From Halichondria panicea (Eukaryota > Porifera > Demospongiae > Suberitida > Halichondriidae), in NCBI RefSeq assembly GCF_963675165.1, contig NC_087389.1, positions 344,001 through 408,000 of the forward strand: 64,000 bases of DNA, read 5' to 3'. The stretch's first letter is position 1. Every line of letters begins with the position of its first letter. The position numbers and the translations under genes were made by a program. Under the pieces are notes generated by a model. That model did no database searches and was not told where the DNA came from. It worked only from the letters and a program-made list of their open reading frames with translations. Positions 1 to 64,000 of this stretch are shown one piece after another.

Positions 1-106
1 AATGGAGCTGAGAAGCAAAATTGGTTATTATTATAGGCTCAGGATAATTAAATGTGTGTAATTAGTACGAAATTAGCTACAGTGTTGTTTTGCACTCCAT
101 TTGTTG

Positions 107-794
107 GTACCATGGATTATAGCCCATGGTCCGAGGCCTGAAAATGACAAATTAGGCCGCGACGAAATTTTGGATTGAAACACATCATTTGAAACGAATT
201 TTTCTAAGCTTTCAGAAAATCCTAAAGTTTTTGACATTGGATCAACTGTACTCAAGTTATGGCTGTTGAAAGACACCCCCCCTCCCCCTCCGTTTAATCA
301 CTGATTTTAGGAATCTTTCAGCTGTCATAACTTGAGTTCTGTGGATCGAAAATCAAAAATTTAGGTTTTTCTGAAAGCTTAGAAAGAGACCTTTCAAATG
401 GTACCATCAAAGTTGATATTCGAGAGATAAAAGTATTTTCTAATTAAGCCGTACCATGGATTATAGCCCATGGTCCGAGGCCGGAAATGACAAATTAGGC
501 CGCGATGAAATTTTGGATTGAAACACATCATTTGAAACGAATTTTTCTAAGCTTTCAGAAAATCCTAAAGTTTTTGACATTGGATCAACTGTACTCAAGT
601 TATGGCTGTTGAAAGAAACCCCCCCCCCCCCCTCCGTTTAATCACTGATTTTAGGAATCTTTCAGCTGTCATAACTTGAGTTCTGTGTATCGAAAATCAA
701 AAATTTTAGGTTTTTCTGAAAGCTTAGAAAGCGACCTTTCAAATGGTACCATCAAAGTTGATATTAGAGAGATAAAAGTATTTTCTAATTAAGC
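107..794. repeat. Tandem pair of 344-bp fold-back repeat units
   Basis: Two nearly identical units lie head to tail at 107-450 and 451-794; each begins GTACCATGGATTATAGCCCA. The two halves of each unit are imperfect reverse complements: the stretch around TCTAAGCTTTCAGAAAATC in the first half reappears inverted as a TTTCTGAAAGCTTAGAAAG-like stretch in the second. The unit could therefore fold into a long hairpin like a fold-back transposon. It occupies muskelin intron 4 and stops 12 bases before the exon. A diverged relative lies at 11085-11745. No coding capacity is visible. Confidence 0.85.
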
Positions 795-805
795 CGTACC
801 CTCAC

Positions 806-1486
806 CAATTTTGATGTACTGACAGGGGAAGACGTCTTGTTTCTGTTGGAAGTGAAGGCTGAAAGTTTCAGGTACAGGGTCGTTGCTGAGGCCGCTGCAA
901 TACAAGAGCAGCCTAGTCATATATAGTGTACCAATCAACTAGAGGCCATCTCTCAACCCAAACAAACACGAAAAAACTGATTGTGTAAATAAAGGCACGG
1001 TTTTTCATAATATTGAGTGCACTCACTCCTCTAGGAGCAGGTGGAGGCGGTCAGGATTCATGCCTCCATAGACACGGAACTTTCGCAGGTTGCACGGATG
1101 GCTCTTGTCATACTTGCCAAACTGAATGCTGCTCACTATGGACGGTTGATGCAGCTTGAGGATGACAAACTGGGGGAGCTAGGATATTAAATGCAATTTT
1201 TGAGACGTTTCATTAAATTACCTGAGGCAATCTGTTGTCACAGGAGAGCCAACGCGACTTTGGATCCGAGGGATTGTCAGTTAAAATCTTCCTGCATCGG
1301 TATAAACAGTGTCATGTATGAGCCATGATTATGACTATATTAACATTAATAACATATATTCATATGCCATAATTATTATGGCATGTGAATGTATCCCAAA
1401 ACTCACTCTGGAGTGAAATCTCCTGAGAAGCTAGAGCAGCTGTGTATGGAGTAGTCCAATGCATCACCATCACTTGAGTTGGCCAT
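806..1486 (-). CDS. MKLN1: Muskelin, N-terminal part (gene continues off the left edge)
   Basis: Exons read on the minus strand are 1407-1486, 1222-1291, 1027-1169 and 806-894, with phases that join cleanly (127 residues plus one base). The start is the ATG at 1486. The protein reads as the muskelin N-terminal discoidin-like domain: matches include SRWLSCDN, VILKLHQPSIV, IQFGKYDKSHPCNLRKF and VYGGMN, and exon 4 ends in FPCQYIKIG, which corresponds to the human FPCRFIKI stretch. Muskelin is an intracellular kelch-repeat protein and a substrate-recruiting part of the CTLH/GID E3 ubiquitin ligase. The LisH/CTLH and kelch parts should lie left of the window. Intron 4 is filled by tandem fold-back repeats. 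Identity is confident; the exact 5' end is inferred. Confidence 0.88.
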
Positions 1487-1752
1487 TACATGCTGTCTGA
1501 TTGCACACAACTAAAATTATGTATACAAAGCTGCTCAGCTTTATCAGTGTAGGTAAAGATCGACCCAAAAGAAATTTGATATTACTAATCACAATGTGTC
1601 TCAATGGTTGATGACCACTAGATACCTTGTACACATTTTACACAACCAAATTTAATTACACATCAACTAAATACACAGACAGCAAAAAAAAACACCAGTA
1701 TACACCTACACATAAATAACTAGAATGGTCTAGCAGTATCTAACAGTTCAAT

Positions 1753-3239
1753 CTAAACAGCTGCGGCCCCGGAGATAATCTCAATGAGCTCCCTAGTGAT
1801 GACTGCCTGCCTGGTCCTGTTGTAAGTGAGTGTCAGCTTTGAGATCATGTCACCTGGGAAGGAGAAGTGAAAACCAGTTTCAATAAATGCCTTTAATCAT
1901 GATAAAAAAATAAAAACGAAAGGGGGTGGAGACAAAAAGCTTACAGCACATGCACAACTGGAAATAGCTAGTGTACCTGCATTCTTGCTGGCTCCGTCCA
2001 TGGCTGTCATCCTAGAGCTCTGCTCACTGCAGGCTCCCTCTTTCAAGGTGTGGAATATGAGGTTGGCCAGGGTCATCTCGTGGTAGCAGAGCAGCACATC
2101 CTCGTCAACGTCATCATACACCAGCATCTTCTCTGTAAGGGGGAGGGGTGGGGTGTGTGTGTGGTTACACTAGCATTATAAGCTATGGCTGTTTAGATTA
2201 CCTGACTGAGCCAGCTTGTCGAAAGGTATCAAGAACTTGTTGAGAGTGTCATACGAGATAACATTCCTACAGGAAAACAAGCAAACCACTCGCCTACATT
2301 GTATTGACATCTGCACTTACTTAAACCTGTTGTAGACAATCTCAGCACTGTCATACTCGAATCCAGAGTCCAAGATGTTCTGCGCTACAAACATAGCTTC
2401 CTCAAACACTGGCGGCTTCTTCCCCACATCTGTGAAGTGTAAGAGCAGGTTCTCTCTAAAGAATCGCTGTATGATGGAACGTGTTTTGTCCCCCACACAC
2501 ACCACCATGGTGTTGCTGCGGTCCTGAGTGGCCAACAAAGTGGCACGGATGTTACGAGCCACGTTGGAGTGAATGCCTCCGCATAAACCACGATCAGACG
2601 TCACTGCGATAATCAAGTGTTTGGGCTTCCTCTCCTCGTCTATTACCTCCGCTTTGTCATATAGAGCTATGGAACAACGTAATTATCAGCACTGTTGTAT
2701 AATTAGAAGTGTGTGCATACAAACGCTAGCACTAACAAGTTACCCTGTGCCCCCTCTCCATACGCCCTTGCAGGTTTCAACTGTCTCTCTGCCATCTGAT
2801 ACTTGGCAGCCGAGACCATCTTCATGGACTTGGTGATCTTCTCAATGTTCGTGACAGACTTGATACGAATTGACACTAAAAGTATACAACAACATTTGAT
2901 AGAGTGTATGTAATATGTGTATTATTATCTATGTGCTTTAATTAGAGTTGTGAGGCTTTGTGCAGTCTTGTTGGTGGGTACACTTACACTCCTTGAGAGT
3001 AGCCATCCCCCTGGTGCTCTGGTACTGGTGCCTGTGAGCAAGAGAGTACATTAATCATCAGTGTTGACTGAGTATTTATTAATGGACGAATACCAGGCTT
3101 TCTTTCGAGTAGCTGCTACTTACATCATGGCTACACAGGTTCCAATTGGCCATATACCACAGGAAGCTAACAAGCAGACTCACCATATCGGTCTAACAGA
3201 TGATTGCAAGCCTCTCAAAACAGCACCAGCCGACGCCAT
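1753..3239 (-). CDS. ATP5F1C: Mitochondrial ATP synthase F1 subunit gamma
   Basis: Seven exons (3184-3239, 2988-3031, 2744-2875, 2321-2666, 2202-2266, 1977-2132, 1753-1853) give 299 residues, against about 298 in human. Gamma is the rotor shaft of F1Fo ATP synthase in the mitochondrial matrix, coupling proton flow to ATP synthesis. Hallmarks are [17 protein letters not shown] and [13 protein letters not shown] near the N-terminus, [12 protein letters not shown] in the middle, and the conserved C-terminal helix [20 protein letters not shown] followed by ISGAAAV. The first 20 or so residues are basic and hydroxylated without acids, as expected of a mitochondrial presequence. The gene starts 89 bases from divergently transcribed TMA7. 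Nothing odd was seen. Confidence 0.96.
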
Positions 3240-3328
3240 TTTGTATAATGAACTTTGACCTTCAGTTGCATCGGAAGGTGTGCTCTTTTCGGAAACCACT
3301 CTAATGTGCATTATTTGGAAAAGCAAGC
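3240..3328. promoter_or_regulatory. Divergent promoter region between ATP5F1C and TMA7
   Basis: Only 89 bases separate the two start codons, so the 5' UTRs and core promoters of both genes must lie here or overlap the genes. No TATA box was seen. Both genes are housekeeping (ATP synthesis and translation), which fits a shared bidirectional promoter. This is inferred from layout only. Confidence 0.5.
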
Positions 3329-3759
3329 ATGTCTGGAAGACAAGGTAAGTGGTTAGTTAATGTACTGCTGTGTCCGTGTTGTTCATAACACTGGTACTCT
3401 TTTGTAGGTGGTAAGAAGAAGCCTCTTAAGCAACCTAAGAAGCAACAAGGAGAAGTGGACGATGTAAGTGGTCTCTTTACAACTTGAATATACCGTCTGA
3501 ACGTACCTATAATTATTATATTTCTCGTTAGGATGATCTGGCTCTCAAGCAAAAATTGCGTGAGGACAAAAAGAAGCTAGATGAAGCAAAGGCACGAGCT
3601 TCACAGAAGGGACCTATGGGTAAGTAATTGTAATAATAATGTCTGATCTAATATGAGTATGTATTGAGCACGCAAAGAGCTTCCATTGATAAACTTGTCT
3701 GCAAACTCATTACCTCTGTAGGTGGTACTGGAATAAAGAAGAGTGGTGGAAAGAAATGA
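3329..3759 (+). CDS. TMA7: Translation machinery-associated protein 7
   Basis: Four exons (3329-3344, 3408-3463, 3532-3619, 3722-3759) encode 65 residues, against 64 in human. The order of motifs is that of the family: MSGR at the start, GGKKKPLKQPKKQ, then a charged helix with ALKQKLREDKKKLDEAKA, and the C-terminal GTGIKKSGGKK. TMA7 is a very small, Lys-rich protein that co-purifies with ribosomes in yeast; its molecular role is poorly defined. Each exon is too short to stand out alone, but every junction has a clean GTAAGT-type donor and an AG acceptor. Identification is confident because both termini match. Confidence 0.95.
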
Positions 3760-4013
3760 ACTTAATTTTTATATTCAACTCATTGTTTGTGATTGTTAAC
3801 CTTTTCAATTATTGATCTCTGGACACATGACATGTATTAAAATAATAACTGAACACAAAGTTAATGAATATGAATATTTTTGCAACTAGATATGTAGAGT
3901 ATATTCATGCTGTTGTGCTTTGATGCTGTGTGTGGCCCCAAGCACCACCCCTCCCCCCAAACCAGCTAGGTACTAGGTAGTGTAGCATGCAATAGTTAAC
4001 TGCCAGCCCAGCC

Positions 4014-7000
4014 ATGGATAGAGTAGATGTTAATCTGCAAGACATACTCATTGCTCTGGGAGGGCCTCTGGAGGAGAGGGCACTCTGGGCCCTGCTCTAC
4101 AAAGCATGCTCACTCCTGGAGCAAGAACTGAAACGTTAGTTGAAGCCGTTGCTATTAAAAATACTTCGAGCTCTATCGGCTAGTATATTGTGCAGCTTTA
4201 GTTTTGTGCAGCTCTTGTGTATTATTGTATCTGTATCTAGCTTAAAAGCCATGCAAAAGTTGGATTTATAGCTATCTTGTTGAGAAAGGGGGTGGGGCTG
4301 GTTAAGTCCTAGATTGATTAGTGACAGACCCACACACTCTTCCCCCCTCACTCATAGATCATAATGGCAAGAATGTGAACCTGTTAGTGACTCTGGAGAC
4401 AGTCACACTCCATCATGGTGGAGCCGTGAAGTTCCCTAGAGGTGTCATAGGTGAGGGAAGAGAATAGCAATTAGTCTAATAATTATATCATTGCATTCTC
4501 TAGACTCCAACTCTGATTACCAAGCACCGGAGGTGAAACTACAACAGCTGCACACACTAACTCAAAAGCAACAGGAGAAGGTACATGTATTTGCAAACTG
4601 TGCTTACTGTGACCCTCCCCCCTCCCCCCTCATAGAGCTATGTGTACTCGCTGGGAATGACCCTCTTCACTGCAATGCAGTACGGCCTGGACAGCAGTCA
4701 GGTGAGACCACTCTCTGGTGTTACCATGGTACTCTATATACTCCTCCATGCAGATACCTCAAGTGAGTGAGGGCATGAACAGAGTGTTGGTTGGTATGGT
4801 GGAGGAGGATGAAGGAGAGAGGATCTTGTTGGCAGACATCTTGACTCTCTGTCGGGACTACACTGATAAGGATGATGCTAGTAGAGAGGTTGATCGTCTT
4901 GTCAGCTATATCATGGGCCCAGAGGAAGACTTGGAGGTTAGCTCGGGAATAAATATAGTGAAAACATTTTTACCGTTCATTTCATTTACAGTTGTCATTG
5001 TCTGAGCAAGGAGATGTTGAAGAGTTAGCAGATGATGCCAACTTGGAAACTGAGGTATGTGAAGTAATAGTACTGCATGTACACTAGTATCACTCTTCAG
5101 CAAGCATAATTTTAAAGGGTGACCTAGTTTACACAGGTACATGTTTGAGGTATTGAGGTACCGCCATTATATCCCTACCCCTCCCCCTTGCAGATCAATG
5201 AGGTGATGAACCTTCGTCCGACTGGCAGTGTAGAACAGCTGTACTCTCCATCGTACGGCAATCGAGGGAGCTCTCTAAGTATAAACAGTGCTGCCGGTCG
5301 ACTCAACTCCAGCTTCAAGAGCCACGACTCTGGCGGTGCAGACTTGCAACTACACTACTCCTCTATGCCGATGGTGTACTCCTCCTCGCAGGATAGACTG
5401 AACAGGCATCCTCGTCGTGGTTCAAGTTCCGACAATGATTCTTGGTCTTCGTTTGATCGTTTGACTCCTCATTTACAGCCCCACGAGATTGAGATATTGG
5501 CAAGCAAGGCACAAGAGTCCCGCCCACCACACTCACACACACGGTACATACCACACTTCTATACACCGACGAGAGTAAGAAAAGGTGGCTACAAGGACGT
5601 CAATCGATCAGCATCATTCGAGCATGGATCGTTGGGAATGTATCGAACTTCTTCTGATGGTACAAGACGACGTCGCAACAAGACAATCGTAAATGAAACT
5701 CTAGAAATGAAAGGGAGGCAAGAAAGAAAGAGAGAAGTACCAATGTATTCGACGCCAGAGAAGAAGTCACGTGATCAGCCTGGCATAAATTCGTTCCCTA
5801 TAGATGATATGCCTCCATTGCCACCTACTACAGTGATTGCTGACATCAGCATGGACTCCCCCATGAAGAAAGAAGCTGGAGCTAACACATCCCCTGAAGT
5901 GCAGTCCACAGTAGACACAATTGACTCTATCCTTCAATCTATTGAGAGAGGCAAGACGGACGACGGTACAAATGGCCTACCCCCTCCTCCCATACCCCCC
6001 AGCGAGCCTCCAATGTTCACACCAGTTAAGCAGGGAGTACAACCACGATCCTTCTCCCCCAATTCATCACTGACGAATACTTCCTTCAACTATAGTGACC
6101 TAGACTCCCCTCTACACACTCCACACTCTATGACCAACGGAGATGATTTCAATTTTTCCTCACCCCCTCCCATTCCCGGCTCTAGCCTCCCACCGGAGGA
6201 CCTGGATAATGATACAGAGATGCCTGCCATGATACAGCCATTACTGACCACTGGCCCAGTAGAGCAGGGCTGGAAGGATAAAGACGAGACTAGCATTGAT
6301 CGCACTATTACACCTCGGCGTGCCTTGGACGAAGCTTTCAAACAGCTGGACAAGATCGGGGAATCTCAATTGGACGATTCGCGATCGGAAGACGCCCCTC
6401 CTTCAAATACTGAAAAAGTCACAGATGAGGGTACGATCATACAAGTTGCTGATCATATGTATGCTAAAGTGGATATGAACAAAAAAAGGCGTAACGATAT
6501 GGAGGACGCAAAGGAAGAATCAGATGATGACGAAGGACCACCTATTACTCCCTACAGAGAACCACCAGAGCGTAAAGAGGACAGGCCACACGAGAGTAGC
6601 ATTCAACAGAGTAATCCAGACCCAGCCTATGAAGACATCGAATTTGGGGACACAGATGTTCCGACAAAACTACCCATTATTATTAAAGACCCCGGTTACG
6701 AAGAGGTGGAGTTTAGAAACAGTAACGATGCAAAACCCAAACAAAATCTGCTCATTTATGAAGAGCCTGGATATGCTCGCATTGGTGATGTTCTAAAGCG
6801 TCCAATCAGTGAAGACTTCTCAAAGACACATGGAGAGAATGTGCACAAGGCGTCGTCTGAAGCTAACGTGAGGGATATCGATACTGCAAAGGTGTATCCC
6901 CCCCAGCGAGCCAGCATGCCCCCCACAGTGCTACTGGAGAGCAACTCACCACCCCCCAGGGAGGTGGAGAAATCATCACATGATAATGAGTGAGTTTAGC

Positions 7001-10000
7001 ATAAAAGCAATCAAAATGTTACACACTCGAAATTGCTAGCTTACTTTGAGTGGCTCATAATTTGAATTAGGATTGTGCATTTTCACAATAACAAGATTCC
7101 TTTTGTAGCCCTTATTACGATGTTTATCAGCGATTGCATTTAGACAAATAGTTACATGTGTATATGCTCATGCACACACACAGACTCATAAATATAACCG
7201 CTGACGATGCTACAAGGAAGAAAGCATCACTACAAAAACTACAGACAGTGTTTGGACCAGAGTTCACTAAACTAAGTGGAGGAGCAAAGGTCAGCAAAGA
7301 GAGGACTTTCTTTAGCCTCCACCTCTCACGTGTGCTCAAAGTCCTAGTTGACATGCAACCATTATACACACACACACACACAGCTCAACCGTGCTCAATC
7401 CCTGATCCAAGTAGCTGAGGGTCGAAGGCTTGTGAAGGTCACTCTACTTACTGGGAAGTCGGTGCACTTTGTTGTCGATGTGAGCTAAACTGATATCATG
7501 TGTTAGTAACGAACATCTTTATACCCTCTCAGAAAGACTCCAAGTGCCAGGAACTGTTTCAACAAGTGGTCGCCCATCAGAGCTTGCAGGAGAAGAGGAT
7601 ATTTGGACTAGCCGTCCTCAGAGGTAAGAAAGTATAAAGTGCCTACAGCTACGTACGTGTATGCTTGTATACAGATGGTGATGAGCTCTTCTTGGATTTG
7701 GATCGTAAGCTGCTGAAGTATGCACCTGATGGATGGCATAGCACTGTAAGTATACAAGATACACACATACAGGAGTTCCTTTGAGCTATGGAGTGTTCAT
7801 CACGTACCTCCAAATAACATAGACGCTTATGGCCTCTTACATGTAGATTGAGTTGTGTACCACTGACCATGCCTGCCCCCCCCCCTCCGTAGCCTGTCCC
7901 CTCCCCTGGCTCCACCTCCACTAAACCACCAGTGTTCAGTGTCTTCTTCAGAGTGCAGTACTACGTTGAGAATGCACTCACCGATCTCAAACTGAAGGAG
8001 ACACGACACCAACTTTATCTACAACTGCGCAAGGACACTGTTGGTAAGTTACATTACTAATATACGTACTTTTCAGGAAAACATTTACTGATTTTTGTGA
8101 GCTGCGAGCCCAAGAGTTATTTTATTGTTGTTGCCTTACACAGAGGGTAAGATGTACTGCCACGAAGAATCTGCTCTGAAACTGGCAGCCTACGCATTGC
8201 AAGCCGAGAAAGGAGACTATCAGCCAACTTACAAGAACCAGTCTTACTTTAGACAGGAGGACTATGTCCCTGAAAAGGTGATCAGTATACGAAATATCAG
8301 AACTAAGTTAAAGACAGGAAAAAAAACACTTTATTTAAGTACCAGGGTGTCATACAGGGGGGGGGGGAAAGGGGGGATATCCCCCCCCTATCTCCAATTT
8401 CCCCCCCCTTTTTTGCTGACTGAGGGTCCATAGCTGGCAATTTTACATACTATAAGGGTATTGAAATAACAGTTGACCTTTTTTTTAGCAACATTTTCTG
8501 GTTACTTTTCTTATTTCCCCCCTCTACTTCAAAATCCTGTATGACACCCTGAGTACCCTATGCTTTTTCAGAAAATGTATACAATTATGATTTCCTTCAT
8601 CTCGTCCCTGCAGACGTCCTTTAAACTGGGAGCGGCTCAGACCAAGAGGGCCCTACAGGCAATTCACGCTGAGCAGAGGGGCAAAAGTCGTGAGGAGGCG
8701 GAGCTTTCATTCCTGCGAGAGGCACAGACATTGCCAGAGTATGGGATGGTGTTCTATCAGGTGTCTCGGAGCAAGCGCGGACCTCATGGGGAGGTGTGGC
8801 TTGGGTTCAGTATCCGTGGCATTGTGGTGTTCAATGTGCATAAGGACGTGAGGACACCTGTCCTGCGTTCTTCCTGGAGCACTACAGAGAACATCTCTTT
8901 TGCTGTGAGTGGGTGTGCATGCAGCTTAACATTCAGTCAACATAATAATTATTCTTCTCTTATGATAATTTTGCAGAACCGCAAGTTCAGTATAGAGTCC
9001 AAAGGCTCTCAGCCACAGAGCTTCTACACCTTGTCATACAAGCGGTGAGTGTGTTAAACTTATTCATAGTGTTAGTATTGTCATGGTGTGTGTTAGCATC
9101 TTTGAACAGTTATAACTCGTGTTGTGTTACAATGATTATGTGTGTACTGTACACAAGTCTCGTTATATTACTTTTATTTGTTGTACAGGGCACGCTACTT
9201 GCTGCATTTGAGCATCAGCTACCATCGGTTCCAATTCGTGTCCCGACCTCCTCTTGAGCCAGGTACTGTAGGTACAATTAAACAGGTTCCAGTATTATAT
9301 TCCTCATTCCGTTCCACAGATCCCATTCCACAATCACACAATCACATAATACCTAATCTGCTGAAGCCTCCGAATCCTGGCTACGATACACTAGTGAAGT
9401 GCTCGGCACAAATCATCGACGCTCTCAGCCAACAGCCCAAGGCCATTGCCACCTCCCTCTCCAACGCCCACCTCATCTCCCGCGACCTGTTGTCGAGGGT
9501 TGCCTCAGGCAAAGCGGCTGCAAGGGACAGGGAATCTGCTGAGAAACTACAGCTGGCTGTTTCTCAGACTGTTGAAAGCAATCCCGACAAATTCACAAAC
9601 TTTGTGTCTGTATTGAGGGATGACTTGACACTATATGGAGAACTACTGACCGTCCTAAATGAGGATTACAAAGGTATCGCAACTAACTCAAATTAGCACA
9701 TTTTTTTAAGTGTAGCTATTATGTATATCTCATTGCAGCTGCTAACGAAGGAGAGGGGTTACCAGGTTACAATGACGAGGTCTACGACGTCAAGATTTTG
9801 AAAGAGAAGGGCAAGGGGTTGGGTATACGCATCACTAGTCAGCCGATACTGGATGGACAGAGGAGCAGTGTGGTCATTGAGAGTGTAGATAGAGATGGAC
9901 CTGCCTACATGGACGGGAGGCTCAAGAAAGGTATTTTTTTAACAGCTTCACCGAATTGTTGAAATGGAACAAAATAATTATTTCCGAATGTTTCACTTTG

Positions 10001-13000
10001 AAAAGAAATACCAGTGAGTAGTGAATACATAACATGCAGTTAGGAGCGTCCAATCAAAACGTAATGTCTCATTCAGTATATCATAGCACTCTGGAAGCCC
10101 TAGCATGGTTAGATATTTGTGGAATGAGGCAGACCGATTCTATTCAAAACCAAGTCTATAATAATGCGTGTGTGTGTGTGTGCAGGTGATGTCCTTGTGT
10201 CTGCCGAGGGTCAGTCGCTGGAGGGGCTGGACCACAAGGAGGTGGGAGAGATACTCAAGAGACCCAACAATCTTGTCAGGCTCTCCGTGAAGCGTTCACA
10301 GTCAGAGGGTAAGCTATGATTATTGCATTCAAAGATTAAGAAAATATGCTCGATGAAAGCATAATGATAACTTGCTGAACTGGGCAATGCTAACATTGTG
10401 TGTGGCCCCTCCCCCTATATGCAGTGTCTCCACCTCTCTCCACTTCCGTCGCTACCACCGAGAGCGTTGTCGTGGAAATAGAGGAGGCTCCACCCCCCAT
10501 AGAATCACACAGGGGGCTCAAGAGAGCTACCACTCTAGAGATATTCTCAACAGATGCTGCCCCCCCAGCTGCTGATACCAGTGTGACCACACCCCCAGAT
10601 GCCCCCGCTTCTAAGGTGAGCTATTGACGATCGTTTAGCGGGTATATATATATTAGGCAAATTTTTACTTTTGGCGACCCTCGCCTTACTTTTCCTAAAC
10701 GCCAAATAATTATAACCCGCTATATACGGTATTATAATTATAGTGTGCTGCTGTTAATTATTACGTGATCCTCTTTGTACAGGAGCTCATGAACATCACT
10801 GTGGATCGTGGAGACAATAAGAGCTTTGGATTTGCAATTGCCGTAAGTCGATATCTACCGACTTAAATTATCACAATGATGTAATCTTCTTGCGCACGCA
10901 CGCACGCACAGTCTGGAGACTTTGAGGGCATCATTGTCTACAAGGTGACTGCTGATGGCCCAGCGGACAGGGCTGGTCTAAAGCAAGGGGACACTCTGCT
11001 CACGGTCAACGACTCCAGTACAGAGACACAGACCTACAATCAGGTCAGCCTCATATCTCTCTCTACATACCACCACCAACTGTACCCCTCCGTTTAATCA
11101 ATGGTTTGGAGACTCTTTCAGTTAAATTCTGTGGCTCCAATTGCAATGATTTTTTGATTTTCCGAAAGCTTAAAAGATACTTTTCAAATGGTGTCATCAA
11201 AGTTCATATTCGAGCGATAAAACTATTTGTCAATTTGGCCATACCATGGTCCAAGGCCGAAAAATGACAAATTAGGGTCCCGACAAAATGTTGAATTGAA
11301 ACCCACTATTTGAAAGGTCTCTTTCTAAGCTTTCAGAAAATCAGGAAATTTTTGAAATCGGATCATTAGAACAAAAGTTATGGCTGCTGAAAGATGTTCA
11401 ACTACAATCAATGGTTTGGAGACTCTTTCAGCTGGAATAACTTGACTTCTATAGATCCAATTGCAATGATTTGTTAATTTTCCGAAACCTTAAAAAGAGA
11501 CCTTTCAAATGGTGTCATCAAAGTTCATATTTGAGCGATAAAAGTATTTGCCAATTTGGCCATACCATGGATAGCCCATGGTCCAAAGCCGAAAAATGAC
11601 AAATTAGGGCCCTAACGAAAGTTTGGATTGAAACACACCATTTGAAAGGTCTCTTTCTAAGCTTTCAGAAAATCATAACATTTTTTAAATTGGATCACCA
11701 GAACAAAAGTTATAGCTGCTGAAAGATGTTCAAACATGTATGATGTGTCTAGGTTGTGCCTAGCCTCGATCCCAGGCCGCACTTCATCACTTCTAGATCT
11801 CTTCAGGGGAGGCCAGTGAAGGAGGCTAGGTTGTGCCTAGCTTAATTACTTTCAGGTTGTATGTTCGAAAATCAAATATAATTTTTTGACTCGATTTTGG
11901 CAAAATACCATGGAGCCTATAGCCTTACTATACAATAATTATAGGGAGGTTGGTTTGATCGTTCTAAAACGCCCACTCACTGCATGCATACCAAAATTGC
12001 ATGCAGTTGGGAGGTACCCTACAAGCAGTTGTACAATGTGTGGGTGTTTGCAGTACATTTACAGCTAGTGTACAATGTACGTATAATTATATATATTATG
12101 TGTGTGTGTAGGTGCTGAGTGGCATACAGCAATCTGGTGAGACCCTGAGCCTGAGTATCTCCCGTCCGACCATCGCCTGGTCACATGACAACTTGCCCCC
12201 ACCAGGCGTCAGCTTCAAAGTGGAGCTCAAGAAACAGAGAGGCTCTCTCGGACTGAGACTGGCTGGAGGGAAGGACAAGCAGAATGGACTGGGCTTCATC
12301 TATGTCAGGTTTGTGGTGGAAGGATCTGCAGCTGACAATGAGAAGATAGAAGTCAATGATATCCTTATGACAGTGAGTGATTATGGGCTGGGGGATTAGT
12401 CCAATTACTCTAATTCAAGGGAATTCCTATAAGACATGCAATCAATACCGTATTATTATTCTTGTAGAAATGGGGGGCTAGTAAATTTCCCCAATTACAA
12501 GGGCATTCCTAAGAACAAACGATTGTACCAGTTACACAGTACAAGTGTTTTGAAATTGTACATTTATTTCCCCATGCAATTTCCCACAAAAGTTATTCTG
12601 ATCACAAAAATAATTATTTGTGTGTGTGCAGGTGAATGATGAACAGATGGTTGGCAGCACGCACAGAGACGCGGCTACAGCTATTGCACACTCTGGAATG
12701 AAGGTCGTCCTACGTCTGCACCGGCCGTACGATAGCTCGTGGGTGGAGCCTTCTCGTGAAGCATACCTCAAAACAAATCGCCAGGGCATCGTTCGTGAGG
12801 AATCCTCGACTGCCATTTTCCTGGACAACAGACCCTTGTCTCAAGTTGGAGCTCCTGTAGATCTCTCGTCCATTCAAGAAGACGGAGAGTCACTATCACT
12901 GCTTAGTTCAGTACAGACAGATCCTCAACGTACAGACATACCACCTGTCGAAGAATCACTCATCAGTTTAGACCTAATGGAGCCAGCAGTTGAAGCTACC

Positions 13001-14422
13001 CCTCCAGACTTGCCCGAGGAAGGGCCACCATTGGACGATAGTTTTGATTTCCCCTCTCAGAGAGGCTCGCTACTACTGAGCACTCCACCTCAAGATGAAC
13101 TGTTGACCTCCATCTCAGAGCTACATCACTCCCCTGGTACCCAGGAGGGGGGTGGTCTCACGGAAGATACGTCTGAGCTGCTCCTGACGAGGGAACGGGA
13201 GAAGAGGCTAGTAGTTGCATTGATGAAAGGATTCAAGGGTCTCGGCTTTGGATTGAGCAAAGAGTTGTCTGGGCAACAAGGTTAGCACGAAAGCTATTTG
13301 ACAAAGTACTCTTGTGATTATTTAAACGGACACACATTTTTATCAGCTCGTAAATCTAATGTCACACGGCACATAAATAATGTTTCAATGTTTATAGGAC
13401 GCGGAGTATTTGTGAGAGCAGTAGTCGGCAACCCAGCCAAAAGTGATGGAAGAATTCAACCAGGAGATGAAATTATTCAAGTAAGAATGCAATTTGATAC
13501 AACAACAATCACAACATGTCCACACTTCCTGCAGGTTAATGATGAGAGTCTGATAGACCTCCCTCATAATGAAGTGTTGAGCATCCTTCGATCAGCACAA
13601 GGTACAGTCACACTGGTGATACGAAGAGACTTGGTCAAAGAAGACGAACCACCATTACCTCCCGAGAGTCCTCTACCCCTCGAGTACTCTGCACGACTGG
13701 AGCAAACTCGCACTGAGCGTCATAGCCCACCTCTTGAGAGATCACATGAGACAAGCCAAGAAACAACAGTACCCTCATCTACCCTTCCTCCTCAAGAAAG
13801 CACAACGTCTTTAGGGACTGATATTCCGCCACCTGTACCGTCAGCAAGTCTACTGCCTCAGGAGAGTTCCACCTCTCTGGAATTCGTGCCTCCAATACCT
13901 CCTCTTAGTCCCCTACCCATAGACAACACTAGATCTGTTGAACCTCCGGCTATGCCATTGTTGATGTTTCAAGAAAGCGTCACATCTCTGGAAACTGAAC
14001 TACCACCACCACCGCCTCCGTCAACAAGTCTACTGCCTCAGGAAAGTTCGACCTCTCTTAAAATTGAACCACCACTCAGCCCTTCATCTGTTGAACCTAC
14101 AAATAATATACACCCACAAGAAAATACATCGTCTTTAGAAACTGAACTACCACCAGCAGTTCCATCATCAAGGCTATTACAGCAAGAAAGCTCCACTTCT
14201 CTGGAGATGGGGCCACCAGTTCCCCCTCTTAGTCTGTTACCATCAGAGAGCATGACATCACTGGACCGCCTCGAACAAGAGGACACGAGCGAACCCATCC
14301 CTGACTCTTCGGATGATGGAGAGTCGGATTTGGACGACCTCTCTATGCCGCCCCTCCCCCCCTCTGATGATGAGGCCCCACCCCCTGGACCATACTCGCC
14401 ACTCCCACAGGACAATGACTAG
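4014..14422 (+). CDS. KIND-FERM-PDZ(x4) scaffold, FRMPD2/PTPN13-like, no phosphatase domain
   Basis: Twenty-six exons give 2137 residues: 4014-4134, 4358-4450, 4504-4580, 4636-4701, 4754-4936, 4992-5054, 5194-6989, 7184-7289, 7384-7479, 7533-7623, 7675-7745, 7893-8043, 8144-8277, 8614-8904, 8977-9044, 9189-9262, 9320-9673, 9739-9930, 10186-10308, 10425-10615, 10783-10842, 10912-11043, 12112-12372, 12632-13280, 13398-13480, 13535-14422. Residues 1-201 form a KIND domain (ILIALGGPLEERALWALLY). Residues 202-835 are a Ser/Pro-rich linker, mostly one exon. A FERM domain spans about 836-1160. Four PDZ domains follow, with carboxylate-binding loops GLGIRI, FGFAI, LGLRL and LGFGL. The tail is Pro-rich with QESxTSLE repeats. 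The order matches FRMPD2 and the front of PTPN13, membrane and junction scaffolds, but the stop at 14420-14422 comes with no PTP domain. Poly(A) signal AATAAA lies at 14541. Confidence 0.88.
8338..8557. mobile_element. MITE-like insertion with 15-bp terminal inverted repeats
   Basis: The 208-bp element at 8344-8551 begins AGGGTGTCATACAGG and ends with the perfect reverse complement CCTGTATGACACCCT. The flanking hexamer AGTACC occurs on both sides (8338-8343 and 8552-8557), consistent with a target-site duplication. The interior has runs of G and C and no reading frame. It lies in the intron between FERM-region exons 13 and 14 of the scaffold gene. A non-autonomous DNA transposon is the likely identity; the superfamily is not determined. 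Confidence 0.8.
10633..10740. repeat. Small fold-back element of the TAGCGGGTATA family
   Basis: TAGCGGGTATATA at the left is mirrored by TATAACCCGCTATA at the right, with inner complementary TTTTGGCG and CGCC blocks. The same terminal motif bounds elements at 45903-46092 and 54634-54800, so this is a dispersed MITE-like family. It lies in an intron of the KIND-FERM-PDZ gene. Confidence 0.65.
11085..11745. repeat. Diverged tandem copies of the 107-794 fold-back repeat family
   Basis: Two related units of about 310 bp start at the shared stretch ATCAATGGTTTGGAGACTCT (11097 and 11407). They share with the units at 107-794 the CCATGGTCC(G/A)AGGCCGAAAAATGACAAATTAG-type core and the hairpin arms around TCTAAGCTTTCAGAAAATC. 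They fill most of the intron between scaffold exons 22 and 23. Greater divergence than at 107-794 suggests an older insertion. Confidence 0.75.
11749..11841. repeat. 61-bp insertion flanked by perfect 16-bp direct repeats
   Basis: CTAGGTTGTGCCTAGC occurs at 11749-11764 and again at 11826-11841. The 61 bases between begin CTCGATCCCAGGCC, the same start as the hairpin insertion at 34182-34227. Long direct repeats of this kind resemble target-site duplications made by LINE machinery, so this may be a short retroposed RNA. This is inferred. Confidence 0.6.
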
Positions 14423-14725
14423 AGCAATACTACATACTCTTTTATCCACCGTAATTGCATGCTTTATGTTCATTCCATAATATAATTATAATTTTCATTA
14501 CCTATTAGTATTCCTCCAATATCCTTTAAATTAACATTAAAATAAAATGATTAATAATAATATTATTATTAATTGCACATGTGATAATAATATATACAGC
14601 ATGGTTAAAAATGATAATATATAATGAGAATACAAAATGCACATGAAATGAAATGAAAAGACATACTTGACACAGTACAATTATATTGGTGATCAGGTTA
14701 TGGGGTTCAATATTATTAGTCACAG
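14423..14725. other. Convergent intergenic region with 3' UTRs
   Basis: These 303 bases separate the stop codons of the KIND-FERM-PDZ gene (+) and the RasGEF gene (-). The region is very AT-rich and contains AATAAA at 14541-14546 for the plus-strand transcript. No further gene is seen. Confidence 0.6.
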
Positions 14726-17700
14726 CTATGTAGCCTCCCTCTCCACTGAGAGCTTGTAGGACACAGACTCAGAGTTGGGCTCCACATCGCAGATAGCACT
14801 CCTCAGGACACCGCTCTCCTTGACACCCATCGAGTAACCTAGCGATGCCACTTGGAAAGTGTTCAACATCTCAGTAGATGTCTTTGGTTCTTGAGAGTTA
14901 TTGTCAAGCAACTCGGCCGACTTACGAGACTTCTTTTTGAGTCGTCTTCGTTTTCCTCCATTGCTGCAGCTCTTAGAGCGTTGCAATCTCCAGCTTTTCT
15001 GTGTGGTGTCGTCTTGGCTCACATTTTCTTGTCCCAGCATGCATTGATCGTACTCTGGTGACAGGGGGCACACGTTCTCAGGATTCTCAGATTTTGCCCG
15101 GAACAGAGTCCTCATGGCTTTGTTGCGTTTTTTATCGGTCTTGCTAATAGGTGATTCAACATGGACTGCATCGCTGCCGTAATCGCTGGTGTGGTCAGAG
15201 TCGTAACACGTCATGCTATTAACATTCAAAGAGGAGGTGGGGGAATCCATATCTCCCTCTTCTTCTTCTTGGTCGTCGGAGAAAACAGAATCGAGGCTTT
15301 GCAAACTGGTGGAGAGTTTGGTCAGTTCGTTTAGTGTTCTGTCCAACACATCTTTCAAGGCAGGGTCCTCCTCGGTGTACGTGTTGAGTAGAGTTTCGTA
15401 GCTCTTGCTATGTTGTTCAAGACTAACGTAGATTTGGCTCAGTTCCAGTTGTGACTTCCTCACGTCGGAGTCTTTAGGAGTGTCCATGCAGAGCGTGGTG
15501 TGAGTGGAGCTCTTACGAAGAGAAGGAGATGGTCGGAACTCTATAGCTGAGTGGTGTCCAGAGTCGGTGGTGTGGCTACCATTGTCGTCGTGACCATCCA
15601 CCTCATCATCGTCATCGCTGAGACCCACAGAGGGAGGTGGGGAGAGACAGCTGCTGTCCGAGCTGAGAGACTTTGAGTGGTTGTCACTGTCAGAGGAGTC
15701 CTTTTTGGTAAGTACTGATTTGTAGCTGGTGTGAATGGGGCTGGTTGGTGCAGACACACTGAGATCGACTTTTAGACTGATCGTGAGATTATTTGAGGGT
15801 GTGGTTATGGGGCTGGAGGTGGTGTCTAGCGATGATGATCGAAGGTTTTGAGGGTTGAAGGAGGTCTTGAGGGATGAGAGAGGAGTACTCGCTTGCTTAT
15901 CCTCTCTAGCCTGGTTGTAGGAGTCGGTCTGAACAACCTGAGCGGGGGACAATACATGTTACAGCGTGTAGCTCCAAAACAACTATTTACATTGCATAAA
16001 CATCTCTTGTTATTCTGTGTAAAGATGTAATACTACACAATAACAGTTTTGTGTTTATGAAACAAGTGTGTACATTAATTGTGTGAGTGAGTGAGTGAGG
16101 GTGGCCAGTTGCACAAACAGAGGAGCACACTAACACACTAGTAAACTGACCCACACAGAGTGTGTGTATAGGGAACTAACAATCACCAGACTGTGTGACC
16201 AAGTAGACTAGGCTCTGTCCTATAGTGTATATGCACTGTGTACAACGGTAGGCATTCTGTCTACAATGCAAACTTTGCTAACCCACGATTATGAATATTC
16301 TAACAGAACATTAACCACACTCCTCCACAAGCTGTGTTTAGATACACAGGATTCCTGCCCAATGCAAAGTGTGTACAGTAGCCTATACAGTATTATGTAT
16401 TCAGATTTGCACTCTGCCCTCTGCTCTATTAACAAGTACAACCCCTCCACAGCAAAGCTACACCTCTCCTGCCCCACCCACCTGAGTGAGGAATTGGCCG
16501 AGGAAGGGAATGACGGGAGACCCAGAGGAGAGCTGGTCATCGAGATCACGTCGATACAGCTGCCAGTTCTCACACTCGGACATGAGGGCACACAAACGAT
16601 CGAAACGTCTGTAGAGACAACACATATACAATAGTCAAGTATGGGCAGTCAGGGCAAACAAACATCATTAATCCAATTTAAGATAAAATTTCATGCAACT
16701 CTGATCTCATATATTTGGAACGCTAATGCAACGCAATAGGCAGTACAAATAAATATCCAGTATCGTGTCTGCATGCAATCATCATCTTGGCCCGTAAGAT
16801 ACCAACAATGGTTTGGAATGCGACTATTAATCATGGAATCTAGTTACACTGTGTAAGACTAGAGCTCTGTATGTTTGGTGTCCGTTACATAAGAATGAAA
16901 GGCTAGCCGTGAAGTCGGCCAAAGTTAGTGATCAGTCAATATAAACAAAGGCCTGTATGTATAATTAATTGAGCCAATTAATAAAAGTAGCCAAATAAAA
17001 AAAACACGATTTACTTACTTTCTCTTGTTTGAGGTCACCTCCTTCCAGGTCTTGTTGAGCCTGTATATAGGTGTGGACTGTAGGCCAGCCAGCACTGCCT
17101 TGAGGGAGTTGTAGTTGTGGCTAGTGTACAGCTTGGATGCAATCTGTAAGAAAAGGGGAGCAAGATATAGTGTATTAGGTCCTCTACAAGAGTTGCCGTG
17201 GTGACAATGTACCCACAGTGTTGACCACATGTAGACAATCAGTAAGATAAGATTAGAGGACAACAAACATACAATTAATATAAATAAGCAAAAGGTGAAC
17301 TTTCTATGCCAATCGATATCCTAAAGGGGAGGTGAATAATTGTTAGCTGGTCACGGATCATTACACACACTCCCCTGAGGCCAGTTTGCCAAGTTCTAAA
17401 CACTAGCTAGGTGAGGTCAAGTTATAAAGCAGGTATGCGTTACATGTAGCTAGCTAGTTATTTAATCAATGGCCAGTAGTTATCACCTGACCATAACAAG
17501 ACCTGTGGGTAGCTCAATGGACACCGCAAAATAAATAGAGCACTTATAAAAGGAAAGGCCATGACCCGATCGATCATACACCCACACAAACCCTTAACTA
17601 CAAAGTGGTACATGTACATGTATGATCCCACACACACAGACAACACTATATCACCTCGTAGCAACAAGTAATATACGTTGAAGGACATATACATGTAGTT

Positions 17701-20700
17701 AAGTTAAGGCTAGTGGCTACAAAACTGCTCTGGAAGGATAATTCTTAGAATGGCTATTTTGGGGCTGATGTTAATTATGTAATTCCCAGAATCACTACAA
17801 GTCATGACACTTCAATGGGGAGATTCAACCAACATCAACAATTGTTAATATCTAGTTATTCTTTAAATTCCACACATGATGCGGGTATGTTCACACCCAA
17901 ACAAAAATTGTTTAAAAACAATGTCCTATAACGAGCAGCCATTACACTCCGTCAACGATGCTGTTAGTGCAAGCTCTAACCCAAATAAACATGAAAGGTC
18001 ATACGGGGCTCGTTTCGAAACAGACACAGCACATGACTATTGTAATGTAAGGGACACCCACTCACCTGAATGTAAGTTGTAATAACCTTGGCTCTGCCTT
18101 GTGGAGTCTTTTCCTCCAGGATCTCGCTTGGAATGAGTAGAGCTAGCTGGTTGAAGGATCGTACCATGGCCATTACGTTGGGGGCCAGCTTGTCCTGTGT
18201 GTGTGTGTGTGTGTGTGGGTGGATATGATCAGGGGGTGTGCAGGACGTAAACACTGGCTTCTCTAACTATCAACTGCCTTGAGGTCATATCTTTTAAGTT
18301 AGGAGTTAACCACAAGTTAAGAGGCTTCCATGCAACACTGCACTGTGACAGGAAGTGCCAAGGATTGTTTCTGCAGTTTCCTTAGAAACATCACACTTCA
18401 GCACGCTGCACGTCTCCTAGCACTAGCAATTGGAAGCCATTCTCTAAGAAATGAAGCCTTGTAACTACATCTAAACCTAACTAATGAAAATTAGGTAAAC
18501 TTAAATACAGACTTAAGTTAGTTCCGATTAGAAGAGATTAAAATGGTGCCCCACTCACCTTAGAATCTTTCTTCATCCAGGCCCCATTTTGCAGCTCTTC
18601 TGGTCCAATCTTTCGCAGGAGCTGTGCGTCCATGAGTGAGAGCTCCTCTGCCACCTCCTTTGGGGGGAACTGGTGCAGTTTCCTGGGCTCACCCGAGGGG
18701 CCAGAGGGACTGTGGTCATCACTGTCCAGGTTAAGGGGTACCTGTCAATACAGTGAGAGTGTTAGTAACTAAGTGCTTGGAAGGAGGATTGTAACATAAT
18801 GACTAATGGAAGGAAGGGTGAGAGCAAAGGGACTGCCAAACTTAATTTAGCACTGGCGTCTCGTCTGTGTGGCAGGATACTATACTTGTTGGAGCCTGTC
18901 TTATTGACTGACAAGAGTTAGGGGCTATTATACGCCCACACTATACACCGAGACACACTGACTGGCTGACCTTGATGGAGGAGGAGGACTGCCAGCGTCT
19001 GTGGAACAGTCTGAGCAGCTTAGGAGACTTGCTGGGTATCTTGCTCGGGGAGCCATGGCCTGCTGGGTACAGTACAGACACCATTATGACAGTAAATACA
19101 TGTAGTAACACAGCAACTACAGTGCTAAAACACTACTATTATTTAAGTCATGTGACAAAGTTGGTTATCACACGTTACACTAGTGTTAGTTAACACATTC
19201 TACTGACAGAGTTGTAACTAAAACAAGAGAATTGTCACAGTTTTTATAGTAAAGCCACACGTGAATGTGAGCAATTAACAGAGTAAATTGCTAACTAGTC
19301 AAATGCAAATTCATCAGTTTATTTCAGTGAGAAAAGCATTGTTAACCTCCCACTAACTATCTATTGACCTTACTCGTCAAATCGTGGCTAACAGACAGAC
19401 CAACAACAGAGAGCAATTGAGCCTGGTATGCAACCCACATAGCAGGCAATGAGGTGTAGAAAGGTCCTATAGCCTAACAACCATTCAGTGATCACCATAT
19501 AGCTGCGGTGTTAGGCACCCGGCACCACAAATTGACCATAACTGGTTGGAATGATCTATTTAAAAACTTAATTACACTCTAGGGCTGCATCTTAAAGTAC
19601 TTTTGAAAAACTCTATTAAAATACTATTACTTGAGAGGAAATGAAAGCCAAGAGCACAATTACAACAGTACAAGGGTACACCCTCAACAAGAATCTACAC
19701 AATGGGGTGTGTAATTGTGTTAAAAGGGGCCACATTGCATGCCCAATCAATTTCGTGGTCATGGCGACTTACTTGACTCGCTGGCGAGCCTGTCCTTCTT
19801 GCCCTTCTTGGTCCTGGGAAGTGTGCCACTGGACCCTCTGGTGAAGGAGGGGCCTCCCATCTCACTGCAAGAGTGCACACACACACACACTGTTAGCATT
19901 CCAGTATATAGGCCTGGGAATAACTGTGAGCTATAGTGCAGCATGAATAAACTTAGATTAGAGCTATGAATTTATCTACGATTCTTGGATACAAAACTGA
20001 AGCTATTATAGGAAACTGGACCTGGTGAATGACAAACCCAAGGTGTGCCACATGCAACCCTCTATATACATGTACATGTATAACATGCCGTCACATCTGT
20101 TGGCTTAATTATCCCACCCACACACCACTCACCTTGCCTCAGCCGAGGGAGAGGCTATGACCAGTGAAGTACTCAGTCCTGGGAGAGGGGTAGAGTTGGC
20201 AGACCGACTGTAGTAACTTCTTTCCCTCACATCCTCCAAGATTGGGTTAGTGGACGATTGAGAAGAGCTGCTCCTGTTAATGCCACCACGAGGAGAATAG
20301 ATCCGTTTCTTGTTTCGTACTTGAACGTGTCTGAGACGACCTTCAAAGGGATTGCTGTCCTCTGCAAAGGGTGAGGGTGTTCGGGATGTGGAGGGTGGGA
20401 GGGGTGTGGTTTCTTCATCAACCGCACTGGATCGTTTGTCAAGGTCACAAGATGAGGAGTTTTTTCGAGAAAAACGGTGCTTGGCTGAGCCTCGGTCTTG
20501 GAAGGAGCGTGCCTTGATTAAGCCACTGGGCATCTGAACAATACGAGAGTGTTCATTCTGAGGGTGTGTGTATGTCTCAATGAGAGGAGATCCCTGAGAG
20601 GGCAGGGGGAGTGGCCTCTGCACGGGGTGAGAGGGGGAGGAGTAGTCGTGAGTGTTGAGAGACTCTTCAGTGTGTTGGTAACTAGTAGACTGGCCAGCTG

Positions 20701-21172
20701 TACTAGTGCTGTCTCTCTCAGGTACGGGTACGGCTGGGCAAGGCTCCTTGTTTGTGGACTTCTTGCTCTTCTTGCCGAGCTTACAATGAGATATCTTGAG
20801 CAGCCATTCTCCAATGGTACACTTGGTGTTCCCACATATCTGGTAGGAGTACCTCAATATGGTGTCTGGAATAATGGCCGTGAAGGAGTTTGTCGTGAAA
20901 CTATGCATAGTGAATTCAGTTTGACTGAGTTTGTGTCTTCTCAAGAAGGAACGTCTATTACACTTGTCAGTTGGTTGCTTTAGCACTATAATTTCACAGT
21001 CTGTAGTCAATACCAATTGAACTCTGTGTATGAAGGATCCAGATTCTGTTCTTATCTCTGAGAACTGAGCAGTCAATAATACTTTGGAGCTTGCAAACAA
21101 TCTGTCTTCTTCCAATTCTCTGCTTGAGTACTGGAGTTGAGACCCAAGCGTTTTATCACAGTCTATCGTCAT
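14726..21172 (-). CDS. RasGEF-domain protein with PH-like N-terminus (ortholog not recognised)
   Basis: Eight exons (20133-21172, 19773-19864, 18971-19062, 18559-18741, 18066-18194, 17019-17143, 16482-16608, 14726-15937) give 999 residues. The first 130 or so residues look like a PH-type fold (HRVQLVLTTDCEIIVL), followed by a Ser-rich, basic linker. A Ras guanine-nucleotide exchange (CDC25-homology) domain starts near residue 440: LSLMDAQLLRKIGPEELQ, SFNQLALLIPSEIL, HNYNSLKAVLAGLQSTPIYR and VIPFLGQFLTQ are the conserved blocks. It probably loads GTP onto a Ras-family GTPase at the membrane. No Ras exchange motif (REM) was seen before it, and the last helices after FLGQFLTQ are not apparent. 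The remaining 400 residues are Ser/Thr-rich with acidic and basic clusters. I cannot place it in a named RasGEF subfamily. Confidence 0.8.
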
Positions 21173-21495
21173 GGTAGCTTTGGCGTCTTAGCGTCTGTAG
21201 CGTCACTGTGCCTCCAATGGAATGATAGAATAGTACAGTATAGTACACACACTGTATAGCTAGCTATAGAACATCTACTTGTAAATTTAATACTTATAAA
21301 CAACTGTGAACTGCATTGCATTTGCACGCCGCATTGTACCATTACACATTCCTGTGGTTGAATTATCACACATCAAAGAAAAGCAGCACTTTAGTGTGAC
21401 ACACCCACTCTATTAGCTAATTTTAGTATTAATTTTAGTGGGTGTGTCACTAATCTATACTGCCTTGGTACTTGTTCCACTACTACTTTAACTTG
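21173..21495. promoter_or_regulatory. Divergent promoter region between the RasGEF gene and ethanolamine kinase
   Basis: These 323 bases separate two start codons facing away from each other. They contain a perfect 14-bp inverted repeat, GTGACACACCCACT at 21396-21409 and its complement at 21437-21450, with a 27-base AT-rich loop. The palindrome may be a regulatory site or a small transposon remnant. No TATA box was recognised. Confidence 0.5.
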
Positions 21496-23193
21496 ATGGC
21501 AGACCCTGTGGTGCCGATGGAGGTGAAGCATGGGTCCATCTCCTGGAAGTATCTTCCAAGTGTACAGCTCACACTAGGCAAGCCCATACAAGACTTTCAG
21601 CGATACCTCCTCCCAATGGTCGGTGACGAGTGGGCAACCAGACAACTGGCCAGTAAATCATTTGATGCAGGGATCACTAATGCCCTGTATGCTGTGTTTG
21701 ATGCTGAGAAGGGTCTGAAAGGATCGCGAGATGATGTCATCTTGTTGAGAATCAACGGAAATGGAACAGACATATTGATTAGTCGTACTGATGAAGCAAT
21801 TTCCCTCGCTACACTGTATAAGAACGGCCTCTCTCCTCCTCTCTACGCTCAGTATAGCAATGGCCTCTGCTATGGATTTAATCCTGGGCGTCATCTCTCA
21901 CCAATAGAATTCACCGATCCCAAGTTTATGCGTCTCAATGCTCGAGTATTGGCGAAGCTACACTCAGTTGAAGTACCGACTAGTTTCCAAGGACGACCTC
22001 CACTGGTGTGGCACAAGTGTGACCAATGGATTGAGATGGCTCCACAAAAGTTCGATGATCCAGTCAAGCAAAAATAGTCAGTGATGAGATGAAGTTGGAA
22101 ACGCATGCATTCCACAGTTTTAATTATTAACAACATGTTATTTCCCCCCGCTCATAGTTTTGAAGAGGGTGTTGCATCCATTGCAATTCTCCGGAAGGAG
22201 CTAGTTGAGATGAAGGGGATACTCTCAGAATGTGTGTCTCCCATCGTCTTCTGCCACAACGACCTCCTCTGTGGGAACTTCATCTATGATGAGGACAAAG
22301 GTATGAAAAAACCCGTTGTGTTAGTCTAGGCCTCTAGCATCTGATTTTATTTTGTCTATAGAGCTTGTTAATACACAGTACATGTACAAGCATTTGCATT
22401 ATGCTATTTAAGGATTGTTAGAATATTAACAACATCAGTTAATTTAGCCTTTGTGTATACATATATGCATGTTGCCTTTGTGCCTTCCCATAGTAGAGGA
22501 GGAAGCTGGAAATTTGATACCATCATTAATTAATGTTCAGACAATATGAACGTGATAGACTTTGAGTATGCTGGACCCAACTACATGGCCTATGACATTG
22601 CCAACCACTTCTGTGAATTTGCCGGCATCGATAGTGTTGACTACACCCTCTACCCGAGCGAGGCCGTGCAGAGGGAGTGGCTAACTTGCTACCTGCAGGA
22701 GACAGCCATCATCAAAGGTGTCTGGATTGTGTATGACTAGTATACAGATCAGTGAAATCATCATTCATAATTGCTGTGCCATTGTTGTGATTAAGGATTA
22801 AGTCAATTCCATTAAACCACTGACCCCCCAGGTCAGTATCCTGCCTCTGTTGCCACTGAGGATGCTGTCACCTCTCTCTACCGTGAGGTCAACAAGTTTG
22901 CACTAGTAAGGCAGGAAATATATAGAAGCAACTGTAGACTATATTATAGTGATGATTTAACCACACACACGTATTCCCTGCCTGCAGAGTGCTCACCTGT
23001 TCTGGACTGTGTGGGCGTTGATACAAGCCGTACACTCAGCCATTGACTTCAACTATGCTGAGTAAGTCACCCACACTAGCAATAACTCATTCTCTATACA
23101 AGCTCATGACCTCCACCCTTTGCCACATGCAGGTACTCTGGTATCAGATTTGCAGAGTACAAGAGAAGAAAACAAGAGTTTCTTTCATTGTAA
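21496..23193 (+). CDS. ETNK1: Ethanolamine kinase
   Basis: Six exons (21496-22076, 22158-22300, 22541-22717, 22832-22905, 22988-23061, 23133-23193) encode 369 residues. The enzyme phosphorylates ethanolamine with ATP, the first step of the CDP-ethanolamine route to phosphatidylethanolamine in the cytosol. The kinase fold is shown by ITNALYAVFD (nucleotide loop), ILLRINGNGTD, the catalytic Brenner motif FCHNDLLCGNF, and the metal-binding VIDFEYAGPNYMAYDIANHF block typical of choline/ethanolamine kinases. NHFCEFAG and the C-terminal FAEYKRRKQEF agree with the ethanolamine rather than choline branch. Exon 1 ends inside a Tyr codon, so unspliced translation would hit TAG. ETNK1 versus ETNK2 cannot be separated outside vertebrates; the symbol is for the family. 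Confidence 0.92.
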
Positions 23194-23337
23194 CTATAAT
23201 TAAATAACTGTATAATTATCAAATTAGGTGTCAATTTGTTATTTACAATTTGTTATTCTGAACATAATTATTTCCATGTACAAACTGAGACAAACAAACA
23301 AGAATGGTGCAGTTAAATTAGGGAGTTCGCAACGAGA

Positions 23338-26300
23338 TCACCAGACCAGCTGAGGAGTGGGAGTAGTTTTAAGTGCTCCTGAGTTTAAGTCTCTGTCTCG
23401 AGGCCTGCAGGGGAGGAGGGTGCACACAATACACTACATAATAATTATTTTGCTCGTGGTAAGAATCGTTTAGGAATAAGGCTCAAAATAGAGCAAGAAA
23501 AAATGGCTCACTAAATCACGATCTTTACCTACTGCATCCCCACCCACACACCATACCTGTGACTGAGTAGCTTTGATGTTTTTGGCTTGCCATTAGATTC
23601 ACTCACTTTCCCTTTGTTCTCTTTGCTCACTGCTGGCCTGTGTAATAATTTAGAATGGTAAGACAGTACATGTATAGAACCAGGTATGACATACCTTCCA
23701 ATTCTCTTTGAGGTAGCTGCTTTTGTTAGTTGCAAGTAGTTTGGCATTTTCTGACCCGTCGGTATTCCAGTTGGCTGTCTTCTAGAGATACCAGTACTAG
23801 TGGGTCCCCCATTGACTGTCTCTTGCCTCCCAGTGTGGGCCTTCTCAACTGAAGAGGGAATAGCACACACCATGATCACATACACATTCATCTACATACA
23901 GTGCATATGTACATAAATATACATGACTGTACACAGTACACAGTACACTCCATACACTCCATACACATACCTCCTGCTCGGTGCTTCTCTCCCGTGGAAA
24001 TCGCATGATGTCCATTTTGGTGTTGTAACCGATTTCCAATATTGAAGAGACCACGTTTCTTAGAGAGTCCATTTCTCTTCTCCTTGTAGGCCCCCTTTGT
24101 GACACCACTATTGATAATATAGGTAGTATTGAGGGCGTCAGCATCGCCCTCAGACAGAGATACACCAATCGGATTGGACATGTCTGCACCACCCCCCACA
24201 TTGACAGGGCTTGGGGGCTTCTGACTCACATCTGTGAGAGATGCCGATTCACCGTTTCGACGAATTCCAAACAACTTTTTCGCTCTAGCAAACTTTCCAG
24301 GAGAAGCAATCTTCTTTATGGGCACAGGATGGCTAACAGCAGCTTCTTCCCTGTCCCTTATGTCCCTTACAGACAGATTCTCAGTCGACTTGACCCTCCG
24401 GCTAGGGCTGATTTTGTAGGCCTTGAGTGGTGAGGGGGATTTGACTCTCCGTGGCTGCTTGAACATTATTGTGCTGGTGGGTATCGAGGAGCCGGCACTG
24501 CCAACAGAGTGCACGACAGCTGCCACTGGTGAGGAGACAGCTGTCCTCGTGGTGGAGGACGTGCCACTAAGGTTGGAGGTGAGGACAGAGGAGGGCTGGT
24601 CCTGAGAAAGAGATTGTGAGCTGTGGAGGAGAGAGAAGAGAAAAGATAAGTATGGACTCCAATTTTGCATTTTGCTAAAACTGTAAGGCTGCTAAGATAC
24701 CACACAAAATACGCAACAAGGCTGTGCCATTAGTGCATAAAAGTACATGCACAAAATGGCAAGTACTTACATGTAAGAAGTGCATGTGCATGTGCATGTG
24801 CATGTACATGTGCATGTGCATGTACATGTGCATAATGTAGCCACAACACTCACCTTAGAGAGCTAGAGGGTGGTGAGGGGGAGTGGCTGGGGGAGGTTGG
24901 ATACTGCAACACCTGAGCTACGTTGGGGGTCCCTCTGCCTTCTGTTAGAGTGCTCATTGTCGTAGCAGCCATAGTTTTGACACGAATGGAATGGGAATGA
25001 TGAGGAGGTGACACAAAGTTGTCCTCAAATGCATTGCAACTTGTAGTTCTCGACACAGGAGCATGTTGTACATGTATTGGAGTATTGGTACCAGTCTTTG
25101 AAGGTGTTACGGTATTGGTTTCAGTTCGGAGCGGTGTGTTGATTCCATTTCTCAGGTGTGTATGTATACCAGACAGTAACGGTGTATTGGTACTTGTTCG
25201 TACTGGTGTAATGGTACGAAATTCTGACGCTCTTTGATGAGGTCGTGGTAAAAGATACGGCTCAGGTCGTCTTGCCTTGTTGCCTACGTGACAGCTACTA
25301 CTGCCAGAGCTCGAGTCAGTCTGAAAGGATAGCCCTCTCCTAAGAGCATTCCTTCTCTCTGGATCGTAATAGCCTTTTCTATTGTGTACAGAGTTAAGCT
25401 TGGCAGTGTAAGTGGAGGATTGACTGGAGCTCCATGATCCGTCGTCGATTGGTGTGGGGGCTCGAGGTTTGGCCACGGCAGCTAGCGTGGTGTAGGGGAG
25501 GAACGCAGGCTTGGGCAGGGACCGGACATTACTGTCCACAACAAGAGGCCTTGGAGAATGGTAGGGAGGAGCTTGCACGGTGGGTTTTCCCAGGGAAGGG
25601 TTAAACTCAACACTGGGACTAGCGAATCCATTTCTTCGCGGCGTTTCGTTCAATTTTGAGGTCATGTTCTCGGGTCTTTTAGAGAAGAGGGGAGTGAAGT
25701 TGAAACTGTTTTGGTGGGAGCGGTTTTCACTAAGAGGGTGGAACTTGAGATAGTTACGAGGAGTGAACGCAGTTCTGGGTGTGGTAGTAAAGAGAGGTGT
25801 GCCCGGTTTTGGGGAGGAGACGCCATTTATGTGTGGGGGGGAGGGCTTCTTGTCAGCCAATTTCTCCGTGGATACTACTGGACTAGAGATCGTTCTCTTG
25901 TCAGGTGATCCCCTGGGGCAGCGTGGCATGTGAGTCTTGTGTTGGACAGAGTTGGTGAGGATTCCAATAGTAGAGGGGGATGGTGATTGGTCACGATCTG
26001 TCTTCATTCCGGCTTGTATCTCTTTCAGATTTCTGACCGGTGAAGCGTGGGAGACAAAGTTATCAAACAGAGCCATCTGTGTGTTTGTAAACGTTGAAGT
26101 ACTGACGTCCATCAGGCTATTGTCAACGCTCTGCTGACTCAGGTTTTGGTCGGCCCAGGCCACGCCCTTTTCCCCTTCGGCCATTCGAACAATAATGTGG
26201 TACATGTCTTGTAGTGATGGTGTGAGGGCATTAGAGGCTCGGAGCATGGCGTGTTGCCGTCTCACCAGCGCCAGACACTCCCTGAGCATGCTGGAGGGCG

Positions 26301-29300
26301 GGGGGAGAAATAGAGTATTTCATTATTAATTTCGATGCACATACAATGTCATTTGTAATTACGGCAACAATGGTTTAGTACATGTACATGGTGATTCCTT
26401 GGTCAACCCTTCCTATTGATGTACAATTATTAGTATTTGCTGCAATGCTTAGTACAAGTTAATACCAAGTACACTGCAACAAACGTCTCCTTACTTTTCA
26501 GATTTGTTGATTTCTTTCTGCTGATTCTTAATGTACTTGAGAAGGTGTTTTGAGTACTTCCATAAATGGGCGTTCTCCGTCTCCAGTTTACGAGCCTCCG
26601 AGGCGGCCTCCAGCACCATCCGCAATGCAGGGGAGGCTGTGGGGAGTAGTAAAGATGGCACTAGACTGCTGGCAGGAAATTATAGCTTATTGCTATAGAG
26701 ATACATGTATGGTAATCAGGGAAGCTGTACATTTGAAATTACTATAAGGCAGGTACTATACATTGTACATACATGTATGATACCCCCAGGGGCTATATAT
26801 AACCCTGCTTTTTCTTAACATTTTGATCCAAAACATTATATTTTATCGATCTAAACACATCATTAGATACATGTAGGGGCTATAAAATGCATAAATGCGT
26901 TTGTAATTATTTTGTGCATTTTCACGTTCAGCACAATCCTAACTCAGTTTATGAGCACTCAAAGTTACAGTGTACACCATGCACCCACCTGCTGTCTTCT
27001 CACACTCTCTGTTGATCTCGGCCTGAACCCTCCCCACCGACTCATTGTTAGAGTACAGGTACTCATTGACCGTCTGCTTCTCTCTCTGTACCTCCGTGCG
27101 ATGGGACTGAAGGCTCTCTATCCGAGCCTTGATCTTAGCCCTCTTGGAGTCGTCTCCGGAGATGGTGTTGATTCTGTCGAGGTCACGCTCCTGCAACAGA
27201 GTGGGTACAAGCAGTAACTAAAGGCCACACGAGCATATTTCATTAATCTGTCACCTTTCTCGTTATTTTGAGCAGTGTCTCTCGCTCTGAAGCGTCGAGC
27301 TCGGCCATTTTTTTCCTCAGTCTCGACCTCTCACCGTACACACTCTTGAGTAGATCTTGCAGCCTGCGATGTTCGACAATTAATCCCATAATTATGTTAC
27401 CAAGCGACAGGGCACAGAGAGAGCAGCTGCATTATGGAGGATGGGTATACTCACCTCTTGGCCTCACTGGAGTCAAATGTATCTCTGGGACACTCCTTGG
27501 CAAACTTGGCTTTCAACTCTGCATTCTATATTAGAGCAGAAAACAATTGCTAAATAAAGACAAAGAATTAATTCCATGGATCTATCTGGTGGAGACAAGC
27601 TCTCACCTCACTCTGTAGCTCCTCCACGATGGTCCTATATCTGCTCACGTGGTAGTCCACGTTGAGCACGTTGGGCACCAGTTTCGTCTTGATCTGCTTT
27701 GCCCTGTCTGCGTATCTGCAATGTAGCAGGATAACACATAGTTATAATAATATACAGTGTAGTAGATTTAATACTACATACAGTACCAGATGAGTGTACA
27801 TGTCTTAATGCAACGCAGCAATCTCGTTTTTTGAGAGGCCATAACCAGCCTAACACTGTCCACCACACACACTGTCCACCACACACACTGTCCACCACAC
27901 ACACTGTCCACCGTACACACTGTCCACCATTCATGCTCCGTACGTGTCACGGCTCTTTGAAGTTAATTACCCGCTGATGACAAGATAGGAAGCAAGTTTC
28001 AAGTACATACCTCAGAGTGTTGTATGTGTCTTCTCGGTGCATTCCAGAAGGACTGATGTTGGCTATCATGACAGTACGACAGTTGCCCCCCAGCGAGTCC
28101 TTTATCAGTCGAGTGAGCTTGCTGTCTCGATACGGTACGTGCACAGACTTGCCCTGCAGGGAAATTATACTGTGCTACATGTCCACGGTGTACGTGTACA
28201 GAACACGGCCAACAGACAGAACATGTGTAACTATAGAACAATTACATAATACAGGCAGGCAGTAGCTAAACATGAAAAAATCCTTGTACCTTTGAAGGTA
28301 GCCATATATTGCATGCATTCATACAGTGCAGTAGCCATGGACAATGGAGATCACTGAGGAAGGAATTTGTTTATGCCTAGCACCACTTAAATTCTCACAA
28401 GCACATCAGACAAATTAGTACAAGTTGAACAAGTTTGTGGTCCGCCCTCCGAACACGTTTCTATAGGAACTCCCCCTCTATATAAGCACCTCTACATGGG
28501 GTGGTAAGTAACCGTATTATCCCATGAAAAACTAGGTGAATGATTGCATTACATGGACTTGAATGCTCGATACCCTAAAGCTGCCAAACGGGCAATTATA
28601 GAGGCATTTGAAGGCTCATCTCCTAGACACTGTGTACTACGTATAGTCAGTACATGTACTATCTCTGTGCCAAAGGCTATCAGCTACGACAGATGTGATT
28701 TCACTACGATACTAATTCTACAATTAATGACACAACCTCCCCCAGCCCCCCAGCCCCCAGCCTCCAGCCCCCAGCCCCCAGCCTCCCAGCCTCCCCCCTC
28801 CCCCCAGCCTCCCCAGCCTCCCCCCAGCCCCCAGCGTACAATGTCAATGATGATTATACTCGTCTCACCTTGTTGCCAGCAAGTGAGTTGATACAATTGC
28901 CGAGGGCTAACAGTGATCGATTGATGTTGGCTCCCTCGGTCATTCTCTCTCCTCTGTTCTTAGTCACCGTGGCTCTCTCTGATCCTGCCAGGTCAATCAG
29001 TGACATCTTAGCTTGCATGACAGTTGCACTCAGTCCTGTGGCACGAGGCTTCTGATTCACAAATACCTGTGACAATAGAGAGAGAGAGAGTGAACATGTT
29101 AGTGCACGCACACAGATCGCGATGGTGATGGGCACAGCTGCAGTGATGGTGACCGAGCACAATCACATTAGACTTGTACAGTAGACTGGATACACACATG
29201 TAGAATGTATTGCAGAGCAACTACAATGCTGTGAGCATAAAGCTACAATAGTTAAACAACTTCAAGTTGACAATTGCACCAGACTAAAATATGTTACAGA

Positions 29301-31757
29301 ACAGAACCAGAACAGAATCAGACACTACAGTTGTACCAAGAGTTCGTGAACTCTTGGTTGTACCTATAACACTCTATAACAGTTCTACCTCAACAGAATG
29401 GGCCTATATAAAATGATCTAAATATAGAATTCACAGTACTACATGTGACTCTAGAGCTAAAACAGCTGTTGGAAATTCTTCCCAATAATTATAGGAAGAA
29501 TATGAAACGTCATGCAATCCTATCCCTGTGTGCAGACGGTAACAGTATCTATAGCAACCCGGATGCTAGGGCTTGGTGTCATCATGCAGTCTGAGGATTG
29601 GCTGTGTTTGGCAGGGCCCAGTGCGAGGTGGGACTGACCATTCAACGCCTAAGCCATTGCCAAGGGCTAGCTCTGATGTGTAGAGTAACAGTTAGCCCAT
29701 CAATGGATAACCATATCAGGTGACAGTAGCTACTCACAAAGCATTGTGCTTGTAACTCCTACACATACACAAGTTGGTATAATTATAACGAGTGTTATTT
29801 CACCATATATATTGTATGTACACTGTATACATACATATGTAAGTAATTGATCCAGAATGAGCAAATACGTAACATCAAAACATAGCGGACAACACCAATA
29901 TAGACATTCTTACAACAACATGTAGCGTACAGTGTATATATACAACAGTGAACCCACTGTCTATATTTTTACAGCTAGCCAATTGTGATTTTACGACACT
30001 TAAAGTATGTGTGCATTACATACGTGTACAAATCCAAGCCACTTGTTCACACTTAGAAGGAGCCATTGGAAGCATTTCAACACTCATGTTTACAAGTACA
30101 GACATGATAATGTGATCGTGTGTCACGGTTGAAAGCTCTTGCCTACAAGTGATAATGTACTGGAACAGGTTTAAGCCAGCTGGAATATTCACTTCACCAA
30201 TTATTCATGCTCACTCAATAATGAGATAATGAGCTTCTTTTGCATAGGTATGCCTAGCACACAGGACACTTGTCTCTTGTTGATTGTACAGTTACCAGCA
30301 ATGAAAACAACCCTTAGAATCAAATTACACCAGCAGCTATGGAATTGCCACTGTGTGTATTATTATTATACCTGAAATACAGCATGTGATCTTGAAGACG
30401 TGGCATTGGCATCGGTCGGGTGTTGGGTTCGATTCTGATTCCCCGATTCCAACATACTGAGGACATCGGCGGCAGAAGAGGGGACATGACGAGAGAGCCC
30501 GGTCACGACCAACCCTTTATGAGCATCCTCCCTCAGGTGCAGGTCACCTGACGGTTCGAGGAGGTCGCGAATAGCCTCATTGTATACCTGAGGAGGAATT
30601 AATAGTTGAGGAAATTTAATTAGCATCAAAGGCATTCATGCTCATATTGGTTGTAGGCATTTGAAATGTATTCAGATCACATCTCCCATTTTTGGCTGTT
30701 GGACACAACTTTAACAAGAGAAAAAGACTGTACCCCAATCAACTGACACCCTCCCCCAGAGGTGTGTTGTATCAAGGAGGGACAACCCTAGCACTCCCAC
30801 TGCTCTAGTACATACAAGGAACACAATTATCGTTGGACAAATTATAATCAAATTCAAATTCACTTTAATAATAAATGTAGTAGAAGTCTATTATAGGTAC
30901 AGACATAATTATACTGTACTGCGTGAAGGTAGTGACAATCCCATAAGCAATTTTACATGCAGCTTTGGTTTAGCTTCTCAGGCTCAAGAAAATGGGCAAT
31001 ACACCAGTAGATACGATCTATAATTGTAATGAGCCCCAGCTGGCAGTACTGATTGTAACCGTGACTCACCTCACAGTAAGAGACAGCCACGTCACAAGTC
31101 TTCTCCTCTTTGACCTCGTTGATCCTCTTATAGAGCTCCATCATGGTTAGGAACATGACGCCAGGGTTCTCCACTGTCCCCAGCATAGTGTAGGTCTTAC
31201 CAGCACCTACAGAGATGGATCAAACTATAAATGCTGCTAACTACATGCATAATACAAAACCTGTTTAAGCAGCCATGTAACATTGTTGGGGCTTCTAAGG
31301 TTACAGAATAAGGCATTCATACGATGCCACGTTAATTATGAGTGTGTGTGGTAGAAGGTCTGATTTAATTACCTGTGGCTCCGTACGCAAACACAGAGCA
31401 GTTGATACCCTCCAGAACACCGTCCACAACAGACTTGGTAGTGTGCTCAAATATATCCATTTGGCTGGCTGTCTCGTCAAACACCTTGTCGAAGGCAAAC
31501 CTCAGATCTTTGTGTTTTCTACCCAGTACAGGCATTCTCTTCATAGGCATCACATTGAAGCTTGGGCTGTTGTCTGGTGAGGGATCAAATACCAACACGT
31601 GTTCATCAAGGACCTTTGCCACGGCCATATTGTTGCTTCGTATCTCTTCTTCATTCTCAGGGCGTAGACGAACCACGACCTTCATTGTACTGTTTCCAGC
31701 GTCAGTAATCTCATAGTTAGGAGGATCCATTGTCGGCCTTGCAAGAAAGGCTGCCAT
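23338..31757 (-). CDS. KIF18A: Kinesin-8 motor protein (KIF18A/KIF18B type)
   Basis: Fifteen exons (31373-31757, 31070-31206, 30372-30587, 28869-29066, 28011-28153, 27607-27715, 27455-27525, 27255-27363, 26989-27190, 26495-26636, 24854-26290, 23971-24620, 23695-23848, 23557-23637, 23338-23404) give 1366 residues. An N-terminal kinesin motor has [10 protein letters not shown], the P-loop GATGAGKT split by intron 1, [17 protein letters not shown] (switch I) and SLIDLAGSE (switch II). [20 protein letters not shown] and [13 protein letters not shown] close the motor. Coiled-coil stretches follow, then a Ser/Pro-rich tail; [13 protein letters not shown] resembles KIF18A VVWADQTAEQ. Kinesin-8 motors walk to microtubule plus ends and dampen their dynamics, setting spindle length. 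Subtype A versus B is not resolved. Intron 3 (29067-30371) is unusually long and empty of features. Confidence 0.92.
24781..24836. repeat. Hexanucleotide tandem repeat (GTGCAT with GTACAT variants)
   Basis: About nine units of TGCATG-type hexamer, with two GTACAT variants, form a pure purine-pyrimidine alternating tract within a KIF18 intron. Alternating tracts of this type can adopt Z-DNA. Confidence 0.8.
27846..27928. repeat. 18-bp minisatellite
   Basis: About four and a half copies of an ACACTGTCCACCACACAC unit, the last diverged, lie in the KIF18 intron between exons 5 and 6. No spacers are present, so it is not a CRISPR array. Confidence 0.8.
28733..28837. repeat. CCCCAGC-rich low-complexity tract
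   Basis: About 100 bases of CCCCAGCC and CCTCCCAGC repeats lie in the KIF18 intron just downstream of exon 4. The complementary strand, which is the transcribed RNA sense, is a strongly G-rich tract with many GGG runs that could form G-quadruplexes. Confidence 0.75.
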
Positions 31758-31979
31758 TACTCTTGTGCTTCTTTACGACTAGCTAGTACACTTTTCTTGC
31801 CAATAAAATTGTAACTTGTATCTAGCTTGTAATAATGGCTACAAGCCAAGCTTGTAAAAAGCTGTACTTGATGATTGGTTGCGGTACATGAATTTCGGTT
31901 CAAAATTTCAAATAAAGTGAATTGATTGGTGAATTAGATATGACATAATGTGAGATCGGAATGTGATTACAGGATTTCC
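31758..31979. promoter_or_regulatory. Divergent promoter region of KIF18 and the 361-residue gene
   Basis: These 222 bases lie between two start codons transcribed apart. Short repeats such as CTTGTA and CTTGTAATAATGGCTACAAG are visible. No TATA box was recognised. The shared-promoter role is inferred from geometry. Confidence 0.45.
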
Positions 31980-34083
31980 ATGACAACCAACCTAAACGCT
32001 GCAGGGGATCTTGTCCTTGCAACAAGAGCAGCTTGTACTTGCCTTGTACTTGTACAAGCTGAGCTGAGCAAGATGGAGAGAATGTCTACAGTGACCACTA
32101 CTGAGACTCGAAATGACTTGCATCTGACATCAACTGGAGTCAGTCATGCAATCAGAGACACAGTGCAGTCACCGCAATTCAATGTAACTACTCGTTATAA
32201 ATAATAATATTATTAATGCCATCTGTAATAATAATTATTCTTTATTAATTCTAGGCCACTCGGACCAACCCTTTACCTCCGAGTTTGGCAGCTCCGAGAG
32301 TGGACCCTCGTCTCACGGACACCTACCAGACGACCACAGGCACTGTCCATTGCTACCAGCCCTCAGGCACTATTCTGAGCCACCCCACTCACAAGAAAGC
32401 AGCTGGTAACTGGAGAGTCGATTACACCTTAGACACAATCAATAAGGTACAACCATGAAGGTCAAATTCCATAATGAGTTCGGTGTAATGACCCTCGTAA
32501 TGTTCCTGTGAATGTTACTTTTATGTAGCTCAGCGTGAAGCCATGGCGACGGCCTTTGGTGATGGGGAACCAGTGCAGTGAGATGAAGGGATCCTATAAG
32601 GCAAAACCTGAGACAATTTCCAGCATCATAAGCCATTCTGGCAACCCACAACCTCCCATGTTGGCAGACCATTTCTGTGAAGGGCCTACTAAGGTGAGCA
32701 CTCCTTTCGTGGAGGAGATAGCGTAACACTGTAATGTACAGTCGAGTATGTCTATGTTAAAGCTACAATTAAATCAATGCTGTGTGTGATGTAAATGTCA
32801 ACTGCTGTGCAGTAGGTGCAGTAATAATGTGAGCAACATTTCCATATTAGGGTTTGCATTCGTCGACAGTAAACAAAGCACTGCAGGGAAGGTCTTTCAT
32901 CCCCCAGAACCAGGCCGTGCTCGACAGACTAGAGCCATATATGACCACTAACCACTGGTACCACAGGACATTCAGTGGGGGAGAGCTCAAAAAGTACCCC
33001 AAGAAAGATGTCGCCACCTACTGGCAGTGTGAAAATTACCCAAAGGTGAGTGCGGCTGTGTAACTAACAGGAAATTATAATTTCAGACAATCATTGTAAG
33101 TAAGAAACTGTGAGGCTCTAGAAGAAATTGTTCTTGTACAGGCATGGGGCCATGGTATGAAGGAGAACCCTCTTCCTCGTAAACTTTCAAGAACAGATCC
33201 TGGACCAATGAGAGACCGTACACTGTTCAGAACAGGCACCATCATACCACGACTACCCGGCTCTCCTCAGCCCATAGCTAGGTACGTAAGCCATAGAGCT
33301 TGCAAAATAGTGGGCATGCATATGCGTGGTGGTGTACGTGTTTTATTTGGTATGCTAACATGCAGTGTATCCATGATATTCAGTTGTATTTCTGGAAATG
33401 TTAATACCACAAAACACGGATATTAGACATGTGTATACCAGGAATACATCGAGGATATCTATAGACTGTGCCAATGCAGACAATTCATCAAAGTCAATGC
33501 TCTCAAGTGTACATGGTACAAGATGTGGGAGGAAATGCATTACATGCTGCTGCATAGTCAGTGTGCGTGCATTGAACCACACAGAGAACTTTGACGTACT
33601 TGGTGCCACAAAATATTCTAAATACTGGATCCGGAGTTTGCAGAATCTTTGCAACACATCATGATGAGCACTGTGCGGTCTCTTATAATTATGGGAAATA
33701 ATATTATGCTTCTAGTAAAACAGACCACAGTGTGTACACAAAATCCATATAAGGAAAGCGCTTTTTTACTGGTGTGATTCTGCAAACTCCAATAGCAAAC
33801 TCTAATAAATTATGATTCTGTGTTTGTGTTTTGCAGTGGTCTCATGAGTTTGTACTCGGACATGTACAAGATACCGTCAGAGAAACAAAGGCAACAGATT
33901 TTTCACTGCTCAGTGAAACCATTCACACAAGTTGACGGTAAGTGTCTGTACGTATGACTGTGCGTGTAACCATCACATGCACCTCTTCACTCAGCTCCTG
34001 ACAAGACGATGCTCCAGGCAGTCCCCGGCATGTACAAGACTGTCAACATGACCTATGGCACTGGACCCCCCCAAATAGCATAA
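31980..34083 (+). CDS. Uncharacterised 361-residue protein
   Basis: Seven exons (31980-32183, 32255-32446, 32529-32693, 32851-33045, 33142-33281, 33837-33937, 33995-34083) give 361 residues in one open frame. No enzyme motif, signal peptide or membrane segment is visible. The protein is rich in Pro, Thr and basic residues, with recurring short patches such as VDPRLTDTYQTTTGT, NWRVDYTLDTINK, KPWRRPLVMGNQCSEMK and NHWYHRTFSGGELKKYPKKD. This proline- and aromatic-patterned style resembles ciliary and sperm microtubule inner proteins, and TEPP/SPMIP8 came to mind, but I cannot confirm a match from memory. It shares a 222-bp divergent promoter with KIF18, a microtubule motor. Function is not assigned. 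Confidence 0.75.
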
Positions 34084-34474
34084 AAAGCATGGCTAGCTAG
34101 TTTACTACTTACTGAGTGGTGTATGGTGTATATCTACATGATTTTTTATTGTACTTATGTACATTAGCATTAGCATGCTCATAGCCTCGATCCCAGGCCT
34201 CTTTGAGAGCGGCCTGAAATCGAGGCCAGCATGCTCACACAAGCTTAGATTAAGGAGGCGTGGCTTGTACCTACAAAAGCAGTTTGTTCCTATAATGATT
34301 CTTACCTCAAGTTGACGTAAATGTGTGCATGTGATCTAGCTTTTTGTTTACAGACTATACTACGGTAGACGTCTGTAGCTAGCCCAGCCAGCTGTACACT
34401 TAGTAGTCAGTGTGTAGATAGAGCTATTGAGCTAAGAGAAAGGCTACCTTTGAACTCTTGACCAGCTCTGAACC
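34084..34474. other. Intergenic region between the 361-residue gene and the phosphatase
   Basis: These 391 bases hold the 3' UTR of the left gene, the small hairpin insertion at 34172-34237, and the 5' UTR and promoter of the phosphatase gene. No TATA box or additional reading frame is seen. Confidence 0.5.
34172..34237. repeat. 46-bp hairpin insertion flanked by 10-bp direct repeats
   Basis: AGCATGCTCA occurs at 34172-34181 and 34228-34237. The 46 bases between form a near-perfect hairpin: GCCTCGAT-CCC-AGGCC pairs with GGCCT-GAA-ATCGAGGC. It shares CTCGATCCCAGGCC with the insertion at 11765-11825, so both are copies of one mobile sequence. Such a small element with long target duplications is unusual. 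Confidence 0.7.
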
Positions 34475-36108
34475 ATGGCCTTTGAGAGCAGCATCAATGA
34501 GTACCTCTCACACTATGAGAGTATGAATGAGGAGCTGTATCATAAGGAGTTCATTGTGAGTATGCCTAGTATTAGTACAAGACATGCAATGGGGTCGCAC
34601 ACTTGGGGGTTTTCTGTAGCCTTAGCTAGCTACGAACGAAGTGGTGATGTCTAAACGATCCACTCACTACCTTCCAGGAAGTTATAAGCAGTTACACATG
34701 ATCGGTTCCGTACAGTGTACTATTCAATAGCATCTAGGTCAGCTAGAGGGAAGCGTGTACCATATAGAGTACCGTCTTTAGCAAGTGCGACCCATTAACT
34801 AATTAGTATGTCTACCAAGTCATAATAATTAGTTAAATCACCACATATTGCCCAACTCATCAGACTACATACTTATGTTTTGTAAAACCATTATAATGCA
34901 TTCGAGATTATCAAGTTCTCATATTTTACGATATACTCTCCCTCTCTCCTCTCAGTCGCTGAAGCTGCAGTCTCAGAAGAACAAGGAGGGGAACGTGTAC
35001 CCGGCCGAGGCTGGCCAGCTGCCCGTTAACAAGAAGAAGAACAGGTTCAAGGACATCTTACCATGTAAGGATTTGTGCCTAAGGGTATGTATGATTAGTA
35101 TGCGTGTCCATTGTTTATGGTGTAATGTGACCTTTGCTAGGTGGATGTTAAGATGATATCTGTCCATACAACCTTCTCTGGTATCCCACTGAGATTACAT
35201 AATATAAATATAAAAACCAAAAAATTGATCTTATATGGTAATGTTATCCTTTTAGTAGGCATGAAAGTTACTATCCAGTTATTTTTCCCTGTGCTAACAC
35301 AACTCTTCAGTGGTACATGAGTATGCCTCTCTGATTGAAATGTAGGACGTGCATTTAAAGCTTTAAGAGGGTATGAGTACTGCTTTTAATTTAACTCCTT
35401 TCTTGTCTCCTCCAGTTGAGTATACTCGAGTGTCACTCCATCCTACTGAGGGAGTGGAGGGATCAGACTACATCAATGCCAACTATATCACGGTAAGTTT
35501 GGTGAACTGTCACAGTTGATGTACTTAGATCACTTCCTGATTTTACAAGCAGTCATGCATTGTGTCCAAATCTGAGATGAAGGGTTTCTAGGTGTGTGTG
35601 AGTGTCCTGTGTTTATGCTAGACAGCTGGTGAGATATTGTGTATGTTAGCACAACTCCTATTAAAGGAGGGTGACCATGGTGACCCCAGTGTTGTCTGCA
35701 TGACTGGGCAGTTAGGATATACCTGTTGGGACAATAATGTCAACTATTTATTGGGTGTTGTGTGCCAGTGACTCAATGTGTCATAAATTTGATTGGCAGT
35801 AACTGCCGAGATCTCTCATTTTTGCTTTGATTTCCTAATTAAGTAGTTGTCATTCCTCGCGGGTCATGTATTCTCCTGACTATTCCCCCAGGGCGTTGGA
35901 GACGATGTGACGTACATAGCAGCACAGGGCCCCCTACCCAACACTGTGTGTGACTTTTGGAGAATGTTGTGGTACCACAGCATAGAGGTAGGTTGTGGTT
36001 GACAATCAACGATAATCTGTCAGAGTATATCGTCAATCGAATGTTATTCAACAAAAATTTAAACTTTCAAGTTCACACATGCTATTGCCCCCCCACACAC
36101 ACACACAC

Positions 36109-36188
<80 letters not shown>

Positions 36189-39100
36189 CACACACACACA
36201 CACACAGATAGTGGTAATGGCTTGTCGAGAAATAGAGAATGCGAAGCCCAAGTGCGAGTGCTACTGGCCAGACAAGAATTCCACTAGAGACTTTGCTGGC
36301 ATTTCTGTCACTACTGTAAGCTCATCATGCAATCTCTATAGGGGAAGACTTTACACATCGTACTTGTGTTTTAATGTTAATTTCCTACTTGTTTCCTTAA
36401 TGCCCACTTAGTCACTGATCCATTATCATATTATAGTTGTGTATAGGAGATAAATTATTGCTGTTGTTTGCTGTTGACCCCCCTCCCCTCCACACACAGA
36501 TTGCCGAGGAGAACAAATCCAATGATTTCGTAGTGAGGGACTTCCTTGTCAAGTGCGGAGGGGTGAGTCTGTAGCAGCTGGTGGCAGGAATCGTTAGTGG
36601 AACTACAGCGTGTGCAAAACCATAACAACAGCTAGTAGACATGCTCTGTGATTGTATACAATATACTGACCACTCCCCCACCCCCTCAGGAGGAGCAGAG
36701 TATACGTCAGTACCACTACACAGCATGGCCGGATCACGGGAAACCCTCCTCCTCTGAGCCTGTCATCAAGATGCTCGAGATGGTTCATGATCATCGCCGT
36801 ACCAACGACATACCACTGCTCTTCCACTGCAGGTCAGACAGGCCACCAATGTGTAGTTAGTACAGTACTTACCACTGTACACACATGAGCAGGATGTGGC
36901 AGCTGGTTTAGAGTTACTCATAGCTGTGCTAGTTAAGGTGTAAGGTCATATATTATGTCATATATAGTTTCTGTTTCACTCTACCATCATTCTGTCTATG
37001 TTGTGTCACTATATCAGTATTATTCATACCCCCTGCAGTGCTGGGTGTGGTCGAACAGGAACAATGATAGCCATAGACATAGCCAGGACCATGTTCATTG
37101 GCAAGGTAACACTAGAGCCACTTGAAATTTGTCCTGTTGGTAATATTGTTGACTCAAGACTTCTCTGCCTTACCTCCCCCAGTCCTTGTCGGAGAGCTTC
37201 AGTATCCACAATCTGGTGGAGAGGATGCGCACTCAGCGACCCTCCATGGTCCAAGCCAAGGATCAGTATCATTTCGTTCACGATGTAGTGGCCGAGTTAG
37301 CGAGGAGAGCTCTCGGCTTCAACCCAACACTTCCGGCCAAGCCACAGCCTTCAAACATGGTGAATAATGTATCAAATCTTGATTGTGATTGAACTTGATT
37401 GAACTAGAGCTGCTATTGCATACAGACATCATTTGCTACTTGTTCTGTTGCTGTTGTTTACCACATTCTCATGTCTCCAGGTAGTCAGTGAGACCTCTGA
37501 CGGAGTATACGAGAATGCCTCCTCGTACAACTCCCTCCCCTCGTCCACGTCCCCAGAAACCCCCTCCAGTGAACCAGAGGACTCTACAAAGGCCGATACC
37601 CCCACCCCCCACAAACTGGGCGTTTCCCCAGCACCGTCACCACACACCCGGAGACCAGTTGCCAGACAGAGGAGCAATCCGATCAAATCATCAAAAGATC
37701 CACATGATCCGAAATATGAGAATGTGCCGTCAGCATCGGAGCCACCTGTACCACCGATCAAACCATCGTCAATTGCACCTGTACCCAGCCCAAAGCCAAG
37801 AACTAGAGGATTGAAATCAAAGGACCCCCCTCCGGCAAGAAGCCCCAAACCAGTGAGAGCAGAACACTCACCACCTGCTAAGAAACAACCACCACCACCA
37901 CCGCCTCATAAACCACAGAAATCACCCCCCACTCCACCTCGAACATCGACTCCTGTCAAGCCGAAGGAGGAAATTCGTCCCTTGTCCTCTCACGGTAACG
38001 ATGGTGCCTACAGTGTCGTGGATATGTCTCAGATCACTGACACAGGGCCAAGCATTGAGGTGGTTAACGAGAGAAATGGGCGAAGGACCCCACTGGCCAC
38101 GATTGAAGATCAAATGGAAAAGACGGGGCAAATGGACGTGAGCAAGTCGAGCAGCATCATGGACACGGTGAGTGAACTGGAATTTCTTGTTTGTGGGCTA
38201 GCTGAAGCTACAGTGTTTTTTACAATTCTGTCTGCGTGTCATTTGCTTCATATGCAAATATTATTCTCAACTGTACTCGCTGTCTTTCATATCTACCCCC
38301 CCCCCCACACACACACGCACACACTGTTTAGCTGCTCTCTCTGGTGGGTGATGAAGTCATTACTGAGGTAGAGGTCCGAGAACAAGAAGATACTCCGCCA
38401 AGCCCCCCTCCCGTCATTGGTCGACGGACCATGAGCATGATGAGTGATGCAGAGCCTCCTCCGGATATTCCCGTACGAACTGAGGCCAGTTACCAACTTG
38501 TTGTGGGGGCAATACCAGAGTTGGCTGAGGGCTACGACACAATCGGAGCCCATGATGATGATGGGTTTGGGGGTAACATGGATTATGAGCTTGTCCCAGC
38601 ACCTACTAAAGTTGTCAAAGATGTACCAGTGTCTGTGTACGAGGCTCCCACTCCATGTAAGCTATTCACACAATATATAGTACAGACGTTTCACTACACT
38701 CCCTCTTGTAGTATCCAAGAGGGTGAGTAACTCCCCACCCCCCTTGCCGGCTGACAGACCACGCAAGTCCCCCTCCATGGAGCTACTGGGTGTGTCTAAC
38801 TCAACGACCCTCCCCTCCGCTGGACCCAAGTCTCCTCGGGGTACTTCAACACGCAGCAAACTCGGCAAATTGTTCAAGAGTACACTTATTAGGGTGAGTA
38901 CCACCATACCATTTATGTTAATGTTTGGTCTCTCCCAATATTATACATACACAACCTTATTACTTTGCATAAAGTCCTTTCATTAGAAGGGTGTGTAAGT
39001 ATGTGTAGTCTAGTCTACATTGCATCGTCAGTAAGCACGGTTTTCAGTTGAATATTAGTTAGAGATGTTCAAACGCTATCGTGTCCCAAAGCATCTCCAC

Positions 39101-39699
39101 ATTATCTCACAGACTGAAAAGAAGAAAGTGTCTACCACTGACATCACTGGTCCAGTGGGAGCAGTGGGGGCAGTCAAGACATCTGGATTGGGTCAGTCAA
39201 ACATTTCAGCTAGGCAGTTGTTAGTTAATATTTTGTACTGTGCATAATTATTGTACATGTTGTTATGCCTCGGGGCGTATACTGTATAGCTGGCTGTGTG
39301 TCTATTTACAGACAGCTGTAAAATCTTAGTCATGTACATTCTCTCATTGCAATCCCACTGTGATTCATGTGCCTCCCTCCCTCTCTCCCTACAGCTCGCT
39401 CCCCCAGTGACCACGGGTCCAGTAGCTCCTCATCACGCCCCTCACCCTCTCACTCCACCTCCTCCTTCTTAGCCAACGCCAGATACAACTTCCCAGGAGA
39501 GCTAGGTGCGTCACATGACATGTACATGTAGTTATACCTATCAACATTGTAGCCTAATTATGACTTGGTTAATTCATCCTATAAAGTATTTCCTTTCTTC
39601 CCTCTCTTAGGTTATGGCATTCGCATCTGTAAGCCAGCTGGCCCTAGGCAAGAACCCAATGGTTGGAAAGTTCGAACACTAACAAACAGTGTAGCATAG
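34475..39699 (+). CDS. PTPN12: PTP-PEST family tyrosine phosphatase (PTPN12/PTPN22 type)
   Basis: Fifteen exons (34475-34555, 34956-35064, 35416-35492, 35892-35987, 36208-36315, 36500-36562, 36690-36832, 37039-37105, 37183-37359, 37481-38167, 38332-38656, 38712-38893, 39113-39191, 39395-39505, 39611-39699) give 797 residues. The N-terminal 305 or so residues are a classical tyrosine-phosphatase domain: KKNRFKDILPFEYTRV, SDYINANYI, the WPD loop WPDHG, and the active-site loop HCSAGCGRTG, which is split by intron 7. IVVMACREIE and CECYWP are characteristic of the PEST subfamily. The C-terminal half is Pro/Ser/Thr-rich with many PxxP sites, as in PTP-PEST. The last residues, GYGIRICKPAGPRQEPNGW, match the C-terminal homology motif that binds PSTPIP adaptors. 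It should be a cytosolic regulator of cytoskeletal tyrosine phosphorylation. The symbol denotes the family. Confidence 0.92.
36094..36206. repeat. (CA)n microsatellite with CCCC interruptions
   Basis: About 113 bases of CA repeat, broken regularly by CCCCA, end at the acceptor of phosphatase exon 5, which begins at 36208. The repeat thus also forms the polypyrimidine-poor 3' end of that intron. Confidence 0.9.
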
Positions 39700-40161
39700 C
39701 AACACAACTCTTGCACAGAATTACGATAGATAATTATAGTCGTTTGTTATGTTCTGTGTTCTGTGACAGTTTTAGATTGTGTGTACTTTTACACTTCTTT
39801 GTACGGATTTTCTGACTTTATGTACAGTATGTAGCAGAGTGTTTATTACATCATGTCAGTTCAATTACAATAGAAAATATTTATTATCAGTACAATTGTA
39901 CATGAAGGTGAAGTGACAAAGTCATCATGAGTACACTGACACAGTGCGCTTGAGGTGTACTCAATCATGTGAGACTTCTTACACAGAAATAAATAAACTT
40001 ATAGACCTTGTGAACATTGAGAGTGTACAATAACAGCTTCCAGCACACACCCACTGAAACAGCTTGAGGTGTGAGCTATCATGAATTGTACTCTATGTTG
40101 AGTTAAAATATATTATATGGTATGAGTGTTTCTGGGCCAACACACAGCTGACCCTCTAGCG
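39700..40161. other. Convergent 3' UTR region (phosphatase and selenoprotein gene)
   Basis: These 462 bases hold both 3' UTRs. A plus-strand poly(A) signal AATAAA lies at 39988-39993. The minus-strand signal AATAAA reads from 39847 to 39842. The transcripts should therefore overlap by roughly 150 bases, while the SECIS at 40021-40093 stays outside the predicted overlap. Confidence 0.6.
40021..40093 (-). promoter_or_regulatory. SECIS element (form 2) in the 3' UTR
   Basis: On the minus strand the order is: helix I GAGTACAAT pairing with ATTGTACACTC; the 5' core ATGA (40082-40079); helix II AGCTCACACCT pairing with GGGTGTGTGCT (eleven pairs including one U-U mismatch and one G-U); an unpaired AA (40065-40064), 13 bases after ATGA; a mini-stem CTG-TTT-CAG; and the 3' core GA (40040-40039). 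This is the complete set of eukaryotic SECIS features, including the sheared G-A quartet and the extra apical stem of form 2. The ATGA core begins 80 bases past the TGA at the end of the small gene's frame. SECIS elements bind SBP2 and direct selenocysteine insertion at UGA. Confidence 0.88.
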
Positions 40162-40483
40162 TCATCCATACGAGTCACGCTGTTGGAGCGCCTCATACGC
40201 CCTGTCCTCTTGCTCCCTCCGCTTTCGTTCATCCTTTGTTTCCTCGTACCCTCCGGCGTCAATCCCATTGGTCGTCTTCATAGCCTCGTCGTCACCCTCC
40301 CCCTTGCCAGTGCACTTGTAGAAACACTTGGCAATTTGTTTGCCCACGTACTCGCAGGCTGGAGGTGAAATATTGATAGGAAAATTAATGCAAATGTTTA
40401 TAATTATAGCTTGTTGTATATAGATTATCAGCCAAACAAAAATTAATACTAGAACACTCACCTCCAATTATTACTCAGCACAT
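40162..40483 (-). CDS. Predicted small selenoprotein, selenocysteine at residue 3
   Basis: Two exons, 40462-40483 and 40162-40358, are joined by a strong GAG|GTGAGT donor and a CTCCAG acceptor. The frame starts ATG TGC TGA and continues without interruption for 72 codons to a terminal TGA. With UGA read as selenocysteine (U) the N-terminus is MCUVIIGACEYVGKQIAKC, followed by FYKCTGKGEGDDE and a charged helix ending RREQEDRAYEALQQRDSYG. No other in-frame start reaches the Cys-rich part, and an in-frame stop lies upstream of the ATG. A full SECIS lies just downstream in the 3' UTR. The adjacent Cys-Sec pair suggests redox or metal chemistry; the clustered cysteines could also be lipidated. I do not recognise the family. 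If the last TGA is also read, the product gains Sec-Arg before TAG (to 40156). Confidence 0.75.
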
Positions 40484-40921
40484 CTTATATGAGTCTAAGA
40501 ACGGAGTTAATAGTCAGCAATAATAGCAGAGAAGAGAGTAGAAATAGTTAATTGGCCTTACGTACTTGTGTGATCACTATCTGGTACTGAATCATCATGT
40601 GATTGTAAACAAACATTGATATCTGCGCATGACAATTAATATAATTTATGTTGACGTTGTGGGTTCGGGTGGCCCAGCGGTTAAAGCGTTGAGGTTAAGA
40701 TCGAAGGTTGCGAGTTCGAATCCGATCAACAGCAGAGTTTTCGGTTTACGATATCATCACACTCAAACAATTATTACAAGCGTCACTAACTACTAAAAGT
40801 AAGCCTTACTTTGTAAGGTAAAGGTAAGTAAGGTTTGATAGAAGAAGGTAATGACACGCAGCAATTAATCGTAAATCGCAAATTAATCGTAAATTGGAAT
40901 AATGAAAAAAGAAGTATTCGT
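40484..40921. other. Intergenic region upstream of the selenoprotein gene
   Basis: These 438 bases lie between the 3' end of PQBP1 and the start of the selenoprotein gene, both on the minus strand. They hold the tRNA-related repeat at 40669-40725, AT-rich direct repeats around AAGTAAGG and AATCGTAAATTG, and presumably the selenoprotein promoter. No other gene is seen. Confidence 0.5.
40669..40725 (+). repeat. tRNA-derived sequence (SINE head or tRNA pseudogene)
   Basis: An A-box match TGGCCCAGCGG (40670-40680) and a B-box match AGTTCGAATCC (40713-40723) have the spacing of an internal RNA polymerase III promoter. The flanks do not pair into a tRNA acceptor stem, so a functional tRNA is unlikely. 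Confidence 0.55.
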
Positions 40922-42547
40922 TCAATTTTGTGCTTTTTGATTAGCTCTTAAAATGTCTCCAGGACTAGGATAGGGTCTCTGTTGATACAGCGGCCCACTT
41001 GCAGTGCTGTCAACTCCTGTTTTTGCATCACCAGATACCTCTAGCCCAGACTTCCACGATCCTCTGTGTGTATGGGGGTAGCCATGATTATTAAATAGTA
41101 CTATCAAATAGGAGCTAAAAATCACAATAGCAGAAGTAAATAATAGTTAGACACTGTTTTGGAGGTGTCTATGGGATTTAGAAGTCCAAAGGCACTGATT
41201 TAGTATCCCGAGCGTAGCGAGGGTACTAAAGTGGCTGAAGGCTTCTAAATCACATGGACACCGACAAAACAGTGTCTAACTCATTTAGATACTAGTGTGG
41301 ATGCACAAACTGCTTGACTACAATACAATTACTTGACAACGGAATACTAGGTATACTAAGTAAATTTGCAGGTATACTAAGTCCCATAGTATACCTGCTC
41401 TGAGGCACTTTCCCCATGTACTTCCCATGTAGATCTTATCAACTAGTGTCTAATGTTCGTTAGAACGCACTAACATTACCTGGTACAAGTCATATATCTC
41501 AGTTACAGCTTTTTATAATTATAGGCTGTTTAATTAAAATAATAAATAGCTCAGCTTTAATTAAAGATTAATGTAACTATTTTCTAGCATATACTCACCT
41601 TGGTATTTCTGAGTACGATGCAGGGTCCATTGGGTCGAGATCCCCATCATCATTATCACGACCTTTGTACCCTAAATATGCAGCATTCATATCACTCAAT
41701 CACATCACAAAACACACTCACTTTTACTCCTCTCGGGCTTGCTATACGGTGCTGGCCTCTTCTTGTCTTTTGCTGCCTTTGCGATCAAGTTATCTTCCAG
41801 TGGTGACTGGATCTCCTCAACAGGCTAAGGGTGTGGGAGGAAGTTAATATATTGGTAATCAAACATACGTAACAATATTCGCTCACTGGAGGTCTTTCGT
41901 TGTTTTCTGGGCTCTCATTATTTTCAGGTGCATTCAGAAATTGTGCTGCATAACAAAGTTCACAGTACAAAGGTCACAGTACACATCTACTCCAATGGTA
42001 CAATTACAATGTGATGACAACTTACTTCCATTGGGTGGATACCATGTTACTTCATTCGACTTGGTGTTCCAAAAATAGCTATGTATAATCCCTATAAATA
42101 CAAAACACAGCTATAATACATTTTTACCTTTTGTCATCTTTTACTTTCTTCCAGTTGGCGGGTAAGATGATGTTCACTCTTGCAGAGCTCAACTGTGTAA
42201 ACTTAATCACATGATACACGCACGCGCACACACATGTGAGATACAAACCTCAATGCCGTGTTTGTCCACACAGAATTGTGAGCATTGATGGTACAGATTG
42301 TCTTGATTGGGGCATACGGGTTTGGACGGCTGCTTGTTCTCATCAGTAGGCTCTGCTGATGCTGCATGAGATCATAATTATTCTGACGGTATGTACAATG
42401 TATCACACCACTGCACTGTACTACAAAATGATGTGCATCTATTCAGTATGGAAACACTGAGCTCACAAGGTAATACTCACGGGCACTGGGTCCTTTGATC
42501 AGCCCTTTCTTTGCTAGTCTAGCCTGAAGGGCGGCTGTGAGAGGCAT
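40922..42547 (-). CDS. PQBP1: Polyglutamine-binding protein 1 (WW-domain splicing factor)
   Basis: Eight exons (42481-42547, 42249-42361, 42128-42192, 42026-42078, 41887-41945, 41722-41824, 41599-41671, 40922-41063) encode 224 residues; human has 265. The N-terminus [18 protein letters not shown] matches human MPLPVALQTRLAKRGILK. A WW domain lies near residues 70-105 ([11 protein letters not shown] with second tryptophan in EVTWYPPNG). The C-terminus is diagnostic: [16 protein letters not shown] then [19 protein letters not shown], the intrinsically disordered segment that wraps around the U5 spliceosomal protein TXNL4A. PQBP1 is a nuclear pre-mRNA splicing factor. The repetitive charged Asp-Arg region between WW and C-terminus of vertebrate PQBP1 is much shorter here. 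The gene shares a 150-bp divergent promoter with the gene at 42698. Confidence 0.94.
41145..41281. mobile_element. MITE with long terminal inverted repeats
   Basis: AGTTAGACACTGTTTTGG at the left end is mirrored by CCGACAAAACAGTGTCTAACT at the right, and complementarity continues inward through GGATTTAGAAG and CTTCTAAATC. The centre is a palindrome around TCCCGAGCGTAGCGAGGG. The whole 137 bp can fold into one hairpin. It lies in the PQBP1 intron before the last exon. It has no coding capacity, as expected of a non-autonomous DNA transposon. Confidence 0.85.
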
Positions 42548-42697
42548 GACTCTTCTTCATGAATTCTGTGAGAGTTGCTAGTTCCAAGAGAAGTGCACCA
42601 CACTGGCCCAAGGCCAAAGGGGAGGGGCTGAGCAGGTGCCTAGCACTTGCAACTCAACTTGCACAGCATTTTCACTAGCACTGTCGCTGTACTGGTG
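42548..42697. promoter_or_regulatory. Divergent promoter region of PQBP1 and the 221-residue gene
   Basis: These 150 bases separate divergent start codons. The short repeat TAGCACT/TAGCACTTGCA and a CACTAGCACTGTCG stretch are visible; no TATA box is seen. Promoter function is inferred from the arrangement. Confidence 0.45.
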
Positions 42698-43467
42698 ATG
42701 GCGTCCAGGCTTGACGATACAGACTGCCATACTGTACTGTTCATGAAAAGAGGGTCAGAATTTGTTCCCTATCACAGGCCAAAGAAATTTCCACTCTCTC
42801 TAGAAAGGTCTGTTTTAGCATAGAATTTTAGTATCCAATTTCATATGCTCCCTTTCAGGCATAGATTGCTGAAGGAGAATGCCTACAGTTACCGTCAGAG
42901 CAGTTGCGATGTGATAACCCAACGTCTGGAGCCATCTCTGATAGAGCCGTGGCTGGACTATGAGGCAACCCTGTACGACCTCCCCAGACCAGGAAAACCC
43001 TCACAGAGGCAGCCAAGGAGAGAGGACAACAAACCAGGTGGGTACAAACATTTTATTTAATAACAAATGTTCCATTTTTTCCTCTCACAGACATGTCAAT
43101 GGCCTTTCCTGAGGATCTAAATATGTCATTTCACAGTGGGCTACTGGATAGTACTATGGACGTAACAAGAACTGCCGTCATGAATTCACAAGCTGTTGAA
43201 AGAAGTCAAGTGGTTGTCCCAGACCGTGATGACATGAGGGGGGAGTACAGTGAACACACGGAGTCGCTGTATCCAAGTAATGATCCGACAGACAAGAGCA
43301 GTAACCTTGTTGATAGAGGCCATAGCAACCAGATGAGGAGTGATGATGGTTTGCTACCAACACGGGTTGACCCAACAAAACAAGAACTGCCACTTCTATT
43401 CTACCCTCGTACCACCAAACAAACTCATAAATTGCCAAAGTTCTCAAAAAGACGTCGTCATGCATAA
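42698..43467 (+). CDS. Uncharacterised 221-residue protein, basic C-terminus
   Basis: Three exons (42698-42807, 42859-43037, 43091-43467) encode 221 residues in one frame, with short introns of 51 and 53 bases. I do not recognise the protein. The first 95 residues look ordered (VLFMKRGSEFVPYHRPKK, RHRLLKENAYSYRQSS, EPWLDYEATLYDLPRP), while the remainder is hydrophilic and rich in Ser, Asp, Arg and Gln, ending in KLPKFSKRRRHA, a plausible nuclear localisation signal. There is no signal peptide or membrane segment. It is transcribed away from PQBP1, a nuclear splicing factor, across 150 bases, which weakly favours a nuclear housekeeping role. No function is assigned. Confidence 0.75.
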
Positions 43468-43656
43468 ATAGTCAATTCTGTGATTAGTTCTATTCATTCA
43501 GTACATTTGCCTCCATGTATAATCGAATCAATTGTATTCTGAGGGTAAATGAGAGAATGATCTGAATGAAATGAAACACGGCAGAGGGATAAATAGAACA
43601 CAAAATAACTCAAAGCCAGGTTAATATGACAAGATGTGAATGTTGGAGAGAGTTCA

Positions 43657-46600
43657 TCAGCTACTAGAGGATTGACCTTCCATGGTGGAGGCTAACTCTT
43701 TGAACTTCTGTATAAAGTCCACACTGGTCTCCTCCAGGAACGATCTGCAAGCTGGCTCCACCTGTGTGCAGGGGCAAGCAAGTAAACAATTAACAAAAAT
43801 GCTATAATTATGACACTGAGCTACCTACTAAACACAGTACATTAATTAATTCTTAATGTACTCCTGATACTACACAAAACTTTATATGTGTTGTAAGTCT
43901 TTCAACTGGAATGATTGCCTGCTCATGCAATACCTAGGTGAAGCTAAGAGTCACTGGGAGGGTACCAGTAGAAGAACTAGACTAAGCAACTCACAGGGGC
44001 ATTGTAGGGAGGTGTCCTCCTCCTCTCTGACTGACAGTTCACATAATCCAATAGATTGCCAATTGATGACTGACTGTCCTACAACGCACAACACAATCAA
44101 GTATTAATTAGAGAAATGCTATTAATAATTACTAATCAAGACACGAACTCTACACAGAATTGAAAAATCACTCACTTCTCCTTTGTCCATATTCTTTGAT
44201 TTTTCCGGGGTCATCACGTCCTTGAGTTGAGTGAACATATCAGTGAAGTCAATGTGCTCAAACACGTCTCCATTGTCAGCCACCTGCTTGAAATTTGAAT
44301 CAGTGAGTGTACCCAGAATGTCTGTGAAGGAGGTGCTGGACATATCGTTGAGGAACGGCAGCTGGCTGTCCTCTGGGGAGGAGTTGGGCACCACGTCTCT
44401 AGTACCTGGTGAATAAAATACCAAATTAAAACTTACTACACGTACATGTATATACAACGAAACACATGGGCCATTAAAATTGTAGTAAAACCCAGTAAAA
44501 TGTTCAAACTACACACATGTATAAGCTGGTAATAAATGTGTACATGCATCACATGCAGTCATGTGATGTAGTGGGAGCTGGTTACAGTTTTTAATACACT
44601 CATAGAGTCAACAAAGTAGCACTAAAACACATTCCAACACACACCAGCCTGGTCATCTTTATGCTCTGTGCCATCTCCTTCATTATCCCCAGGGTGCTCA
44701 TTAGGTGGTGACTCCTGGCTGGGACCAGCTGATGTGAGGAAAGAGTTGCCCAGTGCTTTAGCAAAGGTTGGCAGGACATCAGCTGTTTCCTCGGAGAGCT
44801 TCTGAATAGACTCACTAGGTTTGACTGAGCTGAGACCTTGGAGCAGCTTATTGACTGTGTCTGATGAAGTATAGAACATGTTTGAAACGCCAGTTGATTT
44901 GTCACCGCCCTCCGTTAGGAAGTTATCCAGTACAGAGGTGTGTAGGTCTCTCTCATCCATCTCTTTGTTCTGATGGCTACTGCTGCTGGCTTGAGTGGTT
45001 ATCGCTGGCTGTTTAGCTGTAGTAGTTTGAGATGTTGGTAGTTGATGGTTTGATGCTTGTTGTGCAAGCTGCACCCTCTGCTGCTGTAGCATGTAAGACT
45101 GGAGAAGTTGCAACATGATCTGTTGGTTTTGAATGAGCGTGGCTGTTGTTTTCCTGGGGGAGGAGTGTTGTGTTGCTATGGTGAGTGGAGACGTGAGGGG
45201 GGAGGAGGTCACTGGAGTGGACACCTGCACACACACAAACACAATATAATTGTACGTAGCAGTACCATAATTATAAGTAGAAGAAAAACAACTGTGTATC
45301 ACATGATCACATATAGAGGCTTTAAAGAATGTTAGTACGTACAAAAAGATGTTCTGACCTGTGTTGACGTGGTTGCAGGGGAAGTAGTGGATGGTCCATT
45401 CAGAGACTTCCCATTTCGCAGGAAGGGGAGTGGTCTCGGTACAAGCTGGTGCTGCAGATATCATAATTTATTGTATACCAACAGACAATACAACTAACAG
45501 TAACCATGGCTACAACACATTCATTTTTGAGCGGCCATACACGGATGCACTCACAGGCTGTCCAGACTTGGTTGCTGATTTCCTAATCCTCTTAGGTTTT
45601 TTAAATGGTTTGAGTGCAGACATTATGGAGACCACTGGCTGTGACTCTCTCCTGTGGGAAATACATGTAGTCAGTGTACACATGCAATAAATACGATAGT
45701 AATAACCTCTTACCCATCTGATTGTGCCGCCTTGGGAACAAGAGGCACGTTGGGTAGCGTGACAAACGGTGATGCTGTGACAGGAGTGGAGGGGGCAACT
45801 CGAGGTTGTATCCTGTGAACACCAGGTGGGAGAGAAGTGGCTGCAATCAGAGGCACAGCTGGAGAGCTCAGAACACACCCACTGGACACGGCATCTCCTG
45901 CAGTATACCGTATAGCAGGTAATTTTTGTTAGTATAAATTTTCGTACAAACTACCCATTAAATATTCGTACAGCTCAGGATAGTGACGTTGCAGTAGAAT
46001 AATATAATTTGTTTTCATAATTATGATGCTCTTCAATACAAAATATACAAAAATTTCCACAATACGAAAATAACTCGCTATACAGTATACCAAACTGGAT
46101 TCATAAGGGAACAGTTTTTACTCTAGCTATAGTACCTGTGGGTGGAGTCAAGCAAGGAGTGGTTGATGGAGAGGGAACAGGTGATGGTTTGGGTAGGAGG
46201 GACTGGAGCTTGAAGTTAGCAAAGGAACCGATAGACTGAGGAGAGGAGAGCTGGACCACCTGAGTTGTGGACGTCTTGTTCCCAACCTTTAAAGTCAACA
46301 CTTTAGGAGACGAAGTACTACAGGATGAAGTGGCTGTGGCTGGAGCTGTGTGAGTGGTGGTGTGAAAACGATGATGAATTGTAAACTCAATCAAACAGAG
46401 CTACTCAACACAGCTTCTTGTTGAAATACATATGTGGTGTTCTAAAATAGATAGCCCCATCAACTACTCACAGTTGGCAGTAGTGTCTGTGGTATCAAAT
46501 GAGAGGTGGACACGCTTGATTACTCGACTGGGCGTGGTCTGCTTGAAAGGAGATTTTGTTTTGAGATGCCGATACTTTGAGAGGGGGGACTTGTGAGGGG

Positions 46601-49600
46601 ACTGTCTGAGGCTTTGGATGTACTCCATGACCTTCGGACTCCGGTGTATGGCAAGGGGGGGCAGCCTCTTGACAGGAGTAAGTTGGCATGAAGACTGTCA
46701 GGGAAAGGTCAGCATAATTATGCAGTACATAATAGTTTCAATGGGGAAGAAGGAATGTGTGTGTGTGATCTAGTGCTGACCTCTGGTGACTTTTTGAGGA
46801 AGAACTGGACCAGTTTTAAAGCAGCACACAATCGGTCGGGACTCTCCGCGGTCTGTAAAGGATGTACATAATGCTATGTAAATATCACTCTTAGGATGCT
46901 TAGAATTCTATGAATACTGAACGTACGTTTAATGAATGGTACGTAGCTAGTGTAACAGTACCTTTTGTATCTCATAGCTGAGCTGAATAGGCTTTGAGTT
47001 GCCCTGTATGAGAGGGACAGTCGTGAAATGGTTCATATACAGTAAAAACTCACCTCAACAGTCAACTCCTTCCAAGTTGAAGCCAGCTTCACCGTAGAGC
47101 CTATCACACCACTCCTCACACCACTGCTCTCCTCTGTGCCCAACTGCTTACGGTCATCCACTGAGCACACTTGTCCCTTGTCTCTACATGGATCTACTTC
47201 GGTGATGGCTTTTGATCTCTCTGGTTTCAACGTTGCATCGGCATTTTCCAATTTGTTGACCTCTGAACTTAGCAGTGACCCTGAGGCTTTGACATTTGAT
47301 CCGGCGGTGACCTCCGAACCTTGTGTAGCTGGTAGACAGTCTCTGTGATCATCAACTTGTGGTGTGGGTGGTAGACTAGCTGTGACGTTCAATGTGTGTG
47401 AATCATGTGATAGTTGTGAGGAGATGGTTCGATAATTTGACGTAAGTGATGAATCGAGGGTTTGGGTATTGTAAAAATTGAGAGAGTTTTTGTCGAGGCT
47501 CCACCTCAGAGTGAGATAGTCCCTCAGTGAGAGCAGAGTATCAGAGCCTTTCAGATGGAGCCTAAATATATCATAATTATAGTTTAAACACAAATAATTA
47601 CCGGATTGCTTCATTACTGTACAGTATACGTACAACACAATAACATAGCATCACTACCTTATTCTAGGGTTATGCGATAGAGCCTGCACATGGAGCCATG
47701 TTGAGGAGGTCAAAGGTCGTAGTTCAACCACACACAGTCTGTTATCAACCGGTATGGGCCCAGTACTTGTCAATGCACTGCTACAGCACAAGAAATACAC
47801 AAATTACGGTAGGCCGTCTTCCAAGAAAAAAATACACTTTGCTGTAGGCCTTACCTTTCAGGGGGGGTGTTGCTAATGGTAACAGTGGGTGTGGTCTCCC
47901 CCTCCCCCGGCTGATCTTCACTGACAGGTTTGCGAGGAGGACCACGAAATGCACCACAGTTTGGGGTACGTATTCTAGGAGGCAATGTACAATTTTGACA
48001 AAAGTTTTGAGAAACTTCTTGTAAGTCTTGAAATGCCATAATGAGCAAACACAAAAACACATACACATAATTATGTATATACAATTATGCAGCCTCTAAA
48101 GATTCTTACTGAGCTTTTCTTTTCCCTTTGACTCTACCAGGCACACTTGTCACACTGCAAGTGAGAGATATGTGTACTGATTATAAGTAGGCCAGTAGGA
48201 GGAGACACACTAGGGACACACTACAGACATAACTCAAAATGGACAAATATAATTATTTAAGTGAGGTCCAAATGAGTAATGAACTTCCAACCAACGTGTT
48301 TACTCACCCATGAAAGACGAGCTCTGAGAGCCTCTTGCTGATGCCGTGGTCTCCAAGATTCTTCTTCCTGAGCTTGTTGTAACAGACCAGAGCCACCAGA
48401 TCCAGACTCTGCTTGGTCCCGTTCACCATCACAGTGTCCTTCACCTTCCCCTCACTCTACATGCCAGGGAGGGGGGGGGGTACATGTAGTTACTGTACAC
48501 ACAATCAACGATAGCTAGCTCACCTTGTCAGTTTGCAGTGAGGTGGGGCTGGCCTGCACTTGATCTTTGACTGATACTTTCTCTTCAGGGGACGGACAAC
48601 TCTTCACTGTATTTAGGGAGGACGATGACATCACTACAAATATCAAACAACACATGGTCACACCTTCTTGCTCTTGATTGCCTCCACTGCCATTGAAAAC
48701 AGGTGATGCTGGATCCATCTCTTCCATAGACGAGTCTAAATATCCCTCTGCGACCTCTGCACTCTCAGTGTCACCTTTGCATTCTTCAGTGTCACCTTTA
48801 ACTTCTGTACCCTCCGTGCTGTGAGGGTCGTCCAGTACCGAGTCCTCGTTGAAGTCACTCAGGGGAGTTTGAGGGGTGGAGCTTATTCCCTTGGCACCAC
48901 TGCCAGCTTTCTTGGGCTCTGAATGTGAGACGTTTACACAAATAGAGATAGGGGAGGTGGCCTTACCTGAGGACTGGGGATGGATGAGGAGTGGCTCTAC
49001 TTTGTGCCAGTTACGATAATAGAAGAACCGCACCTGCCATAACAAAAAGAATTGTTGTAACTATTATCATCATTAAAATACCAGTCCATAAGATATTAAC
49101 CACAGAGCCTGTGAAGGGGAGTCTGACCTGATTTTTGGTAAGGTTGGCCATGGTAGGGTCGTTGAGTTTCTTTTGTTTGCTCTGCATGTATTTGAGGATC
49201 TTCACAAAGTCCTTGCCATGCTGGGGGAGTGGAGGGGTGGGTGTGGTTAACAGAGGGTAGGGTTGGTTAGGGCGCGGCGGTGATTACCTGCAGGAGGCCC
49301 TCATAAAATGCATCAATGGCGGCTGTAGTCCAGGCCTGCCTCTTGCCTTTACTAGGACCTGAAGACACTGCTGTTGCTGCATGAACAAAGATGTGGAGTA
49401 ATAAACGAGTGGGTGTATCAAACAATGCTGCTAAAGTAAAGTAGAACAGTATAATGAGCAGGTACAATTAACAGATGTAGTGATGGATACTTAGCATATA
49501 TACGTGTCCACACCACGCGTCTACACACTGACATACATACTCTTCTGTGAGTCCGAGGGATCAATCATTCTCCTCTTCTTGGGAGCAGGCTTCGGAGGCC

Positions 49601-49770
49601 TCACCGACTTCTGCAACACAAAGTATGTATGGTGTATTCTTATAAATCAAACACATCTGAAGTATCAATAATTAGCAAATGCAAGTAATCACCTTCTCCT
49701 TCTCTTTAGAGTCCTTGCTGCTCTCTCCATCTCCTTCTGCTGCCAGAGCTCTCTTCCTGGTCACAGACAT
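43657..49770 (-). CDS. CRAMP1: CRAMP1-like chromatin regulator (Cramped), SANT domain
   Basis: Twenty-one exons (49693-49770, 49541-49610, 49288-49376, 49128-49220, 48524-49033, 48308-48456, 48110-48154, 47855-47974, 47658-47780, 47054-47561, 46962-47003, 46781-46852, 46472-46694, 46136-46345, 45714-45897, 45555-45651, 45359-45451, 44645-45224, 44176-44405, 43995-44069, 43657-43761) give 1231 residues; human has about 1269. A SANT/Myb-like domain near residues 55-125 is the signature: KRQAWTTAAIDAFYEGLLQ, HGKDFVKILKYMQ, KNQVRFFYYRNWHKVE. NLGDHGISKRLSELVFHG and VELRPLTSSTWLHVQALSHN also match Cramped proteins, which are nuclear regulators of histone H1 gene expression. The middle is Ser/Pro-rich and low complexity with a Gln-rich stretch. 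The exon 3 acceptor could alternatively be at 49367. Two frame-neutral possible micro-introns lie in exon 5. Confidence 0.88.
45903..46092. repeat. MITE-like fold-back element, TATAGCGGGTA family
   Basis: The left end ACCGTATAGCAGGTAATTTT and the right end AAAATAACTCGCTATACAGT are imperfect reverse complements, and the sequence between includes mirrored TTTTCGTA and TACGAAAA blocks. The terminal motif matches the elements at 10633 and 54634. It lies in a CRAMP1 intron. Confidence 0.7.
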
Positions 49771-50018
49771 GACAAGGCTTGCTAAATAGCCTGTAAGCAG
49801 TGGCCGAAGGCTGCCTTGTTCATGATAGATTTAGAAAAGGCAAGCGCAAAGCAATGATTGGTGCTGGCAACGCCCATTATTAACTTTGTTGCGTAAGGGA
49901 AAGGTCGTCGTTAGAGAAAGTGTCAACGTTTTGCTATTGAAAGAGTAGGGGAACAATCGTCATAGGAAAAAACTGTTGAAAAGCTACCATTGTGCACTAA
50001 TTAGAATTTCACAGTTTA
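49771..50018. promoter_or_regulatory. Divergent promoter region of CRAMP1 and ANKRD16
   Basis: These 248 bases separate two divergent start codons. AAAGGTCGTCGTTA occurs at 49909-49922 and again just after the ANKRD16 stop codon at 51440-51453, an unusual repeat bracketing ANKRD16. No TATA box is seen. Confidence 0.45.
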
Positions 50019-51424
50019 ATGGCTGAAACAGGCACTCTGTCTCTTGAAGCAATCAACAGCTTTTTGAAAGATATTCAGCATGGAGATCTACCAGATATGG
50101 ATAAGCTTGTGTACAAGTGTGGTCTGAAATCATCTCAGAACTTTAAAGATGTGCTGATGTGCTCGAATCGACATGGTGATACTCCGTTGTTACTGGCAGC
50201 TCGTCATGGTCATACAGAGATGTTGAGAACTATTCATGAGGAGTATGACGTTTCTCTAGATCACTGTAATAAAGATGGGAAGAGAGCGCTACACGAAGCA
50301 GCCCAGAATGGCCAAACTGAATGTGTACGATATCTCATAGAAGCTGGTTCCACTCTAGACTGTCTGAAGAAAGCAGACTGGTGGGCATATGTTCACATAC
50401 TAAAGCCTTTCCTTAATTCCACATCATGATAATATAGCCTTGACTCTAACTAACCACAGGACTCCTCTGATGCTGGCTTGTACCAAAGACAGCCTGGACA
50501 TTGTGCAGACGCTAGTGAGCTATGGAGCATCTCTGTTACTAAGAAACAAGGACGGCTGGAACCCATTTCACATAGCCTGTCGGGAGGGCCATATTGCCGT
50601 GGTGAGCTTACTGCTGAGCAGCCATCCTGGGTCAGAGCATTGGGACACTGTTAGTAATAATGGGAGGACTCCTCTCCACACAGCTTCACTACACGGGAGG
50701 GTAGATATCATGAAGTTATTGAGAGAAAGGTGAGCAGTTTGTGACGTCCTTTAAATGATACTTTCTAGATCTTAATTGTGCCGTATTTGAAGCAATACAA
50801 TGTACATGCTCTATCTATCTGTGCGCTCTTGTACCAACCGCATGTATGTATGTATATACATATATGTATTGACAGATTGAGTTATTTTGCTGCAGATGTA
50901 GCTATGACGCCAATAGACAGGACAGCTGTGGAATCACTCCACTACTGGACTCTGCCAGAGGCAATAACTCAGATGCTACAAGCTTCTTACTGGAGTGTTG
51001 TGGTGCTCGGATAGACATGGTAGACAGCCTGGGGAGGCAAGCCATCCATCACGCTGCTCAAGCTGGGGCTATCAACTCTTTGCAATGTCTCATAGACCAT
51101 GGTGCTGATGTGAACAAGACTGCTAGCATTAATGCTATAACACCTTTGCACTATGCATCCAAGGTAAGAATTGATAGTCAACAATTGTAATAATGATGGT
51201 TTCCCTTGTGCAGGAAGGTCAGTCAGAGGCAGTGTCTCTGTTGCTACAGTGTGGGGCTGACCCTTCCCTCCGAGACAAGAGAGGAAGAACAGGTGATCGG
51301 GTCATGTGCTCATGTTAGGGAATTATGGTTGATGTTTCATTCTACAGCACTGGATTTGGCAAGAAATGCAAGAGAAGGCACACAAACTGTTGCATTACTA
51401 GAAACTGAACTAGTACAGAATTAA
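50019..51424 (+). CDS. ANKRD16: Ankyrin repeat domain-containing protein 16
   Basis: Five exons (50019-50380, 50460-50729, 50896-51163, 51214-51292, 51348-51424) encode 351 residues; human has 361. The protein is almost entirely ankyrin repeats from about residue 45. Diagnostic matches to ANKRD16 are GKRALHEAAQNGQTECVRYL, LDCLKKADWTPLMLACT, NKDGWNPFHIACREG and TPLHYASKEG. In mammals ANKRD16 binds alanyl-tRNA synthetase and removes misactivated serine, preventing mistranslation. The central repeats keep the KADW and KDGW positions; whether the lysines that accept serine are conserved needs an alignment. The frame closes exactly at TAA. A 14-base repeat shared by the 5' flank and 3' end brackets the gene. 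Confidence 0.92.
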
Positions 51425-51586
51425 GAAAGCGTTTTGGGAAAAGGTCGTCGTTACGACTAACTCTGTTTACACAAACTCTCTTGGTATGTGGTTCAACAAA
51501 TAAAAATTTTTTTTCAACAATAATTATATCAACAGTACAAACAACGTGGGTGAAATAAACACACTAATATCCTGTGCTATAAAAGA

Positions 51587-52047
51587 CTATGAAGTTCTAA
51601 GTACTGTGAGATGGCCAGGGGCATCAGCAAACATGAACTTTAGTTTGTAAGCCTCAGCTAGTAAGAGTTCTATTTCACTGTCTCTCCATTTTGTAGTGGG
51701 TAGGTTCTGTAAAAATACCATTATATCCTGCAAAGGAGATAAAAGGACAAATCATTAGATAGCAAGTTTAACTAAAGAGCAAAGATTAACAGTTTGCAAA
51801 AGATCACCAAACTACTATAATTAAGGATGTGTACCTGAAATTCTTTCTGTGCTTTTATTTTCGTTGAGAAGTGAGCCAACAGAGCAGCACACACGTACAC
51901 ATGGAAGTTGGCAAACCCATCTCTCTCAGACTGAAAGTGAAAACAATAATTATTGTCCTAAACACATTACGTTGAGTAGCACACTCAGTTAAGTATAATT
52001 ATTGTGAATGAATGTTATTATAAAGCTATAGGGATTGCCATGACGTA

Positions 52048-52087
<40 letters not shown>

Positions 52088-55000
52088 GTGTGTGTGTGGG
52101 TGGGTGTGGGTGTGTGTGGGTGTGTGACTGTACTAGATAAGAGTCCCATAGTCGGATGACACATCGTAGGGGGAATTCCCTCAAGAGGAGGTTGTTCATC
52201 CATCGAAACGCAAACTGGATGTATTCGACTGAGTTCCGAGTGAGGTGAACAGACAGTGACTCTGAGGGAGAACAATATCAGAGTAGCTATGGTCAACCGA
52301 ACAGTAACGACTGTATTGAAACACTGCTAAGGGTGCCTTGAGTAAGCATTCCTTGATGCGCTGTAGCTGCACCACAACAACATATAAGGCAACTGATTTA
52401 TAGCCAATTACTCAAACGTTTGTCAGGAACAACAATTACCAAGTTTGAGCATCTGTTTTGACAGCCCTTAAAATTAATGGTTTTAGTGGTAAACAACAAT
52501 CACAACAATAGCACGTCATACGTCAGCCACACAACAGTGACAAGCTCACACTGTTATATAAGCACAGTGTGTACTCACCATCCAGTCTCTTCATGAGGTC
52601 CTTGAGTGCCAGAAGCTTGGTCTGAATGCCCGGCTGAGCAAGGGTGTAGTTGTCTTGTATGCCCTCGAGCATCTTCTGCATACACCAGAAGCTGTCTGCC
52701 TCAATGCACTTGAGTGTGCCCTCGGGCAGCTTGGTGAGGTCATACGTCTCAGGATTCTTATCACCAGCTGTTTAAAGGGGGACAAAGAAACCTGCTCATA
52801 TCAACCACACAGACAATGGTCTCAATATAGGGCTTATTATTCCTAGACTAGACAGAGGCAATAGTACACTAGACACAGGCGTCAAATTGATGCAATTACA
52901 GCGGCAGAAATTTTTTTTTTGTAAGACTAAGTACAGAATGGTGCCGGCTATAATGATGGGCGAATATTCAATTAGAGTGGTGTTGTAATTACATCAGTTA
53001 ACTACGCTACTCACAGATGTAGTAAGAGAGGAAGACAACAAAGAAAGGAGTGATGAGGTCGTTGATGCCCTGGACATAGCCGCTAGCAGGATGTCTCATG
53101 GACCAGATGAATAGCACTCTCTGGAAACACTCCTGAACTATCTTCTGTTGGAAGAGGGGGATCTCAGGGTTCATCCGAGGCACGTCTATTGATATCTGCA
53201 CACACAGGGGAGAGAAACATACCACATTCAAGTTCAAGATTGTATTGACAATGTCACATTAGATGGGACAGAAAGGGGGAGAGACATCAGAGTAAAGCCA
53301 TCCCTATAATACTCTAGCACAATAATACAATAGGTCTGCATACTTGTGCTCTAGGACTATGGAGACTCATGCACTCACCTGTCTGAAGGTGTCAATGTGT
53401 TGGGGGTCCGATCTGTTGCCATAGTACTGGTCGATGAAGTTGTAGTATTCTTGTCTCTTCCTCTGCAGTGTCTCCTCACGCCTATCAATGTTGGCCGGTA
53501 CATAACCCTAGACACAAGAAAACACGTGCAAGCTAACAAACAAGACTTTGTTAAGCAGATACTACAATAGACGAATGTCATGTTATAAACACGCTGCTAT
53601 TCTAAGAGGTCAGAGGGTTGAGCTATTCAGCCTGTCAATGCACTAGAACACAAAGGCACAAAGTAGCAGAGCTACAGTTGCTCATGCCAACACAGTGACT
53701 CACACAAAGCAGCTGCCAGGTAGTAGCACGTACTGGAGATGGAATACCTGACCAGCTGAGCTTACGTAACTCATCTGCAGACAATGCACTAATGCACACA
53801 TTGTACACTGATTAGGACACAGTTTACCTAAGTCTGTATTTGGTCCTGCTAAAAGCTTTCCAAATTTTTGTAGCCTCATAGTTTCTCTGTCAGGAGGGTC
53901 AAAGAAGTCAGTGGGACTGTCTGATCTCTCCCTACCTGCAGGGAATGAATCAGTGGTATTATGTGAGCATCATGTGAGCATGAATGCAGGGACAAAGGTT
54001 AGACACAGGTATTCACAAATATTATAGTATGCACATAAATGCCGAATATAAGCAATGGATTTGTTCCATTACAGACAGTTGAATAGCAATGACTCACTTC
54101 CCGGCTGATCTGCGAAGGCCTTCCGCGGTTTATCCGACTGTGAGCGTGGTCTGGAACGAGGGGAGCCTCTGTTCTTCACCACGTCCACAAAGAATGCCTT
54201 TAGTTCAGCTAATTGCACATAAACGAAGAAATTATTCGGTCACACGCTATCAACAAGGACAGTGACACATGATCTAGCGCCACAGCTTATGAATTTTCTA
54301 TTATCTCTACACTCTACAATTAATTGTAACACCTGCTGTAACTCTATCAGGTACAGGGGGCAATGATGATCTCACTAGAGGATAAAATCACTGGTATTTC
54401 GCTGAACCCTTGGTGTGAGGGTGTCTAGGGAGGATTCACCTTTCTAATTGAACAATGCACTCAACCATACCTGCCTGATTTCCCATAGTGCAAGCAAACA
54501 CAAGATTAAAAATCCATTCTCAACACCTAATCAAAGATAGCATATCATATTCTCAGAGACAAATCCCTCGCCAAAACTCAGCTGTAATTATTTTACCTAT
54601 GCCCAAACAAACCATCCCTCTCAGCAACTAGCTACTGTATAGCGGGTATATTTTGAGGGTACAAACTCTCACAGAATGACGGTGAGAAAGGTTTTCACGG
54701 ATTTAATTTTCATATGCATGCGATATTAAATTTGCGGTATATGCTTAATCAGCGAAAACCGCAAACATTTATACCCTCAAAATATACCCGCTATACGGTA
54801 CCTCTGTGCTCACCTGATTTGCCCTTTCCCTTGGAGTCAGCCCGTGGTCTACCCCGGGCCCTTCTCTTGTCAACCTCCAGGGACGCCATTTCTGTTGATA
54901 GGTCCGAGAAAGCTTCTTCTTTATCGTCCCAAATATCGTCGGTCTCTTTAGAATATTCTTCAAATGTTTTGCTCCTTGGTCTGGCCACTCCTCCAGGGGC

Positions 55001-55500
55001 ACCCGCCATCGCACTGGGATAGGATAATAACAAGATGGTGAATAACTAGTATAGTACTGGAATGGACTTCTGAGATCATGCATGGAATCAAGATACTGGA
55101 ATGGACTTCTGAGATCATGCATGGAATCAAACAAACTACACACTATGTAAAATGTAGTTTGTAAAGGTAATATAATAGTTTAGGATATACGATACACTAA
55201 ACAACTTATAATCAAGGGAGAATAGGGTGTGGCTATATGATTCTACCAGTCCGTCTCTACCCACCCACACACTAGTCAGGTCATGTGATAACTCACCCAC
55301 CTTGGTGTTTGGGTCATTGTGTGCAGTTCAGTATCCAAACTGTGTGTGTGTACTTGTTGAGGTCTGTGTGGATAGGGGGCTTTATATAGAACCAGTGTTC
55401 ACCAATATAAAAGCTAAGGCACTCACCTTCCTGGTAACTTTGTGTTGCTTCTCTCTCCTTTCTTCCAGAATGATTGTCTGGGGGAATCACTGCTTGCCAT
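51587..55500 (-). CDS. TBC1D22A: TBC1 domain family member 22 (Rab GTPase-activating protein)
   Basis: Eleven exons (55427-55500, 54814-55013, 54098-54208, 53828-53935, 53704-53774, 53379-53507, 53015-53195, 52579-52767, 52134-52261, 51835-51930, 51587-51727) encode 475 residues; human A has 517. The N-terminus SFWKKGERSNTKLPG resembles human KQFWKRSNSKLPG. The TBC domain begins near LDELRKLSWSGIPSPVRATT and contains ISIDVPRMNP (arginine finger region), HPASGYVQGINDLITPFFVV (glutamine finger in YVQG), DNYTLAQPGIQ, FAFRWMNNLLLREFPLRC and LWDSYLSERDGF. TBC proteins stimulate GTP hydrolysis by Rab GTPases; TBC1D22 is linked to Golgi traffic and ACBD3. The A/B distinction is a vertebrate one. The 3' end LAEAYKLKFMFADAPGH agrees with the human end. 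The gene is divergent from POLN. Confidence 0.94.
54634..54800. mobile_element. MITE with 28-bp terminal inverted repeats, TATAGCGGGTA family
   Basis: GTATAGCGGGTATATTTTGA and the following GGGTA at the left end are mirrored almost perfectly at the right end (54772-54800, ending ATACCCGCTATACGGTA). The interior holds mirrored GGTTTTCACG and CGAAAACC blocks. It lies in TBC1D22 intron 2, 13 bases from exon 2. It is the best preserved of three copies in the window. Confidence 0.85.
55055..55131. repeat. 39-bp tandem duplication
   Basis: TACTGGAATGGACTTCTGAG and the following ATCATGCATGGAATCAA occur twice in succession (55055 and 55094) without mismatch, in TBC1D22 intron 1. The identity suggests a recent duplication. 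Confidence 0.9.
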
Positions 55501-55754
55501 AGCACGAACAGTACATGGTTGTCCACCTTCTCAGCTAGCTAACAATCATCAAAACCATACACGTACACAGAGCCTAGCCACACTTACCAGCTCAGCATAA
55601 TAATAATAATTACAGTGTTGTCATCATTCTGAAAAATAGGGGGAGGGGCTCAAACCTGCAAACGCCGTTGTATTAGAATCAAGTTGCGTCTATTAACTGA
55701 AGCCAAGTGGAGCAGTCCTACTCTTCTCTTCTCCTTCCATAGTTACCAGGTTAC
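55501..55754. promoter_or_regulatory. Divergent promoter region of TBC1D22 and POLN
   Basis: These 254 bases separate the TBC1D22 start codon from the proposed ATG-only first coding exon of POLN. A TAATAATAATAATTA run and CT-rich CTTCTCTTCTCCTTCC just before the POLN start are visible; the latter resembles pyrimidine-rich initiators. The role is inferred from geometry. Confidence 0.4.

Positions 55755-64000
<8,246 letters not shown>

Follow-up and report, generated by a model that had tools for sequence, protein, structure and literature searches.

A small locus on the minus strand of a 64,000-nucleotide stretch of the Halichondria panicea genome (the window, whose positions are used throughout) raises the question of whether a TGA codon two codons after a start ATG is decoded as selenocysteine or marks the end of a fortuitous reading frame. 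The first-pass annotation had proposed a two-exon gene whose frame opens ATG-TGC-TGA and encodes 72 residues, and our re-reading of the splice signals and frame bore out this model. The coding part of exon 1 (40462-40483, minus strand; ATGTGCTGAGTAATAATTGGAG) specifies MCUVIIG and the first base of an Ala codon and ends at a donor, GAG/GTGAGT, that matches the consensus at eight of nine positions. The proposed selenocysteine codon is the third codon (40475-40477), 13 nt before the exon junction. An intron of 103 nt (40359-40461), running from GTGAGT to the acceptor CACCTCCAG, precedes the coding part of exon 2 (40165-40358), whose protein segment is ACEYVGKQIAKCFYKC; exon 2 has a GC content of 56%, compared with 27% for the intron and 39% for the 3' UTR. 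The open reading frame ends in GGA TGA CGC TAG, with the terminal TGA, a stop or possibly a second selenocysteine codon, at 40162-40164 and CGC TAG at 40156-40161. Two AATAAA polyadenylation signals on the same strand (39842-39885; starts at 39885 and 39847) lie downstream of both hairpins described below. The spliced product of 72 residues starts MCUVIIGACEYVGKQIAKCFYKCTGKG, and its C-terminal part is RKRREQEDRAYEALQQRDSYG. An in-frame stop upstream of the start, also claimed earlier, is present as a TGA at 40514-40516. All open reading frame predictions that we found lack exon 1 and start in the intron or within exon 2. We considered intron retention and rejected it because, read upstream as far as its stop at 40470, the retained frame contains no ATG.

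Three protein searches covering 5.8 billion proteins identified four clusters that match exon 2 at 52-86% identity (P0003, 86%; P0004, 52%; P0005, 57%; P0006, 53%), in addition to P0002, which is the window's own frame. The motifs G[KR]QIAKCFxKCxGK and RRExEDxAY are common to all five sequences, and conservation of this kind indicates that exon 2 is coding. Because conserved residues precede the first internal methionine (Met34), translation must enter exon 2 from upstream. In P0003 and P0004 the first few residues come from the intron, and both have PP before ACEYVG, as expected from a CCNCCAG acceptor, which supports a splice site at this position; the first codon of P0005 and P0006 corresponds to Val12. 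Exon 1 is in none of the matching clusters, as would be expected of an exon that is tiny and stop-bearing. We found no paralogs within the sponge's own genome and no DNA from the relatives in scans of viral and genome contig collections.

We then asked how firmly exon 1 is tied to exon 2. The upstream neighbor on the same strand is PQBP1 (polyglutamine-binding protein 1), which spans approximately 42550-40922 on the minus strand, with its start placed by eye and its stop codon, also read by eye, at 40922-40924; its last exon matches PQBP1 of PDB entry 4bwq (E 6.3e-13). This stop sets the upstream limit for the gene, and exon 1 lies about 440 bases past it. The idea that PQBP1 uses exon 2 as an alternative last exon was rejected since, as judged by eye, the phases disagree: 2 at the end of the preceding exon of PQBP1, and 1 required by exon 2. 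A repeat at 40622-40790, between PQBP1 and the gene, leaves the free upstream space short. This repeat looks tRNA-derived (SINE-like); a genome search gave nine matches, its own copy among them, and the five best are on contig 13, which is the contig that carries the window; ARAGORN called no tRNA in the window.

Within this upstream region, the earlier statement that exon 2 has no alternative start proved too strong, as ATG exons with an in-phase donor and no selenocysteine codon exist. Between 41650 and 40390, 44 models combining an ATG with a donor join exon 2 in phase and contain no more than one TGA. Two of these have donors matching the consensus at all nine positions (41650/41647-41599) and are inside a PQBP1 exon in another frame, the frame being judged by eye; two match at seven of nine positions (41417/41387-41333) and five at six of nine (40616/40598/40595-40562, 40630-40615, and 41428-41395). 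The nearest good first exon without a selenocysteine codon is the 40616/40598/40595-40562 set, with the six-of-nine donor TAC/GTAAGG. In the interval from PQBP1 to exon 2, the TGA-bearing exon 1 scores highest among ATG exons with an in-phase donor, and any alternative first exon leaves the SECIS unexplained.

Past the stop of the gene, we re-found the stem-loop described earlier, with its landmarks in SECIS order. Element 1 (40026-40090, minus strand) is a form II SECIS with a mini-stem, in which helix I begins about 69 nt past the terminal TGA and is followed by ATGA at 40082 (79 nt past the TGA), AA 13 nt on, the mini-stem, and GA. Helix II has the 11 positions previously counted as pairs, but 10 of them pair and one is a U-U opposition. 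The covariance model Rfam SECIS_1 matches element 1 over its whole length (model positions 1-64 of 64) at 28.8 bits, with an E value of 0.0027 for a 1.1-kb search with all families, but this score is below the gathering score of 35; consistent with this, an Rfam scan of the whole window at curated cut-offs listed nothing. From interpolated or extrapolated genome-search E values, 28.8 bits corresponds to about 0.08 chance matches per 131-Mb genome. In a genome-wide SECIS_1 search that scored 133 of 1,782 first-look candidates, the element 1 site was not among the matches listed, and the same search gave matches below the cut-off in 4 of 14 prokaryote control genomes. RNAfold gave element 1 a z-score of -1.62, with 14 of 200 shuffles folding as well.

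A second hairpin, missed in the first-pass annotation, lies 114 nt downstream of element 1. Element 2 (39919-39977, minus strand) reads AAGTC..ATGA T TGAGTACAC CTCAA, mini-stem, GTGTACTCA T GA T GACTT and is SECIS-like in having a short helix I, ATGA (193 nt past the terminal TGA) with AA 13 nt further on, a helix II of nine pairs, a mini-stem, and GA. It received no Rfam SECIS_1 score, and its 3' internal loop is, by eye, shorter than that of the model; its RNAfold z-score was -1.03, with 32 of 200 shuffles folding as well. A genome search found only element 2 itself, so that it was rejected as a dispersed repeat. When the inner parts of the two elements were compared, 21 of 38 positions agreed. 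Among 15 pairs compared, seven are identical, five are changed on both sides and still paired, one goes from U-U to G-C, and two are lost in element 2. We suggest that the two hairpins read as an old tandem duplication held by structural selection, with convergence as a less likely alternative. A covariance model built from the genome's own SECIS elements was dropped because the helices were out of register in the alignment of four sequences behind it.

We assessed how often such hairpins arise by chance with a SECIS scanner that was written after both hairpins had been seen, with bounds fitted to them. It gave 16 matches in the window, both strands counted, and ranked element 1 first and element 2 second. 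When the 281-nt UTR was dinucleotide-shuffled 20,000 times, no shuffle reached -24.4 or -22.9, the scores of the two elements; 266 gave any match and 2 gave two matches. Among 240 simulated windows, 19 reached -22.9 and 9 reached -24.4, and 200 kb of real genome yielded 54 scanner matches, one of which (-25.7) was stronger than both elements. That match belongs to three adjoining ones (-25.7, -22.3, and -22.1) inside a tandem array; chance clustering of this type was rejected for the locus, as there is no tandem repeat at window positions 39800-40500. Known SECIS elements of the genome fared variably in the scanner, with that of a glutathione peroxidase scoring -15.9 and that of an AhpC-domain gene being missed because it lacks ATGA. 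Scanner energies alone are not discriminating, given that 9 of 240 simulated windows reach -24.4 and a real GPX SECIS scores -15.9. The earlier judgment that chance is unlikely for this locus holds for the UTR shuffles and for the expected number of chance SECIS_1 matches per genome, with the window-wide simulations giving weaker support.

To learn whether this sponge decodes selenocysteine at all, we searched its genome (131 Mb, 39 contigs) for tRNA-Sec, SepSecS, and eEFSec. The best tRNA-Sec match scored 73.4 bits (cut-off, 47), with weaker matches elsewhere in the same genome; in the prokaryote controls, the tRNA-Sec model matched in all 14 and exceeded the cut-off in 5. SepSecS exons are represented by six stretches, one of which contains a TGA (controls, 3 of 14), and eEFSec domain III is present (controls, 0 of 14). 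The genome thus contains at least these parts of the selenocysteine machinery. It also contains other genes with in-frame TGA codons and SECIS elements. A selenocysteine GPX (VNVASKUGLAQ) at locus L003, with its SECIS at 1501-1567 on the minus strand, and at L043 and L044 has a SECIS scoring 33.6 bits, and the AhpC-domain gene at L004, with an NLSUGPC motif, has one at 1501-1569 scoring 31.4 bits. Like element 1, both fall below the curated Rfam cut-off of 35, and the 28.8 bits of element 1 are in the range of genuine elements of this genome. Around an Rdx exon (L041), the scanner found no SECIS-like site.

These findings, namely a conserved coding exon, a nearby first exon that is the best supported and has a TGA in frame, a SECIS in the genuine range, and components of the selenocysteine machinery, support the earlier selenoprotein reading at the level of sequence. 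We consider it likely that the locus encodes, in two exons, a new selenoprotein of 72 residues and that the UGA at codon 3 is recoded via a SECIS about 290 nt downstream, probably aided by the second tandem SECIS. A different selenoprotein would result if the terminal TGA were the selenocysteine codon (...DSYG-U-R), with either another first exon or decoding of the N-terminal TGA as well. The GGA TGA CGC TAG end of the frame, the possible selenocysteine-free first exon at 40616-40562, and the positions of the ATGA motifs of elements 1 and 2, at 79 and 193 nt past the terminal TGA, are all compatible with such a product. However, the residues after the last conserved Tyr number 1, 1, 4, 2, and 2 in the five sequences, unlike what a fixed selenocysteine would show, and this variable tail length suggests ordinary stops in the relatives; the donor of exon 1 is also the stronger one and brings the TGA into the right frame. 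We regard selenocysteine at the terminal TGA as unlikely. Selenocysteine at both ends, at residue 3 next to Cys2 and at residue 73 in a YG-U-R tail, with a dedicated pair of tandem SECIS elements for the two positions, appears quite unlikely; if true, the gene would have two selenocysteine codons and two SECIS elements, would be far smaller than SELENOP, and would encode a protein that lacks a thioredoxin fold.

Two further explanations dispense with selenocysteine in the present-day protein. A different first exon, such as 40616-40562 with the product M(M)IQYQIVITQVPCEYVG..., could be spliced to exon 2, in which case the TGA-bearing exon would be a chance ATG and the hairpins would be fortuitous or have another role. 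The selenocysteine-free first-exon models, the weak RNAfold z-scores of the hairpins, the score of element 1 below the Rfam cut-off, and the lack of a score for element 2 are consistent with this, but it would leave two SECIS-like hairpins directly past the stop in a genome that decodes selenocysteine, neither score reached by any of 20,000 shuffles and with pairs compensated between the copies, making this explanation improbable. Alternatively, the gene may be a former selenoprotein gene in which the start codon moved, selenocysteine is no longer inserted, and the SECIS elements persist as relics. An alternative first exon would fit such a history, but the core motifs are kept in both hairpins, and the six differing helix II pairs comprise three compensated, one gained, and two lost, where free decay would break more; we consider this history very improbable.

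For the preferred reading, recoding at codon 3, we propose that SBP2 and eEFSec, bound to the SECIS some 290 nt further along the mRNA, would recode UGA3 to selenocysteine, with the second tandem SECIS probably helping. The coding region has a single exon junction, which the UGA precedes by only 13 nt; by the 50-nt rule, which PMC5133445 quotes for SELENOP, the mRNA should thus escape canonical nonsense-mediated decay. A structure model of P0003 places helices at residues 10-26 and 50-67 (mean pLDDT, 60.6; pTM, 0.28), from which the protein is predicted, with low confidence, to lack a thioredoxin fold and to consist of two helices. The first helix, with a hydrophobic moment of up to 0.50 and cysteines 9, 19, and 23, is predicted at the same low confidence to be amphipathic and the second to be charged. 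Judging from its composition, the first helix may bind membrane, perhaps acylated on some of its cysteines, and the Cys2-Sec3 pair could, more speculatively, form an N-terminally exposed, redox-active selenenylsulfide that cycles. The product might then be a peripheral membrane redox protein.

To our knowledge, new animal selenoprotein families are rare and a selenocysteine at residue 3 is unusual. The earlier annotation matched the protein to none of the selenoprotein families that it considered. The product has no match in Pfam at E values up to 10, its relatives have no precomputed Pfam domain, and a PDB profile search gave chance-level matches only, none below an E value of 1.4. SELENOK and SELENOS are small, helical, charged, membrane-associated proteins with selenocysteine near the C terminus. 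By general description, our product resembles them in being small, helical, and charged and differs in that the supported selenocysteine is at residue 3 and in having no Pfam match. By name, the protein is absent from the 21 invertebrate selenoprotein families in the table of PMC3473315, and our searches of an open-access library turned up no description of such a family. The best reading is a new family of eukaryotic selenoprotein, set apart by name only from the families tabulated there, with an unusual selenocysteine position and SECIS arrangement. PMC3473315 reports one new family, AphC-like, in its sponge and AphC-like selenoproteins from sponges only. That family is thus reported as sponge-restricted, as the one proposed here would probably be, and the AhpC-domain UGPC gene with a SECIS in the present genome may be a counterpart of it. 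AphC-like has a thioredoxin-like domain, and we saw no resemblance to the two-helix peptide.

Compared with eukaryotic selenoproteins with form II SECIS elements, the gene shares the in-frame TGA, the 3' UTR SECIS with ATGA, AA, GA, and a mini-stem, and the selenocysteine machinery; it differs in its selenocysteine at residue 3, its lack of a Pfam match, and its low-confidence two-helix model. PMC2874816 describes two SECIS elements in SelP and in human Sep15, the upstream one of Sep15 being nonfunctional, and in Ciona SelW1, where only SECIS 2 is suspected to work. Our gene resembles SELENOP in having two elements in one 3' UTR, the second here being SECIS-like and without a SECIS_1 score, but SELENOP is an unrelated protein with many selenocysteine codons. 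Ciona SelW1, as presented in that paper, is likewise unrelated and is alike in combining two SECIS elements with one selenocysteine codon. If our reading is true, a 72-residue selenoprotein with an N-terminal Cys-Sec pair and no thioredoxin fold would broaden the known uses of selenocysteine, recoding at codon 3 would test how early after initiation the selenocysteine machinery acts, and two tandem SECIS elements serving one early codon would provide a compact natural test of why two are kept.

The genome searches also returned two sites of a different kind. One, at 1501-1564 of locus L005, is a weak SECIS-like match (21.6 bits; scanner, -20.4). The other, at G000:C8:5704687-5706891, contains six matches to the tRNA-Sec model (38-53 bits) within 2.2 kb and may be an array of a different tRNA whose variable arm is long.
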